Source: Actinopolyspora biskrensis (GTDB taxonomy: Bacteria; Actinomycetota; Actinomycetes; Mycobacteriales; Pseudonocardiaceae). Taken from it: a stretch of 64,000 bases of DNA. The notes beneath the pieces were generated by a model. That model was not told the DNA's origin. It ran no database searches and saw nothing but the letters and a program-made list of their open reading frames with translations. Shown here in pieces: positions 1 to 64,000 of the stretch. Each line of letters opens with the position of its first letter. The stretch's first letter is position 1. The DNA is taken from the NCBI RefSeq assembly GCF_013408175.1, contig NZ_JACBYW010000002.1, positions 248,001 through 312,000 on the forward strand. Direction: 5' to 3'. Position numbers and translations under genes: made by a program.

Positions 1-79
1 CTCGGCTGATGCGGGTACCGGCACACGAGGCTCCTGTTCGCACGGACTCGGTCGCAGGCCCGCGCCTCGTCGGCACTGC

Positions 80-580
80 TCAGCCGCGCCTGCGTGCCGG
101 TCGCGGCGGCCGGGGCGGAGTGAGCGCGCGGGTGTGGACCTGTTCGAGCACCACCGAGGTGGTGAAGTGCCGTACCTCCGTGCGCGCGGACAGCTTGTCC
201 ACGAGGAAGCTCTGCAGGTGCGCGCTGTCGGCCACGGCGACGTGCAGCATGAAATCGGCCTGCCCGCTGACGTGGAGCAGCGAGCGGGTCTCGGGCTGGG
301 CCATCACGAACTCCCGGAAGGAATCCACCACCGCCCGCGTGTGCGGGCGGACGTTGATGGAAACCACGGCCTCCAGGGTCAGACCGGTTGCGGCCGGGTC
401 CACGTCGATGTGTGACCCGGTTATCACCCCCTGCTCACGCAGCCTGCGCACTCGTTGCAGGCAGCTCGACGCGGCGAGACCGATCCTTTCGGCCAGCGTC
501 CTGTTGGCCAGTGTCGCGTCGTTCTGCAACTCCTCCAGGATCCGCCAGTCCACCGAATCCAGTTCTACTGTGTTCGTCAT
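80..580 (-). CDS. Lrp/AsnC family transcriptional regulator
   Basis: This 166-residue protein has the Lrp/AsnC layout: an N-terminal helix-turn-helix (about residues 9-55, with the LDSVDWRILEELQ opening typical of the family) and an AsnC/RAM ligand-binding domain (about 70-150). The tail is rich in Pro and Arg. The frame stays open further upstream, but the ATG ending at 580 begins the family's conserved sequence. It is divergent from a LysE-type exporter, a pairing in which the Lrp member usually senses an amino acid and controls its export. The 100-bp gap between them holds the short inverted repeat ACAT-CGT-ATGT near 587-597, a possible binding site. The effector is unknown. Confidence 0.9.
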   Translation of the reverse strand: MTNTVELDSVDWRILEELQNDATLANRTLAERIGLAASSCLQRVRRLREQGVITGSHIDVDPAATGLTLEAVVSINVRPHTRAVVDSFREFVMAQPETRSLLHVSGQADFMLHVAVADSAHLQSFLVDKLSARTEVRHFTTSVVLEQVHTRALTPPRPPRPARRRG

Positions 581-680
581 CGCCGAACATCGTATGTCGT
601 AGCTGGAAAGAGCACGAACTAATGACCCATTATTCCGAGGACTGTCGAAGATTCGTCGGATAAGCGTGAAGGAGTTCGCG

Positions 681-1289
681 GTGCACATCGCTTGGGGGTC
701 GTTCCTGCTCGCCCTGCTGGTGATCATCCTGGTCCCGGGGCCCGACTTCGTGATGGTGACCAGAAACGCCGCGAGTGGAACCAGGTGGGGATGGCTGGCG
801 GCCGCCGGTGTGACCTGTGGGCTGCTCGTGCACGCGAGCGCGGCCACCGCGGGACTGTCCGCGCTGGTCATGGCCGTTCCCGGGGCGTTGGCCGTGGTCA
901 AGGTGATCGGGGTCTGCTATCTGGCCTTCATGGGACTGCAGATCCTGCGCCGGGCGGGCGCCGGGACCGTGCGGGAGGCGACCGCGGCGCCGACGTCGCG
1001 GCGGGCGGTGTTCTTCCGCGGTTTACTGATCGACGTGCTCAACCCGAAGGTGCTGCTCACCTTCCTCACCCTGTTGCCGCAGGCCATGGATCCCTCCGGT
1101 GAGCCGATGCCACAGGCGTTGTTGTTGAGCGGGGTGGCGGTGTCCTCGTTCGCCGCCTGGTGGCTGATCGTGGTGCCCTCGGTCGGGTGGTTGTCGGCCT
1201 TTCTCGCGGATCCGCGGCGGAAGCGCGTCTTCGAGCGCTGCTGCGGCGGTGCGCTGCTGGTGATGGCCGGCTCCATCGCGATGGCCTGA
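681..1289 (+). CDS. LysE/RhtB family amino acid exporter
   Basis: A hydrophobic protein of 202 residues with about six membrane segments and the LysE/RhtB signature PGPDFVMVTRNA near residue 20, plus the later LNPKVLLTF loop motif. The family exports amino acids or related metabolites across the cytoplasmic membrane. A GTG at 666 is possible, but AAGGAG at 669-674 sits 6 bases before the GTG at 681, so 681 is chosen. The divergent Lrp-type regulator is its likely controller. The substrate cannot be told from sequence. Confidence 0.9.
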   Translation: MHIAWGSFLLALLVIILVPGPDFVMVTRNAASGTRWGWLAAAGVTCGLLVHASAATAGLSALVMAVPGALAVVKVIGVCYLAFMGLQILRRAGAGTVREATAAPTSRRAVFFRGLLIDVLNPKVLLTFLTLLPQAMDPSGEPMPQALLLSGVAVSSFAAWWLIVVPSVGWLSAFLADPRRKRVFERCCGGALLVMAGSIAMA

Positions 1290-1433
1290 TCGGCGGGGCG
1301 TGCCTCCGCGAGCTAACACGACGGGGAGCGGTGCGTCGATGTTGACCACGCGCACGCGCTGTGCTTGCTTGTACCGAGCACGAAAGGTGTTCGCTCGTGT
1401 GGTGTACGTGTGCCGTGTTCGAAAGGCGGGACG

Positions 1434-3041
1434 TTGCGGCGTGGGTTGGCTCTGTTCCTCGGGTTCGTAGTGCTGCTGGCGACTCCCACCGGCGCCGCTT
1501 CTCCTGCCTCTCCGGACGGGCGCGGCGAGCTGCGCGACGATCTGGACGGGATGCTCGAGGACCCTCGCCTGGACGGGTCCACGGTGGGGGTCGTGGTCCG
1601 CGATCCGCGCAGCGACCGCGTGCTCTACGCGCGGAACCCGCGCACGCGGATGACTCCGGCCTCCAACGCCAAGTTGTTCACCTCGGTGGCCGCGCTGGAA
1701 ACGCTCGGCAGGGACTTCCGGTTCGGCACCGAGGTGCTCACGACGGGGGAGAGGCAGGGCGCGGAGCTGCGCGGTGATCTGTACCTGCGCGGGAGCGGCG
1801 ACCCGACGATGCTGGCTGCCGATTACGAGGGGCTCGCCGCCGATGTCGCCGAGTCCGGGATCGACGTCGTCCGCGGCCGGGTGCTCGCCGACGACAGCTG
1901 GTTCACCGGTCCGGGGCTGGCCAACGGCTGGATGGCGGTGGACGAGCCCTATCACTACGCGGCGCCGGTCTCAGCGCTGACCGTCGCCCCCACCGACGAC
2001 TACGACGCCGGTTCGGTGGTCGTCCGGGCGCGGCCGGGAAAGCCGGATCGTCCCGTGCGGGTGAGCACCAGTCCCTCGACCGGTGCGGTCACCGTGGTGA
2101 ACCGGGCCCGAACGACCCGTGCGGGGTCCGAGGGGAGCCTGTCCGTGCGTCGCGAGCACGGGAGCGACCGGGTGCTCGTGTCCGGGGAGCTGCCTGCCGA
2201 CTCGGGGAAGAAGCGGTTCTTCAGCAGCGTGCCGGACCCGACGCGCTACGCGCTGGACGTGTTTCGCCGAGCACTGGCCGAACACGGGGTGTCCTTCGAG
2301 GGGACGGGAACCTCCCGGGCCCCCGAACGGGCGCGGGTGCTGGCCGAACATCGTTCCATGCCCCTCGGTGAACTGCTGACCCCCTTCCTCAAGCTGAGCA
2401 ACAACGGGCACGCGGAAACACTGGTCAAGACCATGGGAAGACGGGTTCTGGGCGAGGGCAGCTGGACCGCCGGCATGAGAGTGCTTCGGAGTGAGCTGGA
2501 GTCCCTGGGCGTGGACCCCGGGGGGTACCGCCTCGTCGACGGCTCCGGGCTCTCCACGCTGGACACGGTGAGCCCGAGGCAGTTGAGCCTGCTGCTCGAC
2601 GCGGCGCGCGAGGAACCGTGGTTCGGCACCTGGTACGCGGCTCTGCCCGTTGCGGGAAAGCCCGAACGACTGGTGGGAGGCACGCTCAGGGGACGCATGG
2701 AAGGCACCGCCGCCGAGGGCGACGTCGTGGCCAAGACGGGGTCCATGACCGGGGTGACCGCCCTGTCCGGGTACGTGCGCACCCGCTCGGAGCGGCCTTT
2801 GGTGTTCTCGGTCGTGTTCAACGACTTCCTGGGAGCCGCTCCGCGCGACGTGCAGGACGCGATAGCGGTGCGGCTGGCCGAGCACGGAGGTGACGTCCCC
2901 TCCGGAACGGTCGATCCGCATTCCCGGGAAGGCGGCCCGCCGACCACTTCCGGGGGGCGGGACGGCTCCGGTGTCGACGCCCACCGCTCACCGCTCGAGT
3001 GCTCCTGGACCAAGAGCTGCCGCCCCGGCGACGATAGTTGA
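1434..3041 (+). CDS. dacB: D-alanyl-D-alanine carboxypeptidase/endopeptidase (PBP4, peptidase S13)
   Basis: An exported penicillin-binding protein that trims or cleaves peptidoglycan cross-links outside the membrane. All three active-site motifs are present: SNAK (Ser about residue 77, Lys 80), SNN in LKLSNNGHAE, and KTGSMTG near the C-terminus, with the long insert between the first two that marks PBP4/S13. The TTG at 1434 follows AAAGGCGGG and starts a clean signal peptide (RRG, a hydrophobic stretch, then an Ala-rich cleavage region). A TTG at 1365 and a GTG at 1410 are alternative starts. The C-terminal 45 residues are low-complexity and unlike the enzyme core. It is a lone gene, not clearly in an operon. 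Confidence 0.9.
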   Translation: MRRGLALFLGFVVLLATPTGAASPASPDGRGELRDDLDGMLEDPRLDGSTVGVVVRDPRSDRVLYARNPRTRMTPASNAKLFTSVAALETLGRDFRFGTEVLTTGERQGAELRGDLYLRGSGDPTMLAADYEGLAADVAESGIDVVRGRVLADDSWFTGPGLANGWMAVDEPYHYAAPVSALTVAPTDDYDAGSVVVRARPGKPDRPVRVSTSPSTGAVTVVNRARTTRAGSEGSLSVRREHGSDRVLVSGELPADSGKKRFFSSVPDPTRYALDVFRRALAEHGVSFEGTGTSRAPERARVLAEHRSMPLGELLTPFLKLSNNGHAETLVKTMGRRVLGEGSWTAGMRVLRSELESLGVDPGGYRLVDGSGLSTLDTVSPRQLSLLLDAAREEPWFGTWYAALPVAGKPERLVGGTLRGRMEGTAAEGDVVAKTGSMTGVTALSGYVRTRSERPLVFSVVFNDFLGAAPRDVQDAIAVRLAEHGGDVPSGTVDPHSREGGPPTTSGGRDGSGVDAHRSPLECSWTKSCRPGDDS

Positions 3042-3139
3042 AGTCGTGCCCTGACTCAGGGCGGTTCAGGGTCGTACCGGGTTCGTGCGACCGTAATCAC
3101 GCGATAGCGTGAGCCACGTCGCCGGTCCGAGGAGTGCGT

Positions 3140-3847
3140 GTGTCTGTTGTCAGTGAGCTGCTCGCAGCGATCGCGGGGCTTCCCCGGCCACTCCTCGTCG
3201 TAGTGGTCGGTGCACTGGTGCTGGGCGAGTGCACTCTCGGTATCGGCTTCTTCGTGCCCGGGGAAAGCGGCTTGCTGATCGCTTCGGCCGCCGTCACCGA
3301 CTTCGGTTTCTTCCTGACGCTGTCCCTGTGCGTGGCTTTGTTCGCCGTCGTCGGTGACAACATCGGTTTCCTGCTCGGGCGTCGCTACGGGTGGCGTATG
3401 CGGGAGAGCGCCGCCGTGCGCAAGCTCGGCCAACGGCACTGGGACCGGGCGGGTGAGCAGCTGCGTCGCTACGGGACGGGGGCCGTGTTCATAGCGCGCT
3501 TCCTGCCCGTGGTTCGCACCCTGACACCGGCCGCTGCCGGATCCTGCGGGCTCGGCTACGCCCGGTTCCTGTCCGCCTCGCTGCTCGGGGGCACCTCCTG
3601 GGCCGTGCTGCACGTGTCGATCGGCTGGTTGGCCGGGGCCTCGGCCAAGTACATCGAACACATACTCGGCGGAGCGGGGTGGTTCGCGCTGGGGGCGCTG
3701 GTGCTGATCGGGCTGGTTTTCTGGCTGTGGCGACGTCGTTCCGGTCGTCGCGTCGGGCAGGGGACCGGCGCCGGCTCGGTCGGCTCGGAGAGCTCCGACT
3801 TCGCTGCCGGAAACGGCACGGTCGAGGACATCGACCGTGCCGCGTGA
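3140..3847 (+). CDS. DedA family membrane protein
   Basis: A 235-residue multi-spanning protein of the DedA (SNARE-associated/VTT) family. It shows GIGFFVPGES near the N-terminus, the GDNIGFLLGRRYG motif, and FIARFLPVVRTLTPAAAG in the second half, which are the family's conserved loops. DedA proteins act in membrane homeostasis and several are linked to undecaprenyl-phosphate recycling or drug resistance. No specific role can be assigned here. GTG at 3140 lies 5 bases after AGGAG. GTG at 3134 would overlap that Shine-Dalgarno site. The C-terminal 45 residues are polar and look cytoplasmic. It converges with bioB, 72 bp away. Confidence 0.88.
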   Translation: MSVVSELLAAIAGLPRPLLVVVVGALVLGECTLGIGFFVPGESGLLIASAAVTDFGFFLTLSLCVALFAVVGDNIGFLLGRRYGWRMRESAAVRKLGQRHWDRAGEQLRRYGTGAVFIARFLPVVRTLTPAAAGSCGLGYARFLSASLLGGTSWAVLHVSIGWLAGASAKYIEHILGGAGWFALGALVLIGLVFWLWRRRSGRRVGQGTGAGSVGSESSDFAAGNGTVEDIDRAA

Positions 3848-3919
3848 GCATTCGCGCACCGGTTGTTCGAGCCCGGAGCACTAGATCCCGGACCGCCGCC
3901 CCCGGACGGCGAACTCCGC

Positions 3920-4981
3920 TCAGACGTTGGAAGCCACGTCGGTGCCGACCCCGCGCCTGCGGATGTTGACCAGGTCCTGCCGCTGCCCGGGCAGGGTCGC
4001 CTCCTCCTTGCCCTCGATGACGAACCCAGCGTCGGTGATCAGCTGACGGTCCTGGTCCCCGGTTTGCCCCTCGCTGGTCAGGTAGTCGCCCAGGAAGATC
4101 GAGTTCGCCACGTGGAGCGCCAGCGCCTGGACGTTGCGCAGGTGTATCTCCCGGCCGCCGGCCAGGCGGACCTCGACGTCGGGGAAGAAGAACCGGTAGA
4201 GGGCGAGGATCCGGAGGCAGCGCTGCGGCGTCAGGTGCCACTGCCCCTCCATCGGGGTCCCCTCCATCGGAATCAGGAAGTTGACGGGTACGGAGTCGGG
4301 GGACAGCTCGCGCAGTTCGAAAGCGAGGCTGATCACGTCCGCGTCCGACTCGCCCGTGCCGAAGATCGCCCCGGAGCAGGGGGACAGCCCAGCCGAAGTG
4401 GCTTCCCGAACCGTTCTCGTCCGATCCGCGAAGGTGTGTGTCGAGCAGATCTCGGCGTAACGTTCCTCGTTGGTGTTCAGGTTGTGGCTGTAGGCGTACG
4501 CGCCTGCCGTGCGGAGTTGCTCGGCCTGCCCCTCGGAGAGCAGCCCGAGGCAGGCGCAGATCTCCACGTCCGGTTGTTTCCGCAGGATGGCCTCGATGGT
4601 CGAGCCGACCCTGTTGACGTCACGCTGCCCCGGCCCCCGACCGCTGGCGACCAGGCAGATGCGCTTCGCTCCCGCGCCGGCGGCCGCCTCGGCGGCCTCG
4701 GCCGCTTCTTCGGCCGCGACCCAGGAGTACTTGAGGATCTCCGAGTCGGAGCCGAGCCGTTGTGCGCAGTAGTTGCAGTCCTCCGGGCACAGCCCGCTCT
4801 TCATGTTGATGATCGTGTTCAGCTTGACCCGGTTTCCGAAGAAGTGCCTGCGCACTCGAGCCGCGGCCGCTACGACATCGAGAACGTCGAACTCCTCGGT
4901 GAGCACTCCGGCCGCCTCTTCGCGCGTCGGAGTCCGCCGTTGCAGCGCCTTCGTGACCAGTTCGTCCAGCGGATTCGTCAT
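3920..4981 (-). CDS. bioB: biotin synthase
   Basis: A radical-SAM enzyme that inserts sulfur into dethiobiotin in the last step of biotin synthesis. The CPEDCNYC cluster motif (Cys65, Cys69, Cys72) binds the 4Fe-4S/SAM site, and the later YSHNLNT and PLEGTP-like ([10 protein letters not shown]) stretches fit BioB. At 353 residues it is the usual length. It stands alone: no bioA, bioD or bioF lies in the window. A direct repeat of CTACAAGATCG about 30 bp upstream of the start is a candidate operator. The window also encodes biotin-dependent proteins (AccB/AccC at 53880-55456) that need the cofactor. Confidence 0.96.
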
Positions 4982-5011
4982 GCCGTCGACGGTCGCCGAA
5001 CGACCGGAGGG

Positions 5012-5039
5012 CTACAAGATCGCGAAACCTACAAGATCG
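5012..5039 (-). promoter_or_regulatory. direct repeat upstream of bioB, candidate operator
   Basis: CTACAAGATCG occurs at 5012-5022 and exactly again at 5029-5039, with a 6-base spacer (17-bp period). The pair starts about 30 bp ahead of the bioB ATG, in the promoter/leader region on the minus strand. It does not resemble the classic inverted BirA box, so a different biotin regulator or an unrelated protein would have to bind it. Confidence 0.4.
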
Positions 5040-5079
5040 GCCGCGGTGATTTGTCGGTACGGAGTCCCGGCACCGAAGA

Positions 5080-5111
5080 AGTGCCGCGCCCCCCGGGAGG
5101 GACGCGGCACT
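5080..5111 (-). terminator. hairpin between glyA and bioB
   Basis: AGTGCCGCG (5080-5088) pairs perfectly with CGCGGCACT (5103-5111) around a C/G-rich loop. It lies about 110 bp after the glyA stop and ahead of bioB, so it probably ends the gcvT-glyA transcript. There is no strong U-tract, which is common in actinomycete terminators. Confidence 0.55.
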
Positions 5112-5130
5112 GTCACTCGGCTCGGATCCC

Positions 5131-5213
5131 GGCTACCCGCCGGCGGGGCTTCCGCGGCGGTCCCCGCCGGAAGGTTCCGCCGAGCGAGTAGCCCGACAAC
5201 CCGAACGGAGAAC
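5131..5213 (-). repeat. 3'-flank modular element after glyA
   Basis: Read on the glyA strand, TGA is followed after 5 bases by GTTCTCCGTTC (5203-5213), then GGCGGAACC (around 5172-5181) and later GGGTAGCC (around 5131-5138). The same three blocks, in the same order and with similar spacing, follow sigF at 24281-24364. The first block also follows the acyl-CoA dehydrogenase gene. GGTT...CCG and CGG...AACC could pair into a stem just after the stop codon. See the finding on this element. Confidence 0.5.
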
Positions 5214-5218
5214 CACGA

Positions 5219-6499
5219 TCAGAGGTTGGGGTAGAGCGGGTGCTTCGCCGCGAGCGCTTCCACCCTGGCACGCAGCTTCTTGCTGAGCGCCTCGTCGAAC
5301 TCGGAGTGCAGCGCCGTGGCGATGATGTCGGCGATCTCGGTGAAGTCCTCGGCCCCGAACCCGCGGGTGGCCAGCGCCGAGGTGCCGATGCGCAGCCCCG
5401 AGGTCACCATCGGCGGCCGCGGATCGTTCGGAACCGCGTTGCGGTTGAGCGTCACGCCGACCTCGTGCATGCGGTCCTCGGCCTGCTGACCGTTGAGCTC
5501 CGAGTTGCGCAGGTCCACCAGCACCAGGTGCACATCGGTGCCGCCGGAGACGATCTGAACTCCTGCCTCGGCAGCGTCGGGCTGCTGCAGCCGGTCGGCG
5601 ACGATCCGCGCGCCCTCGAGGGTGCGCCGCTGACGGTCGGCGAACTCCTCGCCCGCGGCGAGCTTGAAGGCCACCGCCTTGCCCGCGATCACGTGTTCCA
5701 GCGGACCACCCTGCTGTCCGGGGAAGACGGCGGAGTTGAACTTCTTGCCGAGGTCCTCCTGGGAGGACAGGATCACGCCCGCACGCGGACCGCCGAGGGT
5801 CTTGTGCGTGGTGGTGGTGACCACGTGGGCGTGCGGAACCGGGTTGGGGTGCAACCCGGCCGCGACGAGCCCGGCGAAGTGCGCCATGTCCACCATGAGG
5901 TAGGCGCCGACCTCGTCGGCGATCTCCCTGAAGCGCTTGAAGTCCAGCTGACGCGGGTAGGCGGACCAACCGGCGATGATCAGCTGCGGCTTGTTCTCCC
6001 TGGCCAGACGGGCGACCTCATCCATGTCGACGAGGTTGTCGTCCTCACGGACGTGGTAGGGGACCACGTTGTAGAGCTTGCCCGAGAAATTGATCCGCAT
6101 CCCGTGGGTGAGGTGCCCACCGTTGGCCAGGTCGAGTCCCAGGATGGTGTCGCCCGGGTTGAGCAACGCGAACATGGCCGCCGAGTTGGCCTGGGCGCCC
6201 GAGTGCGGCTGGACGTTGGCGTAAGCGGCCCCGAAGAGGTCCTTGACCCTGTCGATCGCCAGTTGCTCGACGACGTCGACGTGTTCGCAGCCACCGTAGT
6301 AGCGCTTGCCCGGGTACCCCTCGGCGTACTTGTTGGTCAGTACCGATCCCTGAGCCTCCAGCACCGACTGCGGTGCGAAGTTCTCCGAGGCGATCATTTC
6401 CAGCGTGTTCTGCTGGCGGTGCAGCTCGGCATCGACCGCATTGGCCACCTCGGGATCGACCGAGGCGAGTCGCTCGTTGAACAGATCGCCTGACGGCAT
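5219..6499 (-). CDS. glyA: serine hydroxymethyltransferase
   Basis: This PLP enzyme interconverts serine and glycine with tetrahydrofolate and 5,10-methylene-THF. The PLP lysine is in [12 protein letters not shown] (about Lys233), and HSGAQAN and DMAHFAG are conserved active-site stretches. It has 426 residues, the normal length. ATG at 6499 is placed 9 bases after GGAGG. The upstream in-frame TTG at 6505 is too close to that site. It lies 51 bp after gcvT on the same strand, so both are probably made from one mRNA controlled by the glycine riboswitch upstream of gcvT. Confidence 0.97.
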
Positions 6500-6550
6500 G
6501 ATCAATTACCTCCGTGTTTGTGATTACCGGTGGACTCGGGGCGGCCGCGT

Positions 6551-7654
6551 TCAGCGGTTCCGGTTGTAGAAGGGTGTTTCCACGACCTCCACGGGCGCGG
6601 CCTTGCCGCGGATGTCCACCTGCAGTTCGGTACCCGGCTCGGCGCTGGCCCGGTCCACATAGGCCATCGCGATCGGGTGTCCCAGCGTGGGCGACGGTGC
6701 GCCGCTGGTCACGACACCGGTCTCGGCGCCGTCGTTGTCCAGCACGGTGTAGCCGTGCCGCGGCGCGCGACGACCTGTCCCGCTCAGCCCCACCAGAGTC
6801 CTCCGTGGTGGTTGTTCGGCGGCCGCCGCGAGCGCCGCGCGGCCGACGAAGTCCGCCGATTTGTCCAACCGAACCACTCGCCCCAGGTTCGCGTGGAACG
6901 GAGTCAGCTCGGGGGACAACTCGTGTCCGTGCAGCGGCATGCCCGCTTCCAGCCGCAGGGTGTCCCGACACGCCAGGCCCGCGGGTTGCAGCCCGTGCGG
7001 TGCGCCCGACTCGCTGAGCGCGTGCCAAACCGTAGCGGCGTCGGCGGTCGATGTGAACAGCTCGAAACCGTCTTCGCCGGTATAGCCGGTACGGGCGAGT
7101 AAAATGTCACAGTTGGCCACGCGGCTCGAGTACCCGGCGAAGTAACGAACCTGTCCGAGATCGGTGTCGGTCAACGGTGCCAGGATGTCCGCGGAGGCGG
7201 GGCCCTGCACCGCGATCAGCGCGTACTCGGTGGAGACGTCGGTGTACTCGGTGTCGAAAGCACGCACCCGTTCGGCGAGTTCGGCGGAGACCACTTGCGC
7301 GTTGGCCGCGTTGGCGACCACGAGGAACTCGTGATCACCGGTGCGGTAGACGATCAGGTCGTCCAGCACGCCGCCGTTCTCGTCGCAGATCATCGTGTAG
7401 CGCGCGCGTCCGACCTTGATCCCGGACGCGTTGGCCACCAGGGCGTAGTCCAGTGCCTCGGCCGCCTGCGGGCCCCTGAGCCTGAGTTCGCCCATGTGCG
7501 TGAGGTCGAACAGCCCGGCCGTGTTGCGCACGGCGTTGTGCTCGACGGTGTCCCCGGCGTAGCGTAGCGGCATCTCCCAGCCGGCGAACTCGGTGAAACT
7601 CGCCCCCAGCTGCTGGTGCACGTCGTGCAGTGGTGTCTGACGGGGTGGTGGCAT
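6551..7654 (-). CDS. gcvT: glycine cleavage system T protein (aminomethyltransferase)
   Basis: The T protein takes the aminomethyl group from lipoyl-H protein and passes the methylene group to tetrahydrofolate, releasing ammonia. The 367-residue protein carries the FAGWEMPL opening, FDLTHMGE, the ARTGYTGEDGFE folate-site motif and the C-terminal barrel domain. The ATG ending at 7654 has AGGAGG just upstream. The frame is open further back into the riboswitch and is ignored there. gcvH and gcvP are not in the window. The downstream partner is glyA, so glycine breakdown and serine formation are co-controlled. Confidence 0.96.
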   Translation of the reverse strand: MPPPRQTPLHDVHQQLGASFTEFAGWEMPLRYAGDTVEHNAVRNTAGLFDLTHMGELRLRGPQAAEALDYALVANASGIKVGRARYTMICDENGGVLDDLIVYRTGDHEFLVVANAANAQVVSAELAERVRAFDTEYTDVSTEYALIAVQGPASADILAPLTDTDLGQVRYFAGYSSRVANCDILLARTGYTGEDGFELFTSTADAATVWHALSESGAPHGLQPAGLACRDTLRLEAGMPLHGHELSPELTPFHANLGRVVRLDKSADFVGRAALAAAAEQPPRRTLVGLSGTGRRAPRHGYTVLDNDGAETGVVTSGAPSPTLGHPIAMAYVDRASAEPGTELQVDIRGKAAPVEVVETPFYNRNR

Positions 7655-7692
7655 GCTGTGTGACTCCTCCTGGTCGGCGCCTGCTAGGCGTC

Positions 7693-7928
7693 TCCCCGGA
7701 GTCATTGGCCTGAGAGTTTCACCGCGTCGTGGCTTGCACCGTGGGCGGCTTGCACCGTGGGCGAGGGGCTCCCGCCCCTGCTTTCCTCCGTGATCGCCTG
7801 CTGTCATGCGGTGATTGGGCCTGAGAGTTTATCGGGGAGTATTGCTCCTTCGGCGCTCCGCGTGCACGTTGAGGCCATTGCCGTGGCCGGGCAGCGTTGC
7901 CGCGAGCCGCTTGCGGAGTCTCTCCCGC
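7693..7928 (-). ncRNA. tandem glycine riboswitch upstream of gcvT-glyA
   Basis: On the minus strand, 7928 reads into GCGGGAGAG, followed by GCCGAAGGAGCAA near 7840-7853 and AAACTCTCAGGCCCAA near 7815-7830. This is the GGAGAG / CCGAAGGNGNAA / ACTCTCAGG layout of a glycine aptamer. A second, downstream aptamer ends with GAAACTCTCAGGCCAATGAC at 7701-7720. The two copies lie back to back 40-280 bases ahead of gcvT, the usual place for a glycine-responsive ON switch. Aptamer 2 contains a 16-bp tandem duplication (7731-7762). Boundaries are approximate. Confidence 0.9.
7731..7762 (-). repeat. 16-bp tandem duplication inside glycine aptamer 2
   Basis: GGCTTGCACCGTGGGC occurs at 7731-7746 and again, without a mismatch, at 7747-7762. 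On the RNA strand each unit reads GCCCACGGTGCAAGCC, which sits where the conserved aptamer core (around the GGNGNAA element) is expected. The perfect identity suggests a recent duplication. Confidence 0.85.
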
Positions 7929-8074
7929 ATGACGTCATCGGCGCACTGTTCGGTTGTGGGCAGGACGCTACGTAGCCCCCGGGGCCGAGTCAAGCACACC
8001 GAGGGGTGATCCTCGTCCGAGCATTCGTGGGTTCGTGCGTTCCGCGCGCGGAGATCACCGCTGTCCGGTGCCGG

Positions 8075-8108
8075 GGCACCCGTGACGGGAGCCCGCGGGA
8101 GGTTCCGC
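8075..8108 (-). repeat. 3'-flank element copy downstream of the TetR gene
   Basis: GAGCCCGCGGGAGGTTCCGC at 8089-8108 is identical over 20 bases to 24310-24329 beside sigF. A GGCACCCG block lies at 8075-8082. In both places the element is on the antisense side, 40-60 bases beyond the stop codon of a minus-strand gene. The rest of 7931-8158 shows nothing else I can name. Confidence 0.5.
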
Positions 8109-8158
8109 CACCCGCGCCGCCACGCGACCCGAGACGACGAAGTCCCGGTGTGATCCCG

Positions 8159-8800
8159 TCAGGAATCCTCGGTTTCCCCCGTGAGTTCGGCGTGGCGCCT
8201 GCGCAGGCCCTCCACGAACGCCTGCAGGGCCAGCTCGAAGCTGGCGCTGTCGATCTCGGCGGCGTGCCGCGGGAGCAGGTGCGCCCGTTCCAGGTTGGGG
8301 AAGCGGTCCTCGTACAGCTCCGCGTCCGCGGGGAAACCGCCCGCGAAGGACCCCATGGCCCCTCCGATGACCAGGTATTTGACCGAGGCCCCGATCATCG
8401 TCGCGTACCGTTGCGGCCATCCCGCGCTGATCAGGCCGCCGTGCACGGCGTCGGCACGTCGCAGGGCCGCTTCCCTGCGCGCGGGTCCGGAGGCGAGGAA
8501 CGGGACCAGATTGGGGTGCTCGGCAAGTGCGGCCCGGTAGGAGCGCGCCCACACCGTCAGTCCGGTGACCCAGTCCGTGTCGAACCCGGAGACGTCCACC
8601 TCGTCCATCACCGAGTTGGCGATGTCCTGCAGCAGTTCGTCCTTGTTGGGGACGTAGTTGTACAGCGAGGCTGCCCGCACCCCCAGGCGTTCGGCGAGCT
8701 TCCGCATGGACAGGGCTTCCAGGCCGGCCTCGTCGATGATCTCCAGAGCGCGTTCGCGGATGCGCGGCATCGAGAGCAGCGGAGTGCTCGGTCTGGGCAC
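8159..8800 (-). CDS. TetR family transcriptional regulator
   Basis: A 213-residue repressor-type protein. The N-terminal TetR helix-turn-helix (about residues 14-60, with LSMRKLAERLGVRAASLYNYV) is followed by a helical ligand-binding domain. GTG at 8800 has GGAGG 5 bases upstream. It is divergent from fadD-fabG, and a perfect inverted repeat (AACTAAC-AAC-GTTAGTT, 9105-9121) lies in the shared gap, so it probably represses those genes and responds to an acyl-CoA or fatty acid. The ligand is an inference. Confidence 0.9.
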   Translation of the reverse strand: MPRPSTPLLSMPRIRERALEIIDEAGLEALSMRKLAERLGVRAASLYNYVPNKDELLQDIANSVMDEVDVSGFDTDWVTGLTVWARSYRAALAEHPNLVPFLASGPARREAALRRADAVHGGLISAGWPQRYATMIGASVKYLVIGGAMGSFAGGFPADAELYEDRFPNLERAHLLPRHAAEIDSASFELALQAFVEGLRRRHAELTGETEDS

Positions 8801-9104
8801 TGTTACCTCCGGGATCTCGATGTCCGGCTCGTCCGGCTTTCGCGCCCGTGCGGGGAGTGCCCGGCGTCGGCCGCTCGGTCCCGGCCGCGCGGTGCTCGGG
8901 AGCGTTTCGGGGATTCACCGGCGAGCGAGCGGAAGCCGGATCGTGGCTTCAATGTGTCATATCGGGCCCCGGGCGACGTGCTGGGCTCCGCTCGCCCGGG
9001 ATCACGGTCCCGCCGCGGCGCGCGTCGCTGCCCGGTGTGCTCGCCGTTCTTTCCCGTGCACGTCTCCCTGGTCAAATTCGTGGTTCCGTTGTAGGGTCCC
9101 ATAA

Positions 9105-9121
9105 AACTAACAACGTTAGTT
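9105..9121. promoter_or_regulatory. TetR operator candidate in fadD promoter region
   Basis: AACTAAC (9105-9111), a 3-base spacer AAC, then GTTAGTT (9115-9121) form a perfect 17-bp inverted repeat. It lies about 68 bp before the fadD ATG and next to the AT-rich CATAAAAC that could serve as a -10 box. Site type, length and position fit the divergent TetR regulator. Confidence 0.7.
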
Positions 9122-9188
9122 AAGCTGTCGGCCGCAGCGGTGCGTGCCGCACGCGGCAGCGGCTCCTGGTGAGCGAAGGAGATCGCTG

Positions 9189-10811
9189 ATGATCGAGAAA
9201 CGCCCTTGCCCGAACTCCGCGGACGAGAACACGGCAGGTCCGCATTCCACTCTCTCGCTGGCCTCGCTGCTCGCGGAACCCGCCAAGCGCGCCCCCGAAC
9301 GAACCGCCGTCGTCGAGGGGCGAGAGCGCTTCGGTTACGGCGAGCTCTGGGAACAGGTGCGCGGGTACGCGGCAGTGCTGCGCGAACTCGGTGTGACCGA
9401 GGGATCGCGGGTGGCTCTGGTGGCCCCGAACGTGGTCGACTTCGTACGTGTCTACTACGCGGTGCAGGTCCTGGGAGCGGTCGTGGTGCCGGTTCCGCTG
9501 CTGTTGGTTCCGGAGGAAGCCGAACACCTGGTGGCCGACTCGGAGGCGGAGCTGATCGTCGGGCACACCGGTCAGCTCGAACTGGCGCGCGGATGTTCCC
9601 GCCTGGCGGGAGTCCGGCTCGTCACCGTCGGCCCTCGGGAGGACGGGCAGCCCGAACCCGGCCTCGACGAGCTGGCCCGCTCGGTGGAGCCCGTGCGCGG
9701 TTTCGTCTCCAGGCGGCCGCGGGATCCGGCCGTGATCTTCTATACGAGCGGAACCACGGGGAAGCCCAAGGGTGCCGTGCTCACCCAGCTCAACATGGTC
9801 ATGAACGCCACGGTCAACGCCTTCGACGCCAACGAGACCACTCCGCGCGATCGGGTGCTCGGTTGCCTCCCGCTGTTCCACGTCTTCGGGCAGACGGTCT
9901 CGATGAACACCACGTTCCGGGCCGGAGCCACCCTGGTCCTGCAGCCGAGGTTCGAGCCGGCACAGGCCCTGGAACTTATTCGTGAGCACGAGATCACCCA
10001 GTTCAACGGGGTTCCGACCATGTACGGCCGGTTGCTCGACGCGGCGGAGGAAGGTCTGGAGCTGCCCAGCCTTCGCCTGTGCGTGTCCGGGGGAGCGGCG
10101 CTTCCCGTGCCGGTGCTGGAACGGTTCAACGAACGTTTCGACACCAGGATCCTGGAGGGCTACGGGCTGTCCGAGACCTCGCCGACGGCGACGGTGAACC
10201 AGCCCGCGCTGGGGACCCGTGCGGGCACCGTCGGGCATCCGCTCTGGGGGATCGAAGTGGAGACGGCCGACCCCGACGCGGAGCGGATCGAGCTGCTCGG
10301 CGCCGGAGCGACCGGTGAGGTGGTGGTGCGCGGGCACAACGTGTTCGCCGGTTATCTCAACGATCCGGAGGCGACCGAGGCCGTGCTGGTCGACGGCTGG
10401 TTCCGGACCGGCGACATCGGGCGCAAGGACGAGGACGGATTCCTGTCCATCGTCGACCGGAAGAAGGACCTGATCATCCGCAACGGGTACAACGTGTATC
10501 CGCGCGAGGTTGAGGAGACGCTGCTCGACCACCCCGCCGTGGATCAGGTGGCGGTTATCGGTCTGCCGGACGAAGTGCGTGGTGAAGAGGTCTGTGCAGT
10601 GGTGGTTCCCGCCGATAAGGTGGATACCGACCAGTCGGTTGGCGATTGGATAACCGAGTGGGCCGCGCACAGGCTGGCGGCGCACAAGTATCCGCGCCGA
10701 GTGAGCTTCGTGGCCGAGCTCCCGCTCGGCCCCAGCCACAAGGTCCTGAAAAGGGAGTTGCGCACCCGGATCATCGGGGAGCTGCGCCGAACCAACGACA
10801 GTGAGGAGTGA
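9189..10811 (+). CDS. fadD: long-chain fatty acid--CoA ligase (class I AMP-forming)
   Basis: An adenylate-forming enzyme that activates a fatty acid with ATP and joins it to CoA. The P-loop YTSGTTGKPKG is at residues 185-195. GYGLSETSP, DGWFRTGDIG and KKDLIIRNGYNVYP follow in order, and a C-terminal lysine in SHKVLKRELR is the expected catalytic one. The protein has 540 residues. ATG at 9189 follows AAGGAG. fabG starts 2 bp after its stop, so the two are co-transcribed, most likely under the divergent TetR repressor. Chain-length preference cannot be read from sequence. Confidence 0.93.
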   Translation: MIEKRPCPNSADENTAGPHSTLSLASLLAEPAKRAPERTAVVEGRERFGYGELWEQVRGYAAVLRELGVTEGSRVALVAPNVVDFVRVYYAVQVLGAVVVPVPLLLVPEEAEHLVADSEAELIVGHTGQLELARGCSRLAGVRLVTVGPREDGQPEPGLDELARSVEPVRGFVSRRPRDPAVIFYTSGTTGKPKGAVLTQLNMVMNATVNAFDANETTPRDRVLGCLPLFHVFGQTVSMNTTFRAGATLVLQPRFEPAQALELIREHEITQFNGVPTMYGRLLDAAEEGLELPSLRLCVSGGAALPVPVLERFNERFDTRILEGYGLSETSPTATVNQPALGTRAGTVGHPLWGIEVETADPDAERIELLGAGATGEVVVRGHNVFAGYLNDPEATEAVLVDGWFRTGDIGRKDEDGFLSIVDRKKDLIIRNGYNVYPREVEETLLDHPAVDQVAVIGLPDEVRGEEVCAVVVPADKVDTDQSVGDWITEWAAHRLAAHKYPRRVSFVAELPLGPSHKVLKRELRTRIIGELRRTNDSEE

Positions 10812-10813
10812 AC

Positions 10814-11581
10814 GTGTCTTCGGAACTGAGTGACAAGGTGGCCGTGGTTACCGGAGCAGCCAGGGGGATCGGCGCCGGTATCGCCCAGACCCTGGCCGCC
10901 TCCGGGGCGGCGGTGGCCGTGGTGGACCTCGAGGAATCCGCCTGCGCCGACACCGTGGAGCGGATCGAGGCCTCCGGCGGCAGGGCACTCGCCGTGGGGG
11001 CGGACGTGACCGACTCCGACTCCGTCGAGCGGGCCTTCGAACGCGTCTCCGAGCAGCTCGGCACGGTCGGGGTTCTCGTGAACAACGCGGGAGTCACCAA
11101 GGACAACATGCTGTTCAAGATGTCGGAGCAGGACTGGGACGCGGTCATGGGAGTCCACCTGCGTGGAGCCTTCCTGTGCAGCAGGGCGGCCCAGAAACGA
11201 ATGGTGCCCGAGCGCTGGGGAAAGATCGTGAACCTGTCCAGCGTCTCCGCTCTCGGGAACCGCGGTCAGGCCAACTACTCGACGGCGAAGGCGGGCATCC
11301 AGGGATTCACCAAGACCCTGGCGATCGAGCTCGGACCGTTCGGGATCAACGTCAACGCGATCGCACCGGGGTTCATCGTCTCGGACATGACCGCGGACAC
11401 GGCACAGCGGCTCGGCATGGACTTCGAGGACCTCAAGGCCGGGGCGGCAGGCGAAACCCCGGTCCGACGGGTCGGTCAACCGGAGGACATCGCCAACGCG
11501 GTGTCCTTCCTGACCAGCGACAAGTCCTCGTTCATCACCGGGCAGACGCTGTACGTCGACGGTGGTCGCAAGCTCGGCTGA
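10814..11581 (+). CDS. fabG: 3-oxoacyl-ACP reductase-like short-chain dehydrogenase
   Basis: A classical SDR of 255 residues with the nucleotide motif TGAARGIG near residue 14, NNAG, the catalytic Ser in NLSSVSA and the YSTAK Tyr/Lys pair, and the FITGQTLYVDGG C-terminus typical of FabG. It reduces a 3-oxoacyl thioester with NAD(P)H, or runs in reverse. AGGAG overlaps the end of fadD and is 5 bases before GTG 10814. An earlier GTG at 10808 overlaps the stop. Next to fadD and an acyl-CoA dehydrogenase, a role in beta-oxidation-like metabolism is as likely as fatty-acid synthesis. Confidence 0.9.
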   Translation: MSSELSDKVAVVTGAARGIGAGIAQTLAASGAAVAVVDLEESACADTVERIEASGGRALAVGADVTDSDSVERAFERVSEQLGTVGVLVNNAGVTKDNMLFKMSEQDWDAVMGVHLRGAFLCSRAAQKRMVPERWGKIVNLSSVSALGNRGQANYSTAKAGIQGFTKTLAIELGPFGINVNAIAPGFIVSDMTADTAQRLGMDFEDLKAGAAGETPVRRVGQPEDIANAVSFLTSDKSSFITGQTLYVDGGRKLG

Positions 11582-11599
11582 GTCGTTTTCCGGTTTTCC

Positions 11600-11626
11600 G
11601 ACGGTGCACCGGGGTGGTGCACCGTC
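11600..11626 (+). terminator. terminator after fadD-fabG
   Basis: GACGGTGCACC (11600-11610) and GGTGCACCGTC (11616-11626) form a perfect 11-bp stem with a 5-base loop, 19 bases after the fabG stop. Confidence 0.8.
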
Positions 11627-11641
11627 CCGGGCGCCGCGTCA

Positions 11642-11656
11642 CTTGGAACTTCTGAC
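11642..11656 (+). repeat. CTTGGAACTTCTGAC repeat, copy 1
   Basis: An exact 15-base match to 42089-42103 in the mutB-meaB gap. In both copies a GCGGCAGGGC block and a CACGTG follow within about 110 bases, so the match may be part of a longer, worn repeat. Confidence 0.5.
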
Positions 11657-11911
11657 AGGGGCTCGTCCGGCTCGGGTGCTCAGCCCACGCGGAGCGAGTG
11701 GCTCGGGGTGCGTGCCCCGGATGCGCCACGAGGCGGCAGGGCACGTGGCTCGCCGCTGTTCGGGGTGCCTTCCGGCGCTCCCGAAGCGCCGACCACGCGG
11801 GCGGTCACCCGGCTCGGCCGAGCAGAGTTCCGCCATGAGTTCTTCAGTGCCCGCGAAGCCCTCCTCCACTCGTTGACAGGCTAGAACTTCTTTCCGGGAA
11901 AAGGAATTGTC

Positions 11912-13090
11912 ATGGTCGATTTCTCGTTGTCGGACACCGAGCGCGACATCCGCGACTGGGTGCGCAACTTCGTCCAGCGCGAGCTGATGCCGCTGGAGCA
12001 GCAGGTACTCGACAGGGAGCGCAGGGGAGAGCGCGGTCTGACCAAGGAGGAGACCGAGCAGCTGCGTGACAAGGCCCGCCAGGCGGGGTTCTGGGGCGTG
12101 CAGACGCCCGAGGAATACGGAGGCATGGGGCTGTCGGCCGTGCTGACCGCCCTGACCGAGGTCGAACTGGGACGCACCTTCGTGCCGTTCAGTTTCGGAG
12201 GCAGTGCGGACAACATCCTCTACCACGGGGACGAGCGGCAGAAGCAGCGCTATCTGCTGCCCACCATCGAGGGCACCCGCAAGTCCTGCTTCGCGATAAC
12301 GGAGCCCGACGCGGGTTCGGACGCGAAGAACATCCGCACGACCGCTCGGAAGGAGGGGTCGGAGTGGGTCATCGACGGTGAGAAGACCTTCATCACCGGC
12401 GGTATCGACGCGGACTTCGCGATGGTCTTCGCCGTGACCGACAGGGAGAAGGGGGCCGACGGCGGTGTGACGTGCTTCCTCGTGGACAGGGACATGGGGT
12501 GGACATCGGAGCCCATCGACATCATGGGCGAGTGGGACCGGCAGCCTGCCGCGCTGACCTTCGAGGGGGTCCGGGTCCCCGAGGAGAACGTGCTCGGTGA
12601 GGTCGGGGGCGGGTTCTCGCTGGCCATGCAGTGGATCGGCCGGGGGCGGTACCTGCTGCCCGCGCGTGCGCTCGGTGGTTGCGAGCGCATGGTGGAGATG
12701 GCGACCGAGTACTCGCGGTCGAGGAAGACCTTCGGTGCGCCCATCGCCGACAGGCAGGCCATCCAGTGGATGCTCGCGGATTCGGCCGTGGACATCGAGT
12801 CCCTGCGCTGGTTGGTGCTCCAGGCCGCCTGGCAAGCCGATCAGGGGCTGGACTCCCGTCACGCGCAGTCCATCGCCAAGCTCCACGGAGGGGTGCGCGC
12901 CAACGAGATCGTCGATCGGGTGATGCAGATCCACGGCGGGATGGGCTACACCCGGGAACTGCCCATCGAGCGCTGGTACCGCGACCTGCGGCTGCTGCGC
13001 ATCTTCGAGGGAACCGACGAGATCCAGCGCCGCACCCTGGCCAGGAACCTGCTGAAGGGGAACGCCTCGGTGCGGGGAGTGCTCGGCTGA
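11912..13090 (+). CDS. acyl-CoA dehydrogenase
   Basis: A 392-residue flavoenzyme that oxidises an acyl-CoA to the enoyl-CoA, passing electrons to ETF. It has the N-terminal helical domain, the FAD-side motif AITEPDAGSD (about residues 129-138), the QIHGGMGYT-type motif (QIHGGMGYTRELP) and FEGTDEIQR, which carries the usual catalytic Glu. ATG 11912 follows AAAAGGA. It is transcribed separately from fadD-fabG but lies next to them. The chain-length or branched substrate is not clear. Its 3' flank carries the TGA-N5-GTTCTCCGTTC motif shared with glyA and sigF. Confidence 0.93.
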   Translation: MVDFSLSDTERDIRDWVRNFVQRELMPLEQQVLDRERRGERGLTKEETEQLRDKARQAGFWGVQTPEEYGGMGLSAVLTALTEVELGRTFVPFSFGGSADNILYHGDERQKQRYLLPTIEGTRKSCFAITEPDAGSDAKNIRTTARKEGSEWVIDGEKTFITGGIDADFAMVFAVTDREKGADGGVTCFLVDRDMGWTSEPIDIMGEWDRQPAALTFEGVRVPEENVLGEVGGGFSLAMQWIGRGRYLLPARALGGCERMVEMATEYSRSRKTFGAPIADRQAIQWMLADSAVDIESLRWLVLQAAWQADQGLDSRHAQSIAKLHGGVRANEIVDRVMQIHGGMGYTRELPIERWYRDLRLLRIFEGTDEIQRRTLARNLLKGNASVRGVLG

Positions 13091-13391
13091 TCGAAGTTCT
13101 CCGTTCGCTCCTGGCGACTGCTCGGGCGGTGTTCCGGTGTGGCGGCGCCGAAACACCACACCCGCCCCCGGCACGGCGGGGGCATCGATGAGTTCCCGTC
13201 CGGGGCCCGTGCCGAACGGTCGGGCGCCTCCCGGCTGCGCGAGCCGGTGCGCCCGCGGGTTCGCGAGCCCCGGCACGATGATTCCACCGGGTGACCCGGT
13301 GGGCGCACACGGTCTTGTGATGCTGGTCTCCCGCTGTTCCGTAGCGGGTACTCTGGGCGGGGAGGAATCCGATTCGACGGCAGGAGCTGGC
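13091..13391 (+). other. intergenic region after acyl-CoA dehydrogenase
   Basis: A 301-bp gap. It starts with the 3'-flank motif GTTCTCCGTTC (13096-13106), then a GCCCCCG/CGGGGGC hairpin (13164-13170 with 13177-13183) that is a likely terminator. The rest, up to the small gene at 13392, should hold that gene's promoter. I see no further coding sequence. Confidence 0.55.
13096..13106 (+). repeat. 3'-flank motif after acyl-CoA dehydrogenase
   Basis: GTTCTCCGTTC begins exactly 5 bases after the TGA at 13088-13090. The same 11-mer stands exactly 5 bases after the stop codons of glyA (5203-5213) and sigF (24354-24364). Confidence 0.6.
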
Positions 13392-13544
13392 ATGTCGATC
13401 TTCAAGAAGGTGGCCGACTTCGCCAAGGGGCCGCAGGGCAGGCGTGCGGTCGAACAGGCCAAGCGCTATGCCCAGGACCCCAAGAACAAGGAAAAGATCG
13501 ATCGGGTCGTCAACAAGGTCAAGGGCCGGGGGAAGGGCCACTGA
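13392..13544 (+). CDS. small basic conserved-type protein, 50 residues
   Basis: A 50-residue, Lys/Arg-rich protein (pI very high, about 14 Lys plus Arg in the second half) that is probably one or two helices: it opens MSIFKKVADFAKG and ends in VNKVKGRGKGH. AGGAG is 5 bases before the ATG, and a 16-bp perfect terminator follows within 10 bases, so it looks like a complete monocistronic gene. It resembles short helical proteins often annotated as antitoxin-like in actinomycetes, but no partner toxin is adjacent. Function unknown. Confidence 0.7.
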   Translation: MSIFKKVADFAKGPQGRRAVEQAKRYAQDPKNKEKIDRVVNKVKGRGKGH

Positions 13545-13553
13545 GCCCCCAGG

Positions 13554-13590
13554 GACGAAGGCCCCGCCGGTGCCCGGCGGGGCCTTCGTC
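13554..13590 (+). terminator. strong terminator after the 50-residue gene
   Basis: Positions 13554-13569 and 13575-13590 pair perfectly over 16 bp (GACGAAGGCCCCGCCG with CGGCGGGGCCTTCGTC), with a 5-base loop. This is the longest perfect stem I found in the window. Confidence 0.88.
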
Positions 13591-13739
13591 GTCTGTGGTG
13601 CCCCTCCGGACGCCTCCCGCGGCGTCCTGTGCACGATCAGGCGAACGAGTGAGGTGAATTCCGGCCGAGGGCTGTCCCGCGCCCGAGCGGACCAGTAGAG
13701 TGCGACACGCATGATCACTGTTCGACCGCGGGGCGTGAT

Positions 13740-14939
13740 GTGGCCAGCGTTTACGTCGTCGGGACCTTCGACACCAAGCGAGCCGAGCTCGACCACGTCG
13801 CCTGCCTGCTCCGGGAGAACGGTTCCTCGGTGGTGACCGTGGACCTGAGCACCCACGACACCGCGACGGCTGCTGTTGCCGTCTCCGCCGAGTCGGTGGC
13901 CGCGCACCACCCGCGCGGAAGTGGGGCGGTTTTCACCGGGGAGCGCGGTTCGGCGGTCTCCGGGATGGCCGAGGCGTTCGAGGAGTTCCTGAACTCCCGT
14001 GCGGACGTGGCCGGGGTCCTCGGGCTCGGCGGGTCCGGAGCCACGGCGATGATCACCCGGGCCATGCGTTCCCTGCCGGTCGGCGTCCCCAAGTTCATGG
14101 TCTCCACCGTCGTGTCGGGCGACGTCTCCGGTTACGTCGACGCGAGCGACATCACCCTGCTGCCCTCGGTCACCGATATGGCGGGGCTGAACCGGATCTC
14201 GCGCCGAGTGCTCGCCAACGCGGCCAACGGACTCCACGGCGCTGTCGCGGCCGGGAGGGCCTCCGGCGCGGAGGACAAGCCCGCTGTCGCCCTTTCCATG
14301 TTCGGCGTCACCACGGCCTGCGTTTCCGGCGTCGTGTCCGAGCTGGAGAACGAGTACGACCCCCTGGTCTTCCACGCGACCGGTACGGGAGGTCGCGCGA
14401 TGGAGAAACTGGCGGAAGACGGGCTGCTGCGGGCTGTGCTGGACATCACCACCACGGAGGTGTGCGATCTCGTCGCGGGCGGCGTGATGAGCGCAGGGCA
14501 GGAGCGTTTCGATTGCCTGGCGCGCAGCGGTGTTCCCTACGTCGGCTCGTGCGGCGCGCTGGACATGGTGAATTTCGGGGCGCGGAGAACGGTCCCGGAG
14601 AAGTACGCCGACCGGAACCTTTACGAGCACAATCCCCAGGTGACCCTGATGCGAACCACCCCGGAGGAGTGTGAGCGCATCGGCCTGTTCATCGCGGAGA
14701 AGATCAACACGTTCGTCGCCCCGGTTCGTTTTCTGCTTCCCGAGGGCGGGGTCTCCCTGCTGGACGCCCCGGGAAGCCCTTTTCACGATCCCGAGGCGGA
14801 CGCCGCTCTCTTCGAGACCCTGCGCCGTCACGTCGTGCAGGACGAAAAGCGTCGTCTCGTTCGGTTGCCTCACAACATCAACGATCCGGAGTTCGTGCGC
14901 GAACTGTTGACCGCTTTTTCCGAGGTGGTGGGAGAGTGA
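13740..14939 (+). CDS. UPF0261 / Tm-1-like ATP-binding domain protein
   Basis: The 399-residue protein matches the UPF0261 (Tm-1 N-terminal) family: it starts [14 protein letters not shown], has the Gly-rich [12 protein letters not shown] stretch (about residues 97-108) and the conserved FGVTTACV and [14 protein letters not shown] segments. In plants this domain is fused to a TIM barrel in the Tm-1 virus-resistance protein. In bacteria the pair is usually split as here, and its reaction is not established. Its stop overlaps the start of the TIM-barrel gene (GTGA), so the two are translated together. The GTG start has only a weak Shine-Dalgarno site. Confidence 0.88.
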
Positions 14940-15811
14940 CCGAAGACGGTACGACCCCGGGTGATGTGGGGAAACCGAACGACCGGTCACGCATAATGCG
15001 GCGACTCCGGGAAAAGGCCGCCCGGGGGTTGCCGATCATCGGCGGCGGGGCCGGAACCGGGCTCTCGGCCAAGTGCGAGGAGTCCGGTGGGATCGACCTC
15101 ATCGTGATCTACAACTCCGGTCGTTACCGCATGGCAGGCCGCGGCTCGCTCGCGGGATTGCTCGCGTACGGAAACGCCAACGACACGGTCGTGGAAATGG
15201 CCCGCGAGGTGATCCCGGTGGTGCGGGAGACCCCCGTTCTCGCCGGAGTGAACGGGACCGATCCCTTCATGATGCGGGACAGATTTCTGTCCGAGCTCCG
15301 CGAACTGGGATTCGCCGGTGTGCAGAACTTTCCCACGGTCGGACTCATAGACGGGACTTTCCGGCAGAACCTGGAAGAGACCGGGATGAGTTACGAGCTG
15401 GAGGTGGAACTGATCCGTGCCGCCAACGAAGCGGACCTGCTCACCACTCCCTACGTTTTCTCGGCCGAAGATGCCAGGGCCATGACCGAGGCCGGAGCCG
15501 ATGTCCTCGTGTGCCACATGGGGCTCACCACGGGAGGGGCCATCGGGGCCGAAACAGCCAGGAGCCTCGACGACTGCGTCCGGCTGATAGACGAGTGGGC
15601 CGCGGCGGCTGCCGAGATCCGGGACGACGTTCTGGTGCTGTGCCACGGAGGACCGATAAGCGATCCCGAGGACGCCGGTTACGTGCTGTCACGGACGCGG
15701 CGCTGCCACGGTTTCTACGGCGCGAGCAGCATGGAACGGTTGCCCACCGAGCAGGCGGTGGTCGCTCGGACCGAGGCCTTCCTGCGCGGAACCGGGCGGC
15801 CGGGCAGTTGA
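14936..15811 (+). CDS. phosphoenolpyruvate hydrolase-like TIM-barrel protein
   Basis: A 291-residue member of the TIM-barrel family annotated as phosphoenolpyruvate hydrolase-like or signal-transduction TIM barrel (Tm-1 C-terminal half). Visible landmarks are [34 protein letters not shown], the [10 protein letters not shown] loop and [13 protein letters not shown] near the end. Its GTG overlaps the UPF0261 stop by 4 bases, which argues that the two proteins form a complex equal to the fused plant protein. The in vivo substrate is unknown and the family name should not be taken as proof of activity. Confidence 0.85.
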
Positions 15812-15881
15812 CCGGCGTCTCCCGCTCCCCGGGCGTGTCGGGCGTGCGGATTCCGTTTCGGAAATGTTGTGGAGGAGTCCG

Positions 15882-16319
15882 ATGGCAGAGTCCTACGCGA
15901 GCGCGGTCATCCCCGCCCCCGTGGACCGCGTCTGGCAGCGCTTCGGGGACTTCGCCGGCCTCGCCGAGTGGCATCCCGCCGTGACCGCGCTCGAGCTGGA
16001 GGGGGGAGCCCCGACCGAGGTCGGGGTGGTCAGGAGGCTGTGGTTGAGCGACGGGTCGCCGATCCGTGAGCGGTTGACAGCGTTCGACTCGATCAGCCGT
16101 GGGTACGGCTACGAGATGCTGGAAGGGCCGTTCCAGGTCCGGACCTACCGGGCGGCCGTGCGGTTGGCACCGGTCACGGCCACCGGTGCGACCTTCGCGG
16201 AGTGGTCGGCCTGCTACGACACCGATGCGGATCAGGAGGCCGAGCTGGACCGGGTCTTCGTCACGGAGGTGTTCGCCTCCGGACTCGCCGGACTTGCCCG
16301 GTTTTACACCGACGAGTGA
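15882..16319 (+). CDS. SRPBCC family protein (polyketide cyclase-like fold)
   Basis: A 145-residue protein with the START/SRPBCC pattern: IPAPVDRVWQRFGDF at the N-terminus, a W-H-P turn, alternating strands and a C-terminal long helix. Such folds bind hydrophobic ligands. GGAGGAG is 4 bases before ATG 15882. It follows the UPF0261/TIM-barrel pair by 70 bp on the same strand and may belong to the same transcript. No specific ligand can be named. Confidence 0.8.
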   Translation: MAESYASAVIPAPVDRVWQRFGDFAGLAEWHPAVTALELEGGAPTEVGVVRRLWLSDGSPIRERLTAFDSISRGYGYEMLEGPFQVRTYRAAVRLAPVTATGATFAEWSACYDTDADQEAELDRVFVTEVFASGLAGLARFYTDE

Positions 16320-16419
16320 AACTCTGTGTTTACCCCCGGCTGTCCGGCTAATTCGTTCGGGGGATCGGTTTCCGACGGGCTCGCACACGACGAATACAGG
16401 AACGGTTAGAGTCATATGC

Positions 16420-17412
16420 GTGCCAAGCAGCTTTGTGCAGTCCGCAGCGAAATCAGGTGAACCGGGAGTCGGTGCAGAGCGGGTCGTGGTGACCGGTGGA
16501 TCGGGCTTTGTCGGCAGAGCCGTCGTCCGGGCCTTCGCGAACCGCGGCAACCCCGTGACGGTCGTCGACCGGGTCGAGCCCGAGATTCCGGAGGAACACC
16601 GTCACCTGGTCAGTCACGTCCCGGGCGACCTGACAGACCCCGAGGTTCGGGACGCCGCCGTCACCGAGGGAAGCGCCGGGATCATCCACCTGGCCGCCAT
16701 CACTTCCGTGTTGCGTTCGGTGGACAAGCCGACCGAGACCTTTGCCGAGAACGTGGAGGTCACCCAGGGGTTGCTGGAATTGGCACGCCAGCGCGGCCTC
16801 ACGCGTTTCGTGCTCGCCTCCACCAACGCCGTGGTCGGCGACATCGGGTACGGCACGATCTCCGAACGGCTGCCGTTGCGACCGCTGACACCGTACGGGG
16901 CGACCAAGGCCGCCTGCGAGATGCTGTTGTCCGGCTACACCGGGGCCTACGGCATCGCCACGACGGCGCTGCGCTTCACCAACATCTACGGGCCCGGCAT
17001 GGGGCACAAGGACAGTTTCGTGCCGCGCCTCATGCGTGCCGCACTGGCGGACGAAGGCGTGGAGGTCTACGGGGACGGCTCGCAGAGCCGTGATTTCGTG
17101 CATCTCGACGACGTGGTCCGAGCCATCGTCGCCTCATGGGACAAGCAGTACAGCGGTACGGCCGTCATCGGCTCCGGAAGTTCCGTCTCGGTGCTGGAAC
17201 TGATCGAGTCGGTACGCGCCGTCACCGGCAAGGAGCTCCCCGTGACGCACGTCCCCGCGAAGAACGGCGAGATGCCCGCCGTGATCGTCGAGGTCGAGAA
17301 GGCCAAGCGCGAGCTCGACTACCAGCCGAGTGTGCGGTTCGCCGAGGGGCTGCGTACGGTTTGGGACGATTTCCGCCACGTCGCCGACGGCAGTGTCCCA
17401 GCGGCGACATGA
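16420..17412 (+). CDS. NAD-dependent epimerase/dehydratase
   Basis: An extended SDR of 330 residues. It has the Rossmann motif TGGSGFVG (about residues 26-33), the PYGATKAA Tyr/Lys catalytic pair, RFTNIYGPG and the DFVHLDDVV segment typical of nucleotide-sugar 4-epimerases and dehydratases. It probably works on a UDP- or dTDP-hexose. The start is uncertain: GTG at 16420 and 16435 are both possible and neither has a strong Shine-Dalgarno. Its stop overlaps the next ATG (ATGA), tying it to the membrane glycosyltransferase. It is the first gene of a glycan locus. Confidence 0.88.
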   Translation: MPSSFVQSAAKSGEPGVGAERVVVTGGSGFVGRAVVRAFANRGNPVTVVDRVEPEIPEEHRHLVSHVPGDLTDPEVRDAAVTEGSAGIIHLAAITSVLRSVDKPTETFAENVEVTQGLLELARQRGLTRFVLASTNAVVGDIGYGTISERLPLRPLTPYGATKAACEMLLSGYTGAYGIATTALRFTNIYGPGMGHKDSFVPRLMRAALADEGVEVYGDGSQSRDFVHLDDVVRAIVASWDKQYSGTAVIGSGSSVSVLELIESVRAVTGKELPVTHVPAKNGEMPAVIVEVEKAKRELDYQPSVRFAEGLRTVWDDFRHVADGSVPAAT

Positions 17413-18842
17413 CCCACCGGCTGTTGCGTGCGGTCCGGCGGCACTGGTTACTGGCGCTGTTCCTGCTGGCCGGGGTGTTGCTGCGTATCGTCGTGGAGGT
17501 CGCCTACCAGCCCGCGCTGCTGTACATCGACTCCACCCGGTACCTGAGGGATCTCGGGGTGTTCTACCCCGGCAACATCAACCCGATCGGCTACGAGCTC
17601 CTGCTGCTCGGACCGGTGCTGCTGTTCGGTGACCTCGGGGTCGTCGTACTGGTCCAGCACCTGCTCGGGCTCGCCATGGCCGTGGCCGGGTACTCCCTCC
17701 TGCTGCGGCTGGGGTGCAGGCGTTGGCTGGCCGCGCTGGCGGTCGCCCCGGTCCTGCTCGACGCGTACCAGCTCCAGGTCGAGCACATGATCATGTCCGA
17801 CCTGCTGTTCCAGCTGTTGTTGCTGACCGTGCTCATCCTGCTGACCTGGTGGGGCACTCCGGGGCCACGGCTCGCGCTCGTCGCCGGGTGCGTGCTGGCG
17901 ACCTCGGTGCTGGTTCGCCTGGTGGGGATCACCCTCGTCGTCCCGGCGGCCGTGTTCGTGCTGCTGGCCGCCGGGCTGCGGCCGCGGGACGGCTGGAGAC
18001 GTCGGTTGCGTGCCGGAGGCGCTCTCGTGGGTGGTTTCGTGCTCGTGCTGGTCGGGTACGCGGGTTACCACATGCTCTGGACAGGAGTTCCCGCACTCGG
18101 TGGCTCGACGGGCAGTGTCGTGTTCGGCCGCACGGCGATGGTGGCCAAGTGCGACGAGCTGCACCTCACCAAGGCGCAGCGGGTCGTGTGCCCGAAGGAG
18201 CCGGTGGCCGAGCGCAAGCGCAACGGGATCGACTACTACATCCACTTTTTCCACAACCAGGTGGATGCCGATGAGCTGCCGGAGGACACGAGCTACTCGG
18301 CCGCGCAACACTCGCTGGCGTTCAAGGTGCTGCGCAACCAGCCCCTGGACGTCTTCGGAGGTGTGACCAAGGACTTCCTCAAGGGGTTCGCCCCCATGCG
18401 CACCCAGTCGCCGGGGGACGTCCCACTGTCGAGATGGCATTTCCAGACGGAGTACCCGCTCTACTTCTCCGAGTGGTCCCTGAACGGGTGGCTCGAGTAC
18501 TACGACAACGGCAGTTACTCGGTCAACGACCGAGCCGCGGGATTTCTGCGCGCCTACCAGCAGGGCGGGGGATATACTCCCGGCACCGTCCTCGGGTTGG
18601 CGTTGCTCGTTGCCATCGCGGCGATTCTGGGGGTGGGACGAGCCGGCCGGAGCGGGCTCAGAGCGGTGTGCCTGCTCTCGGGAGGGCTGGCTTCTGCCGC
18701 ACTCCTCACAGCGGCGGCCATGGAGTTCTCCTGGCGATACCAACTTCCCGGACTGCTGTTACTGCCCCTGGCCGGGGCACTGGGAATCACAGCCATAACC
18801 GGCCGCCGAGCCGACACCAAGGGTTCCGCGACGAACCGGTAG
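17409..18842 (+). CDS. multi-spanning membrane glycosyltransferase (GT-C type)
   Basis: A 477-residue protein with roughly 10 hydrophobic segments and a large extracytoplasmic loop (about residues 220-380). The layout, including an early DST/R motif after the first membrane segment and Leu-rich helices, fits GT-C enzymes that use polyprenyl-phosphate sugars outside the membrane (dolichyl-phosphate-mannose mannosyltransferase-like). It overlaps the epimerase by 4 bases and is followed 28 bp later by a DPM1-like GT2 that could supply the lipid-linked donor. The exact sugar and acceptor are unknown. Confidence 0.75.
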   Translation: MTHRLLRAVRRHWLLALFLLAGVLLRIVVEVAYQPALLYIDSTRYLRDLGVFYPGNINPIGYELLLLGPVLLFGDLGVVVLVQHLLGLAMAVAGYSLLLRLGCRRWLAALAVAPVLLDAYQLQVEHMIMSDLLFQLLLLTVLILLTWWGTPGPRLALVAGCVLATSVLVRLVGITLVVPAAVFVLLAAGLRPRDGWRRRLRAGGALVGGFVLVLVGYAGYHMLWTGVPALGGSTGSVVFGRTAMVAKCDELHLTKAQRVVCPKEPVAERKRNGIDYYIHFFHNQVDADELPEDTSYSAAQHSLAFKVLRNQPLDVFGGVTKDFLKGFAPMRTQSPGDVPLSRWHFQTEYPLYFSEWSLNGWLEYYDNGSYSVNDRAAGFLRAYQQGGGYTPGTVLGLALLVAIAAILGVGRAGRSGLRAVCLLSGGLASAALLTAAAMEFSWRYQLPGLLLLPLAGALGITAITGRRADTKGSATNR

Positions 18843-18870
18843 CCGAGATCACGGCCTGAAGGAGCATGAG

Positions 18871-19719
18871 ATGTCGACGACCTTTCCGGACGAGGTCGAC
18901 CAGGACGCGTTGGCCGATTACGCCACTCGCTACGGCGATCACCGGTTCGCCCCGGTAGTCGTGCTGATCGCCGCCTACAACGAGCAGGACGCCATTCCCT
19001 CCGTGCTGGACGGGATGCCCGAGACGAGCTGCGGTCTGAACGTGGACACCCTGGTCGTGGTGGACGGTGCCACCGACGCCACGGCCGAGGCGGCGGCACG
19101 TCACGGTGCCTACACCTGCACGGCTCCGAAGAACCGGGGGCAGGGAGCCGCGTTGCGGCTCGGCTACCGGTTGGCGGCCGAGCGCGGGGCGCGCTACGTG
19201 GTGACCACGGACGCCGACGGGCAGTACGAGATCGAGGAGCTCCCCAGCCTGCTGCGCCCGCTCGTCGACGACGAGGCCGACTTCGTGACCGGGTCGCGGC
19301 GTTTGGGCAGCAGCGAGAACCCCCAGTTACTGCGCCGCATGGGCACTTATGTGTTCGCGTGGCTCGTCAGCGTCATGACCGGCCAGCGCATCACGGACAC
19401 CTCGTTCGGGTTCCGCGCCATGCGCGTCGAGGTCCCCAACTCGGTGTGCCTGGAGCAGCAGCAGTACCAGTCCTCGGAGCTGCTGGTCGGGGTGTTGGCA
19501 CGCGGTTACCGCGTTCGGGAGCGTGCCATGACCATGCGGCAGCGAGTGGCGGGATTCAGCAAGAAGGGCAACAACGTGCTCTACGGGTACCGCTACACCA
19601 AGGTGGTGCTCGGCACCTGGATGCGGGAGCGCAGGGCCCGGCGCGTGATGCAGGCTTCGGCCGGGTCGGCCTCTTCCGACGAGCAGGTCAACGAGCCGGC
19701 TCGTGCCGCCGGTGACTAG
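18871..19719 (+). CDS. family 2 glycosyltransferase (polyprenyl-phosphate sugar synthase-like)
   Basis: A 282-residue GT-A fold enzyme of the DPM1/GT2 group: VVLIAAYNEQDAIPSVL near residue 32, VVVDGATDAT, NRGQGAALRLGY and the metal-binding DADGQYE. A short hydrophobic stretch lies near residue 170, and there is no C-terminal membrane anchor. Such enzymes move a sugar from a nucleotide to polyprenyl phosphate. AAGGAG precedes the ATG. It ends convergently with, and overlaps by 32 bp, the GtrA gene. Confidence 0.88.
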   Translation: MSTTFPDEVDQDALADYATRYGDHRFAPVVVLIAAYNEQDAIPSVLDGMPETSCGLNVDTLVVVDGATDATAEAAARHGAYTCTAPKNRGQGAALRLGYRLAAERGARYVVTTDADGQYEIEELPSLLRPLVDDEADFVTGSRRLGSSENPQLLRRMGTYVFAWLVSVMTGQRITDTSFGFRAMRVEVPNSVCLEQQQYQSSELLVGVLARGYRVRERAMTMRQRVAGFSKKGNNVLYGYRYTKVVLGTWMRERRARRVMQASAGSASSDEQVNEPARAAGD

Positions 19720-20170
19720 GGAAGACCACCCGGTCCATCAGGAAGAACTTGACCACGAACATCAACAGATAGGTCCCCAGATAGGCCCCCCAGACCAGTG
19801 CGACACGGGGGGTCGCGGATTCGGCGAACAGATGCAGGGCGAGAGTTTCGGCGTAGTTGGCGGCGGTTCCGGCGATCAGCACGGTGGCCACCGAGACAGG
19901 GATGAATCGGGCGAGTTCGCCACGCAGCCCACTGCGCCCCCTGCTGCCCCATGTTCGCCGGTTCAGCAGGAAGTTGGGAACGGCTCCTGCCAACCAGCCC
20001 AGCACCGTGGCCAGGATCGGCATGGAGCTGAGCGAGTAGGAAAGCAGGAACACGAGCTGACTACTGACTGTCGCTACTGCGGATGCTCCGGTGAAACGGC
20101 GGAGCAGCCGCCAGTAGCGACGTGCGCCTCCGGTGGGCTGTTGTGCTTCCGGCCCCGAGGTGGCGGCCAC
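19688..20170 (-). CDS. GtrA family membrane protein
   Basis: A 160-residue protein with four predicted membrane helices and the GtrA pattern (a first helix beginning FTGASAVATVSS, then the FLLNRRTWG loop and the final FVVKFFLMDRVVF helix). GtrA-like proteins are thought to flip or help transfer polyprenyl-phosphate sugars. Its reading frame overlaps the GT2 gene tail-to-tail. With GT2 and GT-C beside it, it completes a lipid-linked sugar module, although it is transcribed in the opposite direction. Confidence 0.88.
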   Translation of the reverse strand: MAATSGPEAQQPTGGARRYWRLLRRFTGASAVATVSSQLVFLLSYSLSSMPILATVLGWLAGAVPNFLLNRRTWGSRGRSGLRGELARFIPVSVATVLIAGTAANYAETLALHLFAESATPRVALVWGAYLGTYLLMFVVKFFLMDRVVFPSHRRHEPAR

Positions 20171-21664
<1,494 letters not shown>

Positions 21665-21757
21665 CAGCCGCTTACAGCGGTTCACGAGTGGCCGCGGGAG
21701 AAAGACCGGCTCCGGACGGGACGGGGAAGCATTCGTCCCGCCGCTGCGGCGCCCGCT

Positions 21758-22219
21758 TCAGGGGCGACGAGCCGCGCTCGCGGCCACTCCGCTGATCAGC
21801 GTTCCTATCGCGAGTCCGATCAACACGTTCAACACGCACGTGGCGATTTGTGTTTCCAGCGTCGCCGTGGTGGTGAACGGTCGCACGGCCACCGCGATCG
21901 TCGCGAGGGCGACTATCCAGCCGAAGAAGGTCGTCGGTCGCGGTGTGCTCAGCAGCAGCAGATGCATCAGCCCGGTCGCGAGCAGTGCCGCCACGGCCGC
22001 GAGCAAACACATCCAGAGCGTACTGACGTCACCGAGCGTGCCGTAGCGCGACGGTCCGAGCACGGGGATCCGAAGGACTCCGCGAGCGATCACCAGCCCT
22101 ACCAGGGCGATCAGCAGCGCGACGAGAGCCGTGGCCGCCCCTCCGGTCCACAGCTGACGAACGTTGATCCCAGGACGACCGGAGCCGCTCCCCGTCGGTC
22201 GAGCGTCCTCCTCGGACAC
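21758..22219 (-). CDS. DUF6069-like four-helix membrane protein
   Basis: A 153-residue protein with four hydrophobic helices and a polar N-terminus. The pattern (a first helix with VALLIALVGLVIARGVLRIPV, later LMHLLLLSTPRP and the TTATLETQIATCVLN loop) matches the small actinobacterial DUF6069 family, of unknown function. GTG 22219 is 6 bases after GGGAGG. An upstream TTG at 22252 lacks such a site. It converges with sqdB. Confidence 0.7.
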   Translation of the reverse strand: MSEEDARPTGSGSGRPGINVRQLWTGGAATALVALLIALVGLVIARGVLRIPVLGPSRYGTLGDVSTLWMCLLAAVAALLATGLMHLLLLSTPRPTTFFGWIVALATIAVAVRPFTTTATLETQIATCVLNVLIGLAIGTLISGVAASAARRP

Positions 22220-23011
22220 CGGCACCCTCCCGACAGCGACGAAACCGGGCAACGACAGTCGATGTTCGCGGCCGGGGCGGCACGCCGCAACGCCTGTCCC
22301 GTTTCCTCACTCCAACGAGTGGTCGTGTACCGGATATTTCGCCTCCGCTCTCGGTCCGGTGCGGGGTTCTCCGGCGCGGTGGGCGGTGGGGAACGAGCTC
22401 TCCCGGAGAAGGACACCTTTTCGCATACTGTGACGCCCCGGGCGCCGTGCGGCGTCACGCGTCGTTTCACCGGGGTGGACATCGCATTCGCGTGTCGGAC
22501 ATCACTTTGGCGGCTTGTTTGCTTTAACGTGACCCTCGATGTGTTCATTCGATCATTTATCCGGTGGGCTACATTGCCGCTTTTCGCGATCTCCTCGAGA
22601 TCACGATTCCGGAGGTTCTTGATCCGGAATGAGTCGACAACGTGGATCTTCGCCACTTCTTTCTCGTGGCTTTACCAGGAACTTCGTCGAGAAAACAGAT
22701 CACGGATCCCGTGGTCCCCCCGGATCGGCCCGCGCCGCCCCGTGTCGCAGCCGGAGGCGTGGTGAGCCAAGTAGGCGTTTGGTTGCAGTGTTATCGGAGT
22801 GCAACCCGCTTATGAACACATAGAGTGCTTGCATGCGTGGCATATGTGCTTCTGCTCTGCATCTAAAGGGTGAGAGCTTGAAGCCTTGGATACATAAAGC
22901 TACGTTGCAGCCGGTACGTCACGGTTCGGTCACGACGCACTTCGACCCCCGAGGAGTGCACCCGACCCCCGACGGGATGTGTCCGAACCTCCCCGAGACG
23001 GAAAGGCGAGC
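22220..23011 (+). other. long AT-richer leader/intergenic region before the M23 peptidase gene
   Basis: Almost 800 bp with no convincing gene. The part from about 22480 to 22900 is clearly less GC-rich than its surroundings. It contains the stem GGTTGCA (22781-22787) with TGCAACC (22800-22806) and several small repeats. I looked for the c-di-AMP (ydaO) riboswitch often found ahead of actinobacterial cell-wall hydrolase genes and could not match its consensus. A long 5' leader or an unannotated small RNA is possible. Confidence 0.4.
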
Positions 23012-23953
23012 ATGGCCGACAAGCATGACGAGGGCGGTCGCAACAAGTTCTCCACCCTCAAGTCACGTATCCCCGAATCCCTTCGCAATTCGTTTTCGAG
23101 TTCCGGGAACAACCCCGCCCGCAACAAGATTCTTGCCGGCGTGGTCGCCGCGGGAGCTTTCGTCGCGGTCGGATCTCCGCTGGTCGCGGTGACGAACGAG
23201 GACGGCGGAGGATCGAAGAACCGTGATGTCGCTCCGGTGGCGGAACAACGTCCCCTGAGCGCGGCCGTCAACGGCACCCCCGAATCCCCCGAGTCCGTGA
23301 AGCTCCCCAGCGGCGAGTCGAACGGCGACGACGGGGAGAAGCAGAACCTGGACAAGAGCAAGCAGGTGCGCCAGCAGCGTGCCGCCGAGAAGGCGAAGCA
23401 GGCCGAGGCGGAGCGCAAGGCGGAACAGGAAAAGGCCGTCCAGCAGCAGGCCGCGAAGAAGAAGGAACTCGCCCGCCAGGCCGACCAGCAGAACAAGGCG
23501 GACAAGCAGGAGGAACAGCCGAAGGCCAAGGCCGCTCCGAAGGCGGCCGAGGCACCTGATCCCACGCCGAACAAGCTGGTCGAGGAAGGGTTCCTCACCT
23601 CGGGCTTCCACACCCGCGGTGGTGCGCACGCCGGTATCGACGTCGGAGCCGACACGGGAACGCCGATCTACGCTCCGCAAGCGGGTACCGTGATCAGTTC
23701 CGGTCCCGCCAGCGGATTCGGTATGTGGGTCCGTGTGCAGCACGACAACGGCGAGGTCACCGTCTACGGCCACATCCACAGCTCGCAGGTCAGCGTCGGC
23801 CAGCGAGTGGAGGCCGGACAGCAGGTCGCGACCGTTGGCAGCCGCGGGCAGTCGACCGGGCCGCACCTGCACTTCGAGGTCCGCGTCGGCCCCGGGGCGC
23901 AGGAGCTCAACCCGATTCCGTGGTTGCAGCAGCGAGGCCTGAGCCTCGGCTGA
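23012..23953 (+). CDS. M23 family metallopeptidase with coiled-coil linker
   Basis: The 313-residue protein has a short cytoplasmic head, one membrane or signal segment (about residues 39-60, ILAGVVAAGAFVAVG), a Lys/Glu/Gln/Ala-rich coiled coil (about 110-180) and a C-terminal LytM/M23 domain. The zinc ligands are visible in HAGIDVG (His and Asp) and HLHFEV. It should cut peptide cross-bridges in peptidoglycan, or regulate amidases, outside the membrane. ATG 23012 follows AAAGG. It is transcribed alone, behind an unusually long leader, and a terminator follows. Confidence 0.9.
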   Translation: MADKHDEGGRNKFSTLKSRIPESLRNSFSSSGNNPARNKILAGVVAAGAFVAVGSPLVAVTNEDGGGSKNRDVAPVAEQRPLSAAVNGTPESPESVKLPSGESNGDDGEKQNLDKSKQVRQQRAAEKAKQAEAERKAEQEKAVQQQAAKKKELARQADQQNKADKQEEQPKAKAAPKAAEAPDPTPNKLVEEGFLTSGFHTRGGAHAGIDVGADTGTPIYAPQAGTVISSGPASGFGMWVRVQHDNGEVTVYGHIHSSQVSVGQRVEAGQQVATVGSRGQSTGPHLHFEVRVGPGAQELNPIPWLQQRGLSLG

Positions 23954-23968
23954 CGCCCACGGCGAGTC

Positions 23969-24013
23969 GTTGCCGGGGGACCGCGCTCCCCCCGACGCCG
24001 GTTCCCCGGCAAC
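23969..24013 (+). terminator. terminator after M23 gene
   Basis: GTTGCCGGGG (23969-23978) pairs perfectly with CCCCGGCAAC (24004-24013) around a 25-base loop, 16 bases after the stop codon. Confidence 0.6.
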
Positions 24014-24161
24014 TTTCCAACCGAATACCCCCGGGATCGGACCACGGGACGCGAACAGGGCTGCTCGGTCGGCCACCCGTTCTCGAGACGGGCGGGAGGT
24101 TCCCCACCCGTACCGCCGCGTGGAGCGAGGCGACGAGGCATGCCGGGACCGGGACGCGAAA

Positions 24162-24188
24162 CGGGGCCGCTCAGTCCGAGCGGCCCCG
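24162..24188. terminator. bidirectional terminator hairpin
   Basis: CGGGGCCGCTC (24162-24172) and GAGCGGCCCCG (24178-24188) form a perfect 11-bp stem with a 5-base loop between two convergent genes. Confidence 0.8.
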
Positions 24189-24280
24189 CGGTCGTGGAAC
24201 GCCCCGCACGAGCGGGTTCTTCCGAACCCCGGCGGGGTCTCACTGATGTCTCCCGGTTGGGGCGCCGGTCGCGCCGGGGC

Positions 24281-24364
24281 GGCTACCCGGCGTCGGAGCG
24301 CCCGCTCACGAGCCCGCGGGAGGTTCCGCTCAGCGACCACCCACGCCGAGGAGGAACGGAGAAC
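24281..24364 (-). repeat. 3'-flank modular element after sigF
   Basis: On the sigF strand, TGA is followed after 5 bases by GTTCTCCGTTC (24354-24364), then GCGGAACCTCCCGCGGGCT (about 24311-24329) and GGGTAGCCG (24281-24289 region). Order and spacing match the flank of glyA at 5131-5213. The middle block is identical over 20 bases to 8089-8108. Confidence 0.6.
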
Positions 24365-24369
24365 ACCGG

Positions 24370-25179
24370 TCAGTCCTTCACGGGTTCGGGAGGCACGTCC
24401 ACCTCTATACGCTCCCGCAGCCAGCTCAAGGTGCGCGCGAGCAGGCGTGAAACGTGCATCTGGGAGATACCGATCTGCTCGGCGATCTGGGTCTGTGTCA
24501 TCGACTTGAAGAAGCGCAGCACCAGGATGCGCCGTTCCCTCTCGCCGAGCTCCTCGAGCAGGGGGCGGATCGCGGCGCGGTTCTCCACCTCGTCCAGCTC
24601 GGTGTCGGAGGAGCCGATGGCGTCGCCGAGCGGTATTTCGTCGGTGTCGCTGAGCAGTTCGTCGAGGGAACTGCTCCGGTAGGCGTTGCCCGCCTCCAGG
24701 CCCTGGTGGACCTCGTCCCTGCTGATACCGAGATGTCCGGCGATCTCACTGGGAGTGGGGGCTCTGCCCAGGTTCTGCGAGAGCGTGGAGATCGCCGAGG
24801 AAATGGACAGATGCCTTTCCTGCAGGCGTCGTGGTACTCGTACCGTCCAGCCCGTGTCCCGGAAATGCCGCCGCACCTCGCCCATGATGGTGGGAACGGC
24901 GTAGGAGAGGAAATCGACACCCCGTTGCGGGTCGAATCGGTCCACGGCGTTGATCAGCCCGAGGGTGGCCACCTGGATGAGGTCCTCCTGAGCCTCACCC
25001 CTGTTGCTGAACCTCCGCGCTATGTGCTGTGCGATGGGCAGGTGTTCGGTCACCAACCTGTCCCGCAGCTCGGCGTGGCGCCGATCCGTTTTGTCCAACC
25101 CCGCGAACTCGACGAATAACGGGGCCAGTTCCTCATAGTTCTGACCTCGGTAGGCGTGCTCGGAGTCCGCCTGCGTCAC
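24370..25179 (-). CDS. sigF: SigF/SigB-type RNA polymerase sigma factor
   Basis: A 269-residue group 3 sigma factor with region 2 (RFSNRGEAQEDLIQVATLGLINAVDRFDP), region 3, and a region 4 helix-turn-helix (MTQTQIAEQIGISQMHVSRLL). The sequence fits the stress/development SigF family of actinomycetes. Its GTG overlaps the stop of the upstream UsfX/RsbW-like gene (GTGA), the standard partner-switch arrangement. A SigF-type promoter (25808-25833) ahead of the pair suggests autoregulation. Confidence 0.93.
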   Translation of the reverse strand: MTQADSEHAYRGQNYEELAPLFVEFAGLDKTDRRHAELRDRLVTEHLPIAQHIARRFSNRGEAQEDLIQVATLGLINAVDRFDPQRGVDFLSYAVPTIMGEVRRHFRDTGWTVRVPRRLQERHLSISSAISTLSQNLGRAPTPSEIAGHLGISRDEVHQGLEAGNAYRSSSLDELLSDTDEIPLGDAIGSSDTELDEVENRAAIRPLLEELGERERRILVLRFFKSMTQTQIAEQIGISQMHVSRLLARTLSWLRERIEVDVPPEPVKD

Positions 25180-25652
25180 TCGTGGACCATCCGTCCCTTG
25201 CTCAGCTGTATACGCACGACGTGCCCGTCAGCGTGCTCTTCCGATTCCTGGACCGAGGATGCCACGTTGTCCGACAACGCGCTCAGCACACGCCAGCTGA
25301 ACGTGTTCTTGCGCGGCCCGGAGGCATCCGGGCTGTTCACCTCGGCGGTGAACTCCAGCACGTCGTTCTCGGCGCGGAAACGTCCCACCAGCTGACTCTG
25401 CTCGGCGGCGATGCGGACCAGCGAGGAACATGCCTCGTCCACGGCCAGTCGCAGGTCGGCGATGGTGTCGACGTCGAAATCGGCACGCATGGCCAGGTCA
25501 CCGACCACGGCGCGCATGACGGGGAGTTGTTCGGGATCGGCCACGACCCGCACTTCGACCACGTGCGGATCTCCGTTCGTGCTCGGTGCTTCCGGGTTCG
25601 GTGCGGAACTTTCCACAGATGCCTGGTGGCGATCCGGATGGGATGCTGACAC
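25176..25652 (-). CDS. usfX: UsfX/RsbW-like anti-sigma factor (HATPase fold)
   Basis: A 158-residue protein of the RsbW/UsfX family that would bind and hold SigF inactive. The key stretch DLRLAVDEACSSLV lines up with mycobacterial UsfX (DLRLAVDEVCTRLI), where the usual kinase N-box Asn is also missing, and TFSWRVLSALSDNV near residue 120 is likewise shared. GTG 25652 is 5 bases after GAGGAG. No anti-anti-sigma gene lies next to it, so the releasing partner is encoded elsewhere. Loss of the N-box Asn makes kinase activity uncertain. Confidence 0.85.
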   Translation of the reverse strand: MSASHPDRHQASVESSAPNPEAPSTNGDPHVVEVRVVADPEQLPVMRAVVGDLAMRADFDVDTIADLRLAVDEACSSLVRIAAEQSQLVGRFRAENDVLEFTAEVNSPDASGPRKNTFSWRVLSALSDNVASSVQESEEHADGHVVRIQLSKGRMVHE

Positions 25653-25807
25653 GCGGACTCCTCGTTCCAACCTCATGCGAGACCACCGCACATCGAATCA
25701 GAGGGACGAGACCGTCCAATATCTCGGGGGTGTGATCGTGGGGAGGACGCCTTGTGCCACGGCTCGGGCAGAGACCGTGAACGGAACTGAACGCTCATAG
25801 CCGCCTG

Positions 25808-25833
25808 GTACCCGAGAACGAAGCATTGCAAAC
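25808..25833 (-). promoter_or_regulatory. SigF-type promoter of usfX-sigF
   Basis: On the minus strand GTTT (25833-25830), 16 bases, then GGGTAC (25813-25808). This matches the SigF/SigB consensus GTTT-N15-17-GGGTA and lies about 155 bp before the usfX start. Confidence 0.7.
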
Positions 25834-25940
25834 GGATGTTCGTCATCGCGGGCCAGGCGGCTGAGACCGTGCTTTTTCCGGTTGTGCGGGGTTCGGGGAC
25901 CGGTAACTCCCGTGCCCGCGGGTCCGTCACCTCCCGCGGG

Positions 25941-26591
25941 TCAGACCAGGGTGCTCCAGTAGGCCCAGAACGCCTCCAGGATCAGGCCGATGATGACCAG
26001 GTACCACAGCACCAGCACCACGGTGTGAACTCGGGCCACGCCCAGCACCAGCGGTCTGACCGGCCCGACGGGGAGGTGCCTTCTTTCCAGGTTGTGCAGC
26101 GTGGTGTACCAGAACATCGCTATGGTCACCACCCACACCACCATGCAGTACGGGCACAGTGCGTGGATCTCGTAGAGGCTCTGCCAGATCAACCAGTGCA
26201 CGAAGACGACCCCGAAGAGCGTCCCCAGCTGCATGCCGATCCAGTACCAGCGCGGCGGCCGGAAACCGGACAGCATCGCGACACCGGTCGTGGTCACGAT
26301 CGCGAAGGCGGCTACTCCGATCAGGGGATTGGGGAACCCGAACGCCGTGGCCTGATCGCTTTCCATCACCGAGCCGCACGAGACCACCGGGTTGATGCTG
26401 CAGCTGGTCACGTAGTCGGGGTTGAGCAGGCTCAGGTACTCCTCGACGCTGAGGGCGAAAGCGGCGATGAAGCCGATGCCGCCCCCGATCAGGTAGAGCC
26501 AGCCCAGTCCGCGCCCGAAAAGCGGAGGATCGGAGTGCTCAGTCGGGCTCCCGGGACCCTCGTGCTGAGTCGTTTCGGCTGTCGCTGTCAC
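25941..26591 (-). CDS. vitamin K epoxide reductase (VKOR) family protein
   Basis: A 216-residue membrane protein with about five helices. It has the VKOR cysteine sets: the loop pair in SCSINPVVSCGSVM and the membrane CPYC motif. In actinomycetes this enzyme reoxidises the DsbA-like thiol oxidase with menaquinone as electron acceptor. Its GTG overlaps the TGA of the upstream DsbA-like gene (GTGA), so the two halves of the exported oxidative-folding system are co-translated. Confidence 0.93.
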   Translation of the reverse strand: MTATAETTQHEGPGSPTEHSDPPLFGRGLGWLYLIGGGIGFIAAFALSVEEYLSLLNPDYVTSCSINPVVSCGSVMESDQATAFGFPNPLIGVAAFAIVTTTGVAMLSGFRPPRWYWIGMQLGTLFGVVFVHWLIWQSLYEIHALCPYCMVVWVVTIAMFWYTTLHNLERRHLPVGPVRPLVLGVARVHTVVLVLWYLVIIGLILEAFWAYWSTLV

Positions 26592-27319
26592 TTGGCCAGG
26601 GCTCCGTCCAGTTCCTCACGCAGGTGCTGCGCCGGGTCGCCTCCGCGCTCGAACTCGACCTGCTCGCCGTTCAGGAAGTAGGTGGGCGTCGCCGAGACCC
26701 CGGCCTCCTGGCCGTCGGCCCTGTCCTTGTCGATGCTCTGCTGCACCTGGTCGGACTGCATGTCCTCGCGGAACTTCTCCACGTCCAGGCCGATCTGCTC
26801 GGCGAACTCGGTGAACTGCTCCTGGGCGCGTTGCTCGTCGCTGCTCACGTTCTGCCCGCCGGAGGCAGCGGCCCAGGAGGAGTAGTTGTCGAACACCTTG
26901 TGATACATCTGCTCGAACTCGCCCTGCATGGCGGCCGCCTCGGTGGCTCGCGCCGCGGGTTCGGCCAAGGGGTGCATGTCCAGCGGGAAGTTCCGCACCA
27001 CGAAGTTGATCTTGCCCTCGTACTCCTGCTCGATCTTGGTGTTCACGCTCTGGTAGTAGGAGTGGCAGCTGGGGCACTGGTAGTCGGCGAACTCGACCAG
27101 GGTGGGAGCGCCCTCACCCGCGTCGAGCACCTTGTTGCTCCCCTCGGGGCTCAGCACGGAGGCAGCGACCCTGTCCGAGCCGTTGGAGTTGGAGTTGCCG
27201 CCTCCGAAGAACACGACGCCACCGATGACTGCCACCGCTACGACCAGCACGATCGCGGTGAGGATGATGTTGGTCGAAGCCCCGCTGCGCTTCGCCATCG
27301 GATTGGTTGTCTTGGGCAT
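26588..27319 (-). CDS. membrane-anchored DsbA-like thiol-disulfide oxidase
   Basis: A 243-residue protein with an N-terminal membrane anchor (about residues 16-38) and an extracytoplasmic thioredoxin/DsbA domain with the active site YQCPSCHSY (about residue 85) and the cis-Pro segment VSATPTYFLNG. It would introduce disulfides into exported proteins. It is directly followed by, and overlaps, the VKOR gene that should recharge it. ATG 27298 is an alternative start. Confidence 0.92.
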   Translation of the reverse strand: MPKTTNPMAKRSGASTNIILTAIVLVVAVAVIGGVVFFGGGNSNSNGSDRVAASVLSPEGSNKVLDAGEGAPTLVEFADYQCPSCHSYYQSVNTKIEQEYEGKINFVVRNFPLDMHPLAEPAARATEAAAMQGEFEQMYHKVFDNYSSWAAASGGQNVSSDEQRAQEQFTEFAEQIGLDVEKFREDMQSDQVQQSIDKDRADGQEAGVSATPTYFLNGEQVEFERGGDPAQHLREELDGALAK

Positions 27320-27631
27320 CGGCCTGTTACACCTTCGACGGTCGGGTTCGCGCGAGCGGTTGCTCGCGCACGGGCGTTTCGGTCAGTTTCCCCTACTCAC
27401 ACGATCGTGAAATCCGCCGGGGTGGGTCATATCACCCCGGCGGGGGTGGGGGCTGCACTGTGGCAGCTGTTCGCCACCATCATGCCCGCGATGGAGTTCG
27501 CGTTGTTCGCTCGCGTGGGTGAACTCGACTACGCTCGGCGAGCCACAGGAGCTTTCGGAGCGGAAGGTGTCGGCCGGTCCTCGCCACGACGGACGAGGAG
27601 GGGCGGCCGAACGAGCGCCGGGGCGGGCCGC
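27320..27631. other. intergenic region upstream of the dsbA-like gene
   Basis: A 312-bp gap. It contains the palindrome-bearing ACACGATCGTG (27399-27409), shared with the sqdB upstream region, and an 11-bp hairpin (27414-27443). It should hold the dsbA-VKOR promoter. I see no other gene. Confidence 0.5.
27414..27443. terminator. hairpin downstream of the 49-residue membrane protein gene
   Basis: CCGCCGGGGTG (27414-27424) and CACCCCGGCGG (27433-27443) form a perfect 11-bp stem with an 8-base loop. It probably ends transcription coming from the small gene at 27632-27781. Confidence 0.6.
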
Positions 27632-27781
27632 TCAGTTCTCGGACAACCTCAGCACCGTCGCTCCGCCGTCGGCAGGGGTCCCCTGCTCGGCGGGAAACCA
27701 GGTGGCCAGCACGACGGTCAGCACGACCATCAGAACGGTGCCGGTTATGGAGGCGATCACCTGACGAGAACTGACGTGCAT
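27632..27781 (-). CDS. small single-pass membrane protein, 49 residues
   Basis: A 49-residue protein that is mostly one hydrophobic helix (VIASITGTVLMVVLTVVLATW) with a short outer tail (about 20 residues) lacking cysteines. GGGGGA is 6 bases before the ATG. The frame is open upstream, but the start with a Shine-Dalgarno is at 27781. Function unknown. It sits between dsbA-VKOR and a GntR regulator and could be an accessory membrane peptide. Confidence 0.55.
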   Translation of the reverse strand: MHVSSRQVIASITGTVLMVVLTVVLATWFPAEQGTPADGGATVLRLSEN

Positions 27782-27911
27782 CTTCGATCCCCCGTATGCG
27801 CCGTGCCGAGAAGCGTGTGCGGTGACGCTCCGCTCCCGAGGCGACAAGATCACCGCACTCCGGGTGTCGAATATCGCTTCCGAATCGTTACACGACGACG
27901 TGGACCCGTTC

Positions 27912-28598
27912 TCAGCGCTCCGCGGCCCACGCGTCCCGCTCGTCGAGATAGGCGATCAGCAGTTCGCCCAGACCGCGCAGGTGTTCGTGCATCCGCCTCT
28001 CGGCGGCGTCGCCGTCCCCCTCCGCCAAGGCGGTGAGCACGGCCGAATGGTCCCGTGCGCAGGCATCCGTCCAGCCCGCCGCGGCCAGTGCCTGCTCGCG
28101 TGGTGCGTAGCGCCTGGTCAGTTCGAAGAACCAGGCGAGCTTCCCGGCGTGGGCGGCGTCCCCCAGCTCACGGTGGAAGCGGTTGAGCAGCTCGGCCGCC
28201 CGTGTCCGTTCGTCGAGCTCGTGCGCCCGGGACAGGTCCTGCTGCACCGTGCGCAGCTGCTCGAGTTCCCCGGAGGTGAGCTCGCCCGCGCACCGGCGGG
28301 CCAACCGGCCCGCGATCAGGGCCTGCAGCTCGAAGATGTCCATCAGATCGCGCCGGTTCGGCGAGGCCACGGCGAAGCCCTGGCGTGGTTCGAGCTCGAC
28401 GAACCCCTCCGCGGCGAGGGTGATCAGTGCCTCGCGTACCGGCGTTACGCTGATTCCCAGGTCCTCGGCGAGCTGATCCAGCCGCAGGTACTCCCCGTCG
28501 AGCACCTGCCCGGTGATGATCTGTTCGCGGATGTGCACCGCCACTTCCTCCGGAAGCTGGGGTCTGCGCCCGCGGGATGCTGATTCGGATACGGCCAT
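27912..28598 (-). CDS. GntR family regulator, FadR/FCD subfamily
   Basis: A 228-residue protein with an N-terminal winged helix (about residues 14-80, with LRLDQLAEDLGISVTPVREAL) and an all-helical FCD ligand domain (about 85-220) that often binds a carboxylic acid through a metal site. ATG 28598 follows GGGAG. It is divergent from the PucR gene and near the pyruvate dehydrogenase operon, so control of carboxylate or pyruvate metabolism is possible but not shown. Confidence 0.9.
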   Translation of the reverse strand: MAVSESASRGRRPQLPEEVAVHIREQIITGQVLDGEYLRLDQLAEDLGISVTPVREALITLAAEGFVELEPRQGFAVASPNRRDLMDIFELQALIAGRLARRCAGELTSGELEQLRTVQQDLSRAHELDERTRAAELLNRFHRELGDAAHAGKLAWFFELTRRYAPREQALAAAGWTDACARDHSAVLTALAEGDGDAAERRMHEHLRGLGELLIAYLDERDAWAAER

Positions 28599-28823
28599 CG
28601 AACTCCCGATCGTCGCGGTGCTGGGGGCGATCACACGCGTTCGTGTCACCGGAGGGCCCCTGTGCAAGGGCCGGGCCCCGAATTGTCGGTGAACACGACG
28701 GGGCGCGCATCGCGCGCGGTGCGGCCTGCCGTTCGTCGCCCACGAAACCGTGGGCGAACTGTCGCGAACACGGTTCGCGGTGCCTGTCCCGCGGGCACCC
28801 GGGGAGTATCGTCTGGAGGCGTG

Positions 28824-30065
28824 GTGGCTGATCCCTTCGCAGGTGATGTCCACGGGGCGTTCACCCACAAAAACCCCGACGGGCCCACCGAACAGATCAC
28901 GCGTTCACTCGCGCAGGCAAGGCTCGACGACGTGCCCGAGCTGGCACAACGGCTCATGGGGGCGATCTTCACCGACAACCCGGAGTGGACCGACTACCGT
29001 CCGGTTCCCAGGGAGGACCTGTGGGAGGGGTGTGCCAACTACCTCGCCCGTGTGCTGCACGTGCTCAGCGGACGCGTTCCGCGCAGCGAGGACGACAGCG
29101 TGGCCGCGGCGATCGGAAGACGCCGCGCCGAGCAGGGAGTTCCGCTCGAGGTGATGTTACGGACCTTCCGGATCGGTGGGCGCATAGTCTGGGAGGCCCT
29201 GGTCGAGCAGGCGCACGCCGATCAGGTGGATCCGGACGCCGTGCTCGGTGCCGCGACGGCGATGTGGACCGTCATAGACGCCCTGTCCTCGGCGCTGTCC
29301 ACCTCCTACCGCAACACCGAGCTGGAACAACTGCGCAGCGACGACCAACGAAGGCACGCTCTCGTGGAGGACCTGCTCGGCGGGAGGGCGCGGGACACGG
29401 CGTTCGCGCAACGTACCGCCAAGGAGCTGGATCTGCCCACTTCCGGGCCCTACGTCGTCGTGGTGGCGGAGATGATCGCCGACGGCAGCTTCGCGCTGCG
29501 TGGGCAGCAGGCGGCGCTGGCCGCTCTGCACATCCGGTCGGTCTGGCAGGTGCGCGCGGACACCTTCGTGGGGTTGATAGCGCTGGAGCAGCACGAGGAG
29601 TCCACCGCGCTGGGGGCCCTGCGCCAGTTGGTCCGCGGACGGGCGGGCGTCTCACCCGTGGTGCGTGGTTTGGCCGAGGTGGGGCTGGGGCACGAGCTGG
29701 CCGTCACGGCCCTGGGGACCTCGCCACGGGGAGCGACCGAGCTCGTCTCGCTGGGGCAGCGTTATCCCGAGGCGTTGCTGGTGCAGTCCCCCGATCTGGC
29801 CCAGCGGTTGCTGGACGAGCAGCTGGGGCAGGTGCTGGCGCTGCAGCCGAAGGAACGCGACATGCTGTTGGAGACCCTGTCCGCCTGGCTGGAGGAGAAC
29901 TGCTCGACGGCCAACGCGGCCGTGCGGCTCCACTGCCACCGCAACACGGTGCTCAACCGACTGCACAGGATCACGACGCTGATCGGGAAGCCGCTGCACG
30001 GACGGGACTCCTACGTCGCGCTCTCCCTCGCCCTGTCGGCGTTGAGGATGCGTGCCGACAGCTGA
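28824..30065 (+). CDS. PucR family transcriptional regulator
   Basis: A 413-residue protein with a GGDEF-like/CdaR middle region (about residues 180-290) and the C-terminal PucR helix-turn-helix (ENCSTANAAVRLHCHRNTVLNRLHRI, about 355-385). PucR/CdaR proteins regulate catabolic operons. GGAGG at 28815-28819 precedes GTG codons at 28821 and 28824. The latter gives better spacing. It reads toward the pyruvate dehydrogenase operon 338 bp downstream and may control it. Confidence 0.87.
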   Translation: MADPFAGDVHGAFTHKNPDGPTEQITRSLAQARLDDVPELAQRLMGAIFTDNPEWTDYRPVPREDLWEGCANYLARVLHVLSGRVPRSEDDSVAAAIGRRRAEQGVPLEVMLRTFRIGGRIVWEALVEQAHADQVDPDAVLGAATAMWTVIDALSSALSTSYRNTELEQLRSDDQRRHALVEDLLGGRARDTAFAQRTAKELDLPTSGPYVVVVAEMIADGSFALRGQQAALAALHIRSVWQVRADTFVGLIALEQHEESTALGALRQLVRGRAGVSPVVRGLAEVGLGHELAVTALGTSPRGATELVSLGQRYPEALLVQSPDLAQRLLDEQLGQVLALQPKERDMLLETLSAWLEENCSTANAAVRLHCHRNTVLNRLHRITTLIGKPLHGRDSYVALSLALSALRMRADS

Positions 30066-30403
30066 GCAGCGCCCCGCGGTCGGGCTTCGCCGTTGCCGGT
30101 TGAACATCCGCCCCGGAGCTCGTCAACCGTGTTGATCGGTAATTTCTCGAATTTTTGACGCTGGGTTGGTTGACGGTGCTGTTTTTGCCGGCGCGATTTC
30201 CGGGTTACTGCTAGTAGGTTTACTTTCCGTGTTCATTGTTCACCGCTATGTCACGGAATGGTGGGGAAAATGTGCGTAGTGCACAGCCACTGAGGGTCAA
30301 CTCTGGGCGTGGCGGCATGGCGCGACCGTGGTCGCGGTCACGACACTCGGAACGCGACAGCTCGACGCTTTCGGCGGGTGCGAGAACAAAGGAGCACAGC
30401 GAA
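30066..30403 (+). other. intergenic region upstream of the pdh operon
   Basis: A 338-bp gap with AT-rich patches. The inverted repeat TCAAC-CGT-GTTGA lies at 30123-30135, inside CGTCAACC (30121-30128), which is repeated in inverted form as GGTTGACG (30168-30175). These could be sites for PucR or GntR. TTGACG at 30155-30160 and 30170-30175 are -35 candidates without a clear -10. No gene is seen. Confidence 0.5.
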
Positions 30404-31864
30404 GTGCAGGAATTCGACCTACTCGTGGTAGGCGGCGGCCCCGGTGGCTACGTCGCGGCGATCCGTGCCGCCCAGCGTGGCCTTTCGGTCGGCCTGGTGG
30501 AGAAGGAAAAAGCCGGTGGCGTGTGCCTGAACTGGGGCTGCATCCCGACCAAGGCGATGCTGCGCTCCGCCGAGGTGTACGAGACCGTGCTGCACTCCGA
30601 GGACTTCGGGGTCCGCGCGGAGAACGTGGCGCTGGACTTCGGTGCGGTGGCGCGCCGCAAGGACGGGGTCGTCAAGAACCTCACGGACGGCGTGGCCGGT
30701 CTGCTCAAGGCCAACGGGGTGACCGTCATCGACGGGCACGCCCGTTTCACCGGGCCGACGAGCGTGGACGTCTACCCGACCGGGGAATCCCCGCTGGGCG
30801 AGGGCGGGCCGCGTTACGCCGCCGACCCGGCCGGGGGGCAACCGGTGGAAAGGGTGACCGGACGGGACGTGATTCTGGCGACCGGGTCGACGCCCGTCCG
30901 CCTGCCGATACCCGGGGGAGACCTTCCCGGTGTGATCACTTCCGACGGGGCCTTCGGTCTCGACGAGGTGCCGGGGCGCATCGCCGTGATCGGAGGCAGC
31001 GCCGTCGGAGCCGAGTGGGCGAGCATGTTCGCGGCCTTCGGCAGCGAGGTCACCGTCGTGGAGATGGCCCCCAGCCTGGTGCCGATCGAGGACGCCGAGG
31101 TCGGCAAGGCGCTCGGCCGTTCCATGAGCAAGAGCGGCGTCCGCGTGCTCACCGAGTCGACCGTCTCCGCGATCGAGCAGACCGACGGAGCGCTGCGGGT
31201 GCGGGTGGACGGCTCCAAGGAGCAGCAGCTCGACGTGGACGTCGTGCTCATGGGAGTCGGCCGCAAGCCCAACACCGCCGCGCTCGACCTCGAAGCCACC
31301 GGCGTCGCCACGGACGAGCGCGGTTTCGTGCAGGTCGACGAGAAGATGCGGACCAACGTCGAGCACCTTCACGCGATCGGGGACCTCACCGGCAAGGCGC
31401 TGCTCGCCCACGTCGCCTCCCACCAGGGCGTGGTCGCCGCGGACACCATCGCCGGGCACGAGTCCCACATCGACTACGGAGTGGTCCCGGCGGCCACCTT
31501 CACCCATCCCGAGATCGCCAGTGTCGGGCTCACCGAGGCGGCGGCGAAGGAGGCGGGGCACGACGTCGTCACCAGCCGCTTCCCGTTCGCCGCGCTGGGC
31601 CGGTCCAAGACCACCGGCGACGAGGAGGGCTTCATGAAGATCGTCGCCGGCAGCAAGCACGGCGAGATCCTCGGGGTGCACGTGATCGGCCCCTCCGCCA
31701 GCGACCTGATCACCGAGGGAACCCTGGCGATCAGCCTGGAGGCCACGCTCGACGAGCTCGCCGACACGATCCACGCCCACCCGACGTTGGGGGAGATCGG
31801 CATGGAGGGCGCCATGTCGGCCCTCGGACTTCCGCTGCACACCGCGCCGCCGCGCCGCCGCTGA
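30404..31864 (+). CDS. lpdA: dihydrolipoyl dehydrogenase (E3)
   Basis: A flavoprotein of 486 residues that reoxidises the lipoyl groups of E2 using NAD+. It has GGGPGGYVAAIRAAQ, the redox disulfide motif GGVCLNWGCIPTK, the NAD-site GGSAVGAEWASMFAAFG and the C-terminal HAHPTLGE catalytic His-Glu pair. GTG 30404 follows AAAGGAG by 9 bases. The frame is open for another 56 codons upstream but lacks a site. It heads the pdh operon, ahead of E1 alpha, E1 beta and E2. Confidence 0.96.
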   Translation: MQEFDLLVVGGGPGGYVAAIRAAQRGLSVGLVEKEKAGGVCLNWGCIPTKAMLRSAEVYETVLHSEDFGVRAENVALDFGAVARRKDGVVKNLTDGVAGLLKANGVTVIDGHARFTGPTSVDVYPTGESPLGEGGPRYAADPAGGQPVERVTGRDVILATGSTPVRLPIPGGDLPGVITSDGAFGLDEVPGRIAVIGGSAVGAEWASMFAAFGSEVTVVEMAPSLVPIEDAEVGKALGRSMSKSGVRVLTESTVSAIEQTDGALRVRVDGSKEQQLDVDVVLMGVGRKPNTAALDLEATGVATDERGFVQVDEKMRTNVEHLHAIGDLTGKALLAHVASHQGVVAADTIAGHESHIDYGVVPAATFTHPEIASVGLTEAAAKEAGHDVVTSRFPFAALGRSKTTGDEEGFMKIVAGSKHGEILGVHVIGPSASDLITEGTLAISLEATLDELADTIHAHPTLGEIGMEGAMSALGLPLHTAPPRRR

Positions 31865-32021
31865 GCGCGGAGGCAGTTCACCCAGTGGGGACCCGCCCCC
31901 GCGCGACAGGGGCGGATCCCGAGCTCAGAAGGCATCGGCGTTCGACCGCAACCGCCACGCACCGCGTTGCCCTTCGGTCTTCGGGACGCCGCTAACCACC
32001 CACTCGAAGAGGGGATCTCTC

Positions 32022-33143
32022 ATGGCGGAGACCGCTACCCGCAGCAAGCCGACAAGCTCCGGCTCGAAGAGTCGTCGCGGCGGCACCCGCTCGAGCGGAA
32101 ACCGGGCGCAACAGACTCAGGAGAGGGCCGCGCTGGGATCCGAGTCCCCGGAACAGCTGCGCGACTACTTCAAGCAGATGTCGCTGATCAGGCGTTTCGA
32201 GGAGCGCGCCGCCCAGGGCTACACCCAGGCCAAGGTCGGTGGGTACTGCCATCTGAACCTGGGAGAGGAAGCCACCGTCGTCGGGTTGATGAGCTCGTTG
32301 CACAAATCCGACTACCTGTTCACCAACTACCGGGAGCACGGTTACGCCATCGCGAAGGGCATCGACCCGAACCGGGTGATGGCCGAGCTCTACGGCCGCA
32401 CCACCGGGACCTCCAAGGGCCTCGGCGGTTCGATGCACATGTTCGACACCGACGTCGGGCTGCTCGGGGGGTACGGAATCGTCGGCGGACAGGTCCCGCT
32501 CGCGACGGGTGCGGCGCTCGCGATCGACTACCGGGGCGGCGACCAGGTGGTCATGTGCCAGATGGGCGACGGGACGACGAACATCGGCGCCTTCCACGAG
32601 TCGATGAACATCGCGGCACTGTGGAAGCTGCCCGTGGTGTTCGTCGTGATCAACAACCATCTCGGCATGGGGACGACGGTGGACATGGCCTCCGCCGAGT
32701 CCGAGCTCTACAAGCGGGCCGTGGCCTACCGGATGCACGGTGAGCGGGTGGACGGCAACGATGTGCTCGCCGTGAACGAGGCATCCGGCAGGTTGGTCGA
32801 GCACGCCAGGAAGACCGGCGAGCCGGCCATGCTCGAGGCGGTCAGTTACCGGATGAAGGGGCACTCGGTGGTCGACCCGGCCAAGTACCGCAGCTCCGAG
32901 GACGCCCAGGCCGCCAGGGCGGCGGACCCGGTGGCCGCTTTCCGGGACCAGCTGCTCTCGGCCGGGGTGCTGGACGAGGACGGCGCATCCGAGATCGAGC
33001 AGACCGTGCAGGCCGATGTCGACGCGGCCGTCGCCTTCGCCGACGACAGTCCGCATCCCGATCCCTCGACCCTGTTCGACTACACCTACGCCACGCCGGT
33101 CGCCAACGACTCCCGCAGGCTCCCGGCCGACCCGGTCTTCTGA
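32022..33143 (+). CDS. pdhA: pyruvate dehydrogenase E1 component, alpha subunit
   Basis: A TPP-dependent decarboxylase subunit of 373 residues. It shows RRFEERAAQGY, GGYCHLNLGEEA, GSMHMFD, the TPP pocket motif GDGTTNIGAFHESMNIA and the YRMKGHSVVDP phosphoserine-loop region. The 40-residue N-terminus is Ser/Arg/Lys-rich and disordered. It pairs with the beta subunit gene downstream. An acetoin dehydrogenase is the main alternative, as both share this architecture. The pyruvate assignment rests on general resemblance. Confidence 0.88.
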   Translation: MAETATRSKPTSSGSKSRRGGTRSSGNRAQQTQERAALGSESPEQLRDYFKQMSLIRRFEERAAQGYTQAKVGGYCHLNLGEEATVVGLMSSLHKSDYLFTNYREHGYAIAKGIDPNRVMAELYGRTTGTSKGLGGSMHMFDTDVGLLGGYGIVGGQVPLATGAALAIDYRGGDQVVMCQMGDGTTNIGAFHESMNIAALWKLPVVFVVINNHLGMGTTVDMASAESELYKRAVAYRMHGERVDGNDVLAVNEASGRLVEHARKTGEPAMLEAVSYRMKGHSVVDPAKYRSSEDAQAARAADPVAAFRDQLLSAGVLDEDGASEIEQTVQADVDAAVAFADDSPHPDPSTLFDYTYATPVANDSRRLPADPVF

Positions 33144-33151
33144 CGAACTGT

Positions 33152-33189
33152 CTCCCGCCCGGTCCGGCCAGGAAGGGGCCGAGCGGGAG
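33152..33189 (+). terminator. hairpin between pdhA and pdhB
   Basis: CTCCCGC (33152-33158) pairs with GCGGGAG (33183-33189), with an inner GGCC pairing. As it lies inside the operon it may act as an attenuator or mRNA-processing stem, not a full terminator. Confidence 0.4.
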
Positions 33190-33273
33190 CGATCCACCGA
33201 ATCACACCCCGCCACGAACCGCCGGGGGTCGTGCACACGACCCCACGGCGAAGCATGCCCAGGAGAAACACCG

Positions 33274-34269
33274 TTGGCTGTCATCACCTATCGGCAAGCG
33301 CTGCATGACACGCTGCGCGAGGAAATGCTCGCCGATGAGAACGTCTTCCTCATCGGCGAAGAGATCGGAGTCTTCGAGGGCTCCTACAAGATCACCGCGG
33401 GCTTGCTCGACGAGTTCGGGGAGAAGCGTGTCCGGGACACCCCGATCGCGGAGGAAGGATTCGTGGGCGCCGCCGTGGGAGCGGCGATGCTGGGGCTGCG
33501 CCCGGTCGTGGAGTTGATGACGATCAACTTCTCGCTGCTCGCGCTGGACCAGATCGTCAACCACGCCGCGAAGATCTACGGAATGTTCGGTGGCCAGTCC
33601 AACGCCCCCATGGTGCTGCGCACCCCCGGTGGCGGTGGCCAGCAGCTCGGTGCCACGCATTCCCAGAACATCGAGCTCTACTACGCTTTCGTCCCCGGCC
33701 TGAAGGTGGTCGCACCGAGCACGCCCGCTGATGCGAAGGCGCTGCTCAAGGCTTCCATGGCCGACAACGATCCCGTGCTGTTCCTGGAGAACCTGGCCCT
33801 CTACAACACCAAGGGCGAGGTGCCGGACGAGGTGGCTCCCGCGGAGATCGGCAAGGCGGGCGTCGTCCGCCCTGGAAGCGACATCACCATCATCGGGTAC
33901 TCGAGGATGGCCAACGTCGCCACCCAGGTCGCCGACCAGCTGCAACAGGACGAGGGCATCTCGGCGGAGGTGGTGGACCTGCGCAGCCTGCGCCCGCTGG
34001 ACAGGGAGACCGTCGTCGAGTCGGTGCGCAAGACCGGTTGCGCCGTCATCGCCGAGGACGACTGGCTGACCTACGGTGTCGGGGCGGAGATCGCGGCTTC
34101 GATCTCGGACGGTGCCTTCGACTACCTCGACGCCCCGGTGCGCCGTGTCGCCGCGGCCGAGGTGCCGTTGCCCTACGCCAAACCACTGGAGCGGGCGGCG
34201 CTGCCCTCCGCCGAGTCGCTGACCACGGCGGTACACCAGACACTCGAAGCCGTCGGACATCGTCGCTGA
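33274..34269 (+). CDS. pdhB: pyruvate dehydrogenase E1 component, beta subunit
   Basis: A 331-residue partner of E1 alpha with the beta-subunit landmarks ITYRQALHDTLREEM, GEEIGVFEGSYK, DTPIAEEGFVGAAVGAAM, and a C-terminal transketolase domain beginning GSDITIIGYS. TTG 33274 lies 8 bases after AGGAG. A frame running upstream into pdhA is not real coding. Together the subunits form an alpha2beta2 E1. Confidence 0.93.
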   Translation: MAVITYRQALHDTLREEMLADENVFLIGEEIGVFEGSYKITAGLLDEFGEKRVRDTPIAEEGFVGAAVGAAMLGLRPVVELMTINFSLLALDQIVNHAAKIYGMFGGQSNAPMVLRTPGGGGQQLGATHSQNIELYYAFVPGLKVVAPSTPADAKALLKASMADNDPVLFLENLALYNTKGEVPDEVAPAEIGKAGVVRPGSDITIIGYSRMANVATQVADQLQQDEGISAEVVDLRSLRPLDRETVVESVRKTGCAVIAEDDWLTYGVGAEIAASISDGAFDYLDAPVRRVAAAEVPLPYAKPLERAALPSAESLTTAVHQTLEAVGHRR

Positions 34270-34366
34270 GAAACCAGCAAGGCGCAGACTCGCCGTGTCG
34301 GTGGCGCAAGGGCCGCGAGCTCCCGCACCGGCACGGTGAGTCGTTCATCAGGAGCCGAGGAAGACC

Positions 34367-35689
34367 ATGACCGAGATTCACATGCCGCGCCTGTCCGACA
34401 CGATGGAGGAAGGCGTCATCTCCGCCTGGCGCAAGCAGGTGGGTGAGCAGATCAACCGTGGCGACGTGGTGGCCGACATCGAGACGGACAAGGCCGTCAT
34501 GGAGCTGGAGGCCTACGACGACGGGGTGCTGGAGAAGATCCTGATCGGCGAGGGGGAGACCGTCCCGATCGGAACCCCGATCGGCTTGCTCGGCGACGGC
34601 TCCGGATCGGCCGCGGAGTCCGGGCCCTCCGAGAGCCCCGGTTCCGCCCAGCAGTCCTCCGGGGAGAAGAGCGGTTCGGAACCGCAGGGCGACGGGCAGA
34701 GCCCCGCTCCGGCCCGGCAGGATCCCGCCCCCGCCGGGCAGGGATCCGCCGCGGATTCCGGCGACGCCTCCCAGGACGGTCCGCGGAACCGTCCGAAGGC
34801 GTCCCCGCTGGCGCGTGCGGTCGCGCGGGAGAAGGGGGTCGACCTGTCCACCGTTTCCGGCACCGGACCCGGGGGCAGGATCATCAGGGTCGACATCGAG
34901 GCCGCCGCCGAGCGTTCCGGGACGGACCAGCCCTCGACCGCTCCCACCGCTTCCACGCGGGACGCCTCCACCGGGGCCCCCGCAGCGGTGGAGGACCCGG
35001 ATCTCGAGGAGATCCCGCTGAGCAACATCCGCAAGGTGACCGCCAAGCGGTTGACCGAGAGCAAGCAGCAGGCCCCGCACTTCTACCTGACCAGCGCGGT
35101 CGACGTCACGGACCTGGTTTCCTTCCGCGCGGACCTCAACGAGCGGTTGCAGGCCGCGGGCGGGCCGAAGGTCAGCGTGAACGACCTGGTCGTCAAGGCC
35201 TGCGCGACGGCCTTGCGCGCCAACCCCTCGGTCAACGTCTCGTTCCGGGACGAGAAGCTGTTCCAGCACAAGCGGGTCCATCTCGGAGTGGCGGTGGCGC
35301 TGGACTCCGGCCTCGTGGTGCCGGTGATCCCCGACGCCGACCGCAAGAGCGTCTCGGAGATCGCCACCGAGGGACGTGAGAAGGCCGAGCGCGCCCGTGA
35401 CGGCAAGCTGAAGCCGGACGAGATGACCGGAAGCACCTTCAGCGTGTCCAACCTGGGCATGTTCGGCATCGAGGAGTTCTCCGCCGTGATCAACCCGCCC
35501 GAGGCGGCCATTCTCGCGGTGGGGGCCACGCGGGAGGAGGTGCAGGTGCGCGACGGCGAGTTCGCGGTCCGCAAGATGCTCCGCCTCACCCTGTCGGCCG
35601 ATCACCGCGCGGTGGACGGCGCCGTGGGAGCGGTGTTCATGCAGCAGCTCACGGGGCTGTTGGAGGACCCGATCAGGATCATCGCGTGA
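34367..35689 (+). CDS. pdhC: dihydrolipoamide acetyltransferase (E2)
   Basis: A 440-residue E2 with one N-terminal lipoyl domain (ETDKAVMELEAYDDG, lipoyl Lys about residue 42), a Ser/Pro/Gln-rich linker (about 80-140), a peripheral-subunit-binding domain (RPKASPLARAVAREKGVDL, then GTGPGGRI) and a C-terminal catalytic domain with the HRAVDGAVG (HxxxDG) motif. GAGGAAG precedes the ATG. It ends the operon. A strong terminator follows. Confidence 0.94.
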   Translation: MTEIHMPRLSDTMEEGVISAWRKQVGEQINRGDVVADIETDKAVMELEAYDDGVLEKILIGEGETVPIGTPIGLLGDGSGSAAESGPSESPGSAQQSSGEKSGSEPQGDGQSPAPARQDPAPAGQGSAADSGDASQDGPRNRPKASPLARAVAREKGVDLSTVSGTGPGGRIIRVDIEAAAERSGTDQPSTAPTASTRDASTGAPAAVEDPDLEEIPLSNIRKVTAKRLTESKQQAPHFYLTSAVDVTDLVSFRADLNERLQAAGGPKVSVNDLVVKACATALRANPSVNVSFRDEKLFQHKRVHLGVAVALDSGLVVPVIPDADRKSVSEIATEGREKAERARDGKLKPDEMTGSTFSVSNLGMFGIEEFSAVINPPEAAILAVGATREEVQVRDGEFAVRKMLRLTLSADHRAVDGAVGAVFMQQLTGLLEDPIRIIA

Positions 35690-35702
35690 GACGAGCCCAC
35701 GA

Positions 35703-35734
35703 CGGGGCCGGCCGCCGGTGCGCGGCCGGCCCCG
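35703..35734 (+). terminator. terminator of the pdh operon
   Basis: CGGGGCCGGCCGC (35703-35715) and GCGGCCGGCCCCG (35722-35734) make a perfect 13-bp stem with a 6-base loop, directly after the E2 stop. Confidence 0.88.
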
Positions 35735-35913
35735 CTCGTTCCGGTGCCCGGCTCGGGCGCCTAGTGGGAGAACCGTTTTCACGAACGGCGTTCCGGTAGG
35801 ATCAGTCGCCGTGGTTGTCGGACGGTTCCGCCGAGCGGGTGTCCCGGCAGCCGGAACGGAAACCCACCACAGGATCGGCGGCGCCGTGTCGTCGGTGCCG
35901 CGAGAGTTCGACG

Positions 35914-36714
35914 ATGAATGACACGGGACTCGGAGCCCGCGAGCTGGGTAAGGGCTTGTTCGACATACTCCGCTCGCCGAGGATGCTGCTGCTCGGTGGT
36001 GTGCCCGCCCTGCTGAGCAGTCTGGTCCTGTTCGCGGGGATCGGTGTGCTCGCCTGGTTCAGCGGCGACCTGGCCTCCTGGATGACCCCCTTCGCCGAGG
36101 GGTGGTCCGCGTGGTGGCGGGGGGTGCTGCGTGCGGTTCTGGCCTGCGCCCTCGTCGCGGGGGCCGTGCTGCTCGGCTCGGTGTCCTTCGTCGCGCTGAC
36201 CTTGTTGATTGGCGGACCGTTCTACGATTACATCGCCGAGCGCACCGAACGGGAACGCGGGCTGGACAGCGGATCCGACGGTGCCGGGCAGCCGCGACTG
36301 GTGTGGCGCGGCGTTCGCGACGCGCTGCGGCTGGTGCTGATCGGTGTCCTCGGGGCGCTGCTGCTGTTCCCGTTCGGCTTCGTTCCCGTGCTGGGCCAGA
36401 CCGTGGTGCCTGTTTGCGGGGTGCTGTTCGGCGCGTGGCTGATAGCCCTGGAAGTGACCGGTCCCGTGTTCCAACGGCTCGGGATGGGAATCGGGCGGCG
36501 CCACCGGCTGCTGTGGCGCCATCGGCGCAAGGTGCTGGGATTCGCGGTTCCGACTTATCTGCTCTGCCTGATCCCGGTGGCCCAGCTCGTGGTGATCCCT
36601 TCCGCCGTGGTCGGGGGAGTCCTGCTGGCGCACCGGGTGTTGGGCCACGAAGGGGGCGGCGACCTCCCGGGGGCGGTTCCGAAGGGTTCCGCGACCCCGG
36701 GTGGGAGCACCTGA
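35914..36714 (+). CDS. EI24/CysZ-like membrane protein
   Basis: A 266-residue protein with about six hydrophobic helices and the EI24-domain segments LLIGGPFYDYIAERTE and the FGFVPVLGQTVVPVCGVLFGAW pair of re-entrant helices. In E. coli, the relative CysZ handles sulfate uptake. The actinobacterial members are not characterised. ATG 35914 has a weak site (CGAGAG). Its 3' flank has a GAGCGG...CCTCCCGCGGGCT block related to the 3' element of sigF. Confidence 0.85.
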   Translation: MNDTGLGARELGKGLFDILRSPRMLLLGGVPALLSSLVLFAGIGVLAWFSGDLASWMTPFAEGWSAWWRGVLRAVLACALVAGAVLLGSVSFVALTLLIGGPFYDYIAERTERERGLDSGSDGAGQPRLVWRGVRDALRLVLIGVLGALLLFPFGFVPVLGQTVVPVCGVLFGAWLIALEVTGPVFQRLGMGIGRRHRLLWRHRRKVLGFAVPTYLLCLIPVAQLVVIPSAVVGGVLLAHRVLGHEGGGDLPGAVPKGSATPGGST

Positions 36715-36737
36715 CGGCTGGGGAAGCCCCTGCCGGT

Positions 36738-36760
36738 GAGCGGGTTCCTCCCGCGGGCTG
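36738..36760 (+). repeat. 3'-flank element copy after the EI24 gene
   Basis: GAGCGGGTTCCTCCCGCGGG and the following CT, about 24 bases after the stop, resemble GAGCGGAACCTCCCGCGGG in the sigF flank, on the same strand relative to the gene. The match is partial. Confidence 0.35.
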
Positions 36761-36869
36761 TGGAGCTCTCCCGAGCGGCAGCCGATTCCCGGAACCGCGG
36801 GTGGACTCCGCGGCGTCCGGTCGGTGAGACACGTGCAGGAGCCGAATCGACCCGGTTGCGAGGATCGTT

Positions 36870-37595
36870 GTGCAAGAGTTCGGCCGAGTGCTGACGAACG
36901 TGTCGGGAGCGGTTCCGGCTTCCGTGGTCGCGCTGCTCGCGCTCGTGCTGGTCGGCTACCGCGGCACCTGGCGGGTGCTGCGCAACGTGGTGACCATCGC
37001 ACACGAGGCGGGGCACGCCCTGGTGGCTCTGCTCAGCGGCCGCAGGCTCAACGGGATCCGGCTGCACTCGGACACCTCGGGGCTGACCGTTTCCACCGGG
37101 CCCGCGCGCGGCCCCGGGATGGTCCTGACCCTGTTCGCGGGATATCCGGCCGTGTCGCTGCTGGGGGCCGTCGCGGCCTGGACGGTTTCCGCCGAGCACG
37201 TGGAGGTCATGCTCTGGACGGCGGTGGGGGCGCTGGCGCTGTTGCTGATCGCGCTGCGCAACCTCTACGGGGTGCTGTCCGTGGTGCTCACCGGCCTCGC
37301 TCTCGCGGCCGTGATCCGGTGGGGCACCCCTCCGGTCACCGTGGTGTGCGCCGAGCTGCTGAGCTGGTTGCTGCTGCTGGGAGGCGTGCGGCCGTTGTTC
37401 GAGCTCTCCGGCAAACGCCGCAGGGGTCGGGCGTCCGACTCCGATGCGGATCAGCTGGCCAGGTTGACCGGTGTGGCGGGGGGAGTCTGGATGGCGGTCT
37501 GGTTCGTGATCTCCGTGGGTCTGCTTGTCCTGGGGGCGCGCTGGTTGCTGGACCTGCCGCCGCTGGCGGAGTTCTCCGCCCCGGTCAGCGGGTGA
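36870..37595 (+). CDS. M50 family metallopeptidase-like membrane protein
   Basis: A 241-residue protein with six or seven hydrophobic segments and the zinc-binding HEAGH motif in a membrane helix (about residue 45-49), followed by LSGRRLNGIRLHSDTSGLT. This fits the M50B site-2-protease-like group common in actinomycetes. It lacks the PDZ domain of RseP. The target substrate is unknown. GTG 36870 follows CGAGGATC, a moderate site. Confidence 0.82.
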   Translation: MQEFGRVLTNVSGAVPASVVALLALVLVGYRGTWRVLRNVVTIAHEAGHALVALLSGRRLNGIRLHSDTSGLTVSTGPARGPGMVLTLFAGYPAVSLLGAVAAWTVSAEHVEVMLWTAVGALALLLIALRNLYGVLSVVLTGLALAAVIRWGTPPVTVVCAELLSWLLLLGGVRPLFELSGKRRRGRASDSDADQLARLTGVAGGVWMAVWFVISVGLLVLGARWLLDLPPLAEFSAPVSG

Positions 37596-37877
37596 ATGTC
37601 CCTCGAGCGGTTGCCAACACGGCACCGGTTGGACGAGCATCGTCACAGTGGTGGTGTGTCGGTCGGTGCCGGTATGGCAGCGCGTGCCGAGACTTCGTTC
37701 ACCGCGTCAGGGCCTGTTCGCTGTGCCGGAGGGGCCTCGTGCTCCCGCGACGAGACATGTCTCCGGGGCACCTTCCAACGCGACCGCGCCGAACGCCCAC
37801 ACATGACGCGTTCGCCCGTTTTGTCGGGGGCACCCAGTACCCTTGGAAGAACGTGACGGAACCGTCGAGGGGGTGGG

Positions 37878-38677
37878 GTGACGGCACAGGACGGTTGGCT
37901 GCTGCGGCGCCTGGACGAGGAGACGCCCAGCGCCGCGCGAGTGTACGAGTACCTGCTCGGCGGCGCGCACGACTTCGCCGCGGACCGTCGGCTGGGCGAG
38001 CGGTTTCCCGCCGCGCTGCCCAGCGCGCGCGACGTGGCGTGTCCCAACCGGGTTTTCCTGCGCAGAGCCGTGCTGACCCCGATGGATGCGGGGACACGAC
38101 AGTTCGCCGGCACCGGGACGGGCAGCCCGGCGGTCGGCAACGTGCACGAGGTGGCGGGCAGGATCGAGCCTGACACCAAAGTGGCCTGCGTGGACGACGA
38201 ACCGGTCGCGGTCGCGCACGGGGGAACTGCTGTTGCGGGACACCCCGGATGTGAGCGCGTTGCACGCCGACGTGTTGCGCCCGGACAACGTGCTGGCGCC
38301 CCCGGAGCCCCGGCGGTTGGTGGACTTCTCCGAACCGATCGGATTGTTGCTCGTCGGAGTGCTGCACTTCGTTCCGCCGGGGTCGGATCCGGTGAACGTG
38401 GTGCGGTGTCACGGGGATGCCCTGCCCTCCGGCGAGTCTGGTCGTTTCGCGTTTCACGGCCGACATCGGGCCCGACGCGATGCGGGGGGCGAGGTGGTGA
38501 AGCAGAGCGCCGCCCCGATCCATCCGCGTTCCCACGCGGAGAGCACCGAGTTGTTCGACGGGCTCGAACTGTTGGATCCCGGTGTGGTGGGGACCGGGCT
38601 GCGGCGCCCCGGGCAAGAGGAGCTTGATGCGGTGGAGCCGGGAGCGGAACGAATTCACGCGGGGGTGGGTAACAAAC
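37878..38677 (+). pseudogene. frame-disrupted SAM-dependent methyltransferase (Methyltransf_19/DUF574)
   Basis: The first frame gives the family's opening (SAARVYEYLLGGAHDFAADR, then CPNRVFLRRAV, VGNVHEVA and VDDEPVAVAHG). At a run of five Gs near 38220 the homology moves to the +1 frame (LLLRDTPDVSALHADVL, LLLVGVLHFVPPGSDP), near 38430 to a third frame (SLVVSRFTADIGPDAM, then a stop), and near 38480 back to the second (KQSAAPIHPRSHAE, ELFDGLELLDPG, IHAGVGNKP). At least three indels are needed, so no functional enzyme is made as read. The final frame runs into the next gene without a stop. Confidence 0.8.
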
Positions 38678-38802
38678 CTTGTGCGGAAGTGGCGTGCCGG
38701 TTGTGCGGGGGCGTGCGGTTCCGGTATGCGGTACGTGCGGCGGTGTTTTCCCGCCGGTTTTCTGGTTCGTGGGGTTCGGTGCTGTCGCTAGGGAGAGGTG
38801 AG

Positions 38803-40992
38803 ATGAGTCGCGCGAGTTCCGGTTGTGGTGCTCCGGGCGAGGGAGTAGTGCCCGATTCGCGGACGGCTTCCTGGGGGAGCGAACCGTGGTGCGCGGAGCT
38901 GGCGGCGCAGTGGGCCCAGCGACTGAACCGCACGTCGTACGTGCCGATGGCTCGTGAATCCCTGGAGAACAGGCTGTGCGAACTGGCCGGTGAGATCGTG
39001 GACGGTCTCCGGACACCGGGAGAGACCGAACGTACCGGGGAGCGGATCGGCGAGCAGTTGGTCCGGTTGAACGCCACGGGTGAGGAGAGCCTCGCGCGCA
39101 GCCTCGACCTGCTCTGCCGCGCACTGCTCCCGGCCCCTTCCGACGAATCGGTGCGGCAGGTGTTCAGCCTGCTGACCTCGGTCGCCTCCGGTTACGCCGC
39201 CGCGAACCGCGCGACCGTCCTCGACCAGCAGGAAAACCTGAGACGCGCGATACTCCGGTCCAAGCTGGATAGCGAGTACAGGTTGCGGGCCAGCCAGGAC
39301 CGTTTCCACGAGGTCTTCCGGACGACGCCGGTCGGCATGGGCATATGCGACGGGGAGGGCGCTTTCCTCGACGTGAACGAGACCCTGGAGTCGCTCCTCG
39401 GGTACTCGGGGGAGGAGCTGCGCTCCAGAACGCTCGCCGAGCTGTTCCACCCCGACGAGACCGACTTCCTCGCGAACACCTACGCGGAACTGCTGCGGGG
39501 GACCCGCGACGAGTTGCGGGAACGCAGGAACCTGCTGCGAGCGGACGGCGGTAAGGCCTGGACCCGCGTCTCGCTCGCGACGTTGCGTGACGGGGAGGAC
39601 ATCCCCGGGCGTTTCGTCGTGATGGTGGAGGACCTGCGGGAGCTGAGTTACCTGCAGGAACGCCTGCAACACCAGACCCTGCACGATGCCATAACCGGCT
39701 TGCCCAATCGGCAGCACTTCCGTTCCAGGCTGGAGACCGCGCTCGCCGGTTTCCCCTCGACGGATCGCCTCACGCTGTACCAGCTGCGGTTGGACGGTTT
39801 CGAGCTGATCAACGAAGGGCTCGGCTACGAGGTCGGTGACGAGATCGTCCGCACCGTGGCCAACAGGCTCCAGGGGCTCGTCGAGGACGAGGACGGACTG
39901 GTGGCTCGCATCGGAGGGACCGAGTTCGCCGTCCTGGTGAGACAGGACCGGTACACGCCGGAGATCTCCGAGTTCGCCGAGGTGATCAACAAGGAGCTGG
40001 ACGAGCCCATCTACATCGGGGGGAACGGGTTGGCCCCCACGGCCAGCATCGGGGTCATCCAGCGTGCCGTTGGGGATCGGGAGCCCGCCGATATGATGTG
40101 GGCGGCCGAAGTGGCGTTGCGCGGAGCGGAGCAGGCGGGCAAGCGGCAGTGGGCGCTTTTCGACCCGCTCCGGGCCCCGTCGGAGCGTTCCGATGCCAGG
40201 CTGGCCGCCGTGATGCCGGGAGCGCTGGAACTCGGCGAGTTCCAGGTGCGCTACAGACCGTGGGTCTCGCTGCTCGAGGGGAGCCTGCTCGCAGTCGAGG
40301 TGCGCCTTTCCTGGCAGCCGTCCGGCCACGACGAACTCGACCACGACGAGTGCCTGCGGCTGGCCGAGCGCTCCGGGATCACGTTGTCCCTGCGGGACTG
40401 GATGCTGCGCACCGCGTGGACACAGCTCGGCGAGTGGCACGCGCAGGGGCTGTGCCCGCAGCTCGTCGCGGGGCTGAGCCCCAACCAGTCCCGCGACCCG
40501 GACCTGGTGGCCGTGGTGCGCGACCTCGTGGACGGGGGAGCGCTCGATGCGGGGTGGCTGCGGCTGTGCGTGTCCATGAAAGCTCTGATGAGCAGTGGTG
40601 GTGAAGCGCGGGACAACGTCACCACGTTGGCCGGGACGGGTGTGCAGACCGCGGCGCACGAGTTCAGCGGCGCTCCGTCCGAACTGCGCTTTCTTCGCGA
40701 GTTCCCCACCTATGCCGCTTTGCTGGCTCCGGACGTGGTGCGACTGGTCGGTGAGTGCGCGGGCGAGGAGGAGACCCCGGAGGCCCGTGCGTTGGCCGGG
40801 GTGATCCCGTTGGCGCGGGACTGCGGGGTGCCGGTAGCCGCCTCGGGGGTGAGCACCGAACGACAGGTGCGCTGGTGGCGGGAAGCCGGGTGCGAGATCG
40901 CCTCCGGCCCGTACTACGGCACACCGCTGGACGCGGTGGGGATGACCGAGCTGCTGCGGAGCGGAGTACCTCCCTACGGTCTCGCGGGATGA
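38803..40992 (+). CDS. PAS-GGDEF-EAL protein with degenerate catalytic motifs
   Basis: A 729-residue protein: helical N-terminus (about 1-165), PAS domain (about 170-290), GGDEF domain (about 300-460) and EAL domain (about 475-725). The GGDEF signature reads RIGGTEFAVL, and the EAL signature reads AVEVRLSW instead of EALLRW. The PxSVNLS, DDFG and EGVET positions are also altered (GLSPNQ, HEFSGA, ASGVST). Both enzymes are therefore probably inactive, and the protein may be a c-di-GMP or GTP effector. ATG 38803 follows GGGAGAGG. The frame upstream belongs to the broken methyltransferase. Confidence 0.88.
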   Translation: MSRASSGCGAPGEGVVPDSRTASWGSEPWCAELAAQWAQRLNRTSYVPMARESLENRLCELAGEIVDGLRTPGETERTGERIGEQLVRLNATGEESLARSLDLLCRALLPAPSDESVRQVFSLLTSVASGYAAANRATVLDQQENLRRAILRSKLDSEYRLRASQDRFHEVFRTTPVGMGICDGEGAFLDVNETLESLLGYSGEELRSRTLAELFHPDETDFLANTYAELLRGTRDELRERRNLLRADGGKAWTRVSLATLRDGEDIPGRFVVMVEDLRELSYLQERLQHQTLHDAITGLPNRQHFRSRLETALAGFPSTDRLTLYQLRLDGFELINEGLGYEVGDEIVRTVANRLQGLVEDEDGLVARIGGTEFAVLVRQDRYTPEISEFAEVINKELDEPIYIGGNGLAPTASIGVIQRAVGDREPADMMWAAEVALRGAEQAGKRQWALFDPLRAPSERSDARLAAVMPGALELGEFQVRYRPWVSLLEGSLLAVEVRLSWQPSGHDELDHDECLRLAERSGITLSLRDWMLRTAWTQLGEWHAQGLCPQLVAGLSPNQSRDPDLVAVVRDLVDGGALDAGWLRLCVSMKALMSSGGEARDNVTTLAGTGVQTAAHEFSGAPSELRFLREFPTYAALLAPDVVRLVGECAGEEETPEARALAGVIPLARDCGVPVAASGVSTERQVRWWREAGCEIASGPYYGTPLDAVGMTELLRSGVPPYGLAG

Positions 40993-41013
40993 CGGCGCTG
41001 GGCGGCCTCCCCG

Positions 41014-42012
41014 TCACGTGCTCGAGTCGTCTCCACGGAAGGCGCGCAGGACGCGTTCGGCGGCCATGCCGGCGGTCACCTCGCCGTCGCGCACCCGCTG
41101 TTCGATCTCCTCGCGCGTCCGCTTCACCCGCGGATTCCCGAGGAGCTCGCTCATGAGCTGGTCCCGCACCAGTTCCCAGGTCCACTCCAGCCGCTGCCGG
41201 CTGCGTTTCTCCTCCAGATCTCCTGCCTCGGACAACGCCGCGTGGTGCTCCAACACCTGCTGCCAGAGTTTGTCCAGCCCCGTTCCGTTGAGGCCGCTGC
41301 AGGTGGTGATCCGCGGTTTCCAGGACGCGTGCGGCGGGGTCAGCAGCCGCAGCGCGCTCCGCAGTTCGCGGGCGGATCGGCGGGCCTCGTCCTCGTGGGG
41401 ACCATCGGCCTTGTTGACCGCGACCAGATCGGCCAGTTCCAGCACACCCTTCTTGATGCCCTGCAGTTGATCTCCGGTGCGGGCCATCGTGAGCAGCAGG
41501 AAGCAGTCCACCATCCCCGCAACCGTGATCTCGGACTGTCCGACCCCGACGGTCTCCACCAGCACCACGTCGAATCCGGCCGCCTCCATGAGCACGATGG
41601 TTTCCCTGGTGGCCCTGGCCACCCCGCCGAGGGTGCCCGCCGTGGGGGAGGGGCGGATGAAGGCGTCCGCCTCGGCGGCGAGCGCGCCCATGCGGGTCTT
41701 GTCACCGAGAATGCTGCCCCCGCTCCGGTTCGACGAGGGGTCCACGGCCAGCACCCCGACCCGGTGTCCCTCACCGACCAGTTTGGTGCCGAGCGACTCG
41801 ATGAAGGTGGACTTGCCGACCCCCGGAACGCCGGTGATGCCGATGCGGTGGGCGCCACCCGCGTGCGGCAGCAGTCGGGTCAGCAACCGCTGCGCCTTGT
41901 CCCGGTGTTCGGGACGGGTGGACTCCACGAGGGTTATGGCCCGTGCCAGCGTGGGGCGTGACCCCGCGAGCACGCCCTCGGCGTAGGTGTCGACATCGAT
42001 GGTTCGTGACAT
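41014..42012 (-). CDS. meaB: methylmalonyl-CoA mutase-associated GTPase MeaB
   Basis: A G3E P-loop GTPase of 332 residues that guards cobalamin loading and protects methylmalonyl-CoA mutase. It has [15 protein letters not shown] (Walker A, about residue 58-72), the switch region [18 protein letters not shown] and the NKADG base-specificity motif. It lies downstream of mutAB on the same strand but is separated from mutB by 201 bp, an unusual gap. Confidence 0.95.
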
Positions 42013-42088
42013 GGTTCAGGTCTCGTTTCGCCGCGGGCGTCGCCCGGACGGCCAGTTCGCGTCCGGGCGCCCCGCTCGGACGAGTGCT

Positions 42089-42103
42089 CTTGGAACTTCT
42101 GAC
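42089..42103 (+). repeat. CTTGGAACTTCTGAC repeat, copy 2
   Basis: An exact 15-base match to 11642-11656. A GCGGCAGGGC block and CACGTG follow in both places. Confidence 0.5.
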
Positions 42104-42140
42104 GGAGGGCCTCGTTCGGGGCGGGGCCGTTACTCGAGGT

Positions 42141-42160
42141 GCCCTGCAACGCGGCAGGGC
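42141..42160 (-). terminator. hairpin downstream of mutB
   Basis: GCCCTGC (42141-42147) and GCAGGGC (42154-42160) form a 7-bp stem with a 6-base loop, about 55 bases beyond the mutB stop. Confidence 0.5.
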
Positions 42161-42213
42161 GCCGACTCACGTGACGGCTACCCGACCAACCGCGCAAAGC
42201 TCTGCCGCGGGCC

Positions 42214-44444
<2,231 letters not shown>

Positions 44445-44448
<4 letters not shown>

Positions 44449-46370
44449 GATGTCGCTTTCGGAACGGCCGCGGTGGGCGAGGCCCACCGTTGGTGGATGT
44501 CGGTCAGCGCTTGCGGCACGTCGCTGCGGGCGTGGACGAAGCCGTCCACCCCTCGGGGAGCCGGGTCCTGGGGGGTGCGGGCCAGCAGCACGAGCCGCGC
44601 GCCCGCCGCCGCGAGGGCCGTGGCGGTGTCCTCCGCGCGCTGCTCGTAGATCTCGTTCGAGGAGCACAGGACCACCAGGGTGGTTCCCGAACGTTCGAAC
44701 GCCTCCAGCACCTCCCCGGTCGTTTCGGTCTCCCCGGCCTCCTCGGTGGTCACTCCGCCCGTGGCGAGCAGGTTCCGCGTGAAGGAGGCACGTGCGGTGT
44801 AGGAGGCCAGCGGGCCGAGCGTCGCGAGGAAGACCTTGGGGCGCCCGGCGGGCAGCTCCTCGGCCATGCGCTCGGCCTCGTCGCGGAGCCGTTCGTAGTC
44901 CTCGGCGTAGCGGTGCCGGGGCAGCCCGCCCGTCTCCGGTTCCGGGGGGCGTGCGCGACGGGTGAGCGGCCGTTCGTTCGGGTCCGGGTACTCGCTGACT
45001 CCGGTGAGCTGGTCGGTGCGGTGGGCGAGTGCCTCACGGCGCCGTTGCCAGGTGCTGTCCAGCCGTTCGGCGACCATCCCCGAACCGAGTGCCTCGGACA
45101 GGCCTCCTGTCGCCTCGATGTCCTGGAACCAGCTCCACGCGGTTTTCGCGAGCTCGTCGGTCAGGGACTCCACGTAGTACGAGCCGCCCGCCGGATCGAT
45201 GACCTGTCCGATGTGGGCTTCGTCGGTCAGCAGGGCCTGGGTGTTGCGGGCGATCCGGCGGGAGAAGGAGTCGGGCAGCCCCAGCGGGGTGTCGAAGGGT
45301 CGGACCGTGACGGACTGCGCGCCACCCGCTCCGGCGGCGAACGCGGCGATGGTGGAGCGCAGCATGTTCACCCACGGGTCGTGACGGGTGAGCATCGCCG
45401 AGGAGGTCACGGCGTGCTGCCGTTGACCCCGCGCGTGCTCGGCGACTCCGCAGGCACGCAGCACCCGTTCCCACATTCGCCGGGCCGCCCTGAGCTTGGC
45501 GATGGTGGTGAACTGGTCCACTGTGGCCGCGAAGCGGAACTCCAGCAGTCCGGCCGCGTTTTCCGCGGGCAGGTCCGCTTCGGTGAGCATGCGCAGGTAG
45601 GCGACCCCGGCGGCGACGGCACAGCCGAGCTCCTCGGCGTCGGAACCGCCTGCGTCGTGGTACGGCAGCCCGTCCACGCTGATGGCGTGCATGCCCGGAT
45701 ACTTCCGCGCGCAGCGGCGGGCGAGCTCCACGGCGGGACCCGTGTCGTGGGGGGCTCCCGTCCGAGCTCGCAGGCCCACGGGGTCGGCTCCGAGATTGCC
45801 GCGCAGCGATTCGTCGGCCACGCCCCACTGCTCGGCCAGCCGCAGCAGTTCCGCGGCGGCGCTTTCGTAGTGCTGTCCGGGATGGAGCACCACACCCGCG
45901 AGGTCGAGCCGGGTCCCGTGCAGCGCGTCCCCGAGATCTTCCACGGCGATTCCGCCGGGGCCCGTCCGCAGCCACACCGAACCGGCTCCGCCCTCCAGAT
46001 CGGCCAGTATCTCGCGGTTGCTCGTGGCCGCGTCCGGGTCGTCGTGGTACTGACGAACGTCCCAGCCCCCGTCGACCGCGCCCGCGGGGCGGGAGTGCCT
46101 GGTGAACGGGGCCAGCCCGGGCAGTCCGTTCGCGGAGTGCCCGGCGCGCGCCGTGTACAGCGGCTGGACCTCGATCCCGTCGTAGGTCTCGGTTGCCAGC
46201 GCCTCCTCCGGTCGCTCCCGGGCGGGTGCGTCCCGGGGCAGCAGACCGGACTTGCGCAGCACCTGATCGACCTGCGCCTGCCACTGCCCGTGGGTGGGCG
46301 GTTCGAACCCGGCCATCAGATCGAGCCGGTCTCCGTGCTCGCTCGACGTTGAGCGCTCCGACGCCGTCAT
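44445..46370 (-). CDS. mutA: methylmalonyl-CoA mutase, small subunit
   Basis: A 641-residue subunit that pairs with MutB. It has the barrel fold and a worn C-terminal cobalamin-like domain without the DxHxxG histidine, as expected for the non-catalytic subunit. Recognisable parts are [37 protein letters not shown] and [19 protein letters not shown]. Its stop overlaps the mutB start, enforcing equal translation. The Shine-Dalgarno site for the ATG at 46370 is weak. Confidence 0.95.
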
Positions 46371-46689
46371 GGAAGCCGATGGTATGCCCGTGCTCGGCGA
46401 ATCGAGACCGGCGTCGGGTGTGACGCGCGTCCCAAATTTGTTAGAGCTCGTTAACCGGAGCTGGGAGTCGCTCCGGGGAAGTGCTCACGCGGGAGCCCGC
46501 CGTGAGTTCCGAGTTCGTTCGGTGTTCGTCCGGGTGAAAATCGATCTTTCAGTTGTGCTAATCAGCAGTGCAGAAAGTTTCACTTGTGCTACCTATTTTG
46601 AGGGCGCATCCTCGTGTTGATCGACGAAAAGAGCTCCGCTCGGGAGACGGAACGAACCCCGGAGCGGTCACACCGGACGGGAGAGGACG
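46371..46689. other. divergent promoter region between mutA and a small acidic gene
   Basis: This 319-bp gap has an AT-rich block from about 46520 to 46610 (with TTTCACTTGTGC and TACCTATTTTG) that could hold the promoter of the rightward gene. The CCAAATTTGTTAGAGC stretch near 46431 may serve mutA. No gene is evident. Confidence 0.4.
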
Positions 46690-46995
46690 ATGACCGGACA
46701 GGCCACCGACGAATGCGCCACGCTGCCGCGTGAGGCTCGGGAGGAGATCTTCGGGGGTGACGGTTCCGGACCGCGGGAAGCGCCCCTCGAACGGCAGGAC
46801 GAGTTCGCCACCCCGGAACCGCCGTCCGTCGGGCGGGAGGACTCGATCCCGGCCGAACAGGATGAACGGGATCCGGTCGAACAAGGACCGGTCGATCAGG
46901 ATCGGGACTACGTCGAAGCTCCTCCGGGGGCGCGATCCCTGTTCGCCGCGGTACTCGCCGAGATCGGGAGCTGGCGCGCGGACGTCCTCAAGTGA
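46690..46995 (+). CDS. small acidic protein of unknown function
   Basis: A 101-residue, strongly acidic protein (about one quarter Asp plus Glu) with a probably disordered middle and a helical end (RSLFAAVLAEIGSW). GGGAGAGG lies 4 bases before the ATG and an AT-rich promoter-like region precedes it, which is why it is accepted as coding. No homologue is recognised. High acidity fits a salt-adapted host but is not proof. Confidence 0.5.
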   Translation: MTGQATDECATLPREAREEIFGGDGSGPREAPLERQDEFATPEPPSVGREDSIPAEQDERDPVEQGPVDQDRDYVEAPPGARSLFAAVLAEIGSWRADVLK

Positions 46996-47041
46996 CGTCC
47001 GCGCGGTCGAACTCGAAAGACTGCCCGCGCGGAACCGTGGC

Positions 47042-48250
47042 TCACCGCTGCTCGAGCTGCCTCTCCAGGCCGGACACGATTTCGCCGAACCGGGGAAGCG
47101 CGCGGAACTCCCGTGCCATGGCCCGGGTGCGGTGGCGGTGGGCGGAGTCGGCGAGCACCGTCCCCAAGGCCGTGCGCAGCGAGTCGTGGGTGAGGTCCTC
47201 GAGGTTGAGGCGTTTGCCCGCCTCCAGCTGTTCGACTCGTTCGGCGTTGGCAGGCTGCTCGGCGGATATGGGCAGCACCACCATGGGAATTCCGCTGCTG
47301 AGCGCTTCCCGGACTCCGTTGAAACCGCCGTGGGTGATGAAGGCTTCGCAGGCGGGCAGCAGCAGTTGTTGCTGTGCGAAGGAGGTCAGGTACACATTGT
47401 CCGGACGGGATCCGGTCCAGTCCTCGGGAGAGACGCCGTCGCCGAGGGCGACCACACCCGTGACACGCAGATCGCCGAGTGCTTCCACGATGGTGTTCAG
47501 CAGGTTGAGTTCGCCTCCGCCGAGCATCCCGGCCGCGTTGGAACCGAGGGTGGCCAGCACCAGGGGGCGGTCTCCCGGCAGTTCCGCGATCGCCGGGTCG
47601 AGCTGTCCGGCCCTCGCCGGGGGAGCGTTGTAGTAGCTCGCGGAGGGGAGCCGCAGCGACTCCGGGTAGAAGCTTTCCGGGGCCATGCCGATCCTCCCAC
47701 CCCGGAAGGGGTGCAGCGGATCGGTCACCGGTTCCAGGTCGAGCCTGCCGCGCTGCTCGTTGATCCTGGTGAGCATCGCCTCGGTGTTGAACGGGGCCAG
47801 CGGTCCGATGTCCAGGGCGGTGTGCCGCACTCCGAGGTATTCGGCCGCGTAGTAGCTCGCGTGGTCGGTGGATTCGCGGACGAGCAGGTCGGGGGCGAAG
47901 GATTTCAGCACCTCCACGGCCTCTTCCGCGCTGTCCCCCGCGACCGGTCCGGCGAACATGGCCGCGAAGTGGTCGTCCTGTGCGCGCAGCGTCTTCCGCC
48001 CCAGGTCCTCGAGGAACGCCAGGTCCAGCCCGAGTCGTTCGTGCAGTTCGGGGCGTTGGAGCATCTCGCGCGGGCTGATCGCGTTCCGCAGGGGAAGCGG
48101 GGTCAGTCCGAACGCGTGGATCTCTTCGGACAGTTCGGGCGAGGTCAGCACCGCCACTTCGTGTCCGGCCTCGGCCGCCAGCCGAGCGAGTGGAAGCACG
48201 GCCGGAACGAGGTGGGAGTAGAGGGGTTGGCTGCCGAAGGCGATACGCAA
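47042..48250 (-). CDS. family 1 (MGT/UGT-like) glycosyltransferase
   Basis: A GT-B enzyme of 402 residues. The N-terminal half starts with the acceptor domain motif SQPLYSHLVPAVLPLARLA, and the C-terminal donor domain has THGGFNGVREALSSGIPMVVLPI, the signature of macrolide/natural-product glycosyltransferases (His and Gln/Glu contacts in the nucleotide-sugar site). TTG 48250 is 5 bases after TGGAG. It may glycosylate, and so inactivate, a small molecule, but no biosynthetic cluster surrounds it. Confidence 0.88.
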   Translation of the reverse strand: MRIAFGSQPLYSHLVPAVLPLARLAAEAGHEVAVLTSPELSEEIHAFGLTPLPLRNAISPREMLQRPELHERLGLDLAFLEDLGRKTLRAQDDHFAAMFAGPVAGDSAEEAVEVLKSFAPDLLVRESTDHASYYAAEYLGVRHTALDIGPLAPFNTEAMLTRINEQRGRLDLEPVTDPLHPFRGGRIGMAPESFYPESLRLPSASYYNAPPARAGQLDPAIAELPGDRPLVLATLGSNAAGMLGGGELNLLNTIVEALGDLRVTGVVALGDGVSPEDWTGSRPDNVYLTSFAQQQLLLPACEAFITHGGFNGVREALSSGIPMVVLPISAEQPANAERVEQLEAGKRLNLEDLTHDSLRTALGTVLADSAHRHRTRAMAREFRALPRFGEIVSGLERQLEQR

Positions 48251-48485
48251 GACGACTCCAGAAGACGGTGCTGAATCGTGAGTGGTGCTGAATCGTGATC
48301 GGGCTCTCGAGATCGACGGTACGCGCCGAAGCGATCACCATCGGTGAGATGGTTGTCACACAACGCTTTCGTGTGGTCTTCGGGAGCCGACTCGCACGGT
48401 CCCGAACGGGTCGGGGGCCTCCGTGCCAGGAGCCCAGCGTAGGACGGCGGCCGGTGGGGGGCGGTGGAGGTCCTAACGTGGAGCC

Positions 48486-48821
48486 GTGCTGATAGCCCGT
48501 TCCATCGCCCTGTTCGTGTTGGCCGCTTTCTGCGAGATAGGCGGCGCCTGGCTGGTTTGGCAGGGCGTGCGCGAGCACCGGGGCTGGCTGTGGATCGGAG
48601 CCGGTGTGGCGGCGCTCGGGGCGTACGGGTTCGTGGCAACCCTGCAGCCCGACGCCCACTTCGGACGGATCCTCGCCGCTTACGGGGGCGTGTTCGTGGC
48701 CGGGTCGCTGGCCTGGGGAACGGCATTGGACGGCTACCGGCCCGACCGCTACGACGTCGTCGGTGCGCTGATCTGCCTGCTCGGCGTGGCCGTGATCATG
48801 TACGCCCCGCGTGTTCGGTGA
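48486..48821 (+). CDS. YnfA family membrane protein
   Basis: A 111-residue protein with four membrane helices and the YnfA hallmarks: [15 protein letters not shown] in helix 1, [21 protein letters not shown] in helix 3, and [15 protein letters not shown] in helix 4. It is a member of the SMR-like superfamily, proposed as a small-molecule efflux protein. The GTG start follows GGAGG by several bases. It is a single gene. Confidence 0.92.
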
Positions 48822-48977
48822 ACCACAGTTGCAGGCGAAATCCCGAGGGGCTTCCTCGGACCCGGCGGGCGCCCTTCCGCCGGGCGGGTTGCGCCGTATT
48901 CCCGGAGCACTCCCCCGAACGAGTGTGTTCGACCCCACGTGCCCACCACGGACGCCGAACGGGAAGATGGAGGGGAG

Positions 48978-51497
48978 ATGACGCTTACCGACCAGCTCCC
49001 CCCGACGCCCGATGCCGATCCGGACACGCTCCTGGAGGGCTTCACCACCTGGACCGCCGATCAGGGGTTCGACCTCTATCCCGCTCAGGAAGAAGCGCTG
49101 ATGGAGGTGGTGTCGGGATCCAACGTGATCGTCAGCACCCCGACCGGCTCGGGGAAGAGCCTGATCGCGGTCGGCGCGCACTTCACCGCCCTGGCGAGCA
49201 AGCAGCGCAGTTTCTACACCGCGCCCATCAAGGCGCTGGTCTCGGAGAAGTTCTTCTCGCTGGTCGACACGTTCGGCCCGGACAACGTGGGAATGCTGAC
49301 CGGCGACAGCAGCGTCAACCCGGACGCCCCGATCATCTGTTGCACCGCCGAGATCCTGGCCAACATCGCGTTGCGCGACGGGGAGCGCGCCGAGGTCGGC
49401 CAGGTCGTCATGGACGAGTTCCACTTCTACGCGGAACCGCAGCGCGGCTGGGCGTGGCAGGTGCCGATGCTGGAACTGCCGCAGGCCCAGTTCGTGCTGA
49501 TGTCGGCGACGCTCGGGGACGTGACCGGCTTCAAGCAGGACCTCACCCGGCGCACCGGCCGGGAGACGGCCGTGGTCAGTTCCGCCGAACGCCCGGTCCC
49601 GCTGACCTTCCGCTACGCCATGACCCCGCTGCACGAGACCATCGAGGAACTGCTCGGTGGCAACCAGGCCCCCATCTACGTGGTGTACTTCAACCAGGCA
49701 TCCGCCGTGGAGCAGGCGCAGGCTCTGGTGAGCATGAACGTGGCCAGCAGGGCCGAGCGGGACGCCATATCCGAGAAGCTGGGCGGTTTCCGATTCACGG
49801 CCGGGTTCGGCAAGACGCTCTCGCGGTTGATCCGGCACGGCATCGGCGTGCACCACGCGGGGATGTTGCCGCGCTACCGCCGTCTGGTGGAGCAGCTGGC
49901 CCAGGCCGGGTTGCTCAAGGTCATATGCGGCACCGACACCCTCGGGGTCGGCATCAACGTGCCGATCCGCACCGTGCTGCTGACCGGGTTGACCAAGTTC
50001 GACGGCAACCGGACCAGGCACCTCAAGGCCCGGGAGTTCCACCAGGTCGCGGGACGTGCCGGACGCGCGGGCTACGACACGGACGGCTACGTGGTCGTGC
50101 AGGCGCCCGAGCACGTCATCGAGAACGAGCGCGCGCTGGCCAAGGCGGGCGACGACCCGAAGAAGCGCCGCAAGGTCGTCAAGAAGAAGGCCCCCGAGGG
50201 CTTCGTGTCCTGGGGGCAGAAGACCTTCGACAAACTGGTCGCGGCGGAGCCGGAGCCGCTGGTGTCCAGCTTCAACGTCACGCACGCCATGCTGCTCAAC
50301 GTCATCAGCAGGCCGGGTGACACCTACGCGGCGATGCGCAGGCTGCTCACCGACAACCACGAGAGCCGCCCCGCTCAGCGCAAGCACATGCTGCGTGCGA
50401 TCGCGATCTACCGTGCCCTCGTGTCCGCCGGAGTGGTCGAACAGCTGGAGGAACCGGACGAGCAGGGCAGGCTGGTGCGGCTGACCATGGACCTGCAGTT
50501 CGACTTCGCGCTCAACCAGCCGCTCTCGCCGTTCGCGCTGGCGGCCATCGAGCTGCTCGATCCGGAGTCGCCGAGCTACGCGGTCGACGTGCTCTCGATC
50601 ATCGAGGCGACGCTGGACGATCCCCGTCAGGTGCTGGGGGCGCAGCAGGCCAAGGAGCGCGGAGAGGCCATCGCCAGGATGAAGGCCGAGGGAGTGGAGT
50701 ACGAGCAGCGGATGGAGGTGGTCGAGGAGATCACCCACCCGCAGCCGTTGGCCGACATGCTGGAGGCCGCCTACGAAACCTACCGGCAGGGCCACCCCTG
50801 GGTCTCCGAGCACGAGGTGTCGCCGAAGTCGGTGGCCAGGGACATGTACGAGCGCGCGATGAACTTCGTCGAGTTCGTCAACCACTACAGCCTGGCCCGT
50901 TCGGAGGGGCTGGTGCTGCGGTACCTGGCCGATGTGTACAAGGCGCTGCGGCACACCGTTCCCTACGACGCGAAGAGCGAGGAGCTCGGCGACATCATCG
51001 AGTGGCTCGGGGAACTGGTGCGCCAGGTGGACTCCAGCCTCCTCGACGAGTGGGAGCGGCTGCGCAACCCGACCGCGGAGCCCACGGACGGCGAACCGGT
51101 CGACGAGGGCCCCGCCAAGTTGACCGAGAACACCCGCGCCTTCCGCGTGCAGGTGCGCAACGCCATGTTCCGCCGGGTCGAACTGGCCGCACGGGAGCGG
51201 TTCGACGAACTCGCCGCGCTCGAGGGCGAGAACGGCTTCACCGCCGAGGACTGGCAAGCGGCGATGGACGAGTACTTCGAGGAGTACGACGAGCTGGCCA
51301 CCGATGCCGACGCGCGTGGTCCCGCTCTGTTCATGGTCACCGAGGAGTCGCAGCGCTGGTTGGTGCGCCAGGTTTTCGCCGACCCCTCCGGGGATCAGGA
51401 CTGGGGGATCAGTGCCGAGGTGGATCTGCCCGCCTCGGACGAGGCCGGGGTCGCGGTGGTTCGGGTCACCTCGGTGGGGCGGTTCGAACAGTACTGA
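48978..51497 (+). CDS. DEAD/DEAH-box helicase with DUF3516 domain
   Basis: An 839-residue superfamily 2 helicase. Motif I is STPTGSGKS (about residue 56), motif II DEFH, motif III SATL, and motif VI QVAGRAGRAGYDTDG. The C-terminal half (from about residue 430) is the DUF3516 domain of actinobacterial Ski2/Dob1-like helicases. It probably unwinds structured RNA or DNA during processing or repair. GGAGGGG precedes ATG 48978; a longer frame starts at 48939. A strong terminator follows the stop. Confidence 0.93.
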   Translation: MTLTDQLPPTPDADPDTLLEGFTTWTADQGFDLYPAQEEALMEVVSGSNVIVSTPTGSGKSLIAVGAHFTALASKQRSFYTAPIKALVSEKFFSLVDTFGPDNVGMLTGDSSVNPDAPIICCTAEILANIALRDGERAEVGQVVMDEFHFYAEPQRGWAWQVPMLELPQAQFVLMSATLGDVTGFKQDLTRRTGRETAVVSSAERPVPLTFRYAMTPLHETIEELLGGNQAPIYVVYFNQASAVEQAQALVSMNVASRAERDAISEKLGGFRFTAGFGKTLSRLIRHGIGVHHAGMLPRYRRLVEQLAQAGLLKVICGTDTLGVGINVPIRTVLLTGLTKFDGNRTRHLKAREFHQVAGRAGRAGYDTDGYVVVQAPEHVIENERALAKAGDDPKKRRKVVKKKAPEGFVSWGQKTFDKLVAAEPEPLVSSFNVTHAMLLNVISRPGDTYAAMRRLLTDNHESRPAQRKHMLRAIAIYRALVSAGVVEQLEEPDEQGRLVRLTMDLQFDFALNQPLSPFALAAIELLDPESPSYAVDVLSIIEATLDDPRQVLGAQQAKERGEAIARMKAEGVEYEQRMEVVEEITHPQPLADMLEAAYETYRQGHPWVSEHEVSPKSVARDMYERAMNFVEFVNHYSLARSEGLVLRYLADVYKALRHTVPYDAKSEELGDIIEWLGELVRQVDSSLLDEWERLRNPTAEPTDGEPVDEGPAKLTENTRAFRVQVRNAMFRRVELAARERFDELAALEGENGFTAEDWQAAMDEYFEEYDELATDADARGPALFMVTEESQRWLVRQVFADPSGDQDWGISAEVDLPASDEAGVAVVRVTSVGRFEQY

Positions 51498-51510
51498 CGG
51501 AGTTCTCCCG

Positions 51511-51555
51511 AACGGCCCGTCGCTTCGGTTCTCCTTCCGAGGCGGCGGGCCGTTT
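51511..51555 (+). terminator. Rho-independent terminator after the helicase gene
   Basis: AACGGCCCG (51511-51519) and CGGGCCGTT (51546-51554 region) pair, followed by TTTT, within 15-60 bases of the stop codon. Confidence 0.85.
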
Positions 51556-51640
51556 TCGCGTCCGGAGCGAGTGAGCCCCTCCGCGCTGTGGTGATCGGTT
51601 CCGCTCCCGCTCTCCCCGTGGGCGGGTACGCACATAAAGG

Positions 51641-51669
51641 TTGCGCGCAATTTAGTTTTGGGCTATTGT
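51641..51669 (+). promoter_or_regulatory. candidate promoter of ohr
   Basis: TTGCGC (51641-51646), a 17-base spacer and TATTGT (51664-51669) match a standard -35/-10 pair. The spacer is AT-rich, unlike the surroundings, and may overlap an OhrR-type operator. No ohrR gene is adjacent. Confidence 0.65.
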
Positions 51670-51710
51670 TTCGGGTGTAGCCGGACAGTGCTCTCAGGAG
51701 GGCAGCGAGA

Positions 51711-52130
51711 ATGACGACGTCCTACACGGCCGAGGCCACCGCGACCGGATCTGGCAGGAGCGGGCGCACCCGTTCCTCCGACGGGGTGCTGGATCTGGGA
51801 CTGTCCGTTCCACGGGAACTCGGTGGAGCGGGCGGTGAGGGCACCAACCCCGAGCAGCTGTTCGCGGCGGGCTACGCGGCCTGCTTCCACAGCGCACTGC
51901 AGCTGGTGGCCCGGCGGGAGAAGGAGAACATCGAGGGGTCCTCGGTCACCTCGGAGGTGGGCCTCGGGCCCGACGGGAACGGCGGATACCAGCTGTCCGT
52001 GACGCTGCGCGTGGGGCTGCCCGGTTTCGAGCACGCCAGAGCGCTCGAGCTGGCGCGGGCCGCCGATCTCGTGTGCCCCTACTCCAACGCGGTGCGCGGC
52101 AATGTGGACATCGAGCTGAGCGCGGAGTGA
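51711..52130 (+). CDS. ohr: organic hydroperoxide resistance protein (Ohr/OsmC family)
   Basis: A 139-residue thiol peroxidase. The two redox cysteines are in AACFHSAL (about residue 62) and LVCPYSNA (about 124), with the Ohr-type LFAAGYAACF stretch. It reduces organic hydroperoxides, using lipoylated proteins as the electron source in known cases. AGGAGG precedes the ATG. A good promoter lies 42 bases upstream, but the usual MarR-type OhrR is missing nearby. Confidence 0.94.
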   Translation: MTTSYTAEATATGSGRSGRTRSSDGVLDLGLSVPRELGGAGGEGTNPEQLFAAGYAACFHSALQLVARREKENIEGSSVTSEVGLGPDGNGGYQLSVTLRVGLPGFEHARALELARAADLVCPYSNAVRGNVDIELSAE

Positions 52131-52202
52131 GCAGCTCGGCGTTCTCCCGAAGCATCCGCTCCGGGAGAGCGCCGCCGCTCCCCGCCGTCGGCTGGAGGCG
52201 TC

Positions 52203-53072
52203 TCAGCCCTCGAGTCGCGCGGAGAGTGCGCACGAATTGCGGAGGACCGGTCCGAGACCCTCGTCGGCGGGCAGCTGTCTGCCGTGCCGTTCGGCGATGT
52301 CGGTGAACGACTCGCGCGAGGTGCTCCACCCCGCCGGGCGCAGCCGTTCGGCCGGGTCGGGTTTCCGCTCGCCGGGCACCAGTTCGGTCATGTCGATGCC
52401 CCACCGCAGCGCGATCTCGTTCAGCCGCGAGTTCCCGAGGTCCTCGGGCAGCTCCGCGTGCTCGATCATCAGCCGGCTTCCCGGGGCCGAAAGGGAGCGC
52501 ACGCTGTCCAGCAGGTCGCGCTCCGCTTCCGCGGGAAGGTACGGGAAGAGCCCCTCTGCGAGCCACGCGGTGGGGAGCTCGGCGTCGAAGCCGGCTCGTT
52601 CCAACTCGTGGGCCCAGTCCGCGCGCAGGTCGACCCCGATGGAGTGGCGCTCGCACCGCGGTCGCACGTTTTCGGAGTCGAGGACCGAGTCCTTGAACTC
52701 GAGGACCTTCGGCTGGTCGACCTCGAACAGCCGGAATCCTTCCGGCCAGTCCCCGCGGAAGGTCCTGGTGTCCAGGCCGCTGGCCAGAATGACGGCTTGC
52801 CGAACACCGCGTGCGCCTGCTTCCGCGAACCAGTCGTCGAAGTAGCGGGTGCGTACCGCCATGTAGTCGGCCATCCGGTCCAGGAGGGGCGCCTCGTCGG
52901 CGGGGGAGGAGGGGAGCTCGATCGGGGACTCGGCGGCTCGTACGAGATCGGCCGCGTGGGGGTCCTCGACGAGCCGGTCGTTCCTGGCGCTTTCGAGGGC
53001 GCGCCCGCTCGCGACGGCGAGAGCCGTGACACCGACTCCGGTCGCGATGTCCCAATCGTTCAGCGCGGTCAC
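52203..53072 (-). CDS. class I SAM-dependent methyltransferase (TIGR00027/LCM-like)
   Basis: A 289-residue methyltransferase of the large actinobacterial family related to leucine carboxyl methyltransferases: VRTRYFDDWF, the Gly-poor SAM loop VILASGLDTRTFR, FEVDQPKVLEFK, and WLAEGLFPYLP. GTG 53072 follows GGAGG by 7 bases. The substrate is unknown. An inverted repeat GTTAG-CAACA-CTAAC (53105-53119) lies just upstream. Confidence 0.9.
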   Translation of the reverse strand: MTALNDWDIATGVGVTALAVASGRALESARNDRLVEDPHAADLVRAAESPIELPSSPADEAPLLDRMADYMAVRTRYFDDWFAEAGARGVRQAVILASGLDTRTFRGDWPEGFRLFEVDQPKVLEFKDSVLDSENVRPRCERHSIGVDLRADWAHELERAGFDAELPTAWLAEGLFPYLPAEAERDLLDSVRSLSAPGSRLMIEHAELPEDLGNSRLNEIALRWGIDMTELVPGERKPDPAERLRPAGWSTSRESFTDIAERHGRQLPADEGLGPVLRNSCALSARLEG

Positions 53073-53104
53073 CCGAGCACCTCCGAGTCGGACCAATTTA
53101 TTTC

Positions 53105-53119
53105 GTTAGCAACACTAAC
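53105..53119. promoter_or_regulatory. inverted repeat upstream of the methyltransferase gene
   Basis: GTTAG (53105-53109), CAACA, CTAAC (53115-53119): a perfect 5-bp inverted repeat about 33 bp before the start, inside an AT-rich patch. It resembles the core of the fadD/TetR operator (GTTAG/CTAAC arms) but with the arms in reverse order. Confidence 0.4.
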
Positions 53120-53334
53120 TTTGCTGATTCGACTGGCAAACCGGTGTGATCGATATCGCGTTTTCAACGGTGCGGCGGGCGGCACGCCCCCTGGCGAGGT
53201 GCCGGTCGGCCCTCTTCCAGTGGCACGTGAGCACCGGAAACGGCCGTCAGCTCAGCCCGGGGAGGAAGCTCCGCTCCGGGGGCGGTTCTCGGCGCTGCGC
53301 GCCGTGGTGATCAGTCGCTCGATAGACTGCGCTC

Positions 53335-53694
53335 ATGGGTCACGGACTCCGCGACGCGACCATCCCGACCGCGCGCCTGGACCACGATTCGGCCGTCTCC
53401 GTCGCCGAGACGCTGCAGGCGCTGGCCACGCCGTCCCGCTTGTTGATCCTGAGCGAGCTGCGCCAGGGAGCCCGTTCGGTGAACCAGCTGGCCGAGGCAG
53501 TCGGGATGGGGCAATCGGCGGTCTCGCACCAGCTGCGCGTGCTGCGTTCGCTCTGGTTGGTGAAAGGGGACCGGGCGGGCAGGGCTGTGGTGTACTCGCT
53601 CTACGACACGCACGTCGCCCAGTTCCTCGACGAAGCGGTTCACCGCGTGGAACACCTCCACCCGAACACGCTCGAACGTCGGCGATCCCTGTGA
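53335..53694 (+). CDS. ArsR family metal sensor, NmtR-like
   Basis: A 119-residue winged-helix repressor. The recognition helix is in NQLAEAVGMGQSAVSHQLRVL. The last helix reads YDTHVAQFLDEAVHRVEHLH, giving Asp, His, His and His spaced as in the alpha-5 nickel/cobalt site of NmtR (D-x-H-x10-H-x2-H). This points to Ni/Co sensing. No metal exporter is next to it, so its target gene is elsewhere or it acts on the divergent methyltransferase region. Confidence 0.87.
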   Translation: MGHGLRDATIPTARLDHDSAVSVAETLQALATPSRLLILSELRQGARSVNQLAEAVGMGQSAVSHQLRVLRSLWLVKGDRAGRAVVYSLYDTHVAQFLDEAVHRVEHLHPNTLERRRSL

Positions 53695-53879
53695 AAGCGG
53701 TTCGTCCCGGCTCGCACAGGAGGTCGGCACTCGAGTCGGTTCCTCGCAGCGCGGGCCGGGGCGGGACGGTGCCTCCGGAGGAGCTCCCGGAAGCACCCGC
53801 CCCGGCAGGCGCGGAACCTCCGTCCGGCGCCGGCGGGAAAACCCCGCCCCGAACCGACGACCCGGCCGGAAGAGCCCTG

Positions 53880-55220
53880 TCAGGACCGCTCCTCCAGCCA
53901 GGTGGTGTGCACCGCTCCCTCGGTCAACTCCCCGTCGTCGACCAACTCGCGATGAAGCGGGATCGTGTTCGCCACGCCCTCCACCCGGAACTCCGACAGG
54001 GCCTGGCGCGCACGTGCGTAGGCCTGCTGCCGGTCGGCTCCCCAGCAGACCAGCTTCGCGATCAGCGAATCGTAGAAGGGACTGATCTGCTCGCCCCTGG
54101 TGAGGGCGGTGTCGAGCCGGACCCCGGGGCCTCCCGGGGCCTCGAAGGAGGTTATCTCCCCCGGGGTCGGGAGGAAATCGTTGTCCGGGTCCTCGGCGTT
54201 GATCCGCAGCTCCACGGCCGCTCCCGAGTGTCGCGCCGAGTCCTGCGTGAGGGACAACGACGCACCGTCGGCGATCCGAAGCTGTTCGGCCACCAGGTCC
54301 ACACCGGTGATGGCCTCGGTGATCGGGTGCTCCACCTGCACCCTCGTGTTCATCTCGATGAAGTAGAACCGTCCGTCCGGATCGACCAGGAACTCGACCG
54401 TCCCCGCGTTGCGGTAGCCGACGTGCTCGCCCAGCCGTTTCGCCGCCTCCCCGAGTTCGTTCCTGGTGCGCTCGTCCAGCCCGGGCGCGGGAGCCTCCTC
54501 CAGGAGCTTCTGCCTGCGGCGTTGTACCGAGCAGTCGCGCTCGAACAGGTGAACCAGGTTCCCGTGGTGGTCGGCCAGCAGCTGCACCTCGACGTGCCTG
54601 GCACGTGGAAGCGCGCGTTCCAGGTATGCGGTCCCGTCCCCGAAGGCGGACTGCGCCTCGGCACGGGCCCCGGCGAAGACCTCGGTCAGCTGGGTGGCGT
54701 CCCGTACCGGTCGGATGCCTCGTCCACCGCCGCCCGCCGCGGCCTTCACCAGGATCGGATAGCCGATCTCCTCGGCGACGCGCACCGCGTCATCCGTGTC
54801 GGTGACCGGCCTGCTGCCCGGAACGACCGGAACTCCGGCCTCGGTCGCGGCGCTGCGCGCGCTGGCCTTGTCCCCCATCAGTTCGATCACCTCCGGGGGA
54901 GGGCCGATGAAGGTGAAACCGGCGGCCGTGACCGCGCGGGCGAAAGCCGCGTTCTCCGAGAGGAAGCCGTAGCCGGGGTGGACCGCGTCGACCTCGGCGT
55001 ACTTGGCCGCCTCGAGGATCGCGTCGGTGTTGAGGTAGGACTTCGCCGCCGGGGAACCGCCGATGTGCAGCGCCTCGTCGGCCATTCGTACCCAACGCGC
55101 GTTCTTGTCCGTGTCCGAGTAGACCGCAACGGCCTCGTGACCCGCCGTGTGGCAGGCCCGCACTATGCGCACCGCGATCTCACCGCGGTTGGCGACCAGG
55201 ATTCTGCTGCGTCCCGTCAT
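53880..55220 (-). CDS. accC: biotin carboxylase of a pxp-linked carboxylase
   Basis: A 446-residue ATP-grasp enzyme that carboxylates biotin on a carrier protein. It has ILVANRGEIAVRI at the start, KAAAGGGGRGIR (ATP loop), FIEMNTRVQVEHPITE, and the final biotin-carboxylase C domain. It overlaps the carrier gene by 4 bases (ATGA) and lies downstream of pxpB-pxpC on the same strand. No carboxyltransferase of the usual accA/accD type is present. PxpC, itself named a biotin-dependent carboxyltransferase homologue, takes that position. Confidence 0.93.
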   Translation of the reverse strand: MTGRSRILVANRGEIAVRIVRACHTAGHEAVAVYSDTDKNARWVRMADEALHIGGSPAAKSYLNTDAILEAAKYAEVDAVHPGYGFLSENAAFARAVTAAGFTFIGPPPEVIELMGDKASARSAATEAGVPVVPGSRPVTDTDDAVRVAEEIGYPILVKAAAGGGGRGIRPVRDATQLTEVFAGARAEAQSAFGDGTAYLERALPRARHVEVQLLADHHGNLVHLFERDCSVQRRRQKLLEEAPAPGLDERTRNELGEAAKRLGEHVGYRNAGTVEFLVDPDGRFYFIEMNTRVQVEHPITEAITGVDLVAEQLRIADGASLSLTQDSARHSGAAVELRINAEDPDNDFLPTPGEITSFEAPGGPGVRLDTALTRGEQISPFYDSLIAKLVCWGADRQQAYARARQALSEFRVEGVANTIPLHRELVDDGELTEGAVHTTWLEERS

Positions 55221-55456
55221 GCTTCATCGACCTCGACAATGCCCTGACCCGCCTCGACCTCGTCACCGTCGCCGAGCAGGAACTTGCTGATGATTCCCGA
55301 GCGATCGGCCTTGACTTCGTTGAACGTCTTCATCACCTCGATCAGGGCGACGAGCTGTCCGGGTTCGACCGTCCCGCCTTCCTCGATGAAGGGGGCCTGT
55401 TCGGGAGAGGGACGTCGGTAGAACACACCGGGCAGCTGTGCGTTCATCGTGGACAT
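55217..55456 (-). CDS. accB: short biotin carboxyl carrier protein
   Basis: A 79-residue biotinyl domain. The biotin Lys is in LIEVMKTFNEV, where the normal AMKM reads VMKT, as seen in carriers encoded beside pxp/ycsF genes. It has the family's hammerhead length without the usual Ala/Pro-rich linker. GGAGG is 5 bases before ATG 55456. It would carry carboxybiotin from AccC to a transferase, most simply PxpC/PxpB. Confidence 0.9.
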   Translation of the reverse strand: MSTMNAQLPGVFYRRPSPEQAPFIEEGGTVEPGQLVALIEVMKTFNEVKADRSGIISKFLLGDGDEVEAGQGIVEVDEA

Positions 55457-55534
55457 GACAGCCTCCTTCGACGAGAGGTCCGCTTGAGCCGCTGCGCGTT
55501 GCTGACCGCCGGGGTGCTTCGCGTCCTCCGGCGC

Positions 55535-56512
55535 TCAACCAGTCAGAACCGTGCGGAGCTTGTGCAGCCACGCGTCGCGGTCCTGACGAGCTTGTACGGC
55601 GGAGTCGACATCGGTGGCGTTGAACCGCACGTAACCGCCCGTGCCGGTCTGGGCCACGCGATCGCGGTCGGCCGACACGACCGTGCCCACGGTCGCGTAA
55701 CCGCCACCGGTGACAGCGTCGTTCAGCAGGATGATCGGCTCGTTGCCTCCGGGGATCTGGACGGACCCGATCGGATAGCCGAGGTCGACGACGTTGGCCG
55801 GATCGCTGCCCGCCCCGAAAGGTTGTTCCCGCTCGACGAAGTCGATCGTCCCGCCGCGAAGACGGTAGCCGATCCGGTCGGCGTCCTTGGTCACTTTCCA
55901 CGTCGTGTCGAGAAAGGAGTCCAGCGCGTTCTCGGTGAGCCGGTAGGAACACAGCCCGACCACCAGGCGCAGTTCCACCACGTCGGGAAATTCGGGCAGG
56001 AACTCCTCGGGAACGGTGGTGCCCTCGGCGGGGGGATCCTGCGCCTGCCCGAGCGGAACGCGGTCCCCTTCGGCCAGCGCGCGGCCCCCGAACCCCCCGA
56101 TCCCGGTGAGCTTGTAGGTGGAGCGGGAGTTCAGGTACTCGGGAACGTCCAGTCCCCCGCTGATCGCGACATAGGGGCGTGCGCCCGCCTTGAGCGGACC
56201 GAATCCGAGGACGTCGCCCGGTCCCACTCGCAGGCTCATCCACATCGGAGCGGAGGCTCCGCTGACCGTGACGGAACAGTCCGCTCCGGTGACCGCGACG
56301 GTGCGGGAATCGGTGAACTCGAGTTCCGGTCCCAGGTAGGTCGCTTCCAGCGCGGCGGTCGGCCCCGGGTTCCCGGCGAGGAGGTTGGCGATGGTGAAGG
56401 AGTAGCGGTCCATCGCGCCGGAAGGGGGCATGCCGATCGCGTAGTGCCCGTCGCGTCCGGCGTCCTGGACCGTGGTGTACAACCCTCCCGAACGGACTAG
56501 TACTTCGTTCAT
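55535..56512 (-). CDS. pxpC: 5-oxoprolinase subunit PxpC (biotin-dependent carboxyltransferase family)
   Basis: A 325-residue KipA/PxpC protein: starts VLVRSGGLYTTVQDAGRDGHY, has GMPPSGAMDRYSF, and the SSD-like barrel of the urea amidolyase/allophanate hydrolase subunit 2 family. With PxpA and PxpB it hydrolyses 5-oxo-L-proline to glutamate using ATP. It overlaps pxpB by 4 bases. The distinct feature here is the presence of biotin carboxylase and carrier genes 78 bp downstream. Confidence 0.9.
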   Translation of the reverse strand: MNEVLVRSGGLYTTVQDAGRDGHYAIGMPPSGAMDRYSFTIANLLAGNPGPTAALEATYLGPELEFTDSRTVAVTGADCSVTVSGASAPMWMSLRVGPGDVLGFGPLKAGARPYVAISGGLDVPEYLNSRSTYKLTGIGGFGGRALAEGDRVPLGQAQDPPAEGTTVPEEFLPEFPDVVELRLVVGLCSYRLTENALDSFLDTTWKVTKDADRIGYRLRGGTIDFVEREQPFGAGSDPANVVDLGYPIGSVQIPGGNEPIILLNDAVTGGGYATVGTVVSADRDRVAQTGTGGYVRFNATDVDSAVQARQDRDAWLHKLRTVLTG

Positions 56513-57411
56513 CGGTACAACTCCTCCAACAAGTCGCGGTTGACCGAGTCCGGGTCCTCGAGAAAAGCCGTGGGCGAGAACTCCACCTCACGAATGCGGT
56601 AGCGGAAGGTTCCGGCCTCCACCTCCGAGCGGACGTGGTCGTACTCGGCACGATCGATGGGGCGATAGCGCAGAATGTCGCTCGGCCGCGGGAACGCGAT
56701 CCGGTCGTGGAAGTCGGGCAGGCTCTGGGTGCCGTCGAACACGGGGGCGGGTGCGATTCCGAACAGCTGGTACCCGCCCGCACCGCGAACCGGGTAGACG
56801 ACCGCGAAAGCACCGCCGTAACCGAACGCCCGCTCCGGGGTGTCCGTTCGCGGGCGCACGTACTTGGGCACCTCGATCTGCCGCTCCCGCGGGACCATCT
56901 GGTAGCAGAAGGGCAGGCCCGGGACGAAGCCGAGCATGGTGACGATGAAGGGAGCGCTGCCGATCGCCTCGATCAGCTCTTCGACCGCGGAGAAGCCGTT
57001 GATCCGAGCGGCGTACTCCAGATCGGTCACGTTCGGGTCCTGGTGATTGTCCCTGAACCGGAGCAGGGTCTCCCTGGTCCAGGGGTCGTCGAAAAGCACC
57101 GGGACGTCCACTACCCGGGTGGAGACCACACGGGTCCCGTCCAGTTCGCCGGCCGAGTGCTCCAACCGTCGCAGTTCCTCGACCAGTTCGGTGGGGTGCA
57201 GTTTCCCGGGGTCCAGTCTGACCAGATAGGAGGCGTTGGAGGGGCAGATGTCGACGACCCCCTCCAGTTCCCGGTCACGCAGAGCCCCGGTGATCGCCAT
57301 GGCCTTGAAGTTGGCCTGCAGGCTCATTTCCCGGTCCAGCTCGACGAAAACGAACTCGTCTCCCCCGAACTCGTAGCGGGCCTCTGGCAGTCGTACCGTC
57401 GTTTCCGCCAT
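56509..57411 (-). CDS. pxpB: 5-oxoprolinase subunit PxpB
   Basis: A 300-residue KipI/PxpB (allophanate hydrolase subunit 1) family member. Its signature is FVPGLPFCYQM near residue 145, RAFGYGGAFAVVYPVRGAGGYQLFG and a C-terminal RPIDRAEYD. ATG 57411 follows GGAGG. It is longer at the N-terminus and middle than B. subtilis KipI (about 240). It heads the leftward operon pxpB-pxpC-accB-accC and is divergent from pxpA. Confidence 0.9.
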   Translation of the reverse strand: MAETTVRLPEARYEFGGDEFVFVELDREMSLQANFKAMAITGALRDRELEGVVDICPSNASYLVRLDPGKLHPTELVEELRRLEHSAGELDGTRVVSTRVVDVPVLFDDPWTRETLLRFRDNHQDPNVTDLEYAARINGFSAVEELIEAIGSAPFIVTMLGFVPGLPFCYQMVPRERQIEVPKYVRPRTDTPERAFGYGGAFAVVYPVRGAGGYQLFGIAPAPVFDGTQSLPDFHDRIAFPRPSDILRYRPIDRAEYDHVRSEVEAGTFRYRIREVEFSPTAFLEDPDSVNRDLLEELYR

Positions 57412-57616
57412 ATCGACCTCCGGGGTTGACTGCGATCTGTCCGTGTGCACGAGCATGCATCGCGCGGATTGATGACGCAGGACTTACCCGCACGGGTTTC
57501 GCACGTTCGAGGGACAGGCTGATTGATTTCGCGACGCGCGACAACGTCCGTCTGCATGAATCGTCAATATGAAGTAGGGTGTTTGTGACCGGTCTCACTC
57601 GCCGTGGAGGTGCGGA

Positions 57617-58387
57617 ATGCAGACGTTGGTGGACCTCAACGCCGATGCGGGGGAGAGTTTCGGACGCTGGACTCTCGGCGCGGACGACCAACTGATTCCG
57701 CTCGTCAACTCGGTGAACATCGCCTGCGGATGGCACGCGGGGGATCCGGGCACAATGCACAGGACGTTGCGGATCGCGCGGGACGCGGGGGCCTCGGTGG
57801 GGGCCCATCCCGGTATGCCCGACCTGGCCGGATTCGGGAGGCGGGCCATCGCGCTGAGTCCGCAGGAGGCGGCGGACGCGTGCCTGTATCAGTTCGGGGC
57901 GCTGCGCGGTATCGCCGACAGCTTCGGAGTTCCCGTCACGCACGTCAAACCACACGGAGCGCTGTACGGGCTGACGCTGCGGGACGAGAACGTGGCCGAC
58001 GCGGTGGTCGACGCGCTGGCCAACGCCGCCCCCGAGACGAACATCGTGTTGCTGGCCGGACACACGGCCCAACGGATCGCTGCCAAGGGATACCCCGTGG
58101 TGCGGGAGGCGTTCGCGGATCTGGACTACGACGACAGCGGGCACATCGTCATCGAACCGGTGCCTCGGGCGAAATCCCCGCAGCAGTGCACCGAACAGGC
58201 GATGTCAGTGCTGCGGGGTGAACTCGTCTCGATGAACGGTGAGACGGTTCCGGTGGACGCCGACACGATCTGCGTGCACGGTGACCGGCCGAACGCGGTC
58301 GAGATCGCGGAGACGATCCGTTCCCGTTTCGACGCGGAAGGGGTCGGAACCGCGCCGATGGCCACCGTGCTCGCGAAGCGCGGCTGA
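57617..58387 (+). CDS. pxpA: 5-oxoprolinase subunit PxpA (LamB/YcsF family)
   Basis: A 256-residue YcsF protein with NADAGESFGRW at the start, NIACGWHAGDPGTM, GAHPGMPDLAGFGRR, VKPHGALYG and ICVHGD near the end. These are the metal/substrate-binding loops of the family. Together with PxpB and PxpC it makes the ATP-dependent 5-oxoprolinase of prokaryotes. It is divergent from pxpBC, with a 205-bp promoter region between. Confidence 0.93.
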   Translation: MQTLVDLNADAGESFGRWTLGADDQLIPLVNSVNIACGWHAGDPGTMHRTLRIARDAGASVGAHPGMPDLAGFGRRAIALSPQEAADACLYQFGALRGIADSFGVPVTHVKPHGALYGLTLRDENVADAVVDALANAAPETNIVLLAGHTAQRIAAKGYPVVREAFADLDYDDSGHIVIEPVPRAKSPQQCTEQAMSVLRGELVSMNGETVPVDADTICVHGDRPNAVEIAETIRSRFDAEGVGTAPMATVLAKRG

Positions 58388-58438
58388 AAACCGGCCGCGC
58401 CTGTCAGCGGTCTCCGTCAGTCAGGTGCCCCGGACGAA

Positions 58439-58457
58439 CCGGAAGACCCCCTTCCGG
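58439..58457. terminator. hairpin between pxpA and the carbon-nitrogen hydrolase gene
   Basis: CCGGAAG (58439-58445) and CTTCCGG (58451-58457) make a 7-bp stem with a 5-base loop between the convergent genes. Confidence 0.5.
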
Positions 58458-58472
58458 GGCAGCCCGTACCGG

Positions 58473-59405
58473 TCATGTGGCGGGCAGCAGTTCGTGCCGG
58501 AGGGAGACCCGGAGGTCGCTGTAATGATCACCTTCCGGGCTGAACGGAGGAATCCGGTCCGGGACGCAGTCGCTGACCAGCAGTGAGTCCACCGAGCGTT
58601 CCTCCGGGCCTGCCGCCACCAGAGCACTCCCGTCCGGCGCCCACACGCCGGAGTTGCCGCGGTACTGCCAGTACCCGCGTTCCGTGCTTTCCCAGCCGCG
58701 CCGATTGGCGTAGGCGACGAAGACACGCCACACCGAGGCCATGGCCGGAATGATGTGCTCTGTCGCGTCCGGGTAGGGGACCCGTGTCGGTGTTCCGTCG
58801 TGCAACACGAAGTGCTGATCCGCGGCCGTGGGGCCGACCACGAGACCGGCCCCCCGCTGCACCAGACTCTGGTAGAGCGGGGGGAACTCGCATTCGTAGC
58901 AGTTCAGCAGTCCCACCGGATACTGGTTGATCTTGGACACGGGCGGGAGCTCGGTGCCTGCCGTGAAGTTGGCACGTTCGGCGGCTCCGTAGAGATGGGT
59001 TTTGCGGTAGTTGGCGACGAGTTCGCCGTCGGAGACCAGCGCGATCGAGTCGTGCACGGTACCGCGGGAAGCGCGTTCCACGTAGGGCAGCGCGATGGCC
59101 GTTTCGTAGCGCAGGGACAGTTCGCAGGCGGTTGTGACGGTGTCGCCCGAGCTGGGCTCGGCCAGCTGCTGGCACTCATCCGGGCTCAGCGCGTAACCGG
59201 TGACATAGCACTCGGGGAAGACCGTCAGCTGGCAGCGGTACATGCTCGCCATGCGAACGGCCTCGTGCAGCCGCCGCAGGTTCGCCTCAACCGCGTCCGG
59301 CGTTCCCACCGGGTTCTCGGCCTGGAAGATTCCCAGACGTATTCCACTCCCCGCGTAGGGAGGTTCCTGACTGTTGAGCCTACAGACGGCACGGATCGGC
59401 GACAT
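58473..59405 (-). CDS. carbon-nitrogen hydrolase (nitrilase superfamily)
   Basis: A 310-residue enzyme with the Glu-Lys-Cys triad visible in FPECYVTGY, NYRKTHLYG and NCYECEFPP. It probably cleaves an amide or carbamoyl bond in the cytoplasm. ATG 59405 is 5 bases after AAAGGAG. The next gene upstream on the same strand, 161 bp away, is a glutamate decarboxylase, so an amide of a GABA- or glutamine-like compound is a possible substrate. The true one is unknown. Confidence 0.88.
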   Translation of the reverse strand: MSPIRAVCRLNSQEPPYAGSGIRLGIFQAENPVGTPDAVEANLRRLHEAVRMASMYRCQLTVFPECYVTGYALSPDECQQLAEPSSGDTVTTACELSLRYETAIALPYVERASRGTVHDSIALVSDGELVANYRKTHLYGAAERANFTAGTELPPVSKINQYPVGLLNCYECEFPPLYQSLVQRGAGLVVGPTAADQHFVLHDGTPTRVPYPDATEHIIPAMASVWRVFVAYANRRGWESTERGYWQYRGNSGVWAPDGSALVAAGPEERSVDSLLVSDCVPDRIPPFSPEGDHYSDLRVSLRHELLPAT

Positions 59406-59566
59406 TGCCGCTCCTTTCATCCGGTTGGTGTTCGAAACGGTCCGGAGCGCTGTACGGGCCCCGGAAACTCGACGTGGCCGTACGAACTTCCGCAGAGGAG
59501 GGGCTTCCGGTACGGGGGCCTCTTCCGGTACCGGGACGGGGCGGCCACGGAGAATCTGTGGCGACT

Positions 59567-60862
59567 TCAGGGCGTGGTGACGAAACGCCGCACGTTCGAC
59601 AGCAGGCTTTCGGCCTCTCCCCGAGTCATGTCGTCACGTATCACCACACGCAGCACGTCCGTCTCCTCCATATCGGGCGGAAGTGCGTAGACGGGAACGG
59701 ACCAGCCCAGCTGGCCCAGGTAGTCGGACAGTTCGTGCAGCTTCCACTGCACGTGGTCCCGGAGCCGAAGCGCCACCACGGGCAGTTGGCGGCCGTCTCC
59801 GAGTATTTGGAACGGCCCCGTCTCGGCCAGTGCGTCGGCCAGCATCGCGGCGGTCTCGCGGGTCCGTGCGTGCGCGGCGCGGTAACCCTCGAAACCGAGT
59901 CGAACGAAGTTGTAGTACTGCACCACCACCGGTGCGGCGGAACGCGAGAAGGTCAACTCGTGGTGCGTGCGGGGACTGCCCAGATAGTTCGTCCGGAAGT
60001 TCAACCATCCGGTGCGTGCCTGTCGGTTCCGCCAGAGCATCCAACCCAGCCCCGGGGGGACCAGACCGTACTTGTGTCCGGAGGTGTTGATGGACTGCAC
60101 CCGGGAGAGCCGGAAGTCCCATACCAGTTCGGGGTCGAGGAACGGTGCTATGAAACCGCCGGAAGCCGCGTCGATGTGCAACGGCACGTCGACACCGCCC
60201 GACTCGGCGAGCTCGTCGAGGGCGGCGGCGATCTCGGCAATCGGTTCGTAGCTGCCGTCTATGGTGGATCCGAGGATGCCGACCACCCCTATGGTGTTCT
60301 CATCACACAGCTCGGTGACCGACTCGGGGGTCAGGTGCAGTGCCTGTGGTCCGACCGGGGCGACACGGGGTTCGACGTTCCAGTGCCTGCAGAACTTGTG
60401 CCAGCAGACGTGTGCGTTGGCCCCGAAGACCAGGTTCGGCCGAGCGTTCCGGCCCCGGTAGCGGGAGTTGTGCTCCCACCTGCGAAGCAGGGCCGCTCCC
60501 GCGAGTAACGCGGCCTCGCTGGAACCGGTGGTGGCTCCGCCGACCACGCCCTTGGGATCGCCGTTCCACAGCTCCCCGAGGATCCGGACGCACTGCTGCT
60601 CGATTTCGGTCGCCGCGGGGTACTGGTCCCGGTCGACCAGGTTGTATTCGAGATATTCACTGAACAGCTGGGCGGCTTCCGGCTCGTAAGAGGTGGCCAG
60701 GAAAGTGGCGAGGTTCATCGTGGGGGACGTGTCACCCCCCAGGCGCTTCCTGAGCACATCCGCGGCAGCGGAAGCCTCCCTACCGTGTTCGGGCAATTCG
60801 CCTGGCGGTACCTGTGTGGAAGCTGGTGTGCCAGGTCGGCTGACCGCCGGCCTACCCGACAT
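59567..60862 (-). CDS. gadB: glutamate decarboxylase (PLP-dependent)
   Basis: A 431-residue group II decarboxylase. The PLP Lys is in SINTSGHKYGLVPPG (about Lys265), with HIDAASGGFI before it and the FRTNYLGSPRTHHELTFSR stretch typical of bacterial and plant GAD. It converts glutamate to GABA. ATG 60862 is 6 bases after AGGAG; the ATG at 60868 abuts that site. Close to pxpABC, it could draw on glutamate made from 5-oxoproline. Confidence 0.92.
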   Translation of the reverse strand: MSGRPAVSRPGTPASTQVPPGELPEHGREASAAADVLRKRLGGDTSPTMNLATFLATSYEPEAAQLFSEYLEYNLVDRDQYPAATEIEQQCVRILGELWNGDPKGVVGGATTGSSEAALLAGAALLRRWEHNSRYRGRNARPNLVFGANAHVCWHKFCRHWNVEPRVAPVGPQALHLTPESVTELCDENTIGVVGILGSTIDGSYEPIAEIAAALDELAESGGVDVPLHIDAASGGFIAPFLDPELVWDFRLSRVQSINTSGHKYGLVPPGLGWMLWRNRQARTGWLNFRTNYLGSPRTHHELTFSRSAAPVVVQYYNFVRLGFEGYRAAHARTRETAAMLADALAETGPFQILGDGRQLPVVALRLRDHVQWKLHELSDYLGQLGWSVPVYALPPDMEETDVLRVVIRDDMTRGEAESLLSNVRRFVTTP

Positions 60863-61199
60863 GTTCATCTCCTAGGAATCGAGTTGTCGTTGTACCGACT
60901 TTCCGAAACCTATGGCGGGAGAGCGGTGCGAGCACATAGGAGGAAGGTTCCACTCCTCGTGATCACGGGCTGGAATGGCGGTTGGCTTTAATGGTCCGTT
61001 AGTACGAATTCTATGAACAGAAGTGCTAAATCGACGCCGGGAAGGTGGAATGTCCCCTCGGACGTGACGACAACCAGGATGGTGTCCGAGCCGGCCCCGG
61101 CCGCGAAAAGTGACCGAGATCACCGCGGTGGCTCGAAACACCGCCAGGGGACCGTCAGGTCGATAGGTGGCAATGGTGGAGAGTGGCGGGAGTCATTTC
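60863..61199. other. divergent promoter region between gadB and the LuxR-type gene
   Basis: This 337-bp gap has an AT-rich block around 60985-61030 (GTTAGTACGAATTCTATGAAC) which should hold promoter elements for one or both genes. No terminator or small gene is evident. Confidence 0.4.
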
Positions 61200-61592
61200 A
61201 TGATCGATTCTTACCGGAAGGCACTCGATTCGGCAATCACGGCGATGCTGCGCGAGGCCATGGAGCACTCGGAGGCCTTGGACCATCTGGTCGACCAGAT
61301 CAACCAACTGGTCACGCTGCGGGTGAGGCTGGCTGGGTACCAGGGGGAGGACCAGGACGGCGACGGGGAGGTCGTGAAGTCCGAACCTTCCGGGCTCGAC
61401 CGGCTGACCCGGCGTGAGGGGGAGGTCCTCGACCACTTGGTGCGTGGCAGGTCCAATCGTCAGATCGCGCGCTCGCTGTCGATATCGGAGCGGACCGTGA
61501 AAAATCACCTGCACGGTATATTCACCAAGTTGGGTGTTGCGGACCGCACTTCTGCGGCGATCACCGCGCTCGACGAAAGTCGGGATTCTTGA
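61200..61592 (+). CDS. LuxR-type DNA-binding regulator without receiver domain
   Basis: A 130-residue protein: an N-terminal helical part (about 1-65) without the Asp of a receiver domain, then a LuxR/GerE helix-turn-helix (LTRREGEVLDHLVRGRSNRQIARSLSISERTVKNHLHGIFTKLGV). GGGAG is 7 bases before ATG 61200. An ATG at 61173 is an alternative. It is divergent from the glutamate decarboxylase and may regulate it. Confidence 0.85.
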   Translation: MIDSYRKALDSAITAMLREAMEHSEALDHLVDQINQLVTLRVRLAGYQGEDQDGDGEVVKSEPSGLDRLTRREGEVLDHLVRGRSNRQIARSLSISERTVKNHLHGIFTKLGVADRTSAAITALDESRDS

Positions 61593-61734
61593 TCATCTTC
61601 TCGGTGGCGCTTCGACGCGGGAAGCCTTTTCGCTGAAATGATCAAGTTGGGTCGGTCGATGAGCGGGAAGCGGGGATAAAACGTGCCTGTGTGGAGCTTC
61701 GGCCGTGCGAGCACGAAGTGTTTGGCACGATGGT

Positions 61735-61780
61735 GTGAGAATTTAAAACGAAAAATATTCGGAAGATTTCCGGTTCTCAC
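61735..61780. repeat. AT-rich island with nested inverted repeats
   Basis: GTGAGAA (61735-61741) and TTCTCAC (61774-61780) enclose a second repeat CGGAA-GAT-TTCCG (61760-61772). The 46-bp stretch is about two-thirds A+T in a 70% GC region. Confidence 0.55.
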
Positions 61781-61950
61781 GTCGCGGAGAACGGTCGTCT
61801 TCCGGTGTCGTCGCCGGGCAGCCTGGAAACATCGGCACGTGTGCCCCGGAGGTCCGCTGTCGGCCACCTCGTACCACGGCGGTGCCCGGCACGGGCCGAG
61901 AAGGTGCCGGAAGCCGACCGAGCGGAATCGGCGCCGTCACCGCACCGAGT

Positions 61951-61989
61951 CACCGCACCGACCCGACGGTTGTCGTGACCGGTGCGGTG
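61951..61989 (-). terminator. hairpin downstream of fhs
   Basis: CACCGCACCG (61951-61960) pairs with CGGTGCGGTG (61980-61989) just beyond the fhs stop. Confidence 0.5.
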
Positions 61990-62007
61990 CGGGCGGAGCG
62001 GGAGCGT

Positions 62008-63705
62008 TCAACTCAATCCGACGACCTCACCGCGGTCGTCGATGTCGATCCGTTCCGCTGCGGGGCGGGAACTGAGCCCCGGCATGGTGCGGATATCGCC
62101 GCAGATCGGGTAGACGAACCCGGCTCCCACCGAGGCGCGGACATCGCGTACGGGCAGCGTCCACCCAGTCGGAGCCCCGAGCAGGCTCGGGTTCGAGCTC
62201 AGCGACAGATGTGTCTTGGCGACACATACCGGCAACGAACCGAAGCCGTTCTCCGCGTAGCTCTTCAGCGCTTTCGCCGCCGCGGGCTCGTAGGAGACGT
62301 CCTCGGCCCCGTAGACCCGGGTGGCTATCGTCTCGATCTTGCTCCGCAGGTCGGCGGAGTCGGGATAGAGCAGCTCGAACCGGCTCGGTTCCTCGGCGGC
62401 CTCGGCGACCGCCTCGGCGAGTTCGACAGCTCCCTTGCCGCCATCGCTGAAATGGGTGCTGATCGCGACCCTGGCCCCCGCCTGCTCGGCGATGTCACGG
62501 ATCGCCTGGTGCTCACTGGCGTAGTCGGACGGAAAGGCGTTGACCGCCACCACCGGGGAAACACCGTGCAACCGGAGGTTGTCGATCTGCTTGCGCAGGT
62601 TCGCCGCCCCGGCCAACACGTCGTCGGGGTTCTCGGCCAGCATCTCCTCCGGCAGGTCCTTGCCCGCCACCACCCGGAAACGACCGGAGTGAGCCTTGAG
62701 CGCCCGGACGGTGGCCACCAGCACCGCCGCGTCCGGGCTGAGCCCGGAGTTGCGGCACTTGATGTTGAAGAACCGTTCGGCCCCCATGTCGGCGCCGAAC
62801 CCCGCCTCGGTGACCACGTAGTCGGCACACCTGCTGGCTATCCGATCGGCCACGATCGAGGAGTTCCCGTGGGCGATGTTGCCGAACGGGCCCGCGTGCA
62901 CCAGCACGGGGGTGTTCTCCACCGTCTGCATCAGGTTGGGCTTGATGGCCTCGCGCATGATCACCGTCATGGCTCCGGCCGCGCCGAGCTGCTCGGCGGT
63001 GACCGGCCCGCCGTCGTAGGTGTATCCGACGACGATCCGTCCGAGCCGGGCACGCATGTCGTGCAACGAGGTGGACAGCGCGAGGACCGCCATCACCTCG
63101 CTCGCCGCGGTGATGTCGAAACCCGTCTGGTGCGGTGAACCGTCGTCGTTTCCGCCCAACCCGGTCACGATGTTGCGCAGGTCCCTGTCGTTGACGTCGG
63201 TAACCCTCCGCCAGGTGATGCGACGCGGATCCAGCCCCAGCCGGTTCCCCTTGTGCAGATGGTTGTCCACCATCGCGGCCAACATGTTGTTGGCGGCGGT
63301 GACCGCGTGCATGTCCCCGGTGAGATGCAGGTTCAGTGCCTCCATCGGCACGACCTGGCTGTAACCACCGCCCGCCGCCCCACCCTTGATGCCGAAGGTG
63401 GGCCCCATGGAGGGCTGGCGGACGGTCACCGCCGAGGTCTTGCCCAGGTGGCGCAGCGCCTGGCCGAGCCCGACGGTGGTGGTCGTCTTGCCCTCCCCCA
63501 ACGGGGTGGGAGTGATGGCCGACACCAGGACGTACTTGGCACGGTTCTCCGTGCCGGCCTCCTCGAGGGCGTCCAGGGAGACCTTGGCCACGTCCCGGCC
63601 GTACGGTTCGAGCAGATGAGGAGCCAGCCCCAGCTGCGCGGCGATCTCCTCCAGCGACCTGCGCGGGGAGGATCGCGAGATGTCCAGGTCGGACGGCATG
63701 TTCAT
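62008..63705 (-). CDS. fhs: formate--tetrahydrofolate ligase
   Basis: A 565-residue enzyme that joins formate to tetrahydrofolate with ATP, giving 10-formyl-THF. The ATP loop TPLGEGKTTTTVGLGQAL is near residue 65-80, with VRQPSMGPTFGIKGGAAGGGY shortly after. ATG 63705 is 7 bases after GGAGG and overlaps the stop of the upstream metF-like gene by 4 bases. It fits one-carbon catabolic clusters that pair fhs with metF, in which the ligase may run in the formate-releasing direction. Confidence 0.96.
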   Translation of the reverse strand: MNMPSDLDISRSSPRRSLEEIAAQLGLAPHLLEPYGRDVAKVSLDALEEAGTENRAKYVLVSAITPTPLGEGKTTTTVGLGQALRHLGKTSAVTVRQPSMGPTFGIKGGAAGGGYSQVVPMEALNLHLTGDMHAVTAANNMLAAMVDNHLHKGNRLGLDPRRITWRRVTDVNDRDLRNIVTGLGGNDDGSPHQTGFDITAASEVMAVLALSTSLHDMRARLGRIVVGYTYDGGPVTAEQLGAAGAMTVIMREAIKPNLMQTVENTPVLVHAGPFGNIAHGNSSIVADRIASRCADYVVTEAGFGADMGAERFFNIKCRNSGLSPDAAVLVATVRALKAHSGRFRVVAGKDLPEEMLAENPDDVLAGAANLRKQIDNLRLHGVSPVVAVNAFPSDYASEHQAIRDIAEQAGARVAISTHFSDGGKGAVELAEAVAEAAEEPSRFELLYPDSADLRSKIETIATRVYGAEDVSYEPAAAKALKSYAENGFGSLPVCVAKTHLSLSSNPSLLGAPTGWTLPVRDVRASVGAGFVYPICGDIRTMPGLSSRPAAERIDIDDRGEVVGLS

Positions 63706-64000
63706 GCGGGCACCTCCTGCAAACGGTCGGCCGTTTCCATGGCCCACTGCCTGGTTTTGGTGATCTCGTTGAAGGTGAACAAGTGACAACCGGCGATGTT
63801 GTAGTCCGGATCCACGAGGTAAGGGGAGAGCTCGTCGAAGACGTTCTCCGGGGTGTAACGGGTGAGCAGCTTCCCGACCACCCCGTGCTGCTTGCGCAGG
63901 AACCTCATGGACTGCCCCAGCCCGATCTTCATCGAGATCCGCAACAGCTTGCTCGGATCGATGGAACCGGGAGCACCGATGTAGACCGGAAGGGTCACCC
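63702..64000 (-). CDS. metF: methylenetetrahydrofolate reductase, C-terminal part
   Basis: Only the last 98 or so codons are in the window; the gene continues past 64000. The sequence GAPGSIDPSKLLRISMKIG followed by a helical segment and NIAGCHLFTFNEITKT matches the MetF-type FAD reductase of the fhs-linked group (as in O-demethylation or demethylation clusters), not the main biosynthetic MetF with certainty. It overlaps fhs by 4 bases. Confidence 0.8.
   Translation of the reverse strand, partial: VTLPVYIGAPGSIDPSKLLRISMKIGLGQSMRFLRKQHGVVGKLLTRYTPENVFDELSPYLVDPDYNIAGCHLFTFNEITKTRQWAMETADRLQEVPA

Follow-up and report, generated by a model that had tools for sequence, protein, structure and literature searches.

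The window, as we call the whole 64-kb stretch of DNA that was analysed, contains genes with the Pfam names serine hydroxymethyltransferase, sigma-70 regions 2-4, acyl-CoA dehydrogenase, TetR, EI24/CysZ and methylmalonyl-CoA mutase. The string GTTCTCCGTTC is found in it only three times, at 5203-5213 (minus strand), 24354-24364 (minus strand) and 13096-13106 (plus strand), and each copy lies, as had been stated in the original prediction, behind a TGA and exactly five bases. These TGAs are the stop codons of the serine hydroxymethyltransferase gene glyA (5219-6505, minus strand), of a sigma factor gene with sigma-70 regions 2, 3 and 4 (24370-25179, minus strand; referred to here as sigF, the name given by the earlier reader) and of the acyl-CoA dehydrogenase gene (11912-13090, plus strand), respectively. 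The further blocks described in these flanks were also recovered: CGGAACC and then GGGTAGCC follow in the same order behind glyA and sigF, and the TetR and sigF flanks agree in all 20 bases of a middle block. The pattern had been ascribed either to a 3'-UTR element or to a repeat family that prefers stop codons. The second half of this proposal holds, while the first is not supported as an account of origin, on the evidence of TNA-flanked insertion and of empty alleles: the string behind the stops marks the end of a mobile repeat scattered through the genome and is no conserved 3'-UTR motif. The copies in the window, and one empty target, are:

5129-5221, minus strand: copy in the glyA stop, right end lost (profile match 5221-5129)
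8051-8143, minus strand: degenerate copy, left arm plus core, behind the TetR gene, with the 20-base middle block (profile match)
13088-13191, plus strand: core-deleted copy in the acyl-CoA dehydrogenase stop, left end exact, TGA at both ends
24240-24372, minus strand: internally deleted copy in the sigF stop, TGA at both ends, 24370-24372 and 24240-24242 (profile match 24372-24221, E 2e-24)
27912-27914, minus strand: empty target, the bare TGA stop of a GntR/FCD regulator gene (Pfam GntR, FCD), filled in the congeneric genomes G005 and G001

The right end of the acyl-CoA dehydrogenase copy was placed by eye and by string search; it was missed by the automatic end search (6 of 16 mismatches). 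The TetR flank belongs to the family in so far as it holds a degenerate core copy, but it has no clean end. The block after the EI24 gene (36738-36760), which had been counted as a related form, was not matched by the element profile even with the cut-off raised to E 5, and in the relative G005 the same place holds intergenic sequence that is similar.

When the search was extended to the genome (4.95 Mb in 15 contigs), as the original prediction had suggested, GTTCTCCGTTC proved to lie above the random rate, with 15 exact copies against none of the reversed string and a TGA exactly at -8 in 8 of the 15. With up to 3 mismatches, TGA-N5-GTTCTCCGTTC was found 532 times, compared with 72 for the reversed control. 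Some matches had TCA in place of TGA and some occurred as facing pairs, which moved our reading away from a motif. The complete element is about 235 bp long, with inverted terminal repeats at both ends and a hairpin core; L093:11658-11891 is a copy with both ends intact, and profile searches started from it collect a family of about 235 bp with deletions. The fixed spacing of TGA-N5-GTTCTCCGTTC thus reflects a target codon with the start of the terminal repeat behind it; the modular look of the copies results from deletions and decay. The strict left end, TNAYYGRNGTTYTCCGYTC, was found 29 times in the own genome (26 behind TGA and one each behind TCA, TAA and TTA) and 62 times across the 10 genomes of the genus (51 TGA, 7 TCA, 3 TAA, 1 TTA), of which 8 contain it; the reversed control gave 0 in both searches. 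L093, L120, L039 and other copies match the terminal inverted repeats at both ends with 0-2 mismatches, and a reversed-motif control gave none at up to 2 mismatches. For copy number we used a sample made up of the window plus sixty 20-kb stretches taken at round-number positions, regardless of the repeat (1.264 Mb together), in which 51 distinct core matches were found; this extrapolates to about 200 per genome, copies with other ends included. The element has terminal inverted repeats and a target-site duplication, is short, is present in many copies and reads as non-coding, which are the characters of a MITE.

Where both ends are readable, the element is mostly flanked at each side by a copy of its 3-bp TNA target, usually TGA. 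This was examined on 83 distinct TNA-adjoining ends from own and congeneric loci, partly selected by patterns containing TGA, for which the opposite end was sought within about 260 bp. At up to 3 mismatches 37 rows were obtained, in which five elements appeared twice, leaving 32 readable pairs; the trinucleotide was repeated directly in 12 of them (TGA, or TCA where viewed from the opposite side, plus one TAA), inverted in 2 and neither in 18. Among the 14 pairs at up to 2 mismatches the figures were 7, 2 and 5. The absence of a matching trinucleotide in 18 of the 32 pairs speaks against a duplication; however, the reversed motif, when used as the opposite end, gave no matches at up to 2 mismatches and 4 at 3, so some of these 18 pairs are wrong ends. 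After one orthologue was dropped (the L093/L162 pair is orthologous), 11 direct repeats stood against 2 inverted ones (p=0.011). If the trinucleotide were part of the inverted repeat it would be expected in inverted form, and its direct form indicates that it is not. A 67-bp minimal copy, L001:1493-1559, lies between convergent genes with both ends reading TGA inward (inverted, not direct), so that this one copy adjoins two stops.

At four genes of the window, congeneric genomes differ in whether a given stop codon carries the element (filled) or lacks it (empty). The GntR/FCD gene (27912-28544, minus strand) ends in a bare TGA in the own genome and in G006, whereas in G005 and G001 the TGA is followed by the element, a second TGA and then the same flank, the added copy being exactly TGA (G002 did not align here). 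The acyl-CoA dehydrogenase stop is filled in the own genome, carries a shorter, decayed-looking copy in G005 and is empty in G001, G006 and G002; the sigF stop holds copies in the own genome and G005 and is empty in G001, G006 and G002. For glyA, copies of different length are present in the own genome, G005 and G001, and none in G006 and G002. A stop TGA is thus turned into TGA-element-TGA followed by the old flank, so that the frame and the end of the gene are kept. The empty alleles could in principle be deletions, but in the outgroup-like G006 and G002 none of the four sites, wherever the stop could be aligned, carries the insert, which speaks against it. On these grounds we consider it very probable that the repeat is mobile, inserts at TNA, duplicates its 3-bp target and preserves the stop codon when the target is one.

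The preference for stop codons was measured on the sample described above, in which 1036 genes were called, 1000 of them with the stop inside the stretch (885 TGA, 80 TAG, 35 TAA). Element ends at up to 1 mismatch numbered 44; 20 without TNA were set aside, and the 24 that adjoin TNA comprised 14 TGA, 9 TCA and 1 TAA. Twelve of the 24 abut a called stop exactly (11 TGA, 1 TAA), and a second criterion based on open frame and GC3 again placed 12 of 24 on stops. The remaining ends were 2 TGA inside called genes, and 1 TGA and 9 TCA in intergenic sequence; among the nine TCA ends, at least two come from copies that have their opposite end on a stop. As it was the window that raised the question, it is excluded from the headline figure: without it, 8 of 11 TGA ends lie on called stops, as against 885 of 6112 non-coding TGA (14.5%, p=2e-5), and in 17 of 21 ends the base before the target is C (p=6e-4 in comparison to stop codons in general). 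With the window included, 11 of 14 TGA ends are at stops and the C is present in 20 of 24. Of 19 intergenic ends, 1 falls in a divergent region, compared with 27% of the sites (p=0.02).

This excess could mean that the MITE is actively directed to translation stop codons and does not merely survive best there. In agreement with such targeting, stops are over-used even in comparison to C-TGA sites (8 of 11 ends vs 391 of 1631, or 24%, p=9e-4), and in convergent regions, where insertions in the inner part should harm little, 4 ends are at stops and 1 is inside, as against 200 stop sites and 323 inner ones that have a preceding C or a following G. The ends in convergent regions are, however, very few, the avoidance of divergent regions is explained by selection on promoters, and there is no known mechanism for the targeting, which we therefore regard as a real but minor possibility. 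The favoured reading, insertion at TNA with duplication of the target, would account for the excess by a preference for C-T(G/C)A targets combined with the disappearance of insertions that hit promoters or coding sequence. The element lands on a TNA target, usually TGA, and mostly leaves a direct 3-bp copy at each side; with a stop codon as the target, the codon is duplicated and the gene keeps its end. Landing on a stop codon and copying it is a simple route for spreading in a gene-dense genome, and the filled and empty orthologous stops make the choice between targeting and survival testable.

The TNA target suggests a transposase of the IS1031 type (IS5 family), and this enzyme, or another with the same 3-bp target, may have moved the copies in trans. 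For the IS1031 group, insertion at TNA with a 3-bp repeat is described in PMC12016507. No transposase with the element ends was found in 58 loci from the own genome and nine congeners (22 of 22 matches to PF13359 and 36 of 88 to PF01609), and no ends common to the element and an IS5-family IS occurred among the loci examined. Many MITEs have no resident autonomous partner, so the missing autonomous element is compatible with membership in this class. At L301 we noticed one facing pair of ends, with 3 mismatches each, of which one member lies inside the transposase match. A 2.76-kb pair of ends in L077 was considered as an autonomous transposon, but ordinary genes of host type lie between them and the pair was read as two separate copies.

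To examine the core, we folded 46 core copies, taken from 60 listed of 81 unique full cores. They share one long hairpin with a GTAG/CTAC tip, in which 97.0% of cells are paired vs 90.3% in shuffles, and none of 500 shuffles reached any of the five measures used; when the structure was slid along the core, paired cells fell to 31-51%. Compensating changes, a test put forward in the original prediction, are present: 11 of 25 pairs were changed on both sides, with 52 such cells vs 8.6 in shuffles. On the strand shown, cells of the G-U type outnumber those of the A-C type by 37 to 12 (20 of the 37 come from two pairs), which hints at an action of this strand as RNA or as single-stranded DNA. The complete copy L093:11658-11891 folds end to end (z -4.6), its first block pairing with the terminal repeat at the other end; the stem between the first and middle blocks that had been suggested is therefore not a structure of the family. 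In the deleted sigF copy these two blocks do pair in the fold of lowest energy, which is no better than shuffles (z -0.15). Neither of the two deleted window copies tested, the other with z -1.12, folded clearly better than shuffles. The covarying hairpin raises the question of what keeps the core structure.

An alternative explanation would be that the repeat is a functional 3'-UTR RNA element or terminator, kept after stops for its action on the mRNA of the upstream gene. The compensating changes and the bias towards G-U are in line with it, as is the orientation at the sample stops, where according to the profile the left end adjoins the stop in 8 cases and the right end in 2, with 2 that could not be oriented (8 of 10, p=0.11). 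Against it stand the empty alleles in congeners and the direct TNA repeats, the copies away from stops and in both orientations, and the deleted copies tested, which no longer fold better than shuffles. In addition, a separate GGGGCCGCTCG-type hairpin lies beyond the sigF insert or empty site and is common to the own genome, G005 and G001, and the only Rfam match at gathering score in the window is the glycine riboswitch, with none in L093, L122, L151, L086 and L135. We consider this explanation very improbable. It is somewhat less doubtful, yet still unlikely, that a stop-directed transposable element colonises 3' gene ends cheaply and that its hairpin core, with a lean towards the sense of the gene upstream, is maintained as an RNA shaping mRNA 3' ends. 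The long hairpin with compensating changes and the GTAG/CTAC tip also recall a REP-like element that a Y1 (RAYT) transposase would mobilise in the form of a single-stranded hairpin; yet the repeat has both direct target duplication and terminal inverted repeats, and REP elements are not known to have either, so that such an origin appears extremely remote.

The preferred reading, a MITE that duplicates its TNA target, can be compared with known systems. ERIC/REP-type palindromic repeats occur as many intergenic copies with a conserved hairpin, and so does the element, which differs from them by TNA duplication and placement at stop codons. The repeats that behave most like it are the MIRUs of mycobacteria, which insert at ATGA-type overlaps. 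Like the MIRU, as presented in PMC12548453, it is a dispersed short mobile repeat at gene boundaries with little effect on host genes; the same paper describes insertion at start codons and a small internal coupled ORF, whereas our element copies the stop codon and has terminal inverted repeats, and we noticed no ORF of this sort in it. With the MITEs and IS of the IS1031 group (IS5), as described in PMC12016507 and PMC2516522, it shares inverted ends, a miniature form without coding capacity, and TNA with a 3-bp direct repeat; unlike them it shows strong stop-codon placement, a covarying hairpin core and no autonomous partner among the loci examined. In searches of the open-licence PMC literature we recognised, from titles and the starts of abstracts, no description of this repeat or of a MITE that uses stop codons. 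Since the pattern mimics a shared regulatory motif, searches for 3'-UTR motifs should screen for such elements.

The exact middle block, scanned against a collection of genomes from 84,980 species, was found in 57 stretches, all from four Actinopolyspora species (the scan covers exact matches, and records near the own genome may be absent from it), and the complete copy had no match in plasmids and phages. Exact terminal-repeat matches were present in 18 of 150 genomes of the family, in 9 of 46 genera, with 0 for the reversed control. In genus g50 there were matches in six genomes, and the three that were read (L366-L368) share one conserved context, probably orthologous coding sequence. G014, from another genus of the family (L364), has three terminal-repeat ends of the TCA type, which may belong to a distant relative of the repeat.

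Copies of the core are also found with different ends (type 2) in L226-L282 from the four named Actinopolyspora species, where the ends, judged by eye, start some 10-25 bases behind TGA, TAG or TAA stops. A score was obtained for 58 of the 59 exact core blocks of these species, of which 6 had the left end at up to 2 mismatches, most copies there being other-ended. The GGGTAGCC copy after mutB, which had been taken as part of the element, sits in a different repeat: the mutB flank (42100-42216, minus strand) is a third kind of repeat, longer in G005 and absent in G002. Type-2 ends and the mutB repeat account for part of the modular picture drawn earlier. A 231-bp insertion at 11654-11884, before the acyl-CoA dehydrogenase gene, is absent from G005 and G001; it is bordered by the 8-bp direct repeat GAACTTCT and belongs to another small mobile repeat family. 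The glycine riboswitch consists of two adjacent aptamers (7689-7937, minus strand; Rfam RF00504) upstream of the gcvT-glyA genes. Finally, about 800 bp at 37872-38677 with a partial S-adenosyl methyltransferase gene (PF04672) are absent at the same place in G001 and G005.
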